Source: Erwinia sp. E_sp_B01_1
GTDB taxonomy: Bacteria; Pseudomonadota; Gammaproteobacteria; Enterobacterales; Enterobacteriaceae
Length of the DNA: 64,000 nucleotides
Assembly (NCBI RefSeq): GCF_036865545.1
Contig: NZ_CP142208.1
Span: forward strand, 3,100,001-3,164,000
Reading direction: 5' to 3'
Shown here: positions 1 to 64,000 of the stretch, one piece after another
How the letters are laid out: every line of letters begins with the position of its first letter
How positions within the stretch are numbered: the first letter of the stretch is position 1
The notes under the pieces: model-generated
The model's input: only the letters and a program-made list of their open reading frames with translations
Told to the model about the DNA's origin: nothing
The model's database searches: none
Program-made: the position numbers and the translations under genes

Positions 1-559
1 CATCAGCCAGCTGCGGTACTTCAAAAAAAGCCTGCACTTCTGGCGGCGCGGGCAACTTCGCCAGTTGTTCAAGAATGCCCACTGCGGCAGGCACCGCCGT
101 TTCATCGGCAATCAGCAGCGCCTGCCTGATGCCTTCATGCCAGATCCACTCATAGCCCCCGCTGTCTTCCAGCGAGGCACCGTTAGGGGCAACTATCTGC
201 ATTTTTGTCCCCGGGGTGGCGTGCATCGCCCAGCGTGAGGCGGGGCCGGTTTCACCGTGCAGCACAAATTCCACATCCGCTTCTTTCGCTTCCTGACGCA
301 ATGCACGCAGGGTATAGGTGCGCATCACCGGACGTTGCTCTTTAGGCAGCGCCAGAAAATCCTGATACCAGCCATCGCTGACCGGCATTGTTTTGCAGGA
401 ACCATCCTCACCAGCAAACAGTAATTTTATGCGCTGATCGGGGGATTCAAGTTTCATCTCAGCCACATCGTCACCGGTAAAAACACAGCGCAATAATGAG
501 GGTGTGACCTGAATACGCTGTTTCAGCGTGACATTAAAAATACGATAGCCCGCGGCCAT
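1..559 (-). CDS. Siderophore-interacting (ViuB/SIP) family protein, partial
   Basis: This gene runs off the left edge of the window, so only the N-terminal 186 or so residues are visible. By family it is a cytoplasmic FAD-dependent ferric-siderophore reductase that frees iron from imported siderophores. The translation starts MAAGYRIFNVTLKQ and contains RTYTLR, the flavin-binding motif of the ferredoxin-reductase-like FAD domain, then HGETGPASRWA and IADETAVPA, both typical of the SIP family. The ATG at 557-559 (read leftward) follows a reasonable upstream region with a Fur-like box 62-78 bases away. The C-terminal NAD(P)H/SIP domain end is not visible. Iron-regulated expression is inferred from the box. 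Confidence 0.85.
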   Translation of the reverse strand, partial: MAAGYRIFNVTLKQRIQVTPSLLRCVFTGDDVAEMKLESPDQRIKLLFAGEDGSCKTMPVSDGWYQDFLALPKEQRPVMRTYTLRALRQEAKEADVEFVLHGETGPASRWAMHATPGTKMQIVAPNGASLEDSGGYEWIWHEGIRQALLIADETAVPAAVGILEQLAKLPAPPEVQAFFEVPQLAD

Positions 560-620
560 ATTATTGCTCCTGTGAGAAAAAGGGTCGCCGCCTCGGCGGT
601 TATCACCCCGGCAATATAGC

Positions 621-637
621 GATAATAATTATCATTT
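621..637 (-). promoter_or_regulatory. Putative Fur box upstream of the SIP gene
   Basis: The sequence GATAATAATTATCATTT matches most positions of the 19-base Fur consensus GATAATGATAATCATTATC and is itself nearly palindromic. It lies 62-78 bases upstream of the leftward siderophore-interacting protein start, where a repressor would overlap the promoter. The call rests on motif match only. Confidence 0.6.
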
Positions 638-701
638 AAAAGATGAAATTACTCGCATCCCCTCCCCTTTCCTTACAGAGCCGTCAGACAGGTCCCCTTT
701 A

Positions 702-1931
702 TCAGCCGTTGTGCAACCGCTGGCGTCGACGTAAGCCAGGGAACCAGGCCATCCACAAGCCAACCACAATCAGGGTACCAATGCCGCCGACTGCCGCCGC
801 CGGAGCCGCCCCCAGCCAGGCGGCCAGCATGCCGGACTCAAACTCGCCGAGTTGATTAGAGGTATTGATAAAGATGGAGTTGACCGCGCTGACCCGTCCC
901 CGCATCTCATCCGGCGTATCCAGCTGTACCAGCGATCCACGGATCACCACGCTGACCATATCGAATCCGCCCAGTGCAAACAGCGCCACAATCGACAGCC
1001 ACAACTGTTCAGAGAGAGCAAAGATTAGCGTAGCCACGCCAAAGCCAGCCACGGAGCCGAACATAATCATCCCGACGTTGCGCTCAAGCGAGCGACGGCT
1101 GAGCCAGAAACCGACCAGCAGGCCGCCCACCGCTGGCGCACCGCGCAGTAAACCCAGCCCCCACGGCCCGGTATGCAGGATATCTTTGGCAAAAATCGGC
1201 AGCAGTGCCGTGGCTCCGCCAAGCAGCACAGCAAACAGATCCAGTGAAATCACTCCCAGCACATCGGGGCGATTACGGATAAATTTTACCCCGGCAAAGA
1301 CGCTGGCAAAGGTCGCTGGCGTGCGTTTCGGCGGGGCATGTTCATAACGCAGGCGGCTGACCATAACGATCGAAATCAGATAGAGCACGCCCGTGGTGGC
1401 ATACACCACGCCAGGCCCGGCAACATAAAGAAAACCGCCCAGCGCCGGACCCAGCATCGAGGCCGTCTGCATCGATGCACCGTTGGCAGCTGTGGCTCTT
1501 GCCAGCATGGAGGGAGGCACCAGCGCCGGAAGCATTGACTGTAGCGAAGGCGCTTCCAGGGTTCTGGCGACAGAGATAATGAAAATCAGCCCAAGGATCA
1601 TCACTTCATCAGTAAGATGAGCCAGCGTCAGCCCTGCCAGCAAGGCAATGGCGAGGCACTCGGTAACCTGCCCGAACAGCACCACGCGGCGGCGGTCAAA
1701 CTGGTCGGCAACGTGGCCAGCGGGTAAGGCCAGCAGCACCGCAGGCAGAAACTGGACCAGGCCAATCAGGCCCAGATCCCATGCGCGCCCGGTGATGGAA
1801 TAAATCTGCCAGCCCACGGCGATAGAGAGCATCTGAAAGCCAAAGCTGGAGGTGGTGCGGGCCAGCCAGAAAGCGACAAACGAGCGATGTTGCAGCAGGG
1901 ACTCTGTCCCTGCAGGTGAAGAAGAACGCAT
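702..1931 (-). CDS. MFS transporter, EntS-like (MFS_3) family
   Basis: A 409-residue inner-membrane major facilitator protein with about twelve hydrophobic segments. The motif AGHVADQFDRRRVV at residues 71-84 is the MFS loop 2-3 signature (motif A), and the overall sequence resembles the EntS/MFS_3 group that exports enterobactin-like siderophores. The ATG at 1931 is kept because the protein begins at the usual distance from the first membrane segment. It sits between yeeO (12 bases upstream) and the siderophore-interacting protein, so siderophore or small-molecule export is plausible. The substrate cannot be read from sequence. The end of yeeO and the start of this gene are close enough for co-transcription. 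Confidence 0.75.
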   Translation of the reverse strand: MRSSSPAGTESLLQHRSFVAFWLARTTSSFGFQMLSIAVGWQIYSITGRAWDLGLIGLVQFLPAVLLALPAGHVADQFDRRRVVLFGQVTECLAIALLAGLTLAHLTDEVMILGLIFIISVARTLEAPSLQSMLPALVPPSMLARATAANGASMQTASMLGPALGGFLYVAGPGVVYATTGVLYLISIVMVSRLRYEHAPPKRTPATFASVFAGVKFIRNRPDVLGVISLDLFAVLLGGATALLPIFAKDILHTGPWGLGLLRGAPAVGGLLVGFWLSRRSLERNVGMIMFGSVAGFGVATLIFALSEQLWLSIVALFALGGFDMVSVVIRGSLVQLDTPDEMRGRVSAVNSIFINTSNQLGEFESGMLAAWLGAAPAAAVGGIGTLIVVGLWMAWFPGLRRRQRLHNG

Positions 1932-1943
1932 AACTATTCCTGA

Positions 1944-3371
1944 TTAAGATGACGGACTTTTGCGGTATTTCCACAGCCAACGGCCACTATTAAGGCGGCG
2001 GAAGAAGAAGAGCCCCCGCACTATCCAGTCCAGGAACATCCCCAGCCAGATCCCCACCACGCCAAAGCCGAGCAGCACGCCCAGGGTGTAGCCGGCGACT
2101 ATCCGGCAGCCCCACATGCCCAGCAGCGAAACCCACATGGTGAATCTCGCATCCCGCGCGCCTTTCAGGCCGGCAGGTAACACCCAGGAGGCAGCCCAGA
2201 AAGGCATAAATGCCGCGTTAAGCCACACCAGAATTTTCACCACATGGATAACATCATCTTCGCTGGTGTAGAACGCGGCCAGGATGCCGGCAAAGGGCAC
2301 CGTAATCGCGGCCAGCGCACACAGGCCAATGGTGGAGAGCCAGAAGATATGCCTGAGCTGGCGTTCCGGCTGCAACAACTGACCTTTACCCAGGCGGGTA
2401 CCCACGATGATCGTCGCGGCAGACCCCAGCGAGTTGCCCGGCAGGTTAATCATCGAGGCGATGGAGAAGGCGATAAAGTTACCGGCAATCACGTCGGTTC
2501 CCATCCCTGCCACAAAGATTTGCGTCAGCAGTTTCCCACCGTTAAACAGCACCGATTCAATGCTCGCGGGCACGCCAATACCCAGCACTTCCATCAAAAT
2601 GCTGGTATTTAAACGCGTGAAGTAGCTTTTCAGGGTGATTTTTAAACGGGGATTGAAGCCCGTCATCAGCACGTAGATCACCGCCACCGCACCAATATAA
2701 CGGGTGACGGTTAACCCTATTGCCGCACCGTCGAAACCCAGCCCTTTCCAGCCGAGGCAGCCATAAATCAGCACGGTGCTGATGACGATATTCAGTATGT
2801 TCATTCCGCCGTTGATCAACATTGGAATTTTGGTATTACCTGCCCCCCGCAGCGCGCCGCAGCCAATCAGCGCGATTGCCGCCGCGGGATAGCTCCAGGC
2901 ACTGATGGTGAGATAACTCAGCGCCAGGGTTTTTACCTCGGGTTCAGCACTGCCAGCGATGACATCGATAATCTGCTCGCCGAAAAACTCGATCAGTAGC
3001 GCAAGCAGCACGGCAAATACCGTCATCAGCACCAGTGACTGTCTGGCGGCAGCTTCGGCCCTTTCGCGATTGAGTTTACCGAGACTGAAAGCCACCACCA
3101 CCGTGGTGCCAAGGTCGATAGCGGCAAAGAAGGAGATAATGACCATGTTGAAGCTGTCTGCCAGCCCGACGCCGGCCATCGCCTCCTTGCCTAACCAGCT
3201 GACCAGGAAGGTGCTGAGCACCCCCATCAGCAGGACACAAAGGTTCTCGAAGAATATCGGCACCGCCAGCGGAGTGATCTCACGCCAGAATAAAACCCGG
3301 TAGGAACGCCTTTTGGGATACCACGCCGTCTGCCTGATCGCCTGCTGCAGAGTGACCCTGAAGTTTTGCAA
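1944..3371 (-). CDS. yeeO: MATE family efflux transporter, YeeO-like
   Basis: A 475-residue multidrug and toxic compound extrusion transporter with about twelve membrane spans. The stretch ITPLAVPIF, followed by LMGVLSTFLVSWLGKEAMAG and GCGALRGAGNTKIPMLING, is strongly like E. coli YeeO, which has been reported to export flavins (FMN/FAD). E. coli YeeO has a longer N-terminal tail; here the protein starts MQNFRVTLQQ from a TTG codon at 3371, with GGAA about 6 bases upstream and no ATG in frame before the first span. The neighbours tmaR and yeeA lie in the same region in E. coli, supporting orthology. The flavin role is carried over from the family. Confidence 0.85.
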   Translation of the reverse strand: MQNFRVTLQQAIRQTAWYPKRRSYRVLFWREITPLAVPIFFENLCVLLMGVLSTFLVSWLGKEAMAGVGLADSFNMVIISFFAAIDLGTTVVVAFSLGKLNRERAEAAARQSLVLMTVFAVLLALLIEFFGEQIIDVIAGSAEPEVKTLALSYLTISAWSYPAAAIALIGCGALRGAGNTKIPMLINGGMNILNIVISTVLIYGCLGWKGLGFDGAAIGLTVTRYIGAVAVIYVLMTGFNPRLKITLKSYFTRLNTSILMEVLGIGVPASIESVLFNGGKLLTQIFVAGMGTDVIAGNFIAFSIASMINLPGNSLGSAATIIVGTRLGKGQLLQPERQLRHIFWLSTIGLCALAAITVPFAGILAAFYTSEDDVIHVVKILVWLNAAFMPFWAASWVLPAGLKGARDARFTMWVSLLGMWGCRIVAGYTLGVLLGFGVVGIWLGMFLDWIVRGLFFFRRLNSGRWLWKYRKSPSS

Positions 3372-3491
3372 GATTGTTCCAACTGGAAAGAGGTAAGTAG
3401 GCTTAATTGATGATGGTAAAAGCCTGACAAATATGCAAAGTCTTTTTCTTCACGCTGCACAAAAAGGCGGTTTCAGGATCGTGCAGACGTG

Positions 3492-3518
3492 AAAAAGGGC
3501 GATCGGTGATCGCCCTTC
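3492..3518 (-). terminator. Intrinsic terminator downstream of tmaR
   Basis: A 10-base-pair stem (AAGGGCGATC / GATCGCCCTT) with a three-base loop at 3495-3517 is followed, on the minus strand, by a short T run. It begins about 20 bases after the tmaR stop codon and fits a rho-independent terminator for that gene. Confidence 0.8.
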
Positions 3519-3538
3519 AGGTATTCAGTTCAATGGCC

Positions 3539-3859
3539 TTACTGAGGTTTTGGCTCGCCCATTGATTTCAGTTTTTTGGAGAGGTCGCGACGCTCTTTCG
3601 AGAGATCGGCATTTTTGATGATGTAGTCATCAACGCGATCTTCGTAATCGCTGCGCATGCTGCCAATGATCTCCTGGATGGCTTCGACGCTCATGCCCGG
3701 TTTGATGTATTCGCTGAGGTTATCGAGCAGCAGGACGCGCTTCTGGTTATCACGAATTTTCTTTTCGTTGTCGTGAATCTCGCGCTGCAGCTTGTTCTTA
3801 CGACGGAACATACGCACGAACTCCAGCACGTCCTGAAATGATTGCTTAGCATTTTCCAT
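3539..3859 (-). CDS. tmaR: TmaR (YeeX, DUF496) PTS polar localisation regulator
   Basis: A 106-residue, highly charged, helical protein ([18 protein letters not shown]...) of the DUF496 family. The E. coli homologue YeeX, renamed TmaR, is reported to cluster at cell poles and to sequester and control enzyme I of the sugar phosphotransferase system. The long Lys/Arg/Glu-rich stretches at residues 20-45 and 80-100 look like coiled coil. The length agrees with the family. It is monocistronic: a terminator lies just downstream and about 150 non-coding bases separate it from yeeA. The same neighbour pair (yeeX, yeeA) is found in E. coli. Confidence 0.93.
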
Positions 3860-4013
3860 GAAGACACCTTTCGTTTAGGCCTGTTCGCACAGGCGTCATT
3901 ATCGTAGCGCTCAGCTTAGCGGCACACCGCAGCCGAAGGCAATTTTCAAATTGTAGACTGGGGCCTATCTTAGCGCGAACCACTGATTCCCGCAGTAAGT
4001 TGTTGCAAATCGC

Positions 4014-5105
4014 TTATTTACGTAGCACCAGCCGCATCAGATCGGAGAGCCTTTCAAGCTGCCCCGCCATCTCCAGGCTCAGCCAGACGTAGCCGTGGAT
4101 CGGTGTTTCCACCCATTCGTCGCTGTTGGATTCTTTGATCAGTTGCCGCAGCTCCCGGCTGATTTCCGCCAGCTCACCGCTGTTGGCGGCGATTTTCTCC
4201 GTGTTACCTTCGACGATCGCTTTCGACAGCTGGCGCAGGGTGTTTTCTGTCATTTCCTGGGTTCGCCGCAGAGCCGGTGCGTTCAGCATAATCAGATGGC
4301 TTTCCCGCCGGGTCCACCATGCGTTGAGCTGTAACTCAAGAGTACAGACCATATTGCGGTTCAGCGTCTGGATCCCTTCAAATACCGAGCGCGGAATTTT
4401 GGTCTCCTTACTGGAGGGTTCAATCAGCGCACGCATTTTCACCACGCCGGTTAACAGCCGCTGTAAAGGGCGCGTCAGACGGGGTTTCTCCACCAGATTA
4501 GGTGAGAAACCGGCATGGTAGATTTTGGCGGTTTCCAGCAGCGAATCCGACAGTTTGATCCGCCAGTGGGTATAGGCCTTCTGCGGGTAGATGCTGGAGA
4601 AGAGCAACGCCAGTAAGGACCCCAGAATCACGTCGCCTCCCCGCCATAACGCCGTGACCATATCACCGGGAGGCGCACCGCAAATCACCGCCAGGGTAAT
4701 CCCGATCAGCAACGCCATATAGGGATGTTTACCCAGCGTCAGGAACCCGCACAGGAACATCACCACCGTACACCAGGCAAGCATGACCGGCAGTGAGATC
4801 AGTTCAAGCTTCAGGGCGATCAGCCCCGACACCGAGCCAAAAATGGTGCCGCCAATTCGCTGAACCGCACGAGGGAAAACGTTGCCCCAGGAGGAGATCG
4901 GCCCCATCACCACCACCAGCGTAATCAGCGGCCAGCTCCCTTCCGGGATATCCAGCAGGCGCACCAGCAGAAACGTCAGCACAAAGGCCAGCGCTATACG
5001 GATGCCATGCACCGTGCGGTAGTTACGGTAAAGGGTAAATTCGAAGGCCGATAACGGCTTGTCCGGGCGCAAAGCGATCTCCTGACGATAAATGAAGCTG
5101 GGCAT
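4014..5105 (-). CDS. yeeA: YeeA, FUSC-like inner-membrane protein
   Basis: A 363-residue membrane protein of the aromatic-acid exporter/FUSC superfamily. About six hydrophobic spans occupy residues 30-175 (for example GIRIALAFVLTFLLVRLL and GDVILGSLLALLFSSIYP), followed by a soluble helical C-terminal half. It aligns with E. coli YeeA along its length, including MGPIS, GGTIFGS, ALWRGGDVILGSLLA and ETPIHGYVWL. The E. coli protein is about 11 residues shorter at the N-terminus, so an internal start is possible; no ATG lies between. The transported substrate is unknown. It is divergent from the gluconate-type dehydrogenase operon that starts at 5294. Confidence 0.9.
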   Translation of the reverse strand: MPSFIYRQEIALRPDKPLSAFEFTLYRNYRTVHGIRIALAFVLTFLLVRLLDIPEGSWPLITLVVVMGPISSWGNVFPRAVQRIGGTIFGSVSGLIALKLELISLPVMLAWCTVVMFLCGFLTLGKHPYMALLIGITLAVICGAPPGDMVTALWRGGDVILGSLLALLFSSIYPQKAYTHWRIKLSDSLLETAKIYHAGFSPNLVEKPRLTRPLQRLLTGVVKMRALIEPSSKETKIPRSVFEGIQTLNRNMVCTLELQLNAWWTRRESHLIMLNAPALRRTQEMTENTLRQLSKAIVEGNTEKIAANSGELAEISRELRQLIKESNSDEWVETPIHGYVWLSLEMAGQLERLSDLMRLVLRK

Positions 5106-5293
5106 GATACCCGATCGAAAAATGCACCGTCATTGATTCTGGCCTGATTTTTTGCTGAGAAATTCCTTACATATTTTATGGAATAACACTTATTAACAAA
5201 ACAACAACACCTGTTATACATAATACTCTCGTCTTGTTCATATTTTTACAAAATTTTGGTGTAACTTTACAAACTGGAATAACAGGAAGCTTT

Positions 5294-6049
5294 ATGCGCA
5301 AACCCACTCCAACGCAGCCCGGCGTGACGCGGCGGCAGGTTTTGACCTGGTCGACCGGAGCGATTGCCGCAACTGCTACCGGCATGGCCAAAGCTGTCAC
5401 TCTGACCGGCACCCCCGGCTGGACCCCTTTTTCAGATAACCCGCCTGAAAGTTTTGATAATCAGGGCCTGCTCTTTTTGACCCAGGAGGAAGCAGAGACC
5501 CTTGATGCCATCGTTGACCGGTTGATCCCGGCTGATGAACTGAGCATGGGTGGCAAAGAGGCAGGCTGCACGGTGTTTATTGACCGGCAGCTACACGGCT
5601 TTTACGGCACTTTTGAACGTCTCTATATGGAAGGCCCCTTTGAGCAGGGCGTTCCGGAACAGGGCGATCAATCCCCACTGGTTCCCCGACAGCGTTACCG
5701 CCTCGGTATTGCGGCCCTGAACAAATACACCCAGTCCACCCATCAGAAACTGTTTAAAGATCTGCCCGCCGATCGGCAGGACGAAATCCTTCACGGCCTG
5801 GAGGAAGGGAAGATTGCGCTGGAGGGCTATGACAGCGCCACTTTTTTCGCTCAGGTACTGATCAACGCGATGGAAGGTTTCTTCGCCGACCCCATTTATG
5901 GCGGCAACAAAGAGATGGTCTCCTGGAAGATGCTCGGCTTTCCGGGCGCGCGTTATGACTACCGCGACGAAATCAGCCGTCATAACGAAGATCTCAAGCT
6001 GCAACCGGTAAGCATTGCTGACCTCTCCCCCCATAAGAAAGGATCCTGA
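5294..6049 (+). CDS. Gluconate 2-dehydrogenase-type subunit 3 (gamma), Tat-exported
   Basis: The small subunit of a membrane-bound three-subunit dehydrogenase that oxidises sugars or sugar acids (gluconate type) in the periplasm and feeds electrons to the respiratory chain. The N-terminus has a twin-arginine motif (VTRRQVLTW) followed by a hydrophobic stretch rich in Ala and Gly, so the folded complex is probably exported by Tat. The body (residues 60-235) matches the Gluconate_2-dh3 family, with TLDAIVDRLIPAD. The ATG at 5294 is chosen over an upstream in-frame codon because AGGAAG lies at 5284-5289 and it puts the Tat motif at residue 13. The next gene starts 1 base after this stop. Exact substrate (gluconate, 2-ketogluconate, sorbitol) is not readable. 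Confidence 0.88.
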   Translation: MRKPTPTQPGVTRRQVLTWSTGAIAATATGMAKAVTLTGTPGWTPFSDNPPESFDNQGLLFLTQEEAETLDAIVDRLIPADELSMGGKEAGCTVFIDRQLHGFYGTFERLYMEGPFEQGVPEQGDQSPLVPRQRYRLGIAALNKYTQSTHQKLFKDLPADRQDEILHGLEEGKIALEGYDSATFFAQVLINAMEGFFADPIYGGNKEMVSWKMLGFPGARYDYRDEISRHNEDLKLQPVSIADLSPHKKGS

Positions 6050-6050
6050 T

Positions 6051-7817
6051 ATGGCGAAGAAACTTCCAAAAACCGACGTGGTGGTGATTGGCCTGGGCTG
6101 GGCCGGTGCGATCATCGCCAATGAGCTGGCGGATGAGGGGCTGAGCGTGATCGGCATTGAGCGTGGCCCGTGGCGCGATACCGCCCGTGACTTCAACGTG
6201 GCAACCGTGACCGACGAGCTGCGTTACGTTCAGCGCGAAGAGCTGATGCTGCGCACCCGACAGAACACCTGCACCATGCGTAATAATCCATCGCAAACCG
6301 CACTACCCATGCGCAGCTGGGGTTCTTTTCACCCCGGTAACGGCACAGGTGGCGCGGGCAATCACTGGGCGGGTATCACTTTCCGTTTTCAGCCGGAAGA
6401 GTTTCGCTTACGCAGCCATCTGACCGAACGTTACGGTGCCAGTGCTGTTTCCCCCGACCTCTCTTTACAGGACTGGGGCATGGACTGGAATGAAATTGAG
6501 CAACACTACATGCAGTTCGAACGCGTGGCCGGAACCTCCGGTAAAGCGGGCGTGCTGAATGGCGTGAAGCAGCAAGGCGGCAATCAGTTTGAGGGAACCC
6601 GCTCTGGTGAATACCCTACTCCACCGCTTAAGCAGCCTTATGGCCCGACGCTGTTTGCCGAAGCGGCCCGTAATATGGGTTACAACGCCTTCCCCGTGCC
6701 CTCCTCACTGGTCTCCGAGGCTTACACCAATCCTTACGGCGTGACCATGGGCCCCTGCACCTTCTGCGGTTTCTGCACCAACTATGGTTGCGCTAACTAT
6801 TCGAAAGCCAGCGCTATTACTACCGTGCTGCCCGCCCTGATGCGCAAACCGAATTTCACCGCCCAGACCAGCTGTGAAGTGTTGCAGGTGCTGACCGACT
6901 CCACAGGGAAGAAAGCGACCGGCGTGACTTACATCGATTCCAGCGGGGACGAATGGGAACAGCCTGCCGATCTGGTGATCGTGGCGGCTTATACCTTTGA
7001 GAACGTGCGCCTGATGCTGCTTTCCAACATCGGTAAGGCTTACGACCCGGTAACCAATTCGGGCACCACTGGCCGCAACTACGCCTATCAGACCGCCAAC
7101 GGCGTGACGCTGTTCTTTGACGACAAGAACTTTAATCCGTTTATCGGTGCCGGTGCGGTGGGCATGGGGATTGATGATTTCAACAACGATAACTTTGACC
7201 ACAGCGGGCTGGGCTTCTTTGGCGGCGGCAGCATCCGCGTGACGCCAATCGGTGCCGCGCCAATCAACAGCCGTCCGGTTCCGCCTGGCACGCCCAAGTG
7301 GGGCTCGAAGTGGAAGCAGGCGGTGGTGAAAAATTACCTCAGCACTATGTCTATCGGCTGCGAAGCCAGCAGCTACACGCAACGCACCAACTATCTGTCG
7401 CTGGATCCTAATTATAAAGATCCCCACGGTCGTCCGTTGCTGCGAATTACTTTCGACTTCCCGGAGAACGATCTGCGTATGGCGCAGTACTGCACCGGCA
7501 AAGTGGCGGAAATAGCCAAAAGCATGAACCCGCGCGAAATCGTTTCCAAACCTACCAGCGGCCACTGGAACAGCGTGCCCTACCAGTCTTCTCACGTCTG
7601 CGGCGGCTTTGTGATGGGTGCCGATCCTTCCAACAGTTCGGTGAACAAGCATTTGCAGGTCTGGGATGTGCCTAATCTGTTTGTGGTGGGCGCTTCAGCC
7701 TTCCCGCAGAATCCTGGCTACAACCCTACCGGTACCGTCGGCGCGCTGGCTTTTAAAGCGGCACACGATATCCGCCAGTACTACCTGAAACGTCCAGGGG
7801 AGATGATTACCGCATGA
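6051..7817 (+). CDS. GMC oxidoreductase, gluconate-type dehydrogenase flavoprotein subunit
   Basis: The 588-residue catalytic FAD subunit of the dehydrogenase. VVVIGLGWAGAIIANELADE near the N-terminus is the dinucleotide-binding fold for FAD, and the C-terminal region (NLFVVGASAFPQNPGYNPTGTVGALA) is the GMC C-terminal domain, with a conserved Asn-Pro. A Cys-rich segment (GPCTFCGFCTNYGC, around residue 232-245) is also present and is common in this group, where it may hold an iron-sulfur cluster. The ATG at 6051 is preferred, with AAGGAT just upstream (6040-6045). It has no signal peptide, so it presumably rides out with the Tat-signal-bearing subunit. Coupling is tight: 1 base after the small subunit and overlapping the cytochrome by 4. 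Confidence 0.9.
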   Translation: MAKKLPKTDVVVIGLGWAGAIIANELADEGLSVIGIERGPWRDTARDFNVATVTDELRYVQREELMLRTRQNTCTMRNNPSQTALPMRSWGSFHPGNGTGGAGNHWAGITFRFQPEEFRLRSHLTERYGASAVSPDLSLQDWGMDWNEIEQHYMQFERVAGTSGKAGVLNGVKQQGGNQFEGTRSGEYPTPPLKQPYGPTLFAEAARNMGYNAFPVPSSLVSEAYTNPYGVTMGPCTFCGFCTNYGCANYSKASAITTVLPALMRKPNFTAQTSCEVLQVLTDSTGKKATGVTYIDSSGDEWEQPADLVIVAAYTFENVRLMLLSNIGKAYDPVTNSGTTGRNYAYQTANGVTLFFDDKNFNPFIGAGAVGMGIDDFNNDNFDHSGLGFFGGGSIRVTPIGAAPINSRPVPPGTPKWGSKWKQAVVKNYLSTMSIGCEASSYTQRTNYLSLDPNYKDPHGRPLLRITFDFPENDLRMAQYCTGKVAEIAKSMNPREIVSKPTSGHWNSVPYQSSHVCGGFVMGADPSNSSVNKHLQVWDVPNLFVVGASAFPQNPGYNPTGTVGALAFKAAHDIRQYYLKRPGEMITA

Positions 7818-9040
7818 AAAAGCGCACGCTCTTCGTACTCGCTGCACTCTCCCTCGCCGTGCTCGGCATCTCTGAGGCGTCGGCCCAGCCGGAATACGAT
7901 CAGATCGAACGGGGGCGTTATGTGGCCATCCTCGGTGACTGTACGGCCTGCCATACAGCCAATCCGGCTAAGCCTTTTGCCGGTGGCGTTCAGCTGAATA
8001 CGCCTTTCGGGGCTCTGGTAGGGGCGAATATCACCCCAGACCGTGATACCGGCATTGGTAACTGGAGTTTTGACGATTTCCAGCGCGCCATGTCAGAAGG
8101 TGTTGGCCACGGCGGTAAGCGTCTCTATGGCGCCATGCCTTTTACCGCCTATACCAAAGTTTCCCGTCAGGACAATGCCGATCTCTGGGCCTATCTGCAA
8201 AGCCTGCAGCCTGTTCATCAGCAGATAGAGTCTAACCAGCTGCCCTTCCCGTTCAATATCCGCACCAGCCTGATTGTCTGGAACTGGATGAACTTTGATA
8301 AAGGCGAATTCAGGCCGGATATGAGTAAATCGGCGGAATGGAACCGGGGTGCCTATCTGGTGGAGGGGCTGGGCCACTGTGGCACCTGTCATACGCCTAA
8401 AAATATGCTGGGCGGCGACGAAAGCAGCAAGTTTATCACCGGGGCGGTGGTTGAAGGCTGGTGGGCGCCTAATCTCACCAGTGATGAACACACCGGACTT
8501 GGGAAATGGACGCAGGAAGATGTTGTCAGCTATCTGCGCACCGGCGTTAACCGCTATGACATTGCCTCCGGGCCGATGGCTGATGCGGTGAAGAACTCAA
8601 CCCAGTACTGGCGTGATGCGGATCTTAAAGCGGTGGCCACCTATCTGAAAGCCACCGCCAGGCAGGGCGATGACAAGCCTGCTCCGCTGGCTGCCGACGA
8701 CAGCAGGATGAAAACCGGTGCCCTTATTTATGAAGCCAAATGTTCAGCCTGCCATGCGCCTCAGGGCCAGGGCGGTAAGAATATCTTCCCACAGCTGGCT
8801 AACAATCCGCTGGTCAATGCACCGAACGCCACCTCGCTGATCCATGTGGTGGTGGCCGGGAGTCGTGGCGTGGATACGGATACCCGGCCAACGGCACCGG
8901 CGATGCCCTCTTTTGCAGGCACATTAAGTGAGGATGATATGGCCGATGTCATTACTTATATCCGCAACAGTTGGGGCAATGCGGCATCACCCATCAGCGC
9001 CGGAGAGATAAAAGAGTTGAAAGAGGAGTTAAGGAAGTAG
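7814..9040 (+). CDS. Triheme cytochrome c subunit of gluconate-type dehydrogenase
   Basis: A 408-residue periplasmic cytochrome that takes electrons from the flavoprotein to ubiquinone. It has a signal peptide (MKKRTLFVLAALSLAVLGISEASA) and three c-type heme sites: CTACH at residues 43-47, CGTCH at 189-193 and CSACH at 310-314, one in each of three cytochrome-c domains. This is the usual arrangement of the cytochrome subunit of gluconate, alcohol and sorbitol dehydrogenases. Its ATG overlaps the flavoprotein stop (ATGA), so translation is coupled. A C-terminal Lys/Glu-rich tail follows the third domain, with no strong membrane anchor. Substrate identity comes only from the operon. Confidence 0.92.
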   Translation: MKKRTLFVLAALSLAVLGISEASAQPEYDQIERGRYVAILGDCTACHTANPAKPFAGGVQLNTPFGALVGANITPDRDTGIGNWSFDDFQRAMSEGVGHGGKRLYGAMPFTAYTKVSRQDNADLWAYLQSLQPVHQQIESNQLPFPFNIRTSLIVWNWMNFDKGEFRPDMSKSAEWNRGAYLVEGLGHCGTCHTPKNMLGGDESSKFITGAVVEGWWAPNLTSDEHTGLGKWTQEDVVSYLRTGVNRYDIASGPMADAVKNSTQYWRDADLKAVATYLKATARQGDDKPAPLAADDSRMKTGALIYEAKCSACHAPQGQGGKNIFPQLANNPLVNAPNATSLIHVVVAGSRGVDTDTRPTAPAMPSFAGTLSEDDMADVITYIRNSWGNAASPISAGEIKELKEELRK

Positions 9041-9055
9041 TTCAGCCTGAATGTT

Positions 9056-9081
9056 CTCCCTCTCCTGCAGCGGAGAGGGAG
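9056..9081 (+). terminator. Hairpin downstream of dehydrogenase operon
   Basis: A 9-base-pair stem (CTCCCTCTC / GAGAGGGAG) with an 8-base loop begins about 15 bases past the cytochrome stop. The T run after it is poor, so it may be a weak or rho-assisted terminator. It also lies downstream of the converging sbmC gene. Confidence 0.5.
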
Positions 9082-9116
9082 ATTTCCCTTCTCAGAGAAA
9101 CTTGTCTCGCGGAGCG

Positions 9117-9584
9117 TTATTCACGCTTATCGACCGGGATATAGAGTTCAATATCCCACTCGCCGCTTTCCGAGCCGTCATTCAGATAGTGATCGAAAGC
9201 TGGCCCCTCTGCCGGTACATGACCGCTATCAGGTAGCCACTCATCATAAAACTGATACCAGGGTTTGGTGAAATCACCGTCAGTGACGTGGACCCTTACC
9301 ATGGCATAGGTTCCGGCAGGGATTTCAGAAATTAACACGCCTTCGCTGTCATCGGGCAGTTCAAAATCTGTCGGCACACCGATAACCGTATCAATTTCCA
9401 GCTCGTCTTCAGGCATCTCACGCGGGTTGCCGTGATAAACGCTCATCCACGGCCCCATCAGCTGGTGCTTATCAGTCCAGGCGGATAATTTATCAAAGCC
9501 TTCCGGGGCGGTCTTTTCAAACGGACCGACAAGATGAAAACCGGCGACCTTGCTGGCCTCGCGCTGCTCTACTTCAACATTCAT
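9117..9584 (-). CDS. sbmC: DNA gyrase inhibitor SbmC (GyrI-like)
   Basis: A 155-residue protein of the GyrI-like (SRPBCC-fold) family, related to E. coli SbmC/GyrI, which binds gyrase and protects cells from toxins such as microcin B17. Conserved features include VAGFHLVGPFEKT, GVLISEIPAGTYA, FTKPWYQFYDEWL and GEWDIELYIPV. The start is set at 9584: AAGGAG lies 7 bases upstream of that ATG, while the in-frame ATG two codons earlier is only 1 base from it. In E. coli the gene sits between yeeA and dacD, as here except for the inserted dehydrogenase operon. Function is inferred from homology. Confidence 0.9.
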   Translation of the reverse strand: MNVEVEQREASKVAGFHLVGPFEKTAPEGFDKLSAWTDKHQLMGPWMSVYHGNPREMPEDELEIDTVIGVPTDFELPDDSEGVLISEIPAGTYAMVRVHVTDGDFTKPWYQFYDEWLPDSGHVPAEGPAFDHYLNDGSESGEWDIELYIPVDKRE

Positions 9585-9708
9585 CTGCATACTCCTTTTG
9601 GTGATGACCCGATAAAAACATAGAGTCATCAGATTGAGAGATCGAGAAGTTAAAAAGCCTTAATTCAGTTTTGCGAGATCGCCTGCAAAAGCGCCTGGCC
9701 GGTCCCGC

Positions 9709-10878
9709 TTAAAATTTCTGCTTCAGGTAATCGCCAATACGGGTGACAAAACCGGCCTCGTTGACATCCTGCAGGGCAACCAGCGGATAAGAAGCAAGCT
9801 CCTTATCACCGTCGATCAGCTGGATAGATCCCACCTGTTCATGCTGCCTGAGCGGGGCTTCCAGGCTTTTACGATCAATGACATATTTCGCTTTAATCTT
9901 TTTCACTTCCTCACGCGGCAGTGAGAGATAAACGTCTTTGTCGCTGCCAACGGAGACCTGGTGAGGATTGCCATACCAGACATTTTCATGACCGATCTCT
10001 TTTCCGGCATGGAAGAGCTGCACGGTATCGAAATTGTTCTGACCCCAGGTCAGCAGTTTGCGAGCCTGTTCTTCACGCCCTTTAGTACTTTTACCGCCCA
10101 TGACTACGGCAATCAGGCGACGCTGCCCGTCCACGCTGGAGGCGATAATGTTAAAACCGGCACTTTCAGTATGGCCCGTTTTCAGCCCGTCCACATGTAA
10201 AGTCTTGTCCCATAACAAACCGTTACGATTCTGCTGGGTAATACCGTTCCAGGTCAGGGATTTCTCACTGTACATCTGATAAAAATCTGGCTCGCCGGAA
10301 ATGATAGCGCGGGACAACTTCGCCAGATCGCCTGCCGTAGTGTACTGACCCGGCGCATCAAGGCCGTGGACGGTTTCAAAATGGGTATTGGTCAGGTTGA
10401 GTTTCTGTACGTACTGGTTCATCTGTTCGACAAAAGCAGACTGGCTCCCGGCCACATAGTCGGCCAGCGCCACGCAGGCATCATTACCGGAATCGATAAT
10501 CACGCCACGGCTCAAATCCCGCACGGAAACTTTCTCACCCGGCTTAAGGAACATCAGCGAAGAGCCTTTAAATACCGGGTTACCCGCTCCCCATGCATCC
10601 TGCCCAATGGTTACCATGTCATCGCGCGTGATGCGCTTTGCATCAATCGCACGGTCAACCACATAGCCGGTCATCAGCTTGGTAAGGCTGGCAGGGTTGC
10701 GACGCTCATCGGCATTGCCCTGAGTCAGCACCTGGCCGGTGGTGGCATCCATCAATACCCATGACGCGGCATCAATAGCAGGTGCCGTCATCGGAAAGGC
10801 CATCGGATTCTCATCGGCCTGCGCCACGGAGGCAAAAGCCAAAACCACACTAATACTTGCAAGCTGACGCTTCTTCAA
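9709..10878 (-). CDS. dacD: D-alanyl-D-alanine carboxypeptidase DacD (PBP6b)
   Basis: A 389-residue low-molecular-weight penicillin-binding protein that trims the terminal D-Ala from peptidoglycan pentapeptides. It has a signal peptide (MKKRQLASISVVLAFASVAQA), the active-site SLTK tetrad at residues 64-67, SGN at 130-132 and KTG at 233-235, followed by the PBP5-type C-terminal beta-rich domain and a short amphipathic tail (IGDYLKQKF) that would anchor it to the periplasmic face of the inner membrane. Gene order sbmC-dacD-sbcB matches E. coli and separates DacD from DacA/DacC, although the three are alike in sequence. Confidence 0.93.
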   Translation of the reverse strand: MKKRQLASISVVLAFASVAQADENPMAFPMTAPAIDAASWVLMDATTGQVLTQGNADERRNPASLTKLMTGYVVDRAIDAKRITRDDMVTIGQDAWGAGNPVFKGSSLMFLKPGEKVSVRDLSRGVIIDSGNDACVALADYVAGSQSAFVEQMNQYVQKLNLTNTHFETVHGLDAPGQYTTAGDLAKLSRAIISGEPDFYQMYSEKSLTWNGITQQNRNGLLWDKTLHVDGLKTGHTESAGFNIIASSVDGQRRLIAVVMGGKSTKGREEQARKLLTWGQNNFDTVQLFHAGKEIGHENVWYGNPHQVSVGSDKDVYLSLPREEVKKIKAKYVIDRKSLEAPLRQHEQVGSIQLIDGDKELASYPLVALQDVNEAGFVTRIGDYLKQKF

Positions 10879-11140
10879 CGGAACACCCTCAATAATCTGC
10901 TGTGAAAAAAAACCTGCCTGTTGTACGGGATCCGGCGATGATGTGCGTGACTAAATTGCAAGAAAATATTAATTTTCAGCTGATTAGCCAGGCAGGGTTT
11001 TGCCTGTTTTGCTGTGAAACAGAGCCGGACAGGTAAAGAATAATCCTGAAAATTTTACTTTAGGAACTCTAAACCTTGTTCCCCCTGTTTAGTGCTTTAG
11101 TCTTGGCTGACAAAAATTTACGTATGGAGGAAGTTTGATT

Positions 11141-12286
11141 ATGTCAGCCACAAGAGGTTGGTCTACGGAACTGGAAGGATTACGAGGACTCGCTTCGCTT
11201 TGGGTACTGCTCGGCCATATCAGCTTACTGATCCACTGCCACATTCCCCTGCTCTCTTCACCGGGTATAGGTGTGGATCTCTTTATATTACTTTCCGGTT
11301 ACCTCATGGCGAAAAACTACATTGAGCGCCAGCACAAGGAGCCGTGGGAAAGTGCCACAACCGTTAAGAAGTTCTGGATACGTCGCTTCTTCCGTATTGC
11401 GCCTTTGTACTACCTGCTACTGATCATCGCGCTGTTTTATGGCCCCTGGTTCGGTGAGATGCGCGATACCATCGCCCACTTCTATTCCGGCACGGCAACT
11501 GAATCCTCACGCTATACCGACCATTCACTGGCAAATATCCTGACCCACTTCAGCTTCCTGTTTGGTGTGCTGCCTGAGTTTGGATTCAACACGGTATTAC
11601 CAGACTGGAGTATCGGGCTGGAGATGCAGTTCTATCTGCTGTTCCCGTTCATCATGCTGATAACAATGCGTTTCGGCTATGCCGCTTCGCTGATTGGTAT
11701 CATGGCGTTGTGCTGTGTGGGACGTTATGTGCTGGCGGATTACTATGAAGCCTTTGAAATGCCTTCAATGATCCTGATCAAGCTGAACATCTTCCTGTCA
11801 GGCATGTTACTGGCCGAAGCGGTCAGGAAAAAATCCCTGCTTTATATCGCCTTTGCCCTGCTGGGACCGGTAGCCAGCGTTGTGATTGGGCTCGAAGCCA
11901 TCCCGCTGCAAATCGCGATGGAAGTGCTGATGATTTTGGGGATGGCCGCGATCCTGTGGCAGTACGCCGAAGGCAGCCTGATGGCGGGTTTGATCGCGCT
12001 ACCGCGTAAGGTACTGAACAATCGCTTCAGCACCTGGCTGGGTGACGTGTCGTTCTCAGTCTATCTGCTGCACCTGCTGATCGTCATTCCGGCTATCGCT
12101 TTGCTGCTAACGCATACAGGCCTGGGCGCTAAGAGCGATTTGGTCCGCTTTGCCACGGTATGCGTGGTGAGTATCCCGGTGACCTATGCCCTCGCTTCGC
12201 TGCTGTATCGCTTTGTGGAGAAACCTGGGGTGCTGATTGGGAAACGGGTTCTGGCGCCTGTGGCCGTTAGTAAATCTATGGGTTGA
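11141..12286 (+). CDS. Acyltransferase 3 family membrane protein (OafA/YrhL-type)
   Basis: A 381-residue inner-membrane acyltransferase with about ten predicted spans. The N-terminal segment ELEGLRGLASLWVLLGHIS carries the Arg and His of the family's R-X10-H motif, and FWIRRFFRIAPLYYLLL is the conserved second region. Such proteins add acetyl or other acyl groups to surface sugars such as O-antigen, EPS or peptidoglycan. The ATG at 11141 is preferred (GGAGG at 11127-11131); a TTG two codons upstream is possible. It sits between dacD and sbcB, where E. coli has no such gene, so it is likely an insertion. Its acceptor cannot be told from sequence; the surface polysaccharides made in this window are candidates. 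Confidence 0.8.
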   Translation: MSATRGWSTELEGLRGLASLWVLLGHISLLIHCHIPLLSSPGIGVDLFILLSGYLMAKNYIERQHKEPWESATTVKKFWIRRFFRIAPLYYLLLIIALFYGPWFGEMRDTIAHFYSGTATESSRYTDHSLANILTHFSFLFGVLPEFGFNTVLPDWSIGLEMQFYLLFPFIMLITMRFGYAASLIGIMALCCVGRYVLADYYEAFEMPSMILIKLNIFLSGMLLAEAVRKKSLLYIAFALLGPVASVVIGLEAIPLQIAMEVLMILGMAAILWQYAEGSLMAGLIALPRKVLNNRFSTWLGDVSFSVYLLHLLIVIPAIALLLTHTGLGAKSDLVRFATVCVVSIPVTYALASLLYRFVEKPGVLIGKRVLAPVAVSKSMG

Positions 12287-12444
12287 TGGCAGCAAAACCG
12301 GTTAAACGCTTTACAGAATATTTTCATCCGGGGTAAGCACATCGCCTGCCCCAATCACAAACTTCATCCCTCCCTCATAATGGTTTACCATAGTCACATG
12401 TGTTTCCCTCCAGACAGCTAACTCAGCCGTGGATAAAATCGCCA

Positions 12445-13872
12445 GTGAAAGATAACAAGCCGCAACCCACCTTCCTGTTCCATGACTACGAAACCTTTGG
12501 GAAGAGTCCTTCGCTGGACCGGCCCGCGCAGTTTGCCGGGATTCGTACTGATATGGATTTCAACATTATTGGCGAACCGGAAGTGTTCTACTGCAAGCTG
12601 GCGGATGACTATCTGCCCCAGCCGGAAGCGGTAATGATCACCGGGATTACGCCTCAGCTTGCTCAGGCGAAGGGGGTCAGTGAAACGGCTTTTATTAAGC
12701 GTATCCACGCGTTGTTTAGCGAACCCAATACCTGCGTGGTGGGTTACAACAATGTGCGGTTTGATGATGAGGTCACGCGCAATTTGCTGTACCGCAATTT
12801 CTACGATCCTTACGGCTGGAGCTGGCAAAACGGCAACAGCCGCTGGGATTTGCTGGATGTGATGCGGGCCTGTTATGCCCTGCGGCCAGAGGGGATTGAG
12901 TGGCCAGAGAATGATGACGGCTTGCCGAGCTTCCGCCTGGAGCATCTGACCAGGGCCAACGGCGTCTCGCATGAAAATGCTCACGATGCGATGTCTGACG
13001 TTTATGCCACCATCGCGATGGCAAAACTGGTGAAAGAGAAGCAGCCACGGCTGTATGACTTCCTGTTCAGCCATCGCAACAAACAGAAAATCACCACGCT
13101 GATTGATATTCCCCAGATGAAACCGCTGGTGCATATCTCCGGCATGTTCGGCGCGCTGCGGGGTAATACCAGCTGGATTGCACCGCTGGCGTGGCATCCG
13201 GTAAACAAGAATGCCGTGATTACCTGTGATTTAGCCGGTGATATCTCTCCCCTGCTTGAGCTGGATGCGGATACCCTGCGTGAACGTCTTTATACCCGTC
13301 GCGATGAACTGGGTGATAACGCGCCAGTGCCGGTGAAATTAATGCACATCAACAAGTGCCCGGTGGTTGCGCCTGCCAGTACGCTTCGTCCGGAAGATGC
13401 CGAACGTCTGGGAATCGACCGTCAGCGCTGCCTGGATAATCTGGCTCTGCTGCGTCAGCATCCGGAAGTGCGGGAGAAAGTGGTGGCGGTGTTTGCCGAA
13501 GCCGAACCTTTTGCCGGTTCCGACGACGTTGATGCTCAGCTCTATGATGGCTTTTTCAGCGATGCTGACCGCAATGCTATGAACATTATTCAGCAGACCA
13601 TTCCTGAGAATTTACCGGCCCTGGGGCTGACCTACAACGATGCCCGTATTGAGAAGTTACTGTTCCGCTATCGTGCCCGCAACTTCCCTGGCACGCTGGA
13701 CGAAGTAGAGCAGAAGCGCTGGCTGCAACACCGTCGCGACGTTCTGAACCCTGAACGGGTACAGAGCTATGTGCAGGAGCTGGAGATGCTGTTCAATCAG
13801 TATGAAGGGGACCAGGCGAAAATGAATCAGCTGAAGGCACTGTTCGATTACGCTCGCGAGCTGGTTTCCTGA
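12445..13872 (+). CDS. sbcB: Exodeoxyribonuclease I (SbcB)
   Basis: A 3'-5' single-strand DNA exonuclease of the DEDDh superfamily, acting in recombination and mismatch repair. The first catalytic motif is FHDYETFGKSP, with later conserved blocks YNNVRFDDEVTRNL, SRWDLLDVMRACYALRPEG and HENAHDAMSDVYATIAMA (which holds the catalytic His and Asp), then the SH3-like and C-terminal domains. Starting from the GTG at 12445 gives 475 residues, the E. coli length; a GTG at 12400 is also in frame and would add 15 unlike residues. The ribosome site is weak for either. The following terminator is shared with plaP. Confidence 0.93.
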   Translation: MKDNKPQPTFLFHDYETFGKSPSLDRPAQFAGIRTDMDFNIIGEPEVFYCKLADDYLPQPEAVMITGITPQLAQAKGVSETAFIKRIHALFSEPNTCVVGYNNVRFDDEVTRNLLYRNFYDPYGWSWQNGNSRWDLLDVMRACYALRPEGIEWPENDDGLPSFRLEHLTRANGVSHENAHDAMSDVYATIAMAKLVKEKQPRLYDFLFSHRNKQKITTLIDIPQMKPLVHISGMFGALRGNTSWIAPLAWHPVNKNAVITCDLAGDISPLLELDADTLRERLYTRRDELGDNAPVPVKLMHINKCPVVAPASTLRPEDAERLGIDRQRCLDNLALLRQHPEVREKVVAVFAEAEPFAGSDDVDAQLYDGFFSDADRNAMNIIQQTIPENLPALGLTYNDARIEKLLFRYRARNFPGTLDEVEQKRWLQHRRDVLNPERVQSYVQELEMLFNQYEGDQAKMNQLKALFDYARELVS

Positions 13873-13878
13873 GATCAA

Positions 13879-13902
13879 AAAAGGGCGCCGGAGCGCCCTT
13901 TT
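13879..13902. terminator. Bidirectional terminator between sbcB and plaP
   Basis: A 10-base-pair stem (AAAAGGGCGC / GCGCCCTTTT) with loop CGGA is flanked by A and T runs on both sides. It starts 7 bases after sbcB and ends 18 bases before the converging plaP stop, so it can end both transcripts. Confidence 0.9.
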
Positions 13903-13920
13903 CTTTTGCAGCCAGCGGCA

Positions 13921-15276
13921 TTACATCGGTTCTTCAGTACACTGCGGAACCGGATTGCGGAAGCTACGGGTTACAAAGGCCAGATAGATCAGACCAATTG
14001 TTCCCCAGACCAGACCCAGAATCATCGAACTCTCTTCCAGGTTGATCCACAAGGCTCCCACGGTCAGCGCGCCACACAGCGGCAACAGCAGGAAGTTGAT
14101 GTTGTCTTTAAGCGACTTGTTACGCCCTTCACGGATCCAGAACTGCGAGATAACCGACAGGTTCACGAAGGTAAAGGCCACCAGCGCGCCGAAGTTAATC
14201 AACGCAGTAGCGGTAACCAGATCCATGGTAATAGAGGAGAGCGCAATCACGCCCACCAGCACCACGTTCAGTGCCGGGGTACGCCACTTCGGATGGATGT
14301 AGCCGAAGAAACGCTCCGGGAACACGCCATCACGGCCCATCACATACATCAGACGGGAAACGCCAGCGTGCGCTGCCATTCCTGATGCCAGTACGGTCAC
14401 ACAGGAGAAGATCAGAATGCCAAACTGGAAGGCTTTGCCCGCCACGTAAAGCATGATTTCTGGCTGTGATGCATCCGGATCTTTAAAGCGTGAGATGTCC
14501 GGGAAGTAAAGCTGCAGGAAGTAAGAAACCACCACAAAAATCACCCCGCCGATCAGCGCCGTCAGGAAGATTGCTTTAGGAATAACGCGTTCAGCGTCTT
14601 TGGTCTCTTCCGACAGCGAGCTGATGCCATCGAAGCCGAGGAACGAGAAGCAGAGGATCGTCGCACCGGTTATCATCGGCACTACGTGAGCATTCTCAGA
14701 CCAGAATGGCTTGCTGCTGACCAGGGTACCGGCACCTTCGCCGTGCGCCACGCCATACACCACCATCCCCATGATCACCACCATCACTGCAACCTGCAGC
14801 ACGACGATCACGCTGTTGAAGTTAGCCACGGTTTTAATGCCTTTCAGGTTGGAGAGGGTCATAAACCCGACCAGCAGAACGACAAAGATCCAGGAAGGGA
14901 TGCCCGGCACCAAAGCTTCAAAATAAATTTTTGCCAGCAGAATGTTGATCATCGGCATGAACAGGTAGTCCAGCAGTGATGACCAGCCAACCATAAAGCC
15001 TACGTGCGGGCTGATGGCTTTCTGAGCATAGGTATAGGCCGAACCCGCAGAGGGGAAGCGACGGACCAGCTTGCCATAACTCAGCGCTGTAAACAGGATC
15101 GCGACCAATGCAAAGGCATAAGCTGTAGCTACGTGACCATCGGTCAGGCCAGAGACAATGCCAAAGGTATCAAACAGGGTCATTGGCTGCATATAAGCCA
15201 GGCCCATCATGACCACAGGCAGAAGTGTCAGCGATTTTTTCAGATGCGGACGAGCAACTTGAGGATTATGCGACAT
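13921..15276 (-). CDS. plaP: Putrescine importer PlaP (YeeF)
   Basis: A 451-residue amino acid-polyamine-organocation (APC) family permease with about twelve membrane spans. It is nearly collinear with E. coli PlaP, a low-affinity putrescine importer linked to surface motility, with blocks [38 protein letters not shown] and [19 protein letters not shown]. The genomic place after sbcB is the E. coli place. Here it is followed upstream by puuE and puuA, which break down putrescine, so import and catabolism genes now sit together. The roughly 320-base upstream region contains hairpin-forming repeats and a terminator for puuE. Substrate is inferred from the ortholog. Confidence 0.93.
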
Positions 15277-15560
15277 GATTCAGCCTCCCCATAGCGTCAA
15301 CCGATCTGGGTTGAACCACAGGGAAACTTCGCATGATGCGAACGTTTTTCTTTTTGGGGGTAGTAAAGGACAGGCAGGCAGGCGTGAGGGTATTACCCGC
15401 AGTGGCGCCGTAGTCATCACGCTGGCGAATACCCGCGTGCACTGGAGTGATAAAGTGTTGCCCCATCGTTGTAATCCTCAACATAGCACGTCCGTGCGTG
15501 CTAAAAGCGTGTATCTATCCGGTTCTGGACCGGCCTCTTAAATGCGAATGTGTTTGCTGC
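15277..15560 (-). other. plaP upstream region with inverted repeats, no gene
   Basis: No convincing gene is present. Visible structure includes the inverted repeat AGCACG-TCCGTG-CGTGCT at 15485-15502, the hairpin CCGGT-TCTGG-ACCGG at 15519-15533, and a longer-range pair GGGTATT (15388-15394) with AATACCC (15428-15434). The plaP promoter and any leader structure should lie here, but no clear -35/-10 pair can be named. Confidence 0.5.
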
Positions 15561-15590
15561 AAAAAAATAACCGGCGCGTTAGCGACGGTT
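15561..15590 (-). terminator. Intrinsic terminator downstream of puuE
   Basis: On the minus strand a stem (AACCG, CGC / GCG, CGGTT with one mismatch and loop TAAC; 15569-15590) is followed by seven T residues (15561-15567 as A on the plus strand). It begins 8 bases after the puuE stop. Confidence 0.8.
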
Positions 15591-15597
15591 AGTTCTC

Positions 15598-16896
15598 TCA
15601 TTTTGCAGGGCGCATATTTTGCACCAAACCGAGGGAGGAAGACAAGAGGTTAAGGCCTTCAGTGACAATTTCTTTGCTTGCGGTCAATGGGATAAGGAAA
15701 CGGATCACATTTGCCCGCACGCCGCAGGAGAGTAAAACCAGCCCCTGGCGGCCCGCTTCCTGCACCAGCGCCTGAGTCAGCGCTTTGTCGGGTCGGGTAC
15801 GATCGCGTGCTTCCACCAGCTCCATTGCCACCATCGCTCCAGTGCCGCGGATATCACCAATGCAGTCGAACTCTTCGGCCAGTTGTGCCAGCGCCGTTTT
15901 CAGCCACTCTCCCTGCTGGCAGGCTTTTTCGTTGAGCTGCTCTTCTTCGATAATCGCTAATACGGCCAGCGCGGCGGCAATGCCAATGGGCGATCCGGCA
16001 TAGGTGCCCCCCAGGCCGCCAGCCTGGGCACGTTGCATCAGGGATTTACGTCCAACCAGCGCCGACAGCGGGAATCCCCCCGCCAGACTCTTCGCCATAG
16101 TGATCAGATCGGGTTCAACGCCACTGTGCTCAATGGCGAACGTTTTCCCCGTGCGGCAAAAGCCACTCTGAATCTCATCGGCAATCAGCACAATGCCATG
16201 CTCATCACAGACTTTACGCAACTGGCGCAGGAAGGAGGCTGGCGCCGCATAAAAGCCCCCTTCTCCCTGCACCGGCTCGATAATTATGGCGGCCACATCA
16301 TCCGGTGAGACATCTGCAGCAAAAATTCCCTGTAGCGAAGCCAGCGACTGCGTTTCACCGATCCCCAGATAGTCTGAAGGATAAGGCGCATGAAAGATGC
16401 CTGCCGGGAAAGGACCATAGCCTTTTTTATAGGGCTGGACTTTGCCGGTCAGTGCCATTCCCAGCAAGGTCCGCCCATGAAAACCCCCACGAAAAGCGAT
16501 GATTGCGCTGCGTCCAGTGGCGATACGCGCGACTTTAATGGCATTTTCAACCGCTTCTGCTCCGGTAGACATCAGTAGGGTTTGTGTGGGTTCGGCAATG
16601 GGCACCAGCGCGTTGAGTTTTTCCGCCAGCTCCACGTACCCCCCGTAAGGGGTGACCTGAAAACAGGGATGGGTGAAACACTCCAGCTGGGCGGCCACCG
16701 CCTGGATCACTTTCGGATGATTATGCCCGGTGTTAACTACGGCAATGCCGGAAGCAAAATCAATATAGCGTTTGCCTTCCACATCCCAGAGTTCCGCGTT
16801 CAGTGCTTTCTGCACATAAACCTGGAGTGAACTGCCCACGCCTGGCGTGACGGCAGCTTCACGTCTCGCCTGCCATTGCTGGTTAGTTTGCGTCAT
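15598..16896 (-). CDS. puuE: 4-aminobutyrate aminotransferase PuuE
   Basis: A 432-residue class-III pyridoxal-phosphate aminotransferase that passes the amino group of GABA to 2-oxoglutarate, giving succinate semialdehyde, the last putrescine-specific step of the Puu pathway. Conserved features are STGAEAVENAIKVARIATGRSAI, FRGGFHGRTLLGMALTGK, IADEIQSGFCRTG (cofactor Asp) and the Schiff-base lysine in LITMAKSLAGGFP, at residue 269. It lies 11 bases after puuA, so the two form a transcription unit. A GabT paralogue elsewhere cannot be excluded by sequence alone; the position beside puuA favours PuuE. Confidence 0.9.
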   Translation of the reverse strand: MTQTNQQWQARREAAVTPGVGSSLQVYVQKALNAELWDVEGKRYIDFASGIAVVNTGHNHPKVIQAVAAQLECFTHPCFQVTPYGGYVELAEKLNALVPIAEPTQTLLMSTGAEAVENAIKVARIATGRSAIIAFRGGFHGRTLLGMALTGKVQPYKKGYGPFPAGIFHAPYPSDYLGIGETQSLASLQGIFAADVSPDDVAAIIIEPVQGEGGFYAAPASFLRQLRKVCDEHGIVLIADEIQSGFCRTGKTFAIEHSGVEPDLITMAKSLAGGFPLSALVGRKSLMQRAQAGGLGGTYAGSPIGIAAALAVLAIIEEEQLNEKACQQGEWLKTALAQLAEEFDCIGDIRGTGAMVAMELVEARDRTRPDKALTQALVQEAGRQGLVLLSCGVRANVIRFLIPLTASKEIVTEGLNLLSSSLGLVQNMRPAK

Positions 16897-16907
16897 TGTG
16901 GCCTCCC

Positions 16908-18323
16908 TCAGGCGTTTTTCAGCATCCAGTCGATTTCTGTAGCGGTAATAAGGCGCTCGAAATGCATCAGCTCATGGTGTTTACAGCTATGCCAGACGAA
17001 GCCAAACCGCTCGCCAAGGAGTTTCTGTAATGCATAACTCTGCTCAAACTCATACAGAGCATCGCTCTGGCGGATGGGCAGCGGGTTCCCCTCCGCTTCA
17101 TGGCCGTTACCTTTTACCGCAGGCGGCAAGGGCAGCTGGTTATCCATACCGTGCAGCATTCCCGCAAGAATCGCTGACATCACCAGGTAGGGATTCGCAT
17201 CGGCGCCCGCAACCCGGTATTCAATGCGATGGTTATCGATGTCGCCACAGGGAATACGCAGGGCAACCGTGCGGTTGTTATGTCCCCACGATGCCTGGAG
17301 CGGCACAAAGGCATCCGGTAAAAAACGGCGGTAGGCATTCACGTTGGGCGCCAGCAGCGCCATGGAAGCCGGCATCAGGTTGATCATGCCCGCCAGCGTT
17401 CGCTTAAGTAACGGCGAATCGCTGCCATCATCGCAGGCAAAAGCGTTGTGGTCTGCGGCATCCAGCATACTGATATGCACATGCATACCGCTTCCGGCGT
17501 ACTCTTCATAAGGCTTGGCCATAAAGGTGGCGGTCATGCCGTGATTTTCCGCCACCTGCCGCACCAGACGCTTGAGCTGGATGGCATGGTCGCAGGCGCT
17601 GAGGACGTTACGGGTATGGTGGAGATTGATCTCAAACTGGCCCGGAGAAGCTTCAGCCAGCGCCCCGTCGGCAGGGATGCCCTGCAGTTTCGCCAGCCGG
17701 TCAATCTCGCTCAGCACCTCAGAGAAGCGATCGAGATTATCCACCGAATAGACCTGGCTTTGCATATTACGCTCGTCGCTGCCCGGCGCGCACGGTGGCT
17801 GAATATAGCCCTCTGCATCACGCTTTTTATCGACCAGATAGAACTCCAGCTCTACCGCTACCACAGGGAACAGCCCTCGATTACGCAACTGTTGCCAGAG
17901 GTGATTGAGTACGTTCCGGGGTTCAACGTCAAAGGGAGTACCATCTTGATTGCGCATGGTCAGAAGCACCTGCGCCAGATGTTGAGGGTCTGCTGCTGAG
18001 GGTATCAGGGTTCCTTCTATGGGATAACAAATGTTGTCAGGCTCTCCCAGTGCCTGGCCTAAACCCGCTTCTTCTACGGTATTGCCGAGGATGTCCATTG
18101 CATACACTGAAGCGGGGAAATAACAGCCTTTTTGGAGTTTTAGCAGACTGCCGAAGGGGATACGTTTACCGCGAAAGACACCATTGAGATCGTTAAGCAG
18201 GATGTCGACATATTGCGTTTCAGGATGGCGTTCCAGATAAGCGTGCACTTCATGCTGGAACGCGCTGGTTCGTTTCTCTTCACTGTGTCTCGTGAAGTCT
18301 TCTACTTCGACAATATTTGTCAT
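16908..18323 (-). CDS. puuA: Gamma-glutamylputrescine synthetase PuuA
   Basis: A 471-residue glutamine synthetase-fold enzyme that ligates glutamate to putrescine using ATP, the first committed step of the Puu pathway. Key blocks are VELEFYLVDKKRD (metal-binding Glu), ADGALAEASPGQFEINLHHT, EYAGSGMHVHISMLDA and RIPCGDIDNHRIEYRVAGADANPYL. Length is the same as in E. coli PuuA within one residue. The start at 18323 has AGGCGGGCAGTATC just upstream. It is divergent from puuD, with about 230 bases between the two starts that hold PuuR-like sites, and its stop is 11 bases from puuE. Confidence 0.95.
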   Translation of the reverse strand: MTNIVEVEDFTRHSEEKRTSAFQHEVHAYLERHPETQYVDILLNDLNGVFRGKRIPFGSLLKLQKGCYFPASVYAMDILGNTVEEAGLGQALGEPDNICYPIEGTLIPSAADPQHLAQVLLTMRNQDGTPFDVEPRNVLNHLWQQLRNRGLFPVVAVELEFYLVDKKRDAEGYIQPPCAPGSDERNMQSQVYSVDNLDRFSEVLSEIDRLAKLQGIPADGALAEASPGQFEINLHHTRNVLSACDHAIQLKRLVRQVAENHGMTATFMAKPYEEYAGSGMHVHISMLDAADHNAFACDDGSDSPLLKRTLAGMINLMPASMALLAPNVNAYRRFLPDAFVPLQASWGHNNRTVALRIPCGDIDNHRIEYRVAGADANPYLVMSAILAGMLHGMDNQLPLPPAVKGNGHEAEGNPLPIRQSDALYEFEQSYALQKLLGERFGFVWHSCKHHELMHFERLITATEIDWMLKNA

Positions 18324-18448
18324 GATACTGCCCGCCTTTGTCCGGTTAGTGATGAGCGTTGCTCAAAATAACAGCCACATTCCTAACATAGCGCCAACAC
18401 AAAAAGTGTGCAAATGTTACATTCAAGTTTATTTTGCGACCAATTCCG

Positions 18449-18463
18449 TTTGAATATTGTGCA
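18449..18463 (+). promoter_or_regulatory. Weak candidate PuuR box C
   Basis: TTTGAATATTGTGCA shares the ATATTG-N-N-CA core with the two stronger sites downstream and the same orientation. It starts 31 bases before box A, about three helical turns. It matches the published E. coli PuuR site AAAATATAATGAACA only partly, so this is the least certain of the three. Confidence 0.3.
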
Positions 18464-18479
18464 GTCGGTTGCTAGATTG

Positions 18480-18494
18480 AAAATATATTGCACA
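18480..18494 (+). promoter_or_regulatory. Candidate PuuR operator box A
   Basis: AAAATATATTGCACA agrees with the E. coli PuuR recognition sequence AAAATATAATGAACA at 13 of 15 positions. It lies in the divergent puuA/puuD region, 60-74 bases upstream of puuD, as expected for autoregulated control by the PuuR repressor encoded two genes on. Confidence 0.6.
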
Positions 18495-18521
18495 AAAATG
18501 CGTCTCAGGTGCCTTTTCCGG

Positions 18522-18536
18522 TTGATATATTGAACA
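18522..18536 (+). promoter_or_regulatory. Candidate PuuR operator box B
   Basis: TTGATATATTGAACA matches the E. coli PuuR site at 11 of 15 positions, including the whole TGAACA end. It is 42 bases from box A (four helical turns, same face) and ends 17 bases before the puuD start codon, so a bound repressor would block transcription. Confidence 0.55.
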
Positions 18537-18553
18537 GGTGGGTAAGGGGAAAG

Positions 18554-19315
18554 ATGGGCATTATATTTAACAAACCATTGATTGGCGTAGTGATGTGCCA
18601 GATTGACAAAGGGGGCCACCCCACGCAGATGGTGCATAACAAATATCTTGAGGCGGTGATTCAGGCTGGCGGCGTGCCACTGGCTTTACCCCACGGCTTA
18701 ATGGCTTCTCCCGATCTATTAGAAATTGCTATGGCTCCGCTGGATGGCCTTTTACTGACGGGTAGCCCCAGCAATATCGAGCCTCATCACTATGGCGAAC
18801 CCGGTAAGGAAGCTTACGCCGATCCGGGCCGCGACCAGCTGGCTTTTGCGCTGATCGCTCAGGCCACCGCCAAGCGAATACCTTTACTGGCTATCTGTCG
18901 TGGACTTCAGGAACTGGTCGTCGCCACCGGCGGGACGCTGCATCGCCAACTTCATATCCTTTCCAGCTTTCAGGAGCACCGCGAAGATGAAGCGCTGGCG
19001 CTTGAGCTGCAATATGCGCCCGCACACTACGTTTTTGTTGAGCCGGATGGATTGCTTTCGCGCCTGACGGAAGCGGGTAAATTTCGGGTTAACTCTCTGC
19101 ATCAACAGGGGATCCGCTCTCCGGGCCCTGCCCTTCGTATCGAGGCGCGAGCCGGAGATGGCCTGATTGAAGCTGTCAGCCTGCATGACCATCCTTTTGC
19201 TCTGGCGGTGCAATGGCACCCTGAATGGCAAAGTGAAACGTCCTCTTTTTCACGCCTGCTGTTTGAGGGGTTTATTCACGCATGCCTGCGTTATCACGAG
19301 GACAAAAGGCTATGA
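18554..19315 (+). CDS. puuD: Gamma-glutamyl-gamma-aminobutyrate hydrolase PuuD
   Basis: A 253-residue class-I glutamine-amidotransferase-like hydrolase that releases GABA and glutamate from gamma-glutamyl-GABA. The nucleophile Cys lies in IPLLAICRGLQELVVATGG, and the catalytic His-Glu pair in FALAVQWHPEW. The ATG at 18554 is chosen because GTAAGGGGAAAG is just upstream (AGGGG at 18544-18548) and the protein then matches E. coli PuuD from NKPLIGVVMC; codons further upstream run through the operator boxes. Its stop overlaps the puuR start by 4 bases (ATGA), so the two are translationally coupled. Confidence 0.95.
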   Translation: MGIIFNKPLIGVVMCQIDKGGHPTQMVHNKYLEAVIQAGGVPLALPHGLMASPDLLEIAMAPLDGLLLTGSPSNIEPHHYGEPGKEAYADPGRDQLAFALIAQATAKRIPLLAICRGLQELVVATGGTLHRQLHILSSFQEHREDEALALELQYAPAHYVFVEPDGLLSRLTEAGKFRVNSLHQQGIRSPGPALRIEARAGDGLIEAVSLHDHPFALAVQWHPEWQSETSSFSRLLFEGFIHACLRYHEDKRL

Positions 19316-19863
19316 GCGAAGTCGCTCCCGGACGACGTTTATCGGAAATCCGCCTGCAGATGGGCATGTCTCAGCGTCGCGTCGCCGAACTTTCCGGCCT
19401 GACGCACAGTGCTATCAGCACCATTGAACAGGACAAAGTCAGCCCTGCCGTCAGCACGCTGCAAAAACTGTTAAAGGTCTACGGCCTCTCCCTTTCTGAG
19501 TTTTTTTCGGAAACTGTCACAGATGAAGCCCCTAAAGTGGTGATCGATGCCGATGAACTGATTGATATCGGCAGTCAGGGCGTGTCGCTGAAGTTGATCC
19601 ATAACGGCAATCCGGCGCGTACCCTGGCCATGCTGCTGGAGACCTATGCCCCAGGCGCCACTACGGGTGAGAAAATCCGTCATCAGGGGGAGGAGACCGG
19701 CACCCTGCTGGAGGGACAAATTACCCTGACTATCAGCGGACAAAGTTATCAGTTACAGGCTGGCCAGAGCTACGTGATTAATACCAGCCATCCGCACAGC
19801 TTTACCAATTCCTCTGCCCAGCCATGCCGGATAATCAGTGCGCATACCCCGGCCACGTTTTAG
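19312..19863 (+). CDS. puuR: Transcriptional repressor PuuR (HTH-cupin)
   Basis: A 183-residue repressor with an N-terminal XRE-type helix-turn-helix (residues 8-62; MSQRRVAELSGLTHSAISTIE) and a C-terminal cupin domain (residues 105-180; TGEKIRHQGEETGTLLEGQITL), the layout of PuuR, which represses the puu genes and is relieved by putrescine. The ATG at 19312 overlaps the puuD stop; codons upstream are inside puuD. E. coli has puuC between puuR and puuB, but here puuB follows after 27 bases. Target sites are proposed in the puuA-puuD region. Confidence 0.93.
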   Translation: MSEVAPGRRLSEIRLQMGMSQRRVAELSGLTHSAISTIEQDKVSPAVSTLQKLLKVYGLSLSEFFSETVTDEAPKVVIDADELIDIGSQGVSLKLIHNGNPARTLAMLLETYAPGATTGEKIRHQGEETGTLLEGQITLTISGQSYQLQAGQSYVINTSHPHSFTNSSAQPCRIISAHTPATF

Positions 19864-19890
19864 GCAGTGTCGTTATACAAGGAGGGCATT

Positions 19891-21168
19891 ATGGACCATG
19901 TAAAGAGTTACTATGCCGCAACGGCCAATCCTCATGAGCCCTGGCCGCAGCTTAACGACAGTATTCAGTGCGATGTCTGTGTGATTGGTGGCGGATTTAC
20001 CGGGCTTTCTTCCGCGCTTTACCTCACTGAAGCGGGTTACGATGTGGTGGTGCTTGAGGCGGCTAAAGTGGGATTTGGCGCCAGCGGGCGCAATGGCGGT
20101 CAGGTGGTGAACTCTTACAGCCGTGATGTGGATGTGATTGAACAACGCTACGGTAAGGAGAGCGCTCAACTGCTTGGCAGCATGATGTTTGAGGGCGCGG
20201 AAGTGATCCGCGATCGTATCGACCGTTATGCCATCGACTGTGATTACCGTCGGGGAGGCATTTTTGCTGCTCTTAATAAGCGCCAGTTTCAACACTTAAA
20301 AGCGCAGCACAAACGCTGGCAGCAGTATGGCAACAGCGAACTGACGCTGCTGGATGAAACCGGGATCCGCCGCGAAGTTGCCAGCGATCGTTATGTCGGC
20401 GGCCTGCTGGACCAGAGTGGTGGCCACATCCACCCGTTGAATTTAGCGCTGGGCGAAGCCGAAGCTGTTCGTCGTCATGGCGGGCGTATTTATGAAGAGT
20501 CGGAAGTCACCTCGGTGACTTATGGCAATCCCCATCAGATCAAAACCGCTAAAGGTCAGGTAACAGCAAAATTTGTTATTTTCGCCGGAAACGCCTACCT
20601 CGCCCCGCATCTTGAACCCCGCCTGACCCGGCTGAGCATCCCCTGCGGTTCTCAGATTGTCACTACCGAGCCGCTGTCGGCAGACAAAGCCCTGACGTTA
20701 CTGCCCAACAATCGCTGCGTGGAGGACTGTAATTACCTGCTGGATTACTTCCGGCTGACGGCTGATAACCGTCTGCTGTACGGCGGTGGCGTGGTGTACG
20801 GCGCGCGCGAGCCGGAGGATATTGAGGCGCTGATCAGGCCAAAGATGCTGAAAACTTTTCCGCAGCTTGCCGGGATAAAATTCGACTACAGCTGGAGCGG
20901 TAATTTCCTGCTGACGCTCTCCCGCATGCCGCAGATTGGCCGGCTGGAAAACGGCGTGTTCTATATTCAGGGCGACAGCGGGCATGGTGTGACCTTTACG
21001 CATCTGGCAGGAAAACTGGTGAGCGAAGCGCTGAGCGGTAAGCCACAGCGCTTTGATGCATTTGCTAAACTGCCTCATCTGCCCTTCCCTGGCGGCCACC
21101 GCTTTCGCGTGCCGCTGACCGCCATCGGCGCGGCCTGGTATTCGTTACGAGACAGGCTGGGCGTTTGA
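19891..21168 (+). CDS. puuB: Gamma-glutamylputrescine oxidoreductase PuuB
   Basis: A 425-residue FAD-dependent amine oxidase of the DAO family that oxidises gamma-glutamylputrescine to the aldehyde, releasing ammonia and hydrogen peroxide. The FAD site is CVIGGGFTGLSSALYLTEAG, followed by GFGASGRNGGQVVNSYSRD and GGHIHPLNLALGEA. The ATG at 19891 has AAGGAGG at 19880-19886; translation starting there matches E. coli PuuB (426 residues). The aldehyde product needs an aldehyde dehydrogenase (PuuC in E. coli), which is not encoded in this window. Confidence 0.95.
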   Translation: MDHVKSYYAATANPHEPWPQLNDSIQCDVCVIGGGFTGLSSALYLTEAGYDVVVLEAAKVGFGASGRNGGQVVNSYSRDVDVIEQRYGKESAQLLGSMMFEGAEVIRDRIDRYAIDCDYRRGGIFAALNKRQFQHLKAQHKRWQQYGNSELTLLDETGIRREVASDRYVGGLLDQSGGHIHPLNLALGEAEAVRRHGGRIYEESEVTSVTYGNPHQIKTAKGQVTAKFVIFAGNAYLAPHLEPRLTRLSIPCGSQIVTTEPLSADKALTLLPNNRCVEDCNYLLDYFRLTADNRLLYGGGVVYGAREPEDIEALIRPKMLKTFPQLAGIKFDYSWSGNFLLTLSRMPQIGRLENGVFYIQGDSGHGVTFTHLAGKLVSEALSGKPQRFDAFAKLPHLPFPGGHRFRVPLTAIGAAWYSLRDRLGV

Positions 21169-21192
21169 GATTATTGTCAATGTGCAGGCTCA

Positions 21193-21293
21193 GGGAGCAT
21201 ATGCCTCTCACAAAGACGCAAAAAGCGCCATCCGTGGCAGCTCAGCACGGGCCGTCCGTGGCCCGTGATGCTTTGTTCAAGGCATATGCTCCC
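21193..21293. repeat. Palindromic element with nested inverted repeats
   Basis: A 101-base segment is bounded by perfect 13-base inverted repeats, GGGAGCATATGCC (21193-21205) and GGCATATGCTCCC (21281-21293). Inside lies a second palindrome, CACGGGCC-GTCCGT-GGCCCGTG (21246-21267). It fills the gap between the converging puuB and yeeZ genes. It may serve as a bidirectional terminator, but its nested symmetry looks more like an intergenic palindromic repeat family. It is not ERIC by sequence. Confidence 0.6.
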
Positions 21294-21332
21294 ATCGCTT
21301 TGGGGTTCATCAGCAGCCTGTAAGGCCTTTAT

Positions 21333-22160
21333 TCACAGCAAAGGCATTCTGGCCGGATCGGGGTAGCTGTATTCAAAGCCCAGTTCGCTGCAAATCTTAC
21401 TGCCATCAATAACTTTCCCTTCGCCCCTGCCCTCTTCCCGCAGGAAGGTTGGCGGCGTCAGGCCCAGCTGATGCGCCACGGCGGGATAAAAAGTCTCGCG
21501 CGGAGGATGCTCCGGCGCGCTGAGGTTATAAATGTGCCCGCCTTTAGGCGTTTTCAGCAGCAGAGAGATGGCGGCAGTGACATCCTCCAGATGCACCAGG
21601 TTGACCCGGTGAGTCCCGTCGGTTAAATCTGTTTTTCCTGCCAGGAAGCGTCCCGGATGTCGCTCCGGCCCCACCAGCCCGGAGAGCCGCAGAATATCCA
21701 CAGAAGTGCCAGGCAGGTGGTGCAGCCACTCTTCTAACTCTTTCAGGGTCTTACCGGCTACAGTTTCCGGTTCCAGCGGCGAACTCTCCTTCATTACCCC
21801 GGCGCCCCGGCCATACACGGAGGTGGAGCTGGTGAAAATAATCCTCGGCACAGCACGAGCCAGCGCACTGTCGACTATCTGCTGCACCGCCAGCAGATAA
21901 TTTTCGCCCCCCTGCGCCGTTCTGCTCGCGGGCAAGGTAATGACCAGTGCATCCACGCTGAGCAAGGCTTCCAGGTCATCCGCGTCGCAAATCAGGTCAG
22001 GCGTCAGCTCAAGCTGATAAGCTTCAATACCGCACATCCGCGCCGCTTCAACGCCGTCCAGGGTGGTTTTACTGCCGGTGACCTGCCAGCCCTGGGCGGT
22101 CAGCGACAGCCCCAGCGGCATACCCAGCCAGCCCAGTCCTACAATGGCTACTTTTTTCAT
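21333..22160 (-). CDS. yeeZ: YeeZ, NAD(P)-binding SDR-type epimerase-like protein
   Basis: A 275-residue protein with an N-terminal Rossmann fold (KKVAIVGLGWLGMPLGLSL, GxGxxG-like) and the extended-SDR pattern IIFTSSTSVYGRGAG. It matches E. coli YeeZ over its length, for example VTGSKTTLDGVEAARM, LPGTSVDILRLSGLVGPERHPGRF and SELGFEYSYPDP. Catalytic role is unknown. The start is set at 22160 (MKKVAIVG...), where E. coli YeeZ begins; an in-frame codon 66 bases upstream would add an unmatched extension. It is divergent from the his operon, as in E. coli. Confidence 0.92.
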   Translation of the reverse strand: MKKVAIVGLGWLGMPLGLSLTAQGWQVTGSKTTLDGVEAARMCGIEAYQLELTPDLICDADDLEALLSVDALVITLPASRTAQGGENYLLAVQQIVDSALARAVPRIIFTSSTSVYGRGAGVMKESSPLEPETVAGKTLKELEEWLHHLPGTSVDILRLSGLVGPERHPGRFLAGKTDLTDGTHRVNLVHLEDVTAAISLLLKTPKGGHIYNLSAPEHPPRETFYPAVAHQLGLTPPTFLREEGRGEGKVIDGSKICSELGFEYSYPDPARMPLL

Positions 22161-22269
22161 CCTCTGACTCCCGTGAAGAGGCTTGTTCAATCCCCTCAAA
22201 TTACGCCAGCCTGATGTTAGTGACAATGGTGAGTTGATGAGAGAATCTTACATTATTGACAAAAAAGGG

Positions 22270-22299
22270 TTGCGCCTGGCGCGTCACCTGCGTTAGGTT
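22270..22299 (+). promoter_or_regulatory. Probable his operon promoter
   Basis: TTGCGC (22270-22275) and TAGGTT (22294-22299) are 18 bases apart. The -10 TAGGTT in the context TTAGGTTA is the same as in the E. coli his promoter, which has a similar TTGC -35 and spacing. It is 41 bases upstream of hisL. Confidence 0.65.
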
Positions 22300-22340
22300 A
22301 TTTGTCACGAAATGAATATTCATTCATCCAGGAAAATTTT

Positions 22341-22388
22341 ATGAGCAGCGTTCAGTTTAACCACCATCATCACCATCACCCTGACTAG
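22341..22388 (+). CDS. hisL: his operon leader peptide HisL
   Basis: A 15-residue leader peptide, MSSVQFN followed by six consecutive His and Pro-Asp. It senses charged histidyl-tRNA: ribosome stalling at the His run favours an antiterminator RNA form. E. coli HisL (seven His) has the same frame, ending in PD. GGAAA lies 8 bases upstream of the ATG. It precedes the attenuator hairpin at 22451-22485. Confidence 0.98.
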   Translation: MSSVQFNHHHHHHPD

Positions 22389-22450
22389 TCTTTCAGGCGA
22401 TGTGTGCTGGAAGACATTCAGGATCTTCCAGTGGTGCAGAACGCAAGAGA

Positions 22451-22485
22451 AGCCCCCGGAAGATCGCCTTCCGGGGGCTTTTTTT
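22451..22485 (+). terminator. his attenuator terminator
   Basis: A 12-base-pair stem (AGCCCCCGGAAG / CTTCCGGGGGCT) with a 5-base loop is followed by a run of T. It lies 62 bases past hisL and 80 bases ahead of hisG, the position of the classic histidine attenuator. Confidence 0.97.
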
Positions 22486-22564
22486 ATGGGCGTAATCCGG
22501 GACAAACTGAACGAACTGCTAATTAACTCAAGTCGACGCAGACAGGAAAAGAGGAAAGGTACCG

Positions 22565-23464
22565 ATGTTAGATAACTCCCGTTTACGCATAGCTATGCAG
22601 AAATCAGGCCGTTTAAGCGATGAATCACGCGAATTACTCGCCCGCTGCGGCATCAAAATTAATCTGCAACAGCAGCGTTTGATCGCCTTCGCCGAGAACA
22701 TGCCGATTGATATCCTGCGCGTTCGTGATGACGATATCCCCGGCCTGGTGATGGATGGCGTGGTCGACCTTGGGATCATTGGCGAGAACGTGCTGGAAGA
22801 AGAGCTGCTGACCCGCCGTGCTCAGGGCGAAGATCCGCGCTACTTCACCCTGCGCCGTCTGGATTTCGGCGGCTGCCGTCTCTCCCTGGCTATGCCGGTA
22901 GATGATGAGTACACCGGTCCACAGTGTTTACAAAACTCCCGTATCGCCACCTCTTACCCTCACCTGCTGAAGAAGTATCTCGACAAGCAGGGCGTGGCGT
23001 TCAAATCCTGCCTGCTCAACGGTTCTGTAGAGGTTGCCCCGCGTGCCGGTCTGGCCGATGCAATTTGCGACCTGGTCTCCACAGGCGCCACGCTGGAAGC
23101 CAACGGCCTGCGTGAAGTTGAGGTTATCTACCGTTCCAAAGCCTGCCTGATCCAGCGCGATGGCGAAATGCCGGGAGCCAAGCAGGAGCTGATCGACAAA
23201 CTGATGACCCGTATTCAGGGTGTGATTCAGGCTCGTGAATCCAAGTACATTATGCTGCACGCGCCGAGCGAGCGCCTGGAAGACATCATCTCTCTGCTGC
23301 CTGGCGCAGAGCGCCCGACCGTTCTGCCGCTGGCCGGTGACAAGAGCCGCGTGGCGATGCACATGGTCAGCAGCGAAACGCTGTTCTGGGAAACAATGGA
23401 AAAGCTGAAAGCGCTGGGCGCCAGCTCCATTCTTGTGCTGCCTATTGAGAAGATGATGGAGTAA
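22565..23464 (+). CDS. hisG: ATP phosphoribosyltransferase HisG
   Basis: A 299-residue long-form HisG, the first and feedback-inhibited enzyme of histidine synthesis, joining ATP and PRPP. Residues [23 protein letters not shown] start the catalytic domain; [14 protein letters not shown] is the PRPP-binding loop, and the C-terminal ACT-like regulatory domain covers about residues 225-299. The length equals that of E. coli HisG. The ATG at 22565 is preceded by GAGGAAAGGTACC. It ends 3 bases before hisD. Confidence 0.98.
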
Positions 23465-23467
23465 CCG

Positions 23468-24768
23468 ATGAACTTCGCGACCCCAATCGACTGGCAGACC
23501 TGCGGCGAAGAACAGCAACAAAATTTGCTGACCCGTCCGGCCATCTCTGCCTCAGAAAATATCAGTCTCACCGTGCGCGGTATTCTGGATAAAGTGAAGG
23601 CCGAAGGCGATCAGGCGCTGCGTTTTTACAGCGCCATGTTTGACAAGACGCAGGTGGATGCGTTGCGTGTCACCGCTGAACAGATTGATGCGGCTTCGGC
23701 CCGTCTGGGTGAGGAGATCAAACAGGCGATGGCCGTGGCCGTGGCCAATATCGAAACCTTCCATGTGGCGCAGCAGTTGCCCGTGGTGGATATCGAGACG
23801 CAGCCAGGCGTACGCTGCCAGCAGATCACCCGTCCGGTGGCTTCTGTAGGTTTGTATATCCCTGGTGGCTCTGCCCCGCTGTTCTCAACCGTGCTGATGC
23901 TGGCCACTCCGGCCCGCATAGCCGGTTGCCAGCGTGTGATCCTCTGCTCACCACCGCCGATTGCCGATGAAATTCTTTATGCGGCTAAGCTGTGTGGCGT
24001 GCAGGAAGTCTTTCAGGTTGGGGGCGCGCAGGCCATTGCCGCTATGGGACTAGGCACCGATTCAGTGCCTAAGGTCGACAAAATTTTTGGTCCGGGTAAT
24101 GCTTATGTAACCGAAGCCAAACGCCAGATCAGCCAGCGTCTGGATGGTGCGGGAATTGATATGCCTGCCGGACCATCAGAAGTGCTGGTGATTGCGGATG
24201 CAGAAGCCACGCCCGCTTTTGTCGCCTCCGATCTGCTTTCTCAAGCCGAACACGGCCCGGATTCTCAGGTCATTTTACTGACGCCGTCGCTGGAAATGGC
24301 TAATGCGGTGGCGGAAGCTGTGGAAACTCAGCTTGCAGCCCTGCCACGGGCTGAAACAGCCCGGAAAGCACTGGAAAGCAGCCGACTGATAGTGGCGAAG
24401 GATCTGCAACAGTGCGTGGAGATCAGCAACCGTTACGGCCCTGAGCATCTGATTATTCAGACCCGCCAGGCCCGCGATCTGGTCGACAGCATCACCAGCG
24501 CAGGCTCGGTGTTCCTCGGAGACTGGTCGCCAGAATCAGCCGGTGATTACGCTTCCGGCACCAACCATGTTCTGCCTACTTATGGCTACACGGCCACCTG
24601 CTCAAGCCTGGGCCTGGCCGATTTCCAGAAGCGCATGACCGTGCAGGAGCTGACGCCGCAGGGCTTTTTGAATCTGGCGCCCACTATCGAAATTCTGGCC
24701 GCTGCAGAACAGCTCACCGCCCATAAAAATGCCGTTACTTTGCGCGTCGCTGCGCTGAAGGAGAAGTC

Positions 24769-24772
<4 letters not shown>
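23468..24772 (+). CDS. hisD: Histidinol dehydrogenase HisD
   Basis: A 434-residue zinc- and NAD-dependent enzyme that performs the last two steps, L-histidinol to histidinal to histidine. Signature blocks are [34 protein letters not shown] and [15 protein letters not shown] (which contains the zinc-ligand and catalytic residues), with [15 protein letters not shown] near the C-terminus. Length is the E. coli length. It starts 3 bases after hisG and overlaps the hisC start by 4 bases. Confidence 0.98.
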
Positions 24773-29007
<4,235 letters not shown>

Positions 29008-29014
<7 letters not shown>

Positions 29015-29619
29015 CAGAACAACAACTGGCCCAACTGGATTGGGCAAAAACGGAAGGCATGATGCCTGCCATCGTCCAGCATGCCGTCTCTGGCGAAGTG
29101 TTGATGCATGGCTATATGAACCAGGCAGCGCTGACTAAAACGCTGGAAACTGGCAAGGTGACATTCTGGTCCCGCACCAAACAGCGTCTGTGGACCAAAG
29201 GGGAATCTTCTGAGCATTTCCTCAACGTCGTCAGCATTACTCCGGATTGTGACAACGATACGTTGCTGATCCTGGCTAATCCGGTCGGCCCTACCTGCCA
29301 TCTGGGCACCTCAAGCTGCTTCTCACCGGCCGCGCCAGACTGGACATTCCTGTACCAGCTGGAGCAACTGCTGGCAGAGCGTAAGCACGCCGATCCGAAA
29401 AGCTCCTACACGGCCAGCCTGTACGCCAGTGGTACCAAGCGTATTGCGCAGAAAGTGGGTGAAGAAGGTGTGGAAACCGCACTGGCGGCCACCGTTAACG
29501 ATCGTGAAGAGCTGACCAACGAAGCTTCCGACCTGATTTATCACCTGCTGGTGCTGTTGCAGGATCAGGATCTGAACCTGAGTACAATTATCAATAACCT
29601 TCGCGAACGTCATAAATAA
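29008..29619 (+). CDS. hisI: Bifunctional PRA-CH / PRA-PH HisI (HisIE)
   Basis: A 203-residue fused enzyme: phosphoribosyl-AMP cyclohydrolase (residues 1-115; [18 protein letters not shown] and [12 protein letters not shown] metal site) and phosphoribosyl-ATP pyrophosphohydrolase (residues 120-203; [21 protein letters not shown] metal-binding Glu/Asp). The GTG start at 29008 lies within the hisF end, and the translation then matches E. coli HisI from LTEQQ. It is the last gene of the operon and is followed by an intrinsic terminator. Confidence 0.97.
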
Positions 29620-29638
29620 GTTTCTTACTGTGTCAGAG

Positions 29639-29659
29639 GGCCGGGAAACCGGCCTTTTT
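29639..29659 (+). terminator. his operon terminator
   Basis: GGCCGG-GAAA-CCGGCC followed by TTTTT lies 20 bases past the hisI stop, a standard intrinsic terminator. Confidence 0.92.
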
Positions 29660-29855
29660 ACTGCTACATTAAATATGTGTATACCCTTTCCCTCTCTCTC
29701 TCGTAATTCTAGGTTCCCGCTTTCCGAGCTGATAACCGCTTCGCTTTGTACTGAGTGAGATTTGCTAGTACGGGATGCTGGACACACGGTTAGCGAGGAA
29801 CAATGCTATCAGGGATGGGAATTAGTAGGTTTCCTGAACCTGAGGGATTTTGGCC
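29660..29855. other. Gene-free spacer between his and wzz terminators
   Basis: This spacer holds no convincing gene or regulatory site. Its pyrimidine-rich start (CCCTTTCCCTCTCTCTCTCG, from about 29683) is notable only as low-complexity sequence. It separates the rightward his transcript from the leftward wzz-gnd genes. Confidence 0.6.
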
Positions 29856-29857
29856 GT

Positions 29858-29884
29858 AAAAAAGGCTTCCATGGGAAGCCTTTA
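29858..29884 (-). terminator. Terminator between his spacer and wzz
   Basis: AAAGGCTTCC-ATG-GGAAGCCTTT (29861-29883) with A and T runs on each flank. On the minus strand it is followed by TTTACGG and ends the wzz transcript; in the other direction it would back up the his terminator. Confidence 0.88.
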
Positions 29885-29935
29885 TTGTTTTCAAGTATTC
29901 AGTTGAAGAGTTGAAGCAATGCTAGAAAACCTTAA

Positions 29936-30958
29936 TCAGACTAATGTTTTTCGACGATAGTTTTGTGACATATTGCGGGCAATCACAATAAATGCGCCCA
30001 CTATTCCACCGAGGACAATAGCTAACGCAACAGTTATCACTTTTTTAGGGCTGTCACGCTTTATAGGAAGATCAGGTTTCATTATAAATTGGAAGTTCTG
30101 TATTCTCGCAAAATCTATTCTGAGCTTGGTCAATGCCAGGAGTGTTCTTTGTGTTTCATAATAATAAGCATTAAGATCTAATGGTTTAGTGCTTTCATTA
30201 GTTATCATCGAGGTCAATGCCGATGTCCCTAACAGATAAAGGGTATCATCTGAAAGGAATTCAGCCTGACTTAAATTGGTTGAGGATATTTTTGCTGAAT
30301 CTGCAATTTTTAAAGCTTGCTTAATAACTTCAATCCGATGATCTTTTTTATCCTGAGCGATTTTTTCTTGTCCAGCCAGTGATTCTTTCAGCCCATTTAT
30401 TTTTACAAAAATATTGTTTCTCATATCAACAGCCAGATCATCAGCAACTTCAGTATTTAGCTGATTAATATAATGAGTTAACTGTTGCTGAGCCTCTTTG
30501 GCTGATGGTGCTGTGAAACTGATGCCAAGAGGATCATCTCTCCCCTTATTAATTTGGTTTACTTTAAGATCCAATGGTTCTTCCAGATTTTGTAGAGTGC
30601 CGGAAAGGGCATATGCAGAAGCAATATATCGACCGAATATCTGCCTTTGTAAATCAGGAAGAGTTACTTTATCCTCAATATTTTGTGTGTAAAGTATAGA
30701 CAAAGCATTATTATAAGTTGCTACCTGGCCGGCTGCAGGTTGAGAAATTATCGTCTCAGATGTCCATTTCTCCTTAGCAAAAAGCAAATACAAAGCAGCT
30801 ATAATTAAAGCAACTAAAATTGAAATAATAATTGTTTTTCTCCCATTCCAGATTTGATACACCACATCAAGAAGATCTAATTCCCCTTCTTTAGTGCTAT
30901 TTCCAGAATGAAGCGACGTAGTACTTCCTGCGCGAATGGATTGATTCTCATTGCTCAT
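29936..30958 (-). CDS. wzz: O-antigen chain length determinant Wzz
   Basis: A 340-residue polysaccharide co-polymerase that sets the modal length of O-antigen made by Wzy. Two membrane helices frame a periplasmic domain: TIIISILVALIIAALYLLF (about residues 38-60) and VITVALAIVLGGIVGAFIVIA (about 306-326), the second close to a Pro-rich KPDLPIKRDSPKK stretch as in the family. The length is slightly above E. coli WzzB. It lies downstream of gnd with no ugd between, unlike E. coli. A terminator follows at 29858-29884. Confidence 0.9.
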   Translation of the reverse strand: MSNENQSIRAGSTTSLHSGNSTKEGELDLLDVVYQIWNGRKTIIISILVALIIAALYLLFAKEKWTSETIISQPAAGQVATYNNALSILYTQNIEDKVTLPDLQRQIFGRYIASAYALSGTLQNLEEPLDLKVNQINKGRDDPLGISFTAPSAKEAQQQLTHYINQLNTEVADDLAVDMRNNIFVKINGLKESLAGQEKIAQDKKDHRIEVIKQALKIADSAKISSTNLSQAEFLSDDTLYLLGTSALTSMITNESTKPLDLNAYYYETQRTLLALTKLRIDFARIQNFQFIMKPDLPIKRDSPKKVITVALAIVLGGIVGAFIVIARNMSQNYRRKTLV

Positions 30959-31054
30959 AAATTATATTGACTCTTAAAGATGATACAGGAAAATATGTGA
31001 GATGATTTATAATGTTACAGAAAAGAGATATCTATAATAACCATGTATTATCAA

Positions 31055-31085
31055 ACCTTCCGTCGAAGACGGAAGGTTTTTTTCT
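31055..31085. terminator. Terminator between gnd and wzz
   Basis: An 11-base-pair stem (AACCTTCCGTC / GACGGAAGGTT, loop GAA) followed on the plus strand by T7; on the minus strand the T run is shorter (TTTGAT). It starts just past the gnd stop, so it may end or attenuate gnd before wzz. Confidence 0.8.
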
Positions 31086-31088
31086 TAC

Positions 31089-32495
31089 TTAGTCCATCCA
31101 CTCGGTGTGGAACACTCCTTCTTTATCAGTACGCTTATAAGTATGCGCACCAAAGTAATCGCGCTGTGCCTGAATCAGGTTCGCTGGCAGTACGGCAGAA
31201 CGGTAGCTGTCGTAATAGGCAATGGCAGCGGAGAAGGTAGGCGTTGGGATACCGTTCTGAACAGCGTAAGCCACCACGTCACGCAGTGCCTGCTGATATT
31301 CATCAGCGATGTTTTTGAAGTACGGTGCCAGTAACAGGTTAGCAATTTCTGCATTGTCAGCATAAGCATCGGTAATTTTCTGCAGGAACTGAGCACGGAT
31401 GATACAACCAGCACGGAAGATTTTAGCAATCTCACCGTAATGCAGATCCCATTTGTTCTCATCAGAAGCGGCTTTCAGCTGAGAAAAACCTTGTGCATAA
31501 GATACGATTTTACCCAGATACAGGGCACGACGTACCTTTTCAACGAACTCGGCTTTATCACCAGTAATGGTCTGCACTGCAGGACCGCTCAGCACTTTAG
31601 AAGCTGCTACACGCTGTGTTTTAAGAGAGGACAGGTAACGGGCAAATACAGATTCTGTAATCAGTGACAGTGGCTCACCAAGATCCAGAGAGCTCTGACT
31701 GGTCCACTTACCAGTACCCTTATTAGCCGCTTCATCCAGGATCACATCGACAAGATATTTACCGTCTTCATCTTTCTTAGTGAAGATATCTTTAGTGATG
31801 TCGATCAGGTAGCTGCTCAACTCACCTTCGTTCCACTCGCTGAAGGTTTTAGCCAAGTCGTCATTACTAAGGTTCAGAGCGTTTTTCAGTAAGGAGTAAG
31901 CTTCTGCAATAAGCTGCATATCGCCATACTCAATACCGTTATGCACCATCTTCACATAGTGACCAGCACCATCCGGACCCATGTAAGCAACACAGGCTTC
32001 GCCTTCAGCACGTGCAGCAATCTCAGTAAGGATAGGCGCAACCAGTTCGTAAGCTTCTTTCTGGCCACCAGGCATGATTGACGGCCCCTTCAAAGCGCCC
32101 TCTTCACCACCGGAAACACCGGTACCAATGAAGTTGAAACCTTGCTCAGACAATTCACGGTTACGACGAATAGTGTCTTTGTAGAAAGTGTTACCGCCAT
32201 CGATCAGAATATCGCCTTTATCCAGGTGTGGAGTAAGTGACGCAATAGTTTTATCGGTTGCTTCACCGGCCTGAACCATCAGAAGGATACGACGAGGTTT
32301 CTCAAGTGAATCAACAAACTCTTCGATAGAGTAATGCGGAGCCAGTTTTTTCCCTGGATTCTCAGCTACGACTTCATCGGTTTTTTCACGCGAGCGATTG
32401 AAGATAGAAACTGTGTAGCCACGGCTCTCAATGTTGAGTGCCAGATTACGGCCCATGACAGCCATACCTACAACGCCGATCTGTTGCTTGGACAT
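31089..32495 (-). CDS. gnd: 6-phosphogluconate dehydrogenase, decarboxylating
   Basis: A 468-residue enzyme of the oxidative pentose phosphate pathway that turns 6-phosphogluconate into ribulose 5-phosphate, making NADPH. The N-terminus carries [21 protein letters not shown] (NADP fold), and [19 protein letters not shown] and [19 protein letters not shown] are substrate and catalytic blocks. It flanks the O-antigen cluster, as in most enterobacteria, and is often exchanged with it. AT content of the upstream spacer (32496-32722) rises sharply toward the cluster. Confidence 0.98.
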
Positions 32496-32722
32496 ACCTA
32501 CTCCTGTCTACGTGATGTTTCCTGCAGCTTTGTGACTGCGGTCAATGTTCTAAACATGTTAACTCAAGTTTATGTGATGAAGGTAGTGATTGGTGCGATA
32601 GTTTAAATAATTTTGTAGCTAAAAAATAAGCAATTCATGTAAAAGGTCACTTTATTTTTAGGTTGGTAACATTACTACCATTATAAAATATAAAAAGTAT
32701 GCTTCACAAAATTAGCTTTATT

Positions 32723-33481
32723 TTACTTTCTAAATGTCGCCCGCCATGCATAAAACATAAAGCAATATGCTGAATAAGCGATTGAAAGCCCTTCAATACT
32801 TCGGTAAATTTCCCATTGCCTTTTGGCCTTCTTAAATTTATTTCTTGATATGGAGTTTGGAACTATACGGTATTTTGTGAGCACTTTATTAAGTGGGTAT
32901 GCTATAGCACCATTTCTTAATAACTTTAACCATAATCCATAATCCTGACCGGTGCGAATCAAAGGCATTGATAAATCAGTAAAGGCTGAGCGACGAAGCA
33001 TAACAGTAGAGCAACCAAGAGTAGCTTTTTTCTTTAACATGTCATGATAACTTAACGGCGCAATTTGATTTTTATCAACAATTTTATTTAATGGGTGCCC
33101 ATCCAATGTAATAAGTTGGTAAGAAGTAAAAGAAAAATTGATATCATTACCCATGAAGTTAATTTGATCCTTTAATTTCGTAGGCTCCCATAAATCATCG
33201 CTATCCAGAAAAGCTATAAATGTACCCATGGCTCTACTTAAAGAGTTATTCCTTGAAACTGCTGCCCCTGAATTTGTTTTATTTCTGTAAACTTTAATTC
33301 GATCATCATTCTTAGATAAATCAATAAGGGCCTCATATGTACCATCAGTAGAGTGGTCATCTGTAACTAACAGCTCCCAATTTTTGATTGATTGGGACTG
33401 GATGGATTCAATAGTTTGTTGAATTGTTTCTAAAGAATTATACGTTGGCATAACGATTGAAATCAGATGTCCCATAATCAC
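32723..33481 (-). CDS. Glycosyltransferase family 2, O-antigen cluster
   Basis: A 252-residue GT-A fold transferase. The N-terminus LISIVMPTYNSLETIQQTIE and the DxD-like FLDSDDLWEPTKLKDQ (residues 88-106) are hallmarks of family GT2 with nucleotide-sugar and metal binding. It is the last gene of the O-antigen operon, 10 bases after the GT4 gene. Its C-terminal portion is Lys/Arg- and aromatic-rich, consistent with membrane association. It resembles the EPS gene at 51453-52205 in general layout. Donor and acceptor sugars cannot be read. Confidence 0.85.
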   Translation of the reverse strand: MIMGHLISIVMPTYNSLETIQQTIESIQSQSIKNWELLVTDDHSTDGTYEALIDLSKNDDRIKVYRNKTNSGAAVSRNNSLSRAMGTFIAFLDSDDLWEPTKLKDQINFMGNDINFSFTSYQLITLDGHPLNKIVDKNQIAPLSYHDMLKKKATLGCSTVMLRRSAFTDLSMPLIRTGQDYGLWLKLLRNGAIAYPLNKVLTKYRIVPNSISRNKFKKAKRQWEIYRSIEGLSIAYSAYCFMFYAWRATFRK

Positions 33482-33491
33482 TTTTAAACCT

Positions 33492-34601
33492 CTACTTACT
33501 TAAAAATAATAAAATATCTAAGGCAACTTTCTTTTTATTAAAGAACTCTTTAACTCTTTCTTTCTTAACATTTAAAGGCAATAATGATTTAGATTCAGGC
33601 AATATTTTAGCTATGAGGGATGATAATTCATTAATTGCAGTAGTGCGACTTTTTGAGGGATCAGAAAAACCTAATTGTATTTGTTCTTTAAAGTACTTCC
33701 CGATAATTTCACGAGGTCCAAAGTCGCATTTTGAGAAGATTATATCACACCCTAAATACAGCCCCTCCAGCACAACTAAACCAAACCCTTCGGCATAAGA
33801 AGGTACAACCAGGTAGCGAGCTCTTTGCATGAATTCATATGGATTGGTAGATGAACCGATGAATTCAATATGTTCAGATAGACCTGAAGATGATACATGC
33901 ATTTCAAGTGACTTCCTTTCAGTTCCATCACCTACAATAACTGCATTAACATCATGTTCAATAATGAATTGTTTCATTTCACAAAGTGCGTCAATTAGTA
34001 TATCGCATCCTTTTACTTTACTTAATCGCCCGACAAACAGAATATCTATATCTTTATATATGTCCTCATTACAACCTTCCGTTCCTCTAATTCTACTATC
34101 TATCTCAGAGTGATCGATAAAGTTGCTGATAACGCGTGAATTTTTGATGCCATACATATTATATAAATCGTCTTTTATACCTTCAGTTACACAAAAAACT
34201 TTAGCTTTTATAATACTAATGAACTTATAAGTTAGATATATAACAATTCTATTTAAAAAATTCCTTTTCTTAAATGCAGCCTTAGGTGCTGTGTGTACTG
34301 AAGCAGTAAAAAGAGTATTAGTAAAATAGCAAACTAGTGAGCAAATTAGATTGGCTCTTTCTAAATAACTTATGCAGGCATTTATATCATAAAGCTTAAA
34401 AACTTGAGATAAATTGCTAAATTTATTTTTTTTGTTCAAAAAAACAATTTTTAAGTTTAATGGTAAATCAATTTTACTATCATTTGAAAGGGATATAACG
34501 ATAACATTTTCACCCATCTGTTGAAGGGAAAGTGCTGTATCCAGAGCTAGCCTTTCAGCTCCCCCTATCGTTAGCGTAGGAATTACAATCGCAATATTCA
34601 T
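33492..34601 (-). CDS. Glycosyltransferase family 4, O-antigen cluster
   Basis: A 369-residue GT-B fold retaining transferase. IVIPTLTIGGAERLALDTA opens the acceptor domain; DILFVGRLSKVKGCDILIDAL and YAEGFGLVVLEGLYLGC (E-x7-E type motif) belong to the donor domain. It is very AT-rich, like the neighbours, suggesting horizontal origin. Spacing of 10 bases to the next gene and 26 to the previous one supports a single operon. Linkage formed is unknown. Confidence 0.88.
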   Translation of the reverse strand: MNIAIVIPTLTIGGAERLALDTALSLQQMGENVIVISLSNDSKIDLPLNLKIVFLNKKNKFSNLSQVFKLYDINACISYLERANLICSLVCYFTNTLFTASVHTAPKAAFKKRNFLNRIVIYLTYKFISIIKAKVFCVTEGIKDDLYNMYGIKNSRVISNFIDHSEIDSRIRGTEGCNEDIYKDIDILFVGRLSKVKGCDILIDALCEMKQFIIEHDVNAVIVGDGTERKSLEMHVSSSGLSEHIEFIGSSTNPYEFMQRARYLVVPSYAEGFGLVVLEGLYLGCDIIFSKCDFGPREIIGKYFKEQIQLGFSDPSKSRTTAINELSSLIAKILPESKSLLPLNVKKERVKEFFNKKKVALDILLFLSK

Positions 34602-34627
34602 CAGATAACCAATATGTTATTAAAATA

Positions 34628-35671
34628 TTATTTGAATCCGTTCATCATAGTGTCTTCAAACTTTTCTTTAGTAACTCTTTTCAATATAAAAGCATCATTC
34701 AATAGTGAAAAAGTGAAACTGATATTTTCACTTAAAGGCATCTTACTGATTTTCTTATTATTAATCAGAACCTTCAAAGTCGAAGGAATTAACCATATAT
34801 ACCACTTAATACCCAAATGTTTTCTTATATTTATATATCGGTTCAGGTAATGGATATAAGATTTATTAATTAACCTTCTTTGATCACCAGCAAGACTTGC
34901 ACCGACCTTGTGATAAATAATAGATGCAGGCTCACATATCATTTTCAATTTTCTTTCTTTCATTCTGAGAGATAAATCAATATCTTCTTCACCAAAAAAG
35001 AAATCTTCAGTGAACATACCTATTTCTATGAAGCTGTTAACTTTAAATAATAGGCAGCAACCCGTAGCAAAAGTAATGTCGAATGTACCTGATGAAAAGT
35101 TTACATGTTCGCCATTAACATTAGAGAAGAAATATTTACGTTTACCATACTTATTAATGTCCCCTCCACAGTTCCAAATAATTTCTTTATTAGAATAAAA
35201 TCTAATTTGAGGAATCACTGCGGTCGCAACGTCTAATTTTTTTATAAGTAATTCTAAAAAATCGGGTTCTACAACAGTATCATTATTCAGAAAAAGCACG
35301 CTTTCGTAACCGCAATAACTTGAGAACTCTGCTCCTAAGTTACAACCTTTTGCGAAGCCATGATTAATAGTAGAATGGAATACGTAGTAATTACTTTTAT
35401 TGGCGTAAAAAGTACTTATTAAGTCAATATTATAATTTTTAATAATATTATCTGGATAAGTAATATTTAATTTATTTTCAAAAGCCTGTTTATTTAATCC
35501 ATCTATAAGTGTTTTATATTGCTCTGCACTAGAGCTGTTATCAATAATCAAAACATCAAAGTTACCTTCTGACTGCATTAAGCTTTCGCAACAGGAAAGT
35601 GTATCAGATGATCCATTCCAATTTAAAATAACAATTAAGCATTTTTCCCTAAACATTTCTTTTGCATTCAT
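34628..35671 (-). CDS. Glycosyltransferase family 2, rhamnosyltransferase-like
   Basis: A 347-residue GT2 protein of the WbbL/rhamnosyltransferase type. It has LIVILNWNGSSDTLSCCESL, FLNNDTVVEPDFLELL (DxD region) and the characteristic FFFGEEDIDLSLRMKERK in the acceptor region. The operon makes dTDP-rhamnose, so this is the best candidate for the rhamnose transfer; that is inference. It starts 10 bases after wzy and is AT-rich. Confidence 0.85.
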   Translation of the reverse strand: MNAKEMFREKCLIVILNWNGSSDTLSCCESLMQSEGNFDVLIIDNSSSAEQYKTLIDGLNKQAFENKLNITYPDNIIKNYNIDLISTFYANKSNYYVFHSTINHGFAKGCNLGAEFSSYCGYESVLFLNNDTVVEPDFLELLIKKLDVATAVIPQIRFYSNKEIIWNCGGDINKYGKRKYFFSNVNGEHVNFSSGTFDITFATGCCLLFKVNSFIEIGMFTEDFFFGEEDIDLSLRMKERKLKMICEPASIIYHKVGASLAGDQRRLINKSYIHYLNRYINIRKHLGIKWYIWLIPSTLKVLINNKKISKMPLSENISFTFSLLNDAFILKRVTKEKFEDTMMNGFK

Positions 35672-35681
35672 AGCATAAATC

Positions 35682-36692
35682 TCACACGAGGCTAAAATCT
35701 AATAATTTTAAGCAAACCACACAAAAATAAGCTACTACCCATATCGTTAACATACTTAACATTATTTTTTTTTGGTGTATTTTCAAGCATAGAGCCGGAA
35801 GCGAAAAAATCATAGATACTCCCAGCAATTCGAATGCCCTTGATGCCAATACTGGAACTGAAGAGCATAAATAAAATAGCGTCAACATCAAACTCATTAT
35901 CTTATAAAAAATGATATGGTTATGTTCTTTGTGCTCCATTTTAAGCATCACTATTGTATAAAGCATAAATATGCTTAATACGAACAACGTTGACTTGCTG
36001 AAAATATTTATATTATCAAAACGGCCATATAGTTCAAGATTAATTATATAGTTTACTGCTTTGGGCCCTAAAGGCGCAGGGAAAAAGCTAAAGAGTTTTA
36101 TTAAAATCGGATGCATATCTCCGATTAAAATCACTGAAGCTAAAGTTATAAACGGGAGAAGGAAATAAAAGTAAATGGATATTTTTTTGTTTTTTAGAAA
36201 AATCAAAGGTAATAGGAGGAAAGCGCTGTAATGAAAAAATATTGCTAAGCTAATCTTAATTACATACCTTTTATTACTTCCTGTTATAAGATCAGGTATT
36301 GCTAATAAGAAAAATGCTGCGGCAACGCCAACTCTTATTTGAGTCATATCATGAAGAATAAAATACATTCCAATGTAAATCATTAATGACATTAATGGCA
36401 GGTCGGCATATCGATAAATACAATATGACTTTAATGTAATTGCCGAAATTGCGTACATCAGAAATAAAGCGGTAACATCTTTATTAAAAAGAACTTCAGT
36501 TAACTCTGAAAATAAAATAAATGCTGGCTCTTTTATTTCATACTCATTATTGAAAAATGCATTTAATGCACTTTCATATGCATATGAATCATTGTCAATA
36601 CCAACAGGCCTGAATCCAGCAATCAAAATCATAGCAATACACGTAATAATAAAAATAATTAGTGTGTATACATTTTTTTTGGTCTTATTCAT
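35682..36692 (-). CDS. wzy: O-antigen polymerase Wzy, EpsG family
   Basis: A 336-residue membrane protein with about ten hydrophobic segments and the EpsG-family signature HDMTQIRVGVAAAFFL followed by AIFFHYSAFLLLPLIFL. It is the only polytopic protein in the O-antigen operon other than the flippase, so it is assigned as the polymerase that joins O-units in the periplasm. The region is strongly AT-rich and 86 non-coding bases precede the wzx end. The EPS gene at 52322-53458 has a similar NQIRFGLSSAF signature. Confidence 0.8.
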   Translation of the reverse strand: MNKTKKNVYTLIIFIITCIAMILIAGFRPVGIDNDSYAYESALNAFFNNEYEIKEPAFILFSELTEVLFNKDVTALFLMYAISAITLKSYCIYRYADLPLMSLMIYIGMYFILHDMTQIRVGVAAAFFLLAIPDLITGSNKRYVIKISLAIFFHYSAFLLLPLIFLKNKKISIYFYFLLPFITLASVILIGDMHPILIKLFSFFPAPLGPKAVNYIINLELYGRFDNINIFSKSTLFVLSIFMLYTIVMLKMEHKEHNHIIFYKIMSLMLTLFYLCSSVPVLASRAFELLGVSMIFSLPALCLKIHQKKIMLSMLTIWVVAYFCVVCLKLLDFSLV

Positions 36693-36779
36693 TTAGAAAC
36701 TCATGGTATGATTTAAAATCACTCATAGTAAAACACCTCCTCTAAAAAACATTGAAAATAATCAAAAATCAATTATTCT

Positions 36780-38027
36780 TTATCTGTTATTTATTTTTTT
36801 GCTTATAAATATAAGTATAAAACAATCAACTGTTACTCGCAGAGTCCATGCAATAGCAGCACCCATAACGCCCCAGTGATTAATAAATGAATATAATACC
36901 ATCAGGTACGGAAATAATTCACACAAATGTATAATGGCTGTTACTTTTGACAAACCAGCAGCTTGTATGCTTGAAAATGGAATCTGCGCAACTGCATTAA
37001 ACAAGAAACCAATTAATAATATCTTTAGAATGTTACCAGCCAATCCTGAATAAGCTTGTCCCATCCATAAAGTCATTATTTCATTCGAGTAAACAATACC
37101 GAGTAAAGTAACAGGTAGTACAGCTATTACCATAAGTATAAGAGCAATTTTCTCTTGTTTCTGCTTCTCTTCTTTTGCATACATACCACATAATCGAGGA
37201 AAGACTGCCCTCGATAAAGCGCCGGGGAAAATAGTTAATCTTTGAACACCTTCCGCGGGAGCTGTATAGTATGCAACGTGAGATGCTCCCATCATATGAG
37301 CAATAATAAACCTGTCAAAATATGCCATCAGGGGGCTAATTATATTACTTACAGTAATCCATCCACCGTATTTCATTAATCTTAATGCCGTTGTCCGATT
37401 AACTATAAATCCTGATGAAATTACATAGTTCTTACAAACATAAAATGTAGTTGCTACAGACAGAAAGCGGGCAAAAACAAGTCCTAAAACAGCATATGAT
37501 AACGAAGAGTTGAAAAAAACAAACAGAGCTGGCATACCGGCAATGAATGAACTATTAAAAGACTTGACGAGATTTACTTTTTTGAACTCTTCTTTACCCT
37601 CCAATATAGCAAGCCATACTTGATTCAAAAGGAAAAAAGGTAACGATAAAGAAATCAATGAAATAGCTTTGTGAGTTTCGTTGTAATAACGCTCATCCAC
37701 ATTGAGTAAGGATACTATATTATCTCCAAGTAAGTATATAGTCATACCCCCCAAAAATCCTAAACACAACAAGATCAGCGAAGAGTTTGCAATAATTTTG
37801 TTTCTTTCTTCTATATTATTCTTATGTATTGAAATCTCTCTGATTACCGCTCTGGTAAGGCCTGCGTCAAATATGCTTGCATAACCAATTACAGCCACAG
37901 CCAGAGTAAACAGACCAAACCGTTCCGGTCCCAAACTCCTTGCAAGTAAGCCTAATGAAGGAATTGCAATCATTGAAGGTATTATATAACCACTTAGGTT
38001 CCAAATAGTGTTTTTTATTAAACTCAC
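36780..38027 (-). CDS. wzx: O-antigen flippase Wzx
   Basis: A 415-residue polysaccharide transporter of the MOP/MATE superfamily with about twelve membrane spans. The N-terminus SLIKNTIWNLSGYIIPSMIAIPSLGLLARSLG is typical of Wzx, with a central SNIISPLMAYFDRFIIAHMMG motif. It moves undecaprenyl-linked O-units across the inner membrane. It lies 13 bases after rmlC, in the same operon. The same function in the EPS cluster is served by a distinct protein at 43964-45304. Confidence 0.88.
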   Translation of the reverse strand: MSLIKNTIWNLSGYIIPSMIAIPSLGLLARSLGPERFGLFTLAVAVIGYASIFDAGLTRAVIREISIHKNNIEERNKIIANSSLILLCLGFLGGMTIYLLGDNIVSLLNVDERYYNETHKAISLISLSLPFFLLNQVWLAILEGKEEFKKVNLVKSFNSSFIAGMPALFVFFNSSLSYAVLGLVFARFLSVATTFYVCKNYVISSGFIVNRTTALRLMKYGGWITVSNIISPLMAYFDRFIIAHMMGASHVAYYTAPAEGVQRLTIFPGALSRAVFPRLCGMYAKEEKQKQEKIALILMVIAVLPVTLLGIVYSNEIMTLWMGQAYSGLAGNILKILLIGFLFNAVAQIPFSSIQAAGLSKVTAIIHLCELFPYLMVLYSFINHWGVMGAAIAWTLRVTVDCFILIFISKKINNR

Positions 38028-38040
38028 GAGAAGATCAACC

Positions 38041-38577
38041 TTAAATTTCTGATAACTTATTCCCCAGTTTATCTTTCTCGGAAACGATAATTTCCCCGAG
38101 ATTAGGCCAGCTGATATCTAAATCTCCATCATCCCATTGCAAACATCTTTCACTTACTGGATTATAAAATTCATTTGTTTTATATAAAAACTCTGCTGTA
38201 TCACTTAATGTGATAAATCCATGGGCAAACCCTTCGGGGATCCACATTTGTTTCTTATTTTCTGATGAAAGCTCGATTCCAACCCATTTTGCAAAAGTAT
38301 CAGATCCTTTACGTATATCCACAGCAACGTCAAAAACGGCACCCTGAGTACATCTAACCAATTTGCCTTGTGCGTGAGGTGCGACCTGATAATGCAGCCC
38401 CCTTAAAACCCCTTTAGAGGATTTAGAATGATTATCCTGCACAAAATCAATGTTACGGCCTATTGCTTCTTCAAATATTTTCTTATTAAAACTTTCAAAG
38501 AAAAAACCTCGCTTGTCGCCATATACAGTAGGTTCGAAAATCATAACGTCAGGAATTGAGGTTTTAGTTATTTTCAT
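38041..38577 (-). CDS. rfbC: dTDP-4-dehydrorhamnose 3,5-epimerase RmlC
   Basis: A 178-residue cupin-fold epimerase, third enzyme of dTDP-L-rhamnose synthesis. VYGDKRGFFFESFN, GVLRGLHYQVAPHAQGKLVRC (catalytic His region) and GFAHGFITLSDTAEFLYK are conserved. It lies 1 base after rmlA. It is more AT-rich than rmlBDA and leads into the AT-rich segment of the operon. Confidence 0.96.
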   Translation of the reverse strand: MKITKTSIPDVMIFEPTVYGDKRGFFFESFNKKIFEEAIGRNIDFVQDNHSKSSKGVLRGLHYQVAPHAQGKLVRCTQGAVFDVAVDIRKGSDTFAKWVGIELSSENKKQMWIPEGFAHGFITLSDTAEFLYKTNEFYNPVSERCLQWDDGDLDISWPNLGEIIVSEKDKLGNKLSEI

Positions 38578-38578
38578 A

Positions 38579-39460
38579 TTAAAACTGTCCTTTGATCATT
38601 TTTAACAAGTATTGCCCATAAGCATTTTTAGAGAGTGGTGCTGCAAGCTTTTTAACCTGCTCAGCATCGATGAAACCTTTTCGATAGGCAATTTCTTCAG
38701 GACAAGAGACTTTAAGGCCCTGACGTTCTTCAATAGTCTGGATAAAGTTACTTGCCTCAATCAGGCTGTGGTGGGTTCCGGTATCAAGCCAGGCATAACC
38801 ACGACCCATCATCGCTACAGAGAGCGTACCCTTTTCCATATAGAGACGATTGATATCGGTGATTTCTAATTCGCCGCGATGCGAAGGTTTTAGGTTCTTC
38901 GCCATCTCAATCACGCTGTTGTCATAAAAATATAACCCGGTAACGGCATAATTACTTTTAGGCTCCAGCGGTTTCTCTTCTAAAGATACAGCAATGCCTT
39001 CTTTGTCGAATTCCACAACGCCATAACGCTCAGGGTCATTGACATGGTAAGCAAATACTGTCGCGCCGGAAGTCTGGCTGACGGCTGCTTCCAGTTGTTT
39101 AGGCAGATCATGACCATAGAAAATATTGTCGCCCAGCACCAAAGCACAACTGTCTTCACCCAAGAACTCTTCGCCAATAATAAATGCCTGAGCTAAACCG
39201 TCCGGACTCTCCTGCACTTTATATTGCAGGTTCAGTCCCCACTGGCTGCCATCACCGAGCAATTGCTCAAAGCGAGGCGTATCCTGCGGCGTGCTGATAA
39301 TCAGAATATCGCGGATCCCCGCCAGCATCAGCGTGCTGATCGGGTAATAGATCATTGGCTTGTCATAGATAGGGAGCAGTTGTTTGCTGACAGCCATGGT
39401 CACCGGGTAAAGACGTGTACCGGAGCCACCGGCCAGAATAATTCCTTTGCGCTTCATCAT
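38579..39460 (-). CDS. rfbA: Glucose-1-phosphate thymidylyltransferase RmlA
   Basis: A 293-residue nucleotidyltransferase, first enzyme of dTDP-L-rhamnose synthesis, making dTDP-glucose. The N-terminal [29 protein letters not shown] and [14 protein letters not shown] are the nucleotide and metal sites. E. coli RmlA begins one residue later; a MM start leaves either codon possible. It ends 1 base from rmlC, and rmlD lies 44 bases upstream. Confidence 0.97.
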
Positions 39461-39504
39461 TTCTCTCTATTTTAATCTGATTATTCAGGCATAAGTTGCG
39501 GGGT

Positions 39505-40404
39505 TCAGATTGCTTTAAAGGCAATTAACTCATCCAGCATCCGCTTAACACCCTGCTGCCATACCGGTAGCGTCAGCGCAAAGGTGTGCTGGAATTTTTG
39601 CGTATTCAGCCTTGAATTCAGCGGGCGCTTAGCAGGTGTTGGATAGCTACTGGTCGGGATCGGATGAGTTGCATTGAGCGCCAGTGGCACACCGGCTTTC
39701 TGAGCTTCTGCAAACACCAGGCAGGCGTAGTCATACCATGAAGTCGTACCCGATGCAGCCAGATGGTATACCCCAGCGACATCATTGTTATTGCAGGCTG
39801 TGACTATGGCGTGAGCGGTACAGTCAGCCAATAATTCGGCACTGGTTGGCGCGCCCTGCTGATCGCTAATTACCGACAATTCGCTGCGCTCTTTAGCAAG
39901 CCGCAACATCGTTTTAGCAAAGTTATTGCCTTTACTGGCATAAACCCAACTGGTGCGGAAGATTAAGTGCTTTTCACAATAACGCTGAATAGCTTCTTCT
40001 CCGGCCAGTTTGCTTTCGCCGTAGACATTCAAAGGGGCAGTAGCATCAGTTTCCAACCAGGCGTCGCTTCCGGTTCCAGGGAAAACATAGTCTGTAGAGT
40101 AATGAATTAACCAGGCACCGAGTTGCTGAGCTTCTTTGGCGACAGCTTCAACAGCGATGGCATTAATCTGCTGTGCCAAATCACTCTCTGATTCTGCTTT
40201 ATCCACAGCGGTATAAGCTGAGGCATTTACGATGACATCCGGACGCAGGCTACGCACCGTTTCAATGATACCGGCAGTGTTACTGAAATCACCGCAATAG
40301 TCGGTGGAATGGGTAGCCAGAGCGGTAACATGGCCCAGAGGGGCCAGAGCACGTTGCAATTCCCAGCCTACCTGACCATTTTTACCAAATAACAGGATAT
40401 TCAT
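39505..40404 (-). CDS. rfbD: dTDP-4-dehydrorhamnose reductase RmlD
   Basis: A 299-residue short-chain reductase that completes dTDP-L-rhamnose synthesis. The N-terminus [18 protein letters not shown] is the NAD(P)H-binding fold, and [11 protein letters not shown] and [12 protein letters not shown] contain the catalytic Thr and Tyr-x3-Lys. It overlaps the rmlB stop by 4 bases (ATGA), showing coupled translation. Confidence 0.96.
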
Positions 40405-41489
40405 GGTTTGCGACCAGTATAGTTTTGTTCAATCCATGACTGGTAAGCCCCACTTTTCACGTTGCTTACCCATTGGGTATTATCCAGATACCATTGAACG
40501 GTTTTGCGAATACCGCTTTCAAAGGTTTCCTGCGGCTTCCAGCCTAATTCTTTACTGATTTTATCTGCATCAATTGCATAACGGCGATCGTGGCCCGGAC
40601 GGTCAGCAACGTAGGCAATCTGTTCACGGTAGCTCTGATCTTTCGGCACGATCTCATCCAGCAGGTCACAGATAGTCTGCACAACCTCCAGATTTTGTTT
40701 CTCGTTATGCCCACCAATATTGTAAGTCTCGCCAGTCTGACCTTTGGTCAGAACGGTATAAAGTGCGCGGGCATGGTCTTCAACATAGAGCCAGTCACGG
40801 ATTTGATCCCCTTTGCCATACACCGGCAGGGTTTTGCCATCCAATGCGTTCAGAATCACCAGAGGTATCAGCTTTTCCGGGAAGTGGTACGGGCCATAGT
40901 TATTGGAGCAGTTCGTTACCAGCGTCGGGAATCCATAGGTGCGTAACCAGGCACGAACCAGGTGGTCACTTGATGCTTTTGACGCTGAGTAAGGACTGCT
41001 TGGGGCGTAAGGGGTAGTTTCAGTAAACAGCGTTAATGCCGTCTGATCTTCTACTTCATCCGGATGCGGCAGATCACCGTACACTTCATCCGTAGAAATA
41101 TGATGGAAGCGGAAAGCCGCCTTGCGCTCTCCCTCCAGACTATTCCAGTAACCACGTGCGGCTTCTAGCAGCACATAAGTGCCGACAATATTGGTTTCAA
41201 TAAAGTCGGCTGGTCCCGTAATAGAGCGATCCACATGGCTTTCTGCAGCCAGATGCATAACGGCGTCTGGCTGATGCTGTGCAAACACAGCAGTCATGGC
41301 AGCCGGATCGCAGATATCTGCCTGTACGAAGGCGTAACGCGAATCACCACTGACGTCTGCCAGGGACTCCAGATTGCCAGCATAAGTGAGTTTATCAACG
41401 TTGATTACGCTGTCAGAGGTTTGAGAAATAATATGACGCACCACAGCAGAACCTATAAATCCTGCCCCGCCAGTTACCAGAATTTTCAC
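40401..41489 (-). CDS. rfbB: dTDP-glucose 4,6-dehydratase RmlB
   Basis: A 362-residue extended short-chain dehydratase, second enzyme of dTDP-L-rhamnose synthesis. [17 protein letters not shown] is the NAD+ site, [14 protein letters not shown] carries the catalytic Thr-Asp-Glu triad, and [15 protein letters not shown] the Tyr-x3-Lys. It is first in the O-antigen operon. The JUMPstart/ops element ends 39 bases upstream of its start codon, so the operon would be transcribed with RfaH. Confidence 0.97.
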
Positions 41490-41528
41490 GCAGTGTTTCT
41501 CTCTTTATCATTTTGAGGAAAGTTATTC

Positions 41529-41566
41529 CACGCTACCGCCCCTGGCTATCGCTACCAGTCGCGTTG
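41529..41566 (-). promoter_or_regulatory. JUMPstart / ops element of the O-antigen operon
   Basis: On the minus strand this 38-base segment matches the JUMPstart consensus, ending in the ops core GGCGGTAGCGTG (41529-41540). In the RNA polymerase path ops recruits RfaH, which stops pausing and termination across long polysaccharide operons. It is oriented toward rmlB. The 19-base 3' part, AGCCAGGGGCGGTAGCGTG, is identical to the element upstream of amsG at 60331-60349. Confidence 0.92.
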
Positions 41567-41756
41567 AATAACTCATGCTACTTTTAACTGCCTGCTTCAC
41601 CGCTTAAGAAAACTGAAGTAAAGCTAACTTAAGCGCACAGAAGGATATCAAAATCCGTCCTGATTCTCATACTTACCTGACATCGAAACAAGATTTTCGA
41701 CGGAATATTTGTCTTGTGCTGGGGGGTTGGTCATATTTTATGCATCAGATAAATGC
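41567..41756 (-). promoter_or_regulatory. O-antigen operon promoter region
   Basis: Gene-free DNA between the JUMPstart and the galE terminator, where the rmlB promoter should lie. Candidate -35 elements exist but none has a good -10 at the right distance, so no exact promoter is named. Confidence 0.4.
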
Positions 41757-41780
41757 AAAAAACTCCCCTGAGGGAGTTTA
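41757..41780 (-). terminator. galE terminator
   Basis: On the minus strand the stem AAACTCCC / GGGAGTTT with loop TCAG is followed by TTTTG. It lies about 26 bases after the galE stop, so galE is separated from the O-antigen operon. Confidence 0.85.
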
Positions 41781-41805
41781 GTAGAAAAGCGGTCAGCATG
41801 AATAC

Positions 41806-42819
41806 TTAACGGTAGCCGTTAGGATTCTTACTCTGCCAGTTCCAGGTATCGCGCATCATCTCATCGATACCACGGGAAACACGCCAGTCCAGCTCGTTAT
41901 CGGCCAGTGAAGCATCGGCCCAGAACGCGGCCAGGTCGCCGTCACGACGTGGGGAGATCTGGTAAGGGATTTCACGGCCAGCGGCTTTCTCAAACGCCTT
42001 GACCATCTCCAGTACCGAGTACCCTACTCCAGCGCCCAGGTTATAAGCTTTATAACCGCTAACAGCGTCGATATGGTCCAGCGCCTTCAGGTGGCCTTCG
42101 GCTAAATCCATCACGTGAATATAGTCGCGCTCGCCGGTGCCGTCTTTGGTTGGGTAATCGCCACCAAAGATGCCCAGCTTCTCCAGACGACCAATCGCAA
42201 CCTGAGCAATATAGGGCAGCAGGTTGTTAGGAATGCCGTTAGGATCTTCACCAATCTGGCCGGACTCATGTGCGCCAACCGGATTGAAGTAACGCAGGGC
42301 GATGGTTTTGAAGTCCGGGTTTGCTTTGGCGTAGTCGCGCAGGATGAACTCAACCATCAGCTTTGATGTGCCGTAAGGGCTGGTTGTGCCGCCAATTGGC
42401 GTGGTTTCCACATAGGGAACCGGTGCATCAGCGCCGTAAACGGTAGCGGATGAACTGAAGATAAATTTGTTCACGCCCGCTGCACGCATCTCTTCAAGCA
42501 GCACCAGCGTTCCGGTGACATTATTCTGGTAATACTCCAGCGGCATACGGGTGGACTCCCCTACCGCCTTAAGACCAGCAAAATGAATGACCGCTGAGAT
42601 TTCGTGCTGCGCAAACAGATCGCGCAGACAGGCACGATCCAGGATATCGCCTTCGCAAAACGTCGCCGTCTTCCCTGCCAGTTTCTCTACCCGGTTGACA
42701 GATTCACGTGAAGCATTGCTCAGGTTATCCAGTATGACAACGTCGTCGCCGCGCTCAAGAAGCGTCAGCACCGTGTGGGAACCGATATAACCAGCTCCGC
42801 CCGTTACTAAAATAGCCAT
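41806..42819 (-). CDS. galE: UDP-glucose 4-epimerase GalE
   Basis: A 337-residue extended short-chain epimerase interconverting UDP-glucose and UDP-galactose; galactose is expected in amylovoran/stewartan-type [22 protein letters not shown] is the NAD site, with SSSATVYG and [13 protein letters not shown] giving the catalytic Ser and Tyr-x3-Lys. The ATG at 42819 has AAGGAG 6 bases upstream; a more upstream in-frame codon is less well placed. It follows galF by 48 bases, the order found downstream of the ams/wce clusters. Confidence 0.96.
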
Positions 42820-42867
42820 GTTGACTCCTTGCAACCACGCAGAGCGTGGCCACGTTCGGGTTGCGGA

Positions 42868-43764
42868 TTATTTCGCCAGGATTTCTTTGATTGAGTCGCG
42901 GAACTCACGTCCCTGCGCGTTGTTTCTCAGACCCCAGGAAACGAAGGCTTTCATATAACCCAGTTTACGACCGCAGTCAAAGCTTGTACCGGAGAGCTGA
43001 TGCGCATCCACAGGCTGTTTTTTAGCCAGGTTAGAGATGGCGTCGGTCAGCTGATAACGGCCCCAGGCACCTGGCTCCAGGTTTTCCAGTTCAGCCCAGA
43101 TATCGGCAGAGAGCACGTAACGGCCCACGGCTGCCAGATCGGATTCCAGCGTCTGTGGATTTTCTGGTTTTTCAACGAAGTCGATAATCTGGCTTACCTG
43201 GCCTGGATTATCCATGGTTTCCTGCGTTTTGATCACAGAGTACTCAGACAGATCGGCTTCAGGCATATGGTGAACCAATACTTGGCTACGCTGCGTCTCT
43301 TCAAAACGGGCAACCATAGCGGCCAGGTTGTAACGCAGTGGATCAGCGGTAGAGTCATCCAGCAGGATGTCCGGCAATACCACGACAAAAGCTTCGTCGT
43401 GCAGCATTGGACGCGCGCACAGGATGGAGTTCGCCAGGCCCAGCGGCTGAGGCTGACGCACGTTCATAATGGTAACGCCCGGAGGGCAGATGGACTGGAC
43501 TTCGCTGAGCAGCGAACGCTTAACGCGGGCTTCCAGCAGCGCTTCCAGTTCGTAAGAAGTGTCAAAATGGTTTTCAACCGCATTCTTGGACGCGTGGGTG
43601 ACCAGAACAATTTCCTTGATGCCTGCTGCCACGCACTCATCGATGATGTACTGAATCATCGGCTTGTCGACAATGGGCAACATCTCTTTAGGAATGGCTT
43701 TTGTAGCAGGGAGCATATGCATACCCAGACCCGCAACGGGGATAACTGCTTTAAGCTTGGTCAT
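42868..43764 (-). CDS. galF: GalF, UTP-glucose-1-phosphate uridylyltransferase-like regulator
   Basis: A 298-residue GalU-related protein. [20 protein letters not shown] marks GalF; GalU has a [15 protein letters not shown] form with the extra Arg needed for full activity. GalF is thought to stabilise or tune GalU and so the UDP-glucose level. It sits between the EPS cluster and galE, near the O-antigen operon, as in Erwinia and Pantoea. An RcsAB-like box lies 62-75 bases upstream of the start. Confidence 0.95.
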
Positions 43765-43825
43765 ATTTTTTCCATATAAATGAAGTAAAAAACGTTGAAC
43801 GATTATGCATTAAAGAGATGATTCA

Positions 43826-43839
43826 CAAGTATAATCTTA
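43826..43839 (-). promoter_or_regulatory. Weak RcsAB-like box upstream of galF
   Basis: CAAGTATAATCTTA (plus strand) matches the E. coli wza-type RcsAB box TGAGAATAATCTTA at 11 of 14 positions. It lies upstream of galF in the 200-base gap. RcsAB control of galF promoters is known in Klebsiella. Pattern only. Confidence 0.35.
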
Positions 43840-43906
43840 ATCTGAAAATTAAGCAGTGACTGGTCTTAAATAGGGCTGCATTTTAAGAAATTCCGCCTGA
43901 AGCTGA

Positions 43907-43939
43907 AATAAAAAAGGCAACCGCCGAAGCGGTCACCTT
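43907..43939 (-). terminator. Terminator at the end of the EPS cluster
   Basis: On the minus strand AAGGTGACCGC-TTCG-GCGGTTGCCTT (one mismatch) is followed by TTTTTTAT. It lies about 25 bases past the EPS wzx stop, so galF has its own promoter. Confidence 0.9.
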
Positions 43940-43963
43940 GTTGTATTACTGCACCATTTCTGA

Positions 43964-45304
43964 TTAAAGCCAGCCTGCGAACCATTCCGGCATAACAAAT
44001 AAATTGAAATAGTTTACCAGCGCCATGATGCCGACAAACACGATGGAGACGGAAACCCATTGACGTGCATAAGGCAGGAACGGGATACCTATCACCGGCT
44101 TGATGAAGAACGGATGCGCAAAGGCCGAAATCAGAACCTGCGAAATCGACAGCGTGAGCGCCACATACCAGACGTTTGGATAGAGCCAGGTGGTTGCCAG
44201 TACCATCAGGACAATGACACTTGCCACTACATTCCAGTAGAACTCAACGTTGGTTCTTCCGTTAGCCTGCGAGATTGCGCCGGTCAGGCCGCCCATAGGG
44301 CGCAGCATACCGAACAGCAGCATCAGCGGGATCAGATGCGCCACCGCTTCATGTGCCGAACCGTAGAGTACGCGAACAATCACCGGAGAGAGGATACCGA
44401 TCGAGAGATACATCAGGCTGCTGAACAACATAATAACCAGCGTGCCCTTCAGGAACAGCTTCTGCAACTGAGCAGGCTCATGCTGCTTTTCTGCAAAGCG
44501 AGGCAGCGCCAGACGGTTGATGACCGGCGTCACCAGTTTCAGTGGTTGCAGCACCAGTTCTTTAGCCAGCGAGTAGACACCCAGCATATCCGCGCCCATC
44601 ACCTTGCCCACAATCAGTGAGTCAGCCTGAGTACGTAACTGATTAATTGTCTGCGAGCCGAGCTGATAAACGCCATATTTCATTGAGCTGAAGAAAGTCG
44701 CTTTATCGAACTCCAGCGTAGGCCGCCAGGATTTCTCACCAAACCAAATCATGCACAGAATGCGCATGGCGGCATTGGCAAATAATCCAAGAATAACGGC
44801 GGAAACATTTAAAGGAGAGAAATAAAGCAGTCCGACGGTTAAAGCAAAGGCCAGGAACTTGGTGATCATTTCTATTTTCGCCAGCAATACCATTCGCTTG
44901 GCTTTAATAAAATGCGCCTGATATTGCGACAGCGAACCCAGCACCAGAAAGTTCAGGCTGGTCAGCATAATCAGCCCGGTCAGTTGCGGCAGGTGATAGA
45001 AGTGCGCAATGGGCCAGGCGATGGCGATCAGCAGTAAACCGGTCAGCAGGCTGAGCAGAACGTTTACCCAGTAGATGGTGCTTTGCTCTTTACGGGTAAT
45101 GTTCTGACGATGCACGATGTAGCTGCTCATCCCCATATCCTGCAGCACCATCGCCACCGCCAGGATGGCGTTGATGATGGCCAGGATACCCAGCTCATGC
45201 GTTTCAAGTTTACGCGCCAGCACGCCCAGCTGGACTACCTGTAGCACCGCCGCAAAGCAAGTGCCTCCAAACAGCCATGCGGCCTGGTTCTTCAAACTAC
45301 TCAC
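43964..45304 (-). CDS. wzx: EPS repeat-unit flippase Wzx (AmsL-like)
   Basis: A 446-residue MOP-superfamily lipid-linked oligosaccharide flippase with about twelve spans (polysaccharide synthesis family PF13440-like). It begins SSLKNQAAWLFGGTCFAAVLQVVQLGVLARKLETHELG, and AQYQAHF-type residues in the second half match AmsL/WceX-type proteins. It is the last gene of the cluster, overlapping amsK by 4 bases, as in amylovoran and stewartan clusters, where wzx precedes galF. It is clearly different from the AT-rich O-antigen Wzx at 36780-38027. Confidence 0.9.
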   Translation of the reverse strand: MSSLKNQAAWLFGGTCFAAVLQVVQLGVLARKLETHELGILAIINAILAVAMVLQDMGMSSYIVHRQNITRKEQSTIYWVNVLLSLLTGLLLIAIAWPIAHFYHLPQLTGLIMLTSLNFLVLGSLSQYQAHFIKAKRMVLLAKIEMITKFLAFALTVGLLYFSPLNVSAVILGLFANAAMRILCMIWFGEKSWRPTLEFDKATFFSSMKYGVYQLGSQTINQLRTQADSLIVGKVMGADMLGVYSLAKELVLQPLKLVTPVINRLALPRFAEKQHEPAQLQKLFLKGTLVIMLFSSLMYLSIGILSPVIVRVLYGSAHEAVAHLIPLMLLFGMLRPMGGLTGAISQANGRTNVEFYWNVVASVIVLMVLATTWLYPNVWYVALTLSISQVLISAFAHPFFIKPVIGIPFLPYARQWVSVSIVFVGIMALVNYFNLFVMPEWFAGWL

Positions 45305-46524
45305 GCAAGACGCTCCAACAGTTGTGCCAGTTCCCGATAGGCTATGTGCTGATTAAATTCCGTTTCAACTTTCGCCCTGGCAGCCGACACTACCGGTGCC
45401 ACATCCACATTCCCCTGCGCCAGCTTGAGTAAAATTTCACTTAAAGCTTTGGCATCCCCTTCTGGCGCGAGCCAGCCAGAGACATTGTTCTCAATCAGTT
45501 CGGGAATGCCGCTGTGGTCACTCGAGACTACCGGCAGGCCTACGGCCATCGCTTCCATCAGCGCGACAGGTATGCCTTCCATATCGCCATCAGCCGCAGT
45601 CAGCGAAGGCAGAAGGAAAATGTCCGCTTCATCCAGATAGCGTTTAATCTCTTCCTGCGGCTTGAAGCCAACCATCTTCACGCAATCTTCCAGGTTGGCA
45701 GTGCGGATGGTGTTACGCAGCTCCTCTTCCATATCACCGTTACCGATGATGGTGTATTCGAAAAAGGCGCCCTGCGCTTTAAGGTACTTACAGGCTTCCA
45801 CCGCCACGCCCAGCCCTTTTTTCTCGGTGAGTCTGGCTACCGAGACAATACGCAGCGGGGCATGAAGTTCTTCGCGGACTTTCAGACTGAATTTTTCAGG
45901 TTCAATGCCCATACGGGTGACATGGATCTTCTCCGCCGGGCAGCCCATAGATATCAGCTTGTTTTCCCACAAATGGCTGATCGGCAGCAGCAGTTCGGTC
46001 TGCCGGAACAGGTTTTTATAATCCTGTTTGTGCTCGTCCAGAATATGGTGACGGGAGATATCCGCCCCGTGGAAAACGGTCGCCTGTTTCCCTTTCAACA
46101 CGTTGAGTTCACGCAGCTTATTAGCCAGCGCCCCGGCATAGCCAAAGTGCACCAGGAAAACATCAGCCTCAAAAGTCTGTTTCGCATTGGCTACAATGGC
46201 CGGCAGCAGTAATTTGCTGGATTGATCGCCATAACGCAAAACGTTGAACGATTTGAGGGTGGTTTTACTCAGGATTTTCGGCAGCACGATCTGCAGGCGC
46301 TGTTTGAGTTTTTCACCGTTGGTCTTCTTCTCTTCTGGCAGAAGATAGTGCGTTTTCTCTGCCAGATTGTAACGGTCGAACGCACCATGACGGTTAACCA
46401 GGTCGCCAGGAAACACCGAGATGATCTCAACGTCATACCCACTGTCGATAAAATAGGTGACCTGATTCAGCACGAATGTTTCAGACGAGACCGGAAATCG
46501 CATTGTGAAAAAAGTTATTTTCAT
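45301..46524 (-). CDS. amsK: Glycosyltransferase family 4, AmsK/WceK-like
   Basis: A 407-residue GT-B transferase. FHGADISRHH, RIVSVARLTEKKGLGVAVEACKYL and DGDMEGIPVALMEAMAVGLPVVSSDHSGIPELI (donor-site Glu motif) are characteristic. It lies between the pyruvyl transferase and Wzx, the amsK place. In amylovoran assembly AmsK adds a side-chain sugar; this is carried over from position. Overlap of 4 bases with wzx and a 4-base gap from amsJ show translational coupling. Confidence 0.88.
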   Translation of the reverse strand: MKITFFTMRFPVSSETFVLNQVTYFIDSGYDVEIISVFPGDLVNRHGAFDRYNLAEKTHYLLPEEKKTNGEKLKQRLQIVLPKILSKTTLKSFNVLRYGDQSSKLLLPAIVANAKQTFEADVFLVHFGYAGALANKLRELNVLKGKQATVFHGADISRHHILDEHKQDYKNLFRQTELLLPISHLWENKLISMGCPAEKIHVTRMGIEPEKFSLKVREELHAPLRIVSVARLTEKKGLGVAVEACKYLKAQGAFFEYTIIGNGDMEEELRNTIRTANLEDCVKMVGFKPQEEIKRYLDEADIFLLPSLTAADGDMEGIPVALMEAMAVGLPVVSSDHSGIPELIENNVSGWLAPEGDAKALSEILLKLAQGNVDVAPVVSAARAKVETEFNQHIAYRELAQLLERLA

Positions 46525-46528
46525 CGGT

Positions 46529-47779
46529 TCACCCTAAAATCTTGACGACATCTTCGGTGATTTTGTTCCCCAATACCCTCTCCAGCTCAACCGCGCTATC
46601 AACCTGTTGTTTCACAGCATCATAATTATCCAGGATACCATGCACTTTAGCGATCAGGCTGCCATCCATCAGGCTCTTCACATCCGTGGCCATCTCTGGC
46701 AGGCCGAGCTGGTTCATGACGCCGAGTGATTTGTGTTCATAATTGATCGCCACGGCTGGCGTTCCGAAGTTCATGGAAATGATCGCAGAGTGCAGACGAG
46801 TACCAATGGTTAAATGGCTTTGTGCCAACAGAATACCCAGTTCAAGGTCATTAAATTCATCCATGATGACGTGATACTTATCTTTCTGAACCACATGATC
46901 GCGCAGCGTCATCGCCACCATACGGTCATCTTTATCATAGCTGTCGATGCCGGTACAGGTAGACAGGGCGACTACCTGATACCCTCTGTCGATCATCGCA
47001 TTGATCACCTTACCAAACGCCATCTCATATTCCTGCTGCGTAACCCCAAGACGCTTGTCGAAAGGAGCCAGTACACGCACGGTTATGGCGATAGTTTTTG
47101 TTGAGGCGATCAGATTCTGCCAGTGCATCAGGTTGTGGCTGGGTTCATCCACCGAACGGGCACGGACCAGGAAAGCGGTATCAGCTCCCTTCGCCACTTT
47201 TTCGGTGGTGATGTTGCCCTGCTTCATCATCTCCAGGCTGACGCTTTCGCGCAGCACCAGGCTGTTGACCCGTGCAAAGACAAAGTTAGCAATTTCATTG
47301 AATCTTGGTTTCTGGAATGGCCCAACGCTGTGACCAACCATGTAGACAGGCTTCTTCGCCAGCAGCGCACACAACGCGTGCTCAAACTGTAATGGACCAT
47401 AGAGGTCAACAAAGAACGAGCCGCCGACCTGGATTACCGCATCGTACTGCTTCAGCTTATCGGTAAAGTCCTGCAGGTATTTGGGGATAGCAAAAGATTT
47501 GAAAATCCCCTTGCCGCTGATATGCGCCATCATAATTTTTGGCATCAGGCGACGTTTGACCTTATCAGTCAGCTTATTTTTTCCTTTTTTGGTCTCAAGA
47601 AAAAGTTCGTCCGGCAATATTTCCTGCTGCAGCAAATAGCCTGAGCTGGTCGGATAGCGGCTGATTACATCAATTTCCAGATCCTTCCTTGCGAGGTTAA
47701 GCGAATCAATAAGCCCGCGTAAAATAGCGCCATCACCACGATTACCACACGTATGATTGCCAACTAACAAAATCTTCAT
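46529..47779 (-). CDS. amsJ: Polysaccharide pyruvyl transferase family protein, AmsJ/WceJ-like
   Basis: A 416-residue protein of the polysaccharide pyruvyl transferase family (PF04230), thought to put a pyruvate ketal on a side-chain galactose using phosphoenolpyruvate. Features: LLVGNHTCGNRGDGAILRGLIDSL (conserved N-terminal GNxGD region), QVGGSFFVDLYGP and LTIGTRLHSAIISMNFGTPAVAINYEHK (a strongly conserved TRLHSAI block). It lies next to amsK. Pyruvylation is documented for amylovoran and gives the polymer acid groups; for this strain it is inference. Confidence 0.88.
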   Translation of the reverse strand: MKILLVGNHTCGNRGDGAILRGLIDSLNLARKDLEIDVISRYPTSSGYLLQQEILPDELFLETKKGKNKLTDKVKRRLMPKIMMAHISGKGIFKSFAIPKYLQDFTDKLKQYDAVIQVGGSFFVDLYGPLQFEHALCALLAKKPVYMVGHSVGPFQKPRFNEIANFVFARVNSLVLRESVSLEMMKQGNITTEKVAKGADTAFLVRARSVDEPSHNLMHWQNLIASTKTIAITVRVLAPFDKRLGVTQQEYEMAFGKVINAMIDRGYQVVALSTCTGIDSYDKDDRMVAMTLRDHVVQKDKYHVIMDEFNDLELGILLAQSHLTIGTRLHSAIISMNFGTPAVAINYEHKSLGVMNQLGLPEMATDVKSLMDGSLIAKVHGILDNYDAVKQQVDSAVELERVLGNKITEDVVKILG

Positions 47780-47964
47780 AAAAGCTCCAGAAATAAATTC
47801 TTGTAATTTTACAGGCTATCACTAACCATAAGTGGTTGTTTAATAAGTCTTATTGTTCAAAAAACCGCTGAACCCTCATCAATACTGCCTGAACCACCTA
47901 ACTTCCCGCCGCGTTCCTCCCTGTCAGAAGTCCAGCCGGCGGGCATTCCCGGACAAAATTGTCC
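47780..47964 (-). other. Spacer between amsF and amsJ with palindromes
   Basis: Contains GGACAAAATTGTCC, a perfect palindrome (47951-47964), and an inverted pair CCCGCCG (47905-47911) / CGGCGGG (47937-47943). The lack of a T run argues for a weak or rho-assisted terminator after amsF. Confidence 0.4.
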
Positions 47965-50181
47965 TTATCCTTTGAGATCGAAATAAGGCATCGCTACCTG
48001 TTTACCGTTAATAACCATTGAGATGTAGCCTGCGGCTTTACTGGTATCCACCTGTTCCGGTTTTAAAAGCCGTGATTCCAGTAACAGATCGCCCTGCTCA
48101 TTCGCGCCAATTCCCGCTTTACCGTTATGCAGGGTAAAACGCTGTACGGCCCGGTGCGCGTCATCACCCGTTGGCGCACTGGCAAAATCCATCTTGCTGT
48201 CGAAACGGGCACATTTGCCGGTCAGGAAGCGGTCTTTTGCGGTGGTTTTCATCAACACACCGGCAGAAGCCATCCAGCCCGCCAGCTTAACGAAAACGCG
48301 CGTGTCCGTGTCGTGTGGCGTGACATACATCACATCCACAATCGGACTTGCCCCTTCGGCATGCCAGCTGGCCTCAAATTTATGCGTTTTACGCTGCAGA
48401 CTGATGATCGCTTTGCCGCCGGTGGTCTTACCGTCCACCACTTTATCGAGCGGGCTTTTGTCCGTGCCGTTACTGAAGGAAGACTGGCCAAAAATCTCGA
48501 TTTCCCAGTTATCGCCCACTTCCGGGGTATAAATGTTGCCGAGTTCGTACCATTTTTCCTGATTACTGCTGTTATTGATGCGGTAACGCGAGGTCAGGTA
48601 GTTGTATTTCATACTGCCATCGGCCGCGATGCCGTAGGATTCCACGCGGGTGGAGCCTCTCTCCCACGCGCTCAGCCACGGCTTGCCCTGCGAGGAGTTA
48701 TCAATCGAGCTACCGGATTGCAGATTGGTCTGACGGGTGTTCAGACGCGTGTTGTGGGCAATCAGCGGGTTTTTACACCCTTCCAGGCTCATTGCATCCA
48801 TGATCCACTGACCATTGGAGATGTTGCCCGGATGTTCGCAGTGTTCAATCCAGCCGTTATGGATCAGGGACTGACCGCAACGCTCCAGATTCAGTACCAT
48901 TCCTTCAGTACAGTACTGCGCGTTAAAGTTAGAGAGTTCGATCGCCGTGCTGTGATCCCATTTGCCTTTCGGCCGGTTAGACCAGACGGATTTGATTACA
49001 TCGCCGGTACAATGCGTGGCGTACCACTGATCGATTTTACAATCCAGCGTATCCATCAGGCTCAGCGAAGTGCCACCCAGGCGGGAGAAACGCAACGACG
49101 CGCCACGGAAGAACTGGCCGCCTTCACATTTATTGAGGAAAAAGCCCTGCTTGTTCGGCTGGCTGTCAGTTCTGCCGTTAACGATCAGGTTACTGACTTC
49201 CACCCAGCGGGTATTTACCTTAAAGATAAAATCAGACTGCCCGTCTGAAACAAGCGTGGTGGCCGGGAAATAGCCAAAGTTCACCATCGCGCCAGAGAGA
49301 CGGAAGAAGCGGGTTTCCGCCGCTGAAAAATCACAGGCGCTGACAAAGAAAGTGCCCGCCGGGAACTGAATGCAGATCTGCTGATTGGCTTTCTGCGACC
49401 AGTTGTACATGGCTTTGATCGCCGGAGCCGTATCGGTTTTACCGTCGTCGATAGCGCCAAAATCAAACAGCGTCAGGCGATTGAAGTCTTCCACCACACG
49501 GCGCCAGTGGAAACCCTCACCGGCAAAGATAACGCCGCCGTCATCCGTCGCCGCCTCAAGCGTGCCGACAAACTCGCCGCCGCCCTCTTCCTGACCTTCA
49601 TGCCAGCTGCTCAGCTTGACCTTGGCGCCGGTAAACAGCGGACGCGTTTTCCGCAGGTCATCCGCAGAGGCGATCTCACCGATCAGCTGATACCCGGCTG
49701 GCTGGGATAAACGCTGGCTGAAATTGCTGGCACCAGGACGCGTAACGTCAGCGATGTTAAACAACGCTTTGCCACTGTCATCCACGACTGCCATTGAGTG
49801 TGCAGGATTAGCAATCAGCGCCGCATTGTCGTCAATAAATTGCTGGAAATTGCCTTTATTAAGCGCAATCGGCTGCTCAATTTTCGACAATTTACCATTA
49901 GCATTTTTCAGGAACACATCGATCAGGTTGCCTGCCTGAGTGGGATCTGTTCCGGCCTTGCCGATGTAAAGCTTACCGTTGAAATTCTTCCAGAAGCGGT
50001 CTGGCATGGTGTAGATATTTTCTGGCGTCAGGATTGGCACATCCTGTTTCGGCACATCCCCTGCCGGGACATCTTTAAGCGAAACAGCGGCCTTTTTGTC
50101 AGCCGCCTGGCTGGAAAACGAGCTCACAGAAAGGGCTGCAAGAATCGATGAGAAGGCGGTTATCAGTTCTCTTCTTTTCAT
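47965..50181 (-). CDS. amsF: Exported tailspike-like EPS-modifying protein (AmsF/WceF-like)
   Basis: A 738-residue exported protein. A signal peptide (MKRRELITAFSSILAALSVSSFSSQA) begins with a twin Arg, so Tat or Sec export is possible. Residues 51-147 resemble the phage P22 tailspike head-binding domain: NGKLYIGKAGTDP (residues 68-80) against P22 NGKIYIGQIDTDP, and HSMAVVDDSGKAL against HSMAIYDANGSQV. Residues 187-206 have the GGG-F linker pattern seen in phage tailspikes, then TLFDFGAIDDGKTDTAPAI begins a pectate-lyase-3 type right-handed beta-helix (about 236-560), followed by a beta-rich C-terminal part. The P. stewartii homologue WceF was reported to be a trimeric, tailspike-like stewartan hydrolase. 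Here it is inside the EPS operon and should trim or remodel the polymer. Catalytic residues cannot be fixed from sequence. Confidence 0.88.
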   Translation of the reverse strand: MKRRELITAFSSILAALSVSSFSSQAADKKAAVSLKDVPAGDVPKQDVPILTPENIYTMPDRFWKNFNGKLYIGKAGTDPTQAGNLIDVFLKNANGKLSKIEQPIALNKGNFQQFIDDNAALIANPAHSMAVVDDSGKALFNIADVTRPGASNFSQRLSQPAGYQLIGEIASADDLRKTRPLFTGAKVKLSSWHEGQEEGGGEFVGTLEAATDDGGVIFAGEGFHWRRVVEDFNRLTLFDFGAIDDGKTDTAPAIKAMYNWSQKANQQICIQFPAGTFFVSACDFSAAETRFFRLSGAMVNFGYFPATTLVSDGQSDFIFKVNTRWVEVSNLIVNGRTDSQPNKQGFFLNKCEGGQFFRGASLRFSRLGGTSLSLMDTLDCKIDQWYATHCTGDVIKSVWSNRPKGKWDHSTAIELSNFNAQYCTEGMVLNLERCGQSLIHNGWIEHCEHPGNISNGQWIMDAMSLEGCKNPLIAHNTRLNTRQTNLQSGSSIDNSSQGKPWLSAWERGSTRVESYGIAADGSMKYNYLTSRYRINNSSNQEKWYELGNIYTPEVGDNWEIEIFGQSSFSNGTDKSPLDKVVDGKTTGGKAIISLQRKTHKFEASWHAEGASPIVDVMYVTPHDTDTRVFVKLAGWMASAGVLMKTTAKDRFLTGKCARFDSKMDFASAPTGDDAHRAVQRFTLHNGKAGIGANEQGDLLLESRLLKPEQVDTSKAAGYISMVINGKQVAMPYFDLKG

Positions 50182-50295
50182 TCATGAAATCCCATGGTCA
50201 ATTGCCGGTTGTGGCGTAGCGTGAATTTGATTTCCAGAGGCACTTCCCGGCTGGCCGGCGCTGTCAGGGCACCGGCTACAGGTAAGGCTTAAGCG
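50182..50295 (-). other. Spacer with GC-rich inverted repeat upstream of amsF
   Basis: A short inverted repeat, GCCGG (50254-50258) / CCGGC (50272-50276), lies between the GT4 gene end and amsF start. It could be a weak terminator; no other feature is visible. Confidence 0.3.
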
Positions 50296-51330
50296 TTAAA
50301 CCAGTGAGAGCCAGTTTTCTTTAATCACCCTGCCGTCAAACTTCAGCGACGTGGTTTTGGTCTTCTCACTCATGGCATAGAACAGCTCGTCGTTGTGCGC
50401 GAGCTGGTTCATTTTTTCAATAAAGGTGGCACGGTCATTCATCTTCACCAGGAAGCCATCTTCATTGTTATTGATAATTTCCTGCGGGCCGGTTGGGCAG
50501 TCGTAAGCGATGACCGGTAATGACCAGGATTTTGCTTCCAGCAAGACCAGCGGCAAGCCTTCGTAACGTGAGGTCATCAGTGCCATATCACTGTCGCGAT
50601 AGTAGTCATTGATGTTGGACACTTTGCCCACAAAGGAGACGCTGTTGGTGATTTTCAACGCGCCGGCTTTGGCGATCAGCTCATCCTTCAGCTCTCCGTC
50701 GCCGGCAATCACCAGTTTCCAGTCCGGGTTAGTCGCCACAAACCCCTGCCAGACGTCCAGCAGCAGATCGAACCCTTTCTGGTGGTCCAGACGGCCCACA
50801 GCCAGCGCCTGACGGTGGCGCTCAGTTCGCTGATAGTTTTTGAATACCACAGGATTGGGAATGGTTTTGCTGGGGATCCCCCACTGCGTAAAGACGCTGT
50901 CGTCTTTATCGGTCAGCACAATGACGCGATCGTAATAGCGCAGCATGAGATATTTGAGGAATTTAATCGGCTTGCTGAAGGAGTTAATGGCAATGTGTTC
51001 GCAGGCGTAGGTCTTAGCCCTTTTCTTTTTCAGCGACAGGATGTTCCACAGGGCGAACATCACGCTGAGGCGACCCATGCTGATCAGAAATACCGCATCA
51101 AAGTTCTGCTGATTAATGCGTTTTACCGCGCTGCGAATCGGGTTCTTCTCGCCCGCGAAGCTGACAATTTGCTTCACTTTCTCAAACGGATAGAAGGGCT
51201 TACCTGAGCCTTCAAGCGAGTAGATCACCACTTCATGTTCGTCGCCCAGGCATTCGGACATGAAGTTACAAATATTTTCGGTTCCGGCGTAGGAATAGGC
51301 GTCTTTAATCACCAGCACTATTTTTTTCAT
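50296..51330 (-). CDS. Glycosyltransferase family 4, EPS cluster (AmsD-like)
   Basis: A 344-residue GT-B fold transferase. KKIVLVIKDAYSYAGTENICNFM, ALAVGRLDHQKGFDLLLDVWQGF and SRYEGLPLVLLEAKSWSLPVIAYDCPTGPQEII (donor-site Glu motif) are clear. Length and fold fit AmsD/WceM, an EPS backbone galactosyltransferase. In E. amylovora the order as recalled is amsB-amsD-amsE, whereas here a GT2 gene lies upstream. Sugar specificity is not readable. It starts 122 bases after that GT2. Confidence 0.85.
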   Translation of the reverse strand: MKKIVLVIKDAYSYAGTENICNFMSECLGDEHEVVIYSLEGSGKPFYPFEKVKQIVSFAGEKNPIRSAVKRINQQNFDAVFLISMGRLSVMFALWNILSLKKKRAKTYACEHIAINSFSKPIKFLKYLMLRYYDRVIVLTDKDDSVFTQWGIPSKTIPNPVVFKNYQRTERHRQALAVGRLDHQKGFDLLLDVWQGFVATNPDWKLVIAGDGELKDELIAKAGALKITNSVSFVGKVSNINDYYRDSDMALMTSRYEGLPLVLLEAKSWSLPVIAYDCPTGPQEIINNNEDGFLVKMNDRATFIEKMNQLAHNDELFYAMSEKTKTTSLKFDGRVIKENWLSLV

Positions 51331-51452
51331 CGCGGACTAACCACCTCAATCACATCAATGTTAAAAACCTGGCCTGTTAAAAAACGCTCAGGTCATCAGG
51401 TAAGGCTACTCTTTTCATCATGGCAAAACTGAAACGTTTCAGGTTGCGGCGA

Positions 51453-52205
51453 TCATCTGTGCTTAAGCGTAAACAAAACGCCATTGACCATGTACCAGAC
51501 GTAATAGTAATACACTTTTAGTGGATTGTTTTTATAGATAAATCTTAATAAATCGAGGTGCCACTTCGCCGCTTTGTTTTTGTTGCGCGAAAGCGAATCA
51601 CCCAGCTCATAGTAAATAACAAGATTCTGATTTATTACCCTGGCCTGTTTGTACTGATCGAACAGTTCATAGAGGAACAAAAAGTCCTCATGCCCCTTTT
51701 TCTGGAACATAAGGTTGCGGGATGGACGACGATAGCAAACCGAAGAGAAGCAGATGCGGAACTGCTTTTTCACGAAGTTCTCTTTCATCAGGTAAGGCTT
51801 GCCGTAGGTCACATCATAGGCTTTGGTGCGGGATTTGTAGCCGTAATGGGAAATCACCAGATCGTCGCCGGCGGCCAGCGCCTGAACCTGCAACATCAGT
51901 TTATCTTTTTCCCACTCATCATCACTGTCCAGAAAAGCAATGATCTCTTCTTTAGCCGCTTTTAATCCGACGTTGCGGGTTTCAGCCGCGCCCATATTGA
52001 CCGCGTTGTTAAGCACGGTGATCCGGGGATCGCGGCAGTGCTCCTGCACAAAGGCCAGCGAGTCATCAGTGGATTTATCGTTAATCAGATAGATGTGCCA
52101 GTCTGTCCAGGTTTGATCAAGTACCGATTGTACTGCCCGCAGAACCGTATTCCGCGCGTTGTACATAGGGATGATAATGCCCACTGTGCCAATTTGATTA
52201 GTCAT
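51453..52205 (-). CDS. Glycosyltransferase family 2, EPS cluster (AmsE-like)
   Basis: A 250-residue GT2 transferase. GIIIPMYNARNTVLRAVQSVLDQTWTDWHIYLINDKSTD and IIAFLDSDDEWEKDKLMLQ (DxD region) define the GT-A fold; the C-terminal YYYYVWYMVNG is hydrophobic. Size is close to AmsE/WceN (around 270). It is preceded by two strong terminator-like hairpins, so it may be attenuated relative to the upstream genes. The position before the AmsD-like gene reverses the order recalled for amylovoran clusters. Confidence 0.82.
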   Translation of the reverse strand: MTNQIGTVGIIIPMYNARNTVLRAVQSVLDQTWTDWHIYLINDKSTDDSLAFVQEHCRDPRITVLNNAVNMGAAETRNVGLKAAKEEIIAFLDSDDEWEKDKLMLQVQALAAGDDLVISHYGYKSRTKAYDVTYGKPYLMKENFVKKQFRICFSSVCYRRPSRNLMFQKKGHEDFLFLYELFDQYKQARVINQNLVIYYELGDSLSRNKNKAAKWHLDLLRFIYKNNPLKVYYYYVWYMVNGVLFTLKHR

Positions 52206-52243
52206 CTGATTTCCTGAATCTGAACCGCTGAAGCGTAAATTTA

Positions 52244-52315
52244 GAAAGAAAAAAGGCCATTTGTTATATGGCCTGTGAAGTGTGCAACTGAAAGCCCGCC
52301 GCTAAAACCGGCGGG
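52244..52315 (-). terminator. Tandem terminator-like hairpins inside the EPS operon
   Basis: On the minus strand, just after the polymerase stop at 52322, come CCCGCCG / CGGCGGG (52295-52315, loop 7) and then AGGCCAT / ATGGCCT (52254-52274, loop 7) followed by TTTTTTC. The second has the exact form of an intrinsic terminator. They sit in the middle of the cluster, before the GT2 at 52205. Confidence 0.8.
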
Positions 52316-52321
52316 AAAGTG

Positions 52322-53458
52322 CTATCGGGTCAATCTGAACGTGTCGGAAACGGTGTATCCCACTACGGCCTGTTTCACCTGAATGGTGTTGTAGTAGAGG
52401 TAATAAACCAGAATGAAGAGGATCATCGTATACATTGGCAGCCTGAGAATTTTTTTGGAATAGAGCAACAAAGTGGCCAGGACTACCGGTTCGATCTGCA
52501 GCAGATAGTTCGACAGACGTGCACCCGATGGATAGTTGTAGAAGAAGATCCTCACCGCACCACCAATCGCGAAGATTAAGATGATCAGGTAGTTAAAGCT
52601 GTACGCCTGCCAGTCCGTCTCTTTCAGCTTTCTTGAGAGCATGAAGTAGCAGAAGACGCAGACCAGAATAATGTTTTTGAAGTTAGCAATCGAGAATACC
52701 GAAGTCGGTTCCCCGGCTGTATCCCCGTTACTGTAGCCTGCCGCTCGTTCCCCCAGCGAACCAAGGTGCGAGGAGATCAGCAGAACGAAGTTGTTCCCCC
52801 CTATTTTAGAAAGCGGCACGCTCAATATAATAATAGCGATCGGAATCAGAGGTGACTTTCTGATATAGAGGAACGGAATAATGGTTACCGCGATAACAGC
52901 CGTGTTATGGCTGAAGAACGACAGCAGGAAGAAGGCAAAGGCCCAAAGTTTTTCACCCTGGAACAGATAATAAACAAAGCCGAGGAAAAATGCCGAGCTC
53001 AGACCAAATCGAATCTGGTTCATATCTTTATTGATATAAACGTGCGCTGAATAGAGCGCCAGAGTCAGGATTGGAAAAGGAGAGAGCTTCTTAAAGAAGA
53101 ACGCATTAATCGAAACGGCAATGGTACAATAGATAAAGATCAGGATGTCGGCATTCTTCGACACCACACTGGAGAGAAAGGCGATCAGGAAGGTCATCGG
53201 CTCGTAACGGAAGAAGGCTATCGTCTTCGCGACGCCATTCACTTCAATTCGTTGCAGGAAGTCCTGATAAAAGCTGCGATATTGATAGTCATCCATTCCC
53301 GTTCCGAGTCCGCGGATACCGCCAAAGACAATCAGAACCAGAACGCACATCAAAAACAGGTAAGTGGAGATTTTTTGAGTCTTGTTATCCTCCTTCGTAA
53401 TAACTTCCAGTATGGAAATTAATGCGATAAACCCTGAAATATACCAGTATGGAGACAT
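52322..53458 (-). CDS. EPS polymerase, EpsG family (AmsC/WceL-like)
   Basis: A 378-residue polytopic inner-membrane protein with about ten hydrophobic segments. It has the EpsG signature INKDMNQIRFGLSSAFFLG followed by FFSHNTAVIAVTIIPFLY, and a GIRGLGTGMDDYQYRSFYQDF periplasmic-loop motif. It is the only polytopic protein of the operon other than Wzx, so it is the probable Wzy-like polymerase of the EPS repeat unit. It lies between two GT2 genes and is followed by terminator-like hairpins. Confidence 0.82.
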   Translation of the reverse strand: MSPYWYISGFIALISILEVITKEDNKTQKISTYLFLMCVLVLIVFGGIRGLGTGMDDYQYRSFYQDFLQRIEVNGVAKTIAFFRYEPMTFLIAFLSSVVSKNADILIFIYCTIAVSINAFFFKKLSPFPILTLALYSAHVYINKDMNQIRFGLSSAFFLGFVYYLFQGEKLWAFAFFLLSFFSHNTAVIAVTIIPFLYIRKSPLIPIAIIILSVPLSKIGGNNFVLLISSHLGSLGERAAGYSNGDTAGEPTSVFSIANFKNIILVCVFCYFMLSRKLKETDWQAYSFNYLIILIFAIGGAVRIFFYNYPSGARLSNYLLQIEPVVLATLLLYSKKILRLPMYTMILFILVYYLYYNTIQVKQAVVGYTVSDTFRLTR

Positions 53459-53586
53459 TTAAGCTTTCCTTATATTTTCCAGCTTAATATTCATTCTTTC
53501 TTCGAACTTATGGGTAAAACTTGCAGTGTGTAGTTGTGCATCCCAACAGGGTAAAGCTGCCCACAAACAATCTGTTTCTGTTATTA

Positions 53587-54498
53587 CTACCGTGACTTGC
53601 TTCCCATCCGCTCTTTAAATTTATCTTTCAGGCGGTTGATGAAGTAGGTGCGGTTGTCTTTGTTGGTCAGGAAAAAGTAGCGCGCAAAACTGACGCTGGC
53701 CTGTAAGGATTTACCGTCCATCTTGTAGCGCAAAGGCAATTTATAGGCCTTATAAGTGTTGATATCACGCTGCGTCAGGTAGGGCTTCATGTTGTCCAGC
53801 CAGAACTGCGAATACTTTACGGATTCGCCTTTGTGTTTGGAGCCGAATTTCGTGATCAGATGATAGTTAGCCAGCGGCTGGGCAATCATCACAAACTCGT
53901 AGCCCTTTTTATCTGCACGGATACAGAAGTCGTAATCCTGATGACGGATGTACTTAGGGTCGAACTTAATATCCTGCGCATATTCGCGTTTCATCACCAG
54001 CGTACTGGTCTGGATGAAACCGTAGCAGCCGAAAAGATACTCAGCGACAGTCTCGGTGCGGGCGACAGGCTGCATCGGCATGACCTTGAGGAACTGGCCA
54101 TCCTGGATAATGTTTACCTGGCTGAAAATAATAAACTTCTGCTTACCCTGAGCTTCCAGCTTCTGGATCTCCTGCAGCGACGTCAGCAGCTTATCCTGAT
54201 GCCACTCATCATCCGCATCCAGGAAGCTGATGTAATCGCCGGTCGCCAGTTCGATGCCTTTATTACGCGCACCGGAACCGTTGAGTTTTTCCTGCGACAG
54301 TACCAGGTTAATCTTGAGTTTGCTGTACTTTTCAGATCCAACCACGGCGGCCAGTTTGTCGGCATCCGCTGATTTATCATCAATGATGATTACTTCGAAA
54401 TTCTGATACGTCTGTGCAGCCACGCAGTCCAGCGTGGTCACAATGGATTCGGATGCATTGTATGCAGGAATGACAATCGAAAAGAAAATATCCTTCAT
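53587..54498 (-). CDS. Glycosyltransferase family 2, EPS cluster (AmsB-like)
   Basis: A 303-residue GT2 transferase. FSIVIPAYNASESIVTTLDCVAAQTYQNFEVIIIDDKSA and ISFLDADDEWHQDKLLTSLQEIQKL (DxD) are seen, with a C-terminal IRADKKGYEFVMIAQPLANY block. Length matches AmsB/WceB, a backbone galactosyltransferase. The ATG at 54498 is chosen because AAGGTG lies about 6 bases upstream; an in-frame GTG three codons earlier overlaps that site. It is preceded by two large hairpins at 54531-54608. Confidence 0.85.
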   Translation of the reverse strand: MKDIFFSIVIPAYNASESIVTTLDCVAAQTYQNFEVIIIDDKSADADKLAAVVGSEKYSKLKINLVLSQEKLNGSGARNKGIELATGDYISFLDADDEWHQDKLLTSLQEIQKLEAQGKQKFIIFSQVNIIQDGQFLKVMPMQPVARTETVAEYLFGCYGFIQTSTLVMKREYAQDIKFDPKYIRHQDYDFCIRADKKGYEFVMIAQPLANYHLITKFGSKHKGESVKYSQFWLDNMKPYLTQRDINTYKAYKLPLRYKMDGKSLQASVSFARYFFLTNKDNRTYFINRLKDKFKERMGSKSR

Positions 54499-54530
54499 TT
54501 CAGGCACCTTTTAAACGTCCTAACGGGCAA

Positions 54531-54608
54531 TCCCTGCCCTGCGCTGAACGGGCGTTCAGGCAGGGAGGAAATTAAAAGAACCTTTTCCGGTCAAGGCGAA
54601 AAGGTTCT
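54531..54608 (-). terminator. Terminator-like hairpins after wzc
   Basis: On the minus strand, 11 bases past the wzc stop, an 11-base-pair stem (AGAACCTTTTC / GAAAAGGTTCT, 54577-54608) is followed by TTTTAATTTCC. A second structure (TCCCTGCC / GGCAGGGA, 54531-54566, with inner CTGAACG / CGTTCAG) lies just beyond. Such a site after wzc is known to limit transcription into downstream genes in E. coli group 1 capsule clusters. Confidence 0.8.
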
Positions 54609-54618
54609 TCAGTACTGT

Positions 54619-56802
54619 TTAGCCTTTTGCTTCCTGCTTGTACTGGTAGTCGTAGTAGTCATAACCGTAGCCATAGGCGTTGGTCGCTTTACGGACTACA
54701 GCATTGAGGATGACGCCTTTGATTTCGATACCGTTCTGGGCGAAGCGTTTGTAACTGATATCCACTTCTTTCAGGGTATTGGTCTCGAAGCGCGCAACCA
54801 TCAGCGAGGTTCCTGCCAGCTTACCAATAATGGAAGCATCGGTGACCGCCAGAATAGGTGGGGTATCGATCAGGACCAGGTCGTAGTTCTTGCTTGCCCA
54901 CTCCAGCAGCTCGTTCATGCGGTTGTGCATCAACAGTTCTGAAGGGTTTGGCGGAACCTGACCGCGTGCAATGAAATCGAAACCGTATTCACCGCGCTGG
55001 ATCATCGCCGGAGTGAAGGCCGTTTTACCGGACAGCACGTTAGAGAGGCCCACTTTGCCACTCGCACCCAACAGCTCATGCGTATAGCCACGGCGCATGT
55101 CACCATCGATGAACAGCACTTTCTGACCCGCGTTAGCCACCAGCGTTGCCAGATTAGAACAGATAAAGGTTTTACCAATACCCGGGCTGGCACCGGTGAT
55201 CATCAGGATGTTGTTTTTAGCTTCCATCATCGCAAAGTGCAGGCTGGTACGCAGACTACGAATCGCTTCAATGGAGAGGTCAGTTGGGTTGCCCAGCGCC
55301 AGCAGCGTGTTATGCGGATCGGTTTTACCCTGCACGTTACGTTTGGCCAGAGCTTCAGCATCTTTCTTACGCTGCCATTCTGACAGCGGCACGCTGGCGT
55401 AAACGCTCATACCCAGCTCTTCCAGCTGATCCGGACGGTCAATTCCGTGGTGGAACAGCGCTTTCAACAGGATATAACCCACTGAGACGAACAGGCCCAG
55501 AATCATGCTGGCGGCGATCAGCAGCAGTTTCTTCGGTGCTACCGGGCTGCCTGCCGTTTCGGCGTTGTCCACGATGCGAACGTCACCCACGGTGCTGGCT
55601 TTACTGATATCCAGTTCCTGCTGGCGATTCAGCAGCTGCATGTAGATTTCCTGACCTGCCTGCACATCACGCGTCAGACGCACGATATCCTGCTGGGTCT
55701 GAGGCATATTGCTGATTTTCTGGTTCAGCTTTTTCTGCTCGTTTTCCAGCGTCTGGCGTTTTTCTAACAGCGCACGGTAAGTCGGGTGATCCTTTTTGAA
55801 CAGCTGAGAAACTTCAGCTTCGCGGAAGGTCAGTTCGTTCAGCTGGCTCTGAATGCTGACGGAAGAGTCCAGCGCAGATTTCGCTTCCAGCGACATATCT
55901 ACAGAGTCATTCTGACGGCGATAGGTGTTGAGCTTGTCTTCAGCGGAATCCAGCTTGCCACGCACGTCCGGCAGCTGTTTCTGCAGGAAGATCAGGCTTT
56001 TCTGCGCTTCTTCAGATTTGCGCTCAACGTTCTGACCAACATAGTTAGTGATGATCTGATTCAGCACCTGGCTAATCAGTACCGGGTCTTCACCGGTATA
56101 GACCAGACCCAGAACACCGGTGTCTTTGCCTTTGTCTGCGACATTCAGGTTAGCTACAACCATCTTGATCGCCTGCAGTTCAGAAAGTTTAGTAGCTGTG
56201 AAGTCGGTGCCAGCATCGATACCCTCAATGGATTTAACCATGATGGTCACGCCTTTCTGGTTTTCCACTTCGCCGACTTTACCTTTGAACAACTCATCGC
56301 CGTCTTTGCTTACGGTGTAGCTGTCAGGGCCAGTCACTTCCACTTCTACATTGCGTTTTTCCCACTCCATCGGCACGGTCAGTAAAGGAATATCCAGCCT
56401 GCCCGGCTTGTTGCCGAACATGCGGGAAAGGCCTTCACCGATCACCGGGAAGTAGTTTTGCTCTACCAGAACATCCAGGCCGAGGTCCTTGACCGTTTTT
56501 CCGATAACCAGACGCGAGGTCACAATCTGCACTTCAGTGTCAGAAGTTGGCTGCGAGTTTGGCATCATTTGGGTCAGGTCGTTCAGCACCGTGTTAGGGT
56601 TCTTACTTTCTACCTGCACCATCGCATCCGCACTGTAAATCGGCGTAGCGAACAGGCTGTAGAGCGTGCCCAGCAGCATGAACAGCGCTGTGACTGCAAC
56701 AATTACCCAACGATGGTCTACAAGTTGTCCCACAAGGTGCGCCAGATCCCATCCACTGGAATCGTCTTTTAGCGCTGACGGTGCCTTACTTTGTATTTTC
56801 AT
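54619..56802 (-). CDS. wzc: Polysaccharide co-polymerase / tyrosine autokinase Wzc (AmsA-like)
   Basis: A 727-residue inner-membrane protein controlling EPS chain length and export with Wza. The N-terminal Wzz-type domain is bounded by WVIVAVTALFMLLGTLYSLF and LLLIAASMILGLFVSVGYILL; the large periplasmic region contains coiled-coil stretches (around residues 260-390). The cytoplasmic BY-kinase has Walker A in ITGASPGIGKTFICSNLA, Walker A' in VLFIDGDMRRG and Walker B in YDLVLIDTPP. It ends in a Tyr-rich tail (YGYGYDYYDYQY, seven Tyr) for autophosphorylation. The ATG at 56802 is taken; a TTG four codons upstream is less likely. It begins 12 bases after the wzb stop. Confidence 0.97.
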   Translation of the reverse strand: MKIQSKAPSALKDDSSGWDLAHLVGQLVDHRWVIVAVTALFMLLGTLYSLFATPIYSADAMVQVESKNPNTVLNDLTQMMPNSQPTSDTEVQIVTSRLVIGKTVKDLGLDVLVEQNYFPVIGEGLSRMFGNKPGRLDIPLLTVPMEWEKRNVEVEVTGPDSYTVSKDGDELFKGKVGEVENQKGVTIMVKSIEGIDAGTDFTATKLSELQAIKMVVANLNVADKGKDTGVLGLVYTGEDPVLISQVLNQIITNYVGQNVERKSEEAQKSLIFLQKQLPDVRGKLDSAEDKLNTYRRQNDSVDMSLEAKSALDSSVSIQSQLNELTFREAEVSQLFKKDHPTYRALLEKRQTLENEQKKLNQKISNMPQTQQDIVRLTRDVQAGQEIYMQLLNRQQELDISKASTVGDVRIVDNAETAGSPVAPKKLLLIAASMILGLFVSVGYILLKALFHHGIDRPDQLEELGMSVYASVPLSEWQRKKDAEALAKRNVQGKTDPHNTLLALGNPTDLSIEAIRSLRTSLHFAMMEAKNNILMITGASPGIGKTFICSNLATLVANAGQKVLFIDGDMRRGYTHELLGASGKVGLSNVLSGKTAFTPAMIQRGEYGFDFIARGQVPPNPSELLMHNRMNELLEWASKNYDLVLIDTPPILAVTDASIIGKLAGTSLMVARFETNTLKEVDISYKRFAQNGIEIKGVILNAVVRKATNAYGYGYDYYDYQYKQEAKG

Positions 56803-56814
56803 GGATATTCTCAA

Positions 56815-57249
56815 CTATCGGCTTAATGCGTTGACCCATTTCTGGGCAGCGTTTTCGAGTGTTCCGTACACGGCTTCAAAGGCATCGCGGCTTTTCTTGT
56901 AAGGATCCGCTATTTCCTGTTGATTGAGCCAGTGGCCAAATAACATGGTCTTGCCACGTACGGAAGGGTTGATGCGATTGACTGAATCGACATGCCTTTT
57001 TTCCATCACCAGGATCAGATCGTATTCCTGGCACATGTCTGAGGTCAGCTGCTGGGCGACATGCCCATCCAGCGAAACCCCGTGTTTATCAGCCACGCTG
57101 CTTGCTGTCCCATCGGCTTCTTTGCCGACAAGAGCACCAAGCCCGGCGGACTCGACTTTTTTATCTGGCAGCGCCGATTTGAGTAACCGCTCCCCGGTGG
57201 GAGAGCGGCAGATGTTTCCGACACAGACCACTAGGATTGAATTAATCAT
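56815..57249 (-). CDS. wzb: Low-molecular-weight protein tyrosine phosphatase Wzb (AmsI)
   Basis: A 144-residue cytoplasmic phosphatase that dephosphorylates the tyrosine tail of Wzc; the cycle is needed for polymer assembly. ILVVCVGNICRSPTGERLL holds the CX5R phosphate loop (Cys9, Arg15), and EIADPYKKS near residue 115 gives the catalytic Asp. Length is typical. It lies between wza (16 bases upstream) and wzc (12 bases downstream), the standard order. Confidence 0.96.
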   Translation of the reverse strand: MINSILVVCVGNICRSPTGERLLKSALPDKKVESAGLGALVGKEADGTASSVADKHGVSLDGHVAQQLTSDMCQEYDLILVMEKRHVDSVNRINPSVRGKTMLFGHWLNQQEIADPYKKSRDAFEAVYGTLENAAQKWVNALSR

Positions 57250-57264
57250 AATGTTCTCCAGTCA

Positions 57265-58398
57265 TTACCAGTTATGAATTGCCTGAACGTTACGCGTTGC
57301 ATCGTAGACACCACTGATGGTTGGGACCAGCTGCGAAATCACGCGGTTCCAACGGGCCAGAGGCGTAGCCGTAACGTAAACGATGTCATAAGGCTGCAGC
57401 TGGAATTCTGAGCCCATAACCATCGCCGAAGCGTCTTTGGTATTCAGCTGATAAATGTTCGCAATCTTAGAGCGATTCTGTCCTTTGATCGGACGGATTA
57501 CGAAGACACCGGTTGCATCGGCCACAGTCTGATCCATGCCCTGAGCATTCCCCAGCGCTTCCGCCAGCGTCATGCCGCTGCGGTCCATTTTCATGGTGGC
57601 TGGCTGTTTCACTTCGCCCATAACGAAGATTTTCAGATCGTCGTTACGAGGAACGTAGAGAATATCGCCCGGGTAGAGCAGGTGGTTCTGGGACAGGTCG
57701 CCATTTTGCATCAGCGCCTGCAGTGAGATAGGCATTTCGCTACCGTTGTGGGTCAGCACAACATTCCGCCAGTCGGCGTCAGCTGTCAGACCGCCAGCGG
57801 CGTTTACGGCATCAAGAATAGTCAGAGGAACGTTAGTAATAGGCTGCTGACCGGAGGTGGTCACCTCACCCGTGACATAGGCTTTCTGAGATTTAAAGGA
57901 AGCCACGCTGACATCGACCTGTGGCGTTTCAATATACTGAGCCAGGCGGTTAGCAATCTCGTTGCGAACTTCCTGCACGGTACGGCCCGCTACACGGACG
58001 CGTCCGATGTAAGGATAAAAGATGGTGCCGTCAGAGTGTACCCAGTTACCGGTATCGCTGGCGCTACGGTACTGACCGGCTGGCGTGGTCAGTTCAGGGT
58101 GATCCCAGACGGTGACGGTCAGCACATCGCCAATACCAATATGGTATTCATAGCTCTGCAACTCATTCTGCAGCTGTGGGTTTTGCTGCGCGACGTTCGG
58201 TTTTGGTCGCATTTGCTCAACCAGACCTGGCGTCATTGGGAAGACATTCACGTACTTATCAATATCAAAGTCGCTATCCTGCTGCTTAATGACATCTTTT
58301 CCGCTGGTGGAGAGAGAACTACCCGGTGTAATAGTACAGCCGGAAAGGAGTGCTGCCGATACCAACAGGGGTATCAATTTCGTTTTGATTGTAATCAT
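57265..58398 (-). CDS. wza: Outer-membrane polysaccharide export lipoprotein Wza (AmsH)
   Basis: A 377-residue outer-membrane lipoprotein that forms the octameric channel for EPS. The signal peptide ends in a lipobox, LLSGC, with Cys21 the lipidation site. The polysaccharide export domain (residues 85-175; [22 protein letters not shown]) is followed by SLBB domains ([19 protein letters not shown] and [26 protein letters not shown]) and a C-terminal amphipathic helix ([24 protein letters not shown]) that spans the outer membrane. It has about 290 non-coding bases before it, with its own promoter candidate. Confidence 0.97.
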
Positions 58399-58486
58399 CT
58401 GGTTCTTCGCTATCAGTAAATTGATTGATAGTGGCGAGTCCGCCGCTGTGTAGCGTCATGCAAAATTAATAAGGTGAATCAACTGT

Positions 58487-58516
58487 TCAAGCACTGTAAC
58501 TGTCAGTCATTTTCAT
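58487..58516 (-). CDS. Possible leader peptide upstream of wza
   Basis: A nine-codon open frame, MKMTDSYSA and a stop, begins with ATG at 58516. GGGAG lies 3 bases and AAGGA 12 bases upstream. It lies after a promoter-like pair (58552-58579) and ahead of wza. It is too short to call a gene with confidence and could be chance. Confidence 0.25.
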   Translation of the reverse strand: MKMTDSYSA

Positions 58517-58551
58517 TAACTCCCTATCCTTTTTTATGTCTTGCCGGATTG

Positions 58552-58579
58552 ATTAAAGCCGACGCTTAACATTCGTCAA
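58552..58579 (-). promoter_or_regulatory. Candidate wza promoter
   Basis: On the minus strand TTGACG (58574-58579) and TTTAAT (58552-58557) are 16 bases apart, five of six matches for each box. It lies between amsG and wza, about 155 bases upstream of wza. It could drive wza-wzc apart from amsG. Confidence 0.5.
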
Positions 58580-58639
58580 AAAAAGTTTGTTCAGCTCGCA
58601 AGTCAATGACAGTTAACAGTCAAAAGACGCTTTTAATAC

Positions 58640-58662
58640 CGGAGTAACCTGAAGTTACTCCG
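58640..58662. terminator. Hairpin between amsG and wza
   Basis: A 9-base-pair stem (CGGAGTAAC / GTTACTCCG, loop CTGAA) lies 24 bases after the amsG stop. There is no good T run on the minus strand. It may be a weak terminator or a processing signal between amsG and wza. Confidence 0.55.
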
Positions 58663-58685
58663 TTTAAACAGGACAACCTTACCTG

Positions 58686-60119
58686 TCAATAAGCGCCATC
58701 GCGTTTCAAAACCACGCCAACCGTTTTGAAAAGAATGGCGATATCGTTCCACAGTGACCAGTTTTTTACATACCAGGAGTCAAAGTAAACACGAGTCTCG
58801 TAACTCACATCATTACGGCCACTTACCTGCCACAAGCCAGTCATACCGGGCTTGGCCATGTAGTAGTAGTCGACATCACCGGCGTAACGCTCCAGTTCAT
58901 CTTCGATAACCGGACGCGGGCCAACCAGACTCATCTCACCGCGCACAACGTTCCACAACTGCGGCAGCTCATCGAGACTGGTTTTACGAATAAAGTGACC
59001 AATTCGGGTAATACGCGGATCGTTTTTCAGCTTGAAGTCCAGATCCCACTCAGCACGCGCTACCGGGTCGGTTGCCAGTACCTCCTCCAGCACCTCTTTG
59101 GAGTTCACTACCATCGAGCGGAATTTCAGACATTTGAACTTACGGCCGTACATGCCAACACGCTCATGACCGTAAATCGGCTTGCCGCCGTCACGGCTGA
59201 CCATAAAGATCAGCACTGCCAGGGCGGGGAACAGCATAATGATAATGCTCAACGCGCCGACAATATCGAAAGCACGCTTCAGGATGCGTGAAGTACGCTT
59301 CGCCAGATTGTTGCTGACGCGCAGAATCATTACTTCATGGCTGAAGATGTAGGCCATGTCGGTGCCATACAAAGGCACGCCGCGCAGAGAAGGTATCACG
59401 GAAACGGAGCGGCAGTTATGTTTAGCCAGATTTTTCAACCACTCATCGCGGTGCTGACTCTGCTCATATTCCACGGCAACAATGAACTGGGTTTCGCTGT
59501 TGACCAACTGCCACAGTGAGCCCTCTTCACGCAGCACAGGAATACCGAACAGCGCCGGTGCAGGGGTAGTACCATCAACATCGTAAAATGCCACGACATC
59601 AAACCCCATCACCTCTTCACTCTGCAACGCCAGGTAGGCCTCTTCAGCATTTTTGCCGCTGCCGATAATAATGGATTGTTTTTTCCACAGACCGTAGTGA
59701 TTAAGCACTCGTTTCACTATTGCGCGGCCGATCGGAATAACGATCATCGCCAGCAGCCAGGTCATAAGCCAAATCCAGCGGGAGAGTTCCCACTTGGAGA
59801 GTGCGGTAATAGACAGGTCGATCACGGAAAAAATCAGGATAGTCCTGAAGATCTCTTTTAATTCAAACCAGAATGGTTTGCGATAAGTATAGTGGCGCTG
59901 ACGAACCCAGAACCAACCGACGCAAATTACAGATAATACGATGTGTGCTGCTATTTTTAATTGCAAATCCTGCGCAGTAATATCATCCAGAAGATTTCCG
60001 GGCAAAGCATTAATCAGCAAGATTGCAATAAACAAAGAGGCATTAAATAAAACCAAATCTGAAAGAGCCAGTGAAAGTTTTATCAATAACCCTTTAAAGG
60101 TGAACTCTATATCGCGCAT
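58686..60119 (-). CDS. amsG: Undecaprenyl-phosphate galactose phosphotransferase AmsG/WceG (WbaP-type)
   Basis: A 477-residue polyprenyl-phosphate hexose-1-phosphate transferase that starts the EPS repeat unit by loading sugar-1-phosphate onto undecaprenyl phosphate. Four to five N-terminal spans precede a central Rossmann-like part ([20 protein letters not shown]), and the C-terminal bacterial sugar transferase domain has [20 protein letters not shown] and [31 protein letters not shown] (catalytic Asp-Glu region). It is the first gene of the cluster. Its 5' region is long, with JUMPstart, promoter and RcsAB-like boxes. The galactose preference is inferred from AmsG. Confidence 0.95.
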
Positions 60120-60330
60120 AATTAACTCTTATTTATTCTTCGAAAGCCTGTGATTTATTAATTTCCACCACTGAAAATAACTGCGTGTTTTTCAGTCACG
60201 TCATTTATTACACAGGAAACGTATTTGGGAGTCGTGTTAAAGCCATCGTCAGCGCGGCAGGAGAATAGACATGTAAAATCAACAACAACAGTAGAGCACC
60301 TCGTCCGGCAGGCTTCCTCGCCCGCTCAAA

Positions 60331-60368
60331 CACGCTACCGCCCCTGGCTTGTAGCTGCCAATGCGCTG
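60331..60368 (-). promoter_or_regulatory. JUMPstart / ops element of the EPS operon
   Basis: A 38-base JUMPstart match on the minus strand ending in the ops core GGCGGTAGCGTG (60331-60342), 212 bases upstream of amsG. Its last 19 bases are the same as those of the O-antigen element at 41529-41547. RfaH recruitment here would help RNA polymerase pass the internal hairpins of the 16-kb operon. Confidence 0.93.
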
Positions 60369-60521
60369 TAACGCTGTCTTACCTTGTTGTTTTTATCCTG
60401 TCCTCTCCGGGCCCAGGCTTCCGTGTTTGCCGTCTTAACATGTCCCAGTTCACAAAAAAGGACATCAGGACGCCTCAGCTGCGCTATTTGTTACATTAAC
60501 GCAGACATTTACTTACACGTT

Positions 60522-60552
60522 GCTATACTAGTTATTACTGGCCTGTTTACAA
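60522..60552 (-). promoter_or_regulatory. Candidate amsG promoter
   Basis: TTGTAA (-35, 60547-60552 on the minus strand) with TAGTAT (16-base spacing) or TATAGC (19-base spacing) at about 60522-60530. It lies downstream of the RcsAB-like box and upstream of the JUMPstart, giving a long untranslated leader. Neither -10 is ideal, so the exact start is uncertain. Confidence 0.35.
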
Positions 60553-60665
60553 GAGGCTGCCCCCGCCCGCGCTGTCTTTTAGGATTAAGACTACCTTTCG
60601 TTCCAGTCTTTACCTTGCATTTCCACATTTATCTCCGGTTAAAAATCAGATTAATTCGATCGGCA

Positions 60666-60679
60666 TAAGATTAATCCTG
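60666..60679. promoter_or_regulatory. Candidate RcsAB box of the EPS operon
   Basis: On the minus strand CAGGATTAATCTTA agrees with the inverted RcsAB consensus TAGGAATATTCTTA at 11 of 14 positions. It lies about 550 bases upstream of amsG, close to the distance reported for RcsAB binding at E. amylovora amsG. It fits phosphorelay control of EPS. Confidence 0.6.
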
Positions 60680-60766
60680 AACGGATTGTCGGAACACGCT
60701 AAGTATCGCCTGAATCATTTCACTTACCTATGCGAATAGTCTTGAAATCTCTGGCACGTTAATACT

Positions 60767-60780
60767 CAGGATTTTTCTTA
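60767..60780. promoter_or_regulatory. Second RcsAB-like box, near yegH promoter
   Basis: CAGGATTTTTCTTA matches the same consensus at 11 of 14. It ends 10 bases before the -35 of the yegH promoter candidate and could serve yegH, the EPS operon or both. Confidence 0.4.
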
Positions 60781-60790
60781 GTAATTTACT

Positions 60791-60819
60791 TTGCTGACTA
60801 TCCCGTGAGTGGCGATAAT
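60791..60819 (+). promoter_or_regulatory. Candidate yegH promoter
   Basis: TTGCTG (60791-60796) and GATAAT (60814-60819) are 17 bases apart, about 98 bases upstream of the yegH start. The -10 box matches five of six positions. Confidence 0.5.
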
Positions 60820-60916
60820 CTGAGCGTTAGTTTGTGCTGCTTCCCGTTTATTTGTGGAATGGCCTGCGATTCACTATCATCAGGGCAATTCTTTAAATCT
60901 TTACAGGTGAGTGACA

Positions 60917-62500
60917 ATGTTTGAGTGGATCGTCGATCCTTCTGTCTGGGCCGGTTTGGTGACCCTTATCGTTTTAGAACTGGTCCTGGGCATTGATAAC
61001 CTTGTCTTTATAGCCATTCTGGCGGAAAAACTCCCCCCTGCCCTGCGCGACAGGGCGCGTGTAACCGGCCTGATGCTGGCGCTGGTGATGCGTTTATTGC
61101 TGCTGGCCTCTATATCCTGGCTCTCTTCCCTTACGTCACCGTTTTTCACCTTAATCGGACACCCTTTCAGTGCCCGTGACCTGATCATGCTGGTGGGCGG
61201 CGTCTTTTTACTGTTCAAAGCCACGATGGAACTGAATGAGCGGCTGGAAGGAAAAGATGAGGACGAAAACCCACAAAAGCGTGGTGCTAAATTCTGGCCG
61301 GTAGTCGCGCAAATCGTGGTCCTGGATGCCGTCTTCTCGCTGGACTCGGTGATCACCGCTGTAGGAATGGTGGATGACCTGCCGGTCATGATGGCGGCGG
61401 TGATTATTGCCATCTGCCTGATGCTGCTGGCCAGCAAGCCTTTGACCCGGTTTGTTAACGAACACCCCACCATCGTTATCCTTTGTCTGAGCTTCCTGCT
61501 GATGATTGGCTTCAGCCTGGTGGCCGATGGCTTTGGCTATCACATTCCTAAAGGCTACCTTTATGCGGCTATCGGCTTTTCAATCATTATTGAAGGCCTT
61601 AATCAGCTTGCTCAGTTCAACCGTCGCCGTTTCCTTTCGGCTAAATCGCCGCTGCGTAAACGAACCGCAGAAGCCGTGCTGCGTTTATTACGCGGCAATC
61701 ATGAACACGCCGAGCTGGATGCACAAACGTCCTCTATGGTGGCGGACCATATAGAGAGTCAGGCGGTTTTTAATAAGCAGGAACGCATGATGATTGCGCG
61801 GGTGCTGGGCATGGGTCAGCGCACCGTCAGCAGCATCATGACTTCACGCCATGACGTGGAGCATGTGGACCTCAGTGAATCGCCAGAAAAGATTATGTCG
61901 CTGATCGACCAGAATCAGCACACGCGGATTGTGGTGACCGATAACAGTGACGATCCTCAGGGAGTGGTACATGTTATCGATCTGCTTCAGCAAGCCCTGC
62001 ACAGTGACAGCCTGGATATCCGGGCGTTGATCCGTCAGCCGCTGGTCTTCCCTGAACAGTTAACGCTGCTGCCCGCGCTGGAGCAGTTCCGTAGCGCACG
62101 TACCCACTTTGCTTTTGTAGTCGATGAATTTGGTTCGGTTGAAGGGGTGGTCACCCTGAGTGACGTGATGGAGACCATTGCAGGCAATCTGCCCAACGAG
62201 GGCGAAGCTATCGACCCCCGCTACGACATTCTGCAAAACAGTGACGGCAGCTGGACGGCCAACGGGCATATGCCGCTGGAAGATCTGGTGATGTATCTGG
62301 AACTGCCTTTGAATGAAAAACGGGAATACCACACGCTGGCAGGGTTACTGATGGAGCATATGCAGCGGGTGCCAAAGGAAGGGGAAGAGATTCAGATCGG
62401 CGACTTCCTGTTCCGGACTCTGCAAGTGGAAAGCCATCGCGTACAGAAAGTGCAGATTGTTCCGCAGGCGGCGGCTGAAGAGCCAGATTACGAAGTGTAG
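60917..62500 (+). CDS. yegH: TerC/CBS/CorC membrane protein YegH
   Basis: A 527-residue inner-membrane protein. The TerC-like domain (residues 1-230) has about seven spans, with [20 protein letters not shown] and [23 protein letters not shown] carrying acidic metal-binding motifs. CBS domains (about 295-425; [32 protein letters not shown]) and a CorC/HlyC domain (about 440-515) follow. It matches E. coli YegH almost end to end, with the same length from the ATG at 60917; a GTG two codons earlier is in frame. Function is unproven, probably metal-ion related. It lies beside asmA as in E. coli. Confidence 0.93.
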
Positions 62501-62575
62501 CCCGGCGTCCGGTTGTTCTGCTGGCGCCCCGATGTCAGGGGCGGAACGCTCCGCTGTCCTGCCGCTATAAATAAC

Positions 62576-62599
62576 AACGGGCCGAATCCTCAGCCCGTT
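62576..62599. terminator. Terminator between yegH and asmA
   Basis: AACGGGC / GCCCGTT (with inner CGA / TCA) lies between the converging yegH and asmA stops. T runs are short on both strands, so it is a moderate bidirectional terminator. Confidence 0.6.
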
Positions 62600-62616
62600 C
62601 AGTTCACTCCCCTGCC

Positions 62617-64000
62617 CTACAAATCTTTGATCAGTTTCTGCACCGAGCTGTTCTTGTCGCTTTTCTGATTGCGATCGGACCACTGTTGCAGACGCTTTTT
62701 CGCCTCGTCCTGTAACTGCTGGCGCAGCACCTGATCAACCTGCAATGAGTAGTTCAGCCCTGACCAGGGCCCATAAATGCGTAACGGAACCGGGGTATTC
62801 TGCAGGCGTTTAACCAGCTGGTCATCTCCTTTCCAGCCCTGGGTAACCGTCACACCAAAGGTCAGGTCGGTCTGTTTGTTAGCCAGATTCACCTGCCCTT
62901 TTCCGCTGTAATCCAGCATTGAGGAGCGGCCTTTAAGCCCCGGGAAGGTGAGCAGGCCATTGTCCAGGGTGGCCCTGCCTTTGATCTGCTGGAGATTACT
63001 GCTTTTGGCCACCTCTTCAGATCCGCTGACCCGGTTGCTGTTACGTTCAACTGCCCGCTGGATCATCTGCTGGAAATTCAGTCCGGCCATCTGCGCATTA
63101 CTCAGGCTCACTTCCGCCGTGCCTTGCCAGGCGCGTTTGAAAGCAGGCACCGTCAGCCCGGTTCCCTTAAAGTCTCCCGAGAGGGAGAGATCGCCACTCA
63201 GCGAGGCAGGAAGATCAAAAGCTTTGAGCAAAGGCGCAATCGCAATATTTTCCAGTGCGGGTTGCAGCGTCACCTGGGTCTGCTCGCGGCGGACATCCAC
63301 ACTGCCCGGCAGCGAGAACTGACCATTTCCGGCTTTGCCACTCAGCGTCGCCAGCTGTAATAAGCCATCCTGGCTGGAGGCGTTCATCCTGACCTCGCCA
63401 AAATCCATGCCTCTCCAGCGTAATTTATCCACGACCAGCGCAACTTTGCCGTCCATCGCATTTAACGGAGAGTTGGCATTATCGTGCTCTGCTGGCTGAG
63501 AAATTACCGGGCCAGGCGCTGAACGCTGGACCTGAAGCGTCTGCCCAGCCTCATCGTGGTCAGGCTCAAGACCCAGCAAAGCGTCCATATTCAGTGAGGG
63601 CGAGTGCAGGGCAAGCGCTAACTGTGGCCGTATACCCAGCGTACCGCTGGCGCTGCCATCCAGCTGACTTTCATTGGCCGTAAGCGACAGGTTTTTCAGA
63701 GTGAAAGCCTGGCTGGCCGCCGTCCATTCAGCCTGCATCTTCATCTGGCCCCTGAGCCCTTCCTGCGGCAGGTCCGCACCGGTCATCTGGTAATCAAGCT
63801 GGTTGATTGCGGCACTCAGGCGCTGGGGATACTGGCTGACATCCATATCACTGTTGAGCGAAAGCAGCAGTTCGCGCTGGTCGCGGCTGATCCGGCTACT
63901 CAGTTCAATGTGCGCCTGACGTTTTTTATCCTGGGAAAGCTGAAGGTTGAGATCGCGCAGATTGAGCTGCTCGTCATTGTTCTGCTGCCAGATAAGTAAA
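62617..64000 (-). CDS. asmA: AsmA family outer-membrane assembly protein, partial
   Basis: The C-terminal 460 residues of AsmA; the start is beyond the right edge (reading remains open to 64000). AsmA-like proteins are anchored in the inner membrane and extend a beta-taco groove through the periplasm that is thought to carry lipids to the outer membrane. Visible features are the amphipathic beta-repeat pattern with LDGSASGTLGIRPQLALALHS and QMAGLNFQQMIQRAVERNSNRVSGSEE, and the C-terminal VTVTQGWKGDDQLVKRLQNTPVPLRIYGPWSGLNYSLQVDQVLRQQLQ AsmA-family block. Gene order yegH-asmA is the E. coli order. Confidence 0.93.
   Translation of the reverse strand, partial: LLIWQQNNDEQLNLRDLNLQLSQDKKRQAHIELSSRISRDQRELLLSLNSDMDVSQYPQRLSAAINQLDYQMTGADLPQEGLRGQMKMQAEWTAASQAFTLKNLSLTANESQLDGSASGTLGIRPQLALALHSPSLNMDALLGLEPDHDEAGQTLQVQRSAPGPVISQPAEHDNANSPLNAMDGKVALVVDKLRWRGMDFGEVRMNASSQDGLLQLATLSGKAGNGQFSLPGSVDVRREQTQVTLQPALENIAIAPLLKAFDLPASLSGDLSLSGDFKGTGLTVPAFKRAWQGTAEVSLSNAQMAGLNFQQMIQRAVERNSNRVSGSEEVAKSSNLQQIKGRATLDNGLLTFPGLKGRSSMLDYSGKGQVNLANKQTDLTFGVTVTQGWKGDDQLVKRLQNTPVPLRIYGPWSGLNYSLQVDQVLRQQLQDEAKKRLQQWSDRNQKSDKNSSVQKLIKDL

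Follow-up and report, generated by a model that had tools for sequence, protein, structure and literature searches.

Architecture and setting of the gene

The window (the whole 64,000-nucleotide stretch of Erwinia sp. E_sp_B01_1 DNA that was analysed) carries a gene that is the WceF/AmsF orthologue of a stewartan/amylovoran-type exopolysaccharide (EPS) operon. The gene sits inside a Wzy-type operon, in which the Wzy and Wzx proteins were assigned by position only. An earlier note on this DNA had placed it in an EPS operon, and this placement is borne out by the surrounding wza, wzb-like and wzc-like genes, glycosyltransferase genes and WcaK-like pyruvyl transferase gene (Table 1). It does not lie among phage structural genes, and a reading as a prophage gene was ruled out by the EPS genes all around it.

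Table 1 Features of the hydrolase gene and its operon neighbours. Counts refer to 58 operon-type GTDB loci selected by amsF; the last column gives the counterpart that we presume for each gene.
Feature	Position	Strand	Basis	Presumed counterpart
wza, polysaccharide export protein	57265..58398	-	NF011658 685 bits	
wzb-like tyrosine phosphatase	56815..57249	-	NF007520 E 1.6e-64, below equivalog cut-off	
wzc-like tyrosine kinase	54619..56814	-	NF008568 1052.9 bits, just below cut-off 1068	
Glycosyltransferase	53587..54507	-	NCBIfam; present in 57/58 loci	AmsB-like
Putative Wzy polymerase	52322..53458	-	Position; present in 40/58 loci; no NCBIfam match	AmsC-like
Family 2-type glycosyltransferase	51453..52205	-	NCBIfam; present in 57/58 loci	AmsE-like
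Family 4-type glycosyltransferase, next upstream of hydrolase	50296..51330	-	NCBIfam; present in 58/58 loci	AmsD-like
WceF/AmsF orthologue, whole gene	47965..50181	-	738 aa + stop; full-length 6tgf match	
Twin-arginine-type export signal, residues 1-28 (MKRRELI...)	50098..50181	-	Sequence; end by homology to WceF	
Variable linker, residues 29-47	50041..50097	-	dN/dS and identity comparison	
P22-type head-binding domain, residues 48-148	49738..50040	-	PF09008	
Linker partly retained in headless relatives, residues 149-169	49675..49737	-	Alignment, sequences	
Tailspike neck domain, residues 170-235	49477..49674	-		
Beta-helix body, residues 236-530	48592..49476	-	Homology to 6tgf; phrog_4250	
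Beta-sandwich and stem, residues 531-738	47968..48591	-	Homology to WceF	
WcaK-like pyruvyl transferase, next downstream of hydrolase	46529..47779	-	NF007452 722 bits; present in 52/58 loci	AmsJ-like
WcaL-like glycosyltransferase	45301..46524	-	TIGR04005 E 8.4e-154, below cut-off; present in 57/58 loci	AmsK-like
Putative Wzx flippase	43964..45304	-	Position; present in 55/58 loci	AmsL-like

The encoded protein has a tailspike-type head, neck and beta-helix body behind an export-type signal, which confirms what had been read from the letters alone. Specifically, residues 48-148 match the Head_binding profile PF09008 with 67.3 bits (E 1.8e-18; curated cut-off 24 bits), and a comparison with 1lkt shows that the head shares the fold of the P22 head-binding domain. 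The claimed likeness to that domain is thus a true P22-type fold, a chance motif resemblance being ruled out by the same two results; given these, neither an unrelated fold nor a profile match confined to unrelated families was found. The best solved structure is that of Pantoea stewartii WceF (6tgf), which is colinear over the full length (residues 1-737 against 1-735, 1195 bits). Chains of the P22 tailspike match the head region only (1lkt, E 1.8e-10), other spikes match the neck region, and the phrog_4250 family ('EPS depolymerase') matches residues 129-735 (E 5.8e-196). The neck, the body and the full-length 6tgf match uphold the beta-helix tailspike architecture that had been proposed behind the head.

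The segment ahead of the head, which the earlier note had taken for a cellular signal peptide, carries what appears to be a twin-arginine-type motif, recognized in the window protein by motif pattern and by eye only. Its RR-x-hydrophobic motif is present in all 53 operon genes compared, none having been left out for a missing MKRR. From these matches, the window protein can be regarded as an orthologue of P. stewartii WceF. No catalytic residues can be named in it; the terms 'active site' and 'catalytic' are absent from the main text of the WceF structure paper (PMC7949094).

Relation to WceF and other known systems

The core of this finding, namely the fold, the P22-like head, stewartan hydrolysis and the guess at a phage origin, is largely in print for WceF already (Irmscher 2021, PMC7949094). 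That paper describes a crystal structure, a Tat signal and a native trimer, with a head like that of P22 (rmsd 2.6) and a neck like the neck domain of CBA120 tailspike 2 (rmsd 1.1). WceF hydrolyses stewartan slowly, to single repeat units, in keeping with the earlier note, which names the P. stewartii homologue as a stewartan hydrolase, and wceF mutants make larger EPS (PMC7949094, citing earlier work). The authors find it tempting to suppose acquisition during coevolution with phages. Trimer stability is low and constructs without the head aggregate, and the paper concludes that a stable WceF trimer requires the full set of N-terminal domains; the P22 tailspike itself keeps its trimer stability without the head (PMC7949094). 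According to the discussion, the part of the head in trimer stabilization could not be assessed there. The suggestion that the role of the head is open therefore holds for stabilization, which that work left unassessed, but not for the aggregation of headless constructs or the need for all N-terminal domains, which were already reported (PMC7949094).

The window protein is 68% identical to P. stewartii WceF over the whole protein (locus L025), and the two share a full-length colinear match with signal, head, neck and beta-helix as well as the same slot between a glycosyltransferase gene and a pyruvyl transferase-like gene. Erwinia amylovora AmsF (P0078), which presumably belongs to the amylovoran operon, also retains head, neck and body and is 64% identical, although its head is more diverged (49%). 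The P22 head-binding domain (1LKT) has the fold and core residues in common with the window head; it differs in being 32% identical, in that the window head is preceded by an export signal and in the phage-conserved patch, which is replaced in the window head. Phage EPS depolymerases of phrog_4250 (for example, those of PhiEaH1, Special G and AH06) share the neck and body family at 30-46% identity among the 60 listed of 357 records. Unlike the window protein, they have other N-termini among the records listed, show no export signal by eye in the N-termini inspected and, in the body tree, group apart from the operon clade.

The window protein is a well-preserved member of a published family and adds modest new evidence on the question of the head. 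The enzyme and its tailspike likeness were known already; what is added here is the selection on the head, its changed surface and its absence from a few lineages, the last of which may already be in print.

Replacement of a phage-conserved patch in the head

Individual columns were compared after aligning 14 phage heads with 53 of the operon type, the phage heads being ten picked from 60 listed of 183 records, together with P0105-P0107 and L106. Identity to P22 is 50-74% for eleven of the 13 other phage-type heads and lower for the remaining two (Kc237, 45%; KpZh1, 32%). For 16 operon heads, identity to P22 or P0105 is 24-37%. P22 residues P13, F23, G29, G34, D39, N45, G56, Q63, P64 and M90 are kept in at least 48 of the 53 operon-type heads. 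In contrast, G71, P73, Y75, N76, G77, Q78, K81 and T84 are each found in 12-14 of the 14 phage heads and in at most three of the 53 operon-type heads, and further P22 residues, including E52, E54, N105, L107, Y109 and P111, are likewise kept in at most three. The letters NGQ do occur somewhere in 9 of the 53, but at other columns than the phage NGQ. Conversely, W64 and F67 (window numbering) are present in 53 of 53 operon-type heads and in at most one of the 14 phage heads. This column pattern shows a fold core that has been retained while the phage-conserved patch has been replaced.

Among 198 genomes of the family, 16 contain PF09008. The scores form two groups, ten matches lying at 178.8-225.4 bits and six lying at 60.9-76.8 bits; one genome has two pieces besides. 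The window head scores 71.2 bits in that survey and is the single PF09008 match in its genome, where P22 gp4 (PF11650) has no match.

These residue changes suggest that the head is most likely no longer a virion dock. Its conserved fold would also fit a head that still docks to virions, in which case the enzyme would equip P22-like phages that come by, or a prophage resident in the genome. However, the phage-conserved patch is lost, an export signal precedes the head and the genome has no gp4 match. Retained docking thus appears unlikely, and we give the arming of phages hardly any weight.

Selection on the head

Values of dN/dS were obtained for 53 operon genes that carry the head, one in the window and the others from 52 loci, using the 112 of 1378 pairs with a whole-gene dS of 0.1-1.0. 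Five of the 58 operon-type loci were left out for having no listed open reading frame (ORF) of at least 700 aa (L031, headless; L041 and L051, split; L052, shortened; L077, unlisted), and L034 was excluded because it contained a stop or X. The median dN/dS is 0.043 for the head (quartiles 0.031-0.128; 110 of the 112 pairs gave a head value) and 0.062 for the beta-helix (quartiles 0.038-0.089), values taken from non-independent pairs with a high median dS (0.63-0.87 in the head, neck, helix and C-terminal part). In the same set of pairs, the medians are 0.097 for the neck, 0.079 for the C-terminal part and 0.149 for the first linker (residues 29-47), which also has the lowest median identity among seven regions (0.444). 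When all pairs are taken, conservation of the head is slightly below that of the beta-helix (median identity 0.733 versus 0.790). By these estimates, the head codons are under purifying selection and the head is not drifting freely.

Relatives that lack the head

Thirteen proteins of the body family have no PF09008 match: P0086 (Pantoea sp. A4), P0091 (named Kalamiella sp.), P0092 and ten Bdellovibrio-type proteins (P0089 and P0094-P0102), of which seven are named Bdellovibrio, from six strains, and three are unnamed. All retain the signal, neck and body, and the RR of the signal is present in each, in 12 by invariant alignment columns and in P0097 from its sequence. The letters NFSQ remain in P0094 where the operon-type linker stands. 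At locus L031 (Pantoea sp. A4), all eleven window operon genes were found by tblastn, with the hydrolase aligned only over residues 148-737. No other unbroken headless gene occurs among the 58 operon-type GTDB loci; in four of the remaining loci, the hydrolase gene is split or shortened, or no long ORF is listed for it. Those four (L041, L051, L052 and L077, from Erwinia/Pantoea) may be assembly faults; L052 is named as a stink-bug symbiont and L077 as a Candidatus species.

Because headless relatives with signal, neck and body exist, the need for the head that was found for WceF in the laboratory is probably not general. These relatives are ready-made natural comparison proteins.

Bdellovibrio SKB1291214 has two copies of headless AmsF, and in a published account AmsF of this strain is named among presumed transfers (PMC5941755). 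The 79 loci obtained from the best 80 of 89 relatives include none from Bdellovibrio. The headless Bdellovibrio AmsF is a possible prey-EPS enzyme gained by horizontal transfer. This branch leads us to suspect that a predator gained an enzyme with which to attack the slime of its prey.

Evolutionary origin

An unrooted body tree of 70 chosen rows (residues 170-737, L106 included) places the operon genes, headless forms and Bdellovibrio-type proteins in one clade (support 100/100), apart from the tree's phage bodies. Within this clade, the Bdellovibrio-type proteins (94/89) form the sister group of the Erwiniaceae genes (98/85). Two separate nested positions are taken by P0086 and P0091/P0092, and an exclusive clade of head-bearing rows is rejected (AU p 4.2e-62); AU groups were named after the tree was seen, which makes this and the following p values somewhat too small. 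In a weakly supported head tree, operon heads form one side at only 69/94, with long branches.

A tailspike origin is a sensible reading of the architecture. The earlier note had gone further and proposed the domestication of a whole tailspike. Consistent with this proposal, there are phage-type proteins that share both the head and the body family: the unnamed P0105-P0107 combine head, neck and body without a signal, and L106 carries the head and the same body family on a viral contig. However, P0105-P0107 are rejected as sister of the cellular clade (AU p 0.0005, in a test of these three), the sister group of the Erwiniaceae genes in the body tree is the headless Bdellovibrio type, and one split that separates all phage bodies from cellular ones survives the AU test (p 0.126). 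A one-step capture of an entire tailspike is thus plausible but not proven, and the direction of the transfer is not proven either.

The headless sister group and the rejection of P0105-P0107 would also be expected if no whole tailspike had been captured, with the exported body coming first or with head and body joined separately by domain shuffling. We regard such separate assembly as a serious contender, somewhat short of even odds. It agrees with the finding that phage bodies usually stand behind other N-termini, as, among the 60 listed of 357 phage records, no match starts before residue 119, and only L106 matches from residue 47 among the viral-contig ORFs listed. Yet headlessness also occurs within the Erwiniaceae clade, as the rejected head-bearing clade indicates, so that loss in Bdellovibrio is equally simple, and NFSQ at the linker place of P0094 fits loss. 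A reverse transfer, in which phages took the EPS-hydrolase body from bacteria, would be compatible with the single split and the unrooted tree. We consider it improbable, since the head-binding fold, neck and trimeric spike would make sense as phage parts first, and the phage bodies sit on much longer branches than the operon clade.

A probable role for the head

Our preferred reading is that the window protein is an exported trimeric hydrolase that trims the strain's own EPS, with a P22-type head that is most likely no longer a virion dock but a trimer cap (probability roughly 0.75). The protein would be exported, probably by the twin-arginine route, and by homology to WceF would form a trimeric beta-helix. 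It may then slowly cleave the strain's own EPS, presumably of the same substrate class as that of WceF, such that chain length would be trimmed and the matrix thinned. The head would now most likely cap and stabilize a weak trimer. A cap is the simplest account because WceF aggregates without its head, the head is under purifying selection and the phage patch is lost; because headless relatives retain signal, neck and body, this cap is not needed everywhere. It offers a testable answer to a question left by PMC7949094, namely why the head is kept.

Selection on the head, together with its replaced patch, suggests that the head works for the cell. The main rival to the cap role is a new cell-envelope partner (the export or EPS machinery, or the outer membrane), through which the head would anchor or steer the enzyme. 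Purifying selection, the replaced patch and the new invariant residues fit this arrangement, but a self-contained cap fits the same pattern, no partner is known and one headless enzyme lies inside a complete operon; we therefore hold a partner to be unlikely. Less likely still is an inert relic, carried along since nothing has removed it. Several lineages do lack the head while keeping the remainder, one of them in a complete EPS operon, and the P22 trimer is stable without this domain (PMC7949094). Against a relic, however, the head has a dN/dS about as low as that of the beta-helix, W64 and F67 are common to all operon-type heads and missing from phage heads, and headless WceF constructs aggregate (PMC7949094).

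A fuller scenario is offered tentatively, and is doubtful as a whole. A virion-attachment domain would have been re-purposed when export was added, after which the virion-facing patch would have been replaced and new invariant residues fixed, so that the domain would now serve the cell as a module for docking or capping an enzyme that trims EPS. The module would then have been dropped in lineages where the enzyme is put to another use, above all in predatory Bdellovibrio, in which the enzyme may act on prey slime.

Other spike bodies

A second cellular group of tailspike-type EPS-depolymerase bodies occurs in Erwiniaceae (L058-L076, L079 and L080, and the plasmid loci L119 and L120). Its members are about 35-40% identical to the window protein, with no head match and no signal seen by eye; L061 is split. 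In 9 of 21 GTDB loci, as well as at L120 on a P. dispersa plasmid, the gene directly upstream comes from one autotransporter cluster. The one such gene tested against Pfam encodes a GDSL-lipase autotransporter; it comes from L119, a record that is also L066. Both L119 and L120 lie outside an EPS operon. No literature on a Pantoea autotransporter with a depolymerase and GDSL was found in a search mostly without subscription papers.

The genome of the window contains two more spike bodies, G000:C1:1854609-1856354(+) and C1:2856843-2858630(-) (L138 and L139), with 39% and 35% identity; the match of the first is interrupted by one TAA, although an ORF of 619 aa is present. Both are of Erwinia-phage type (MIEVNSFAEL-like start) and are probably prophage-borne, because each lies near a phage-lysozyme-like gene (by eye). 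In Erwinia endophytica, which has its own AmsF (P0008), a second protein (P0108), on a contig of equal length, combines this body family with a prophage tail-fibre N-terminus (PF08400).
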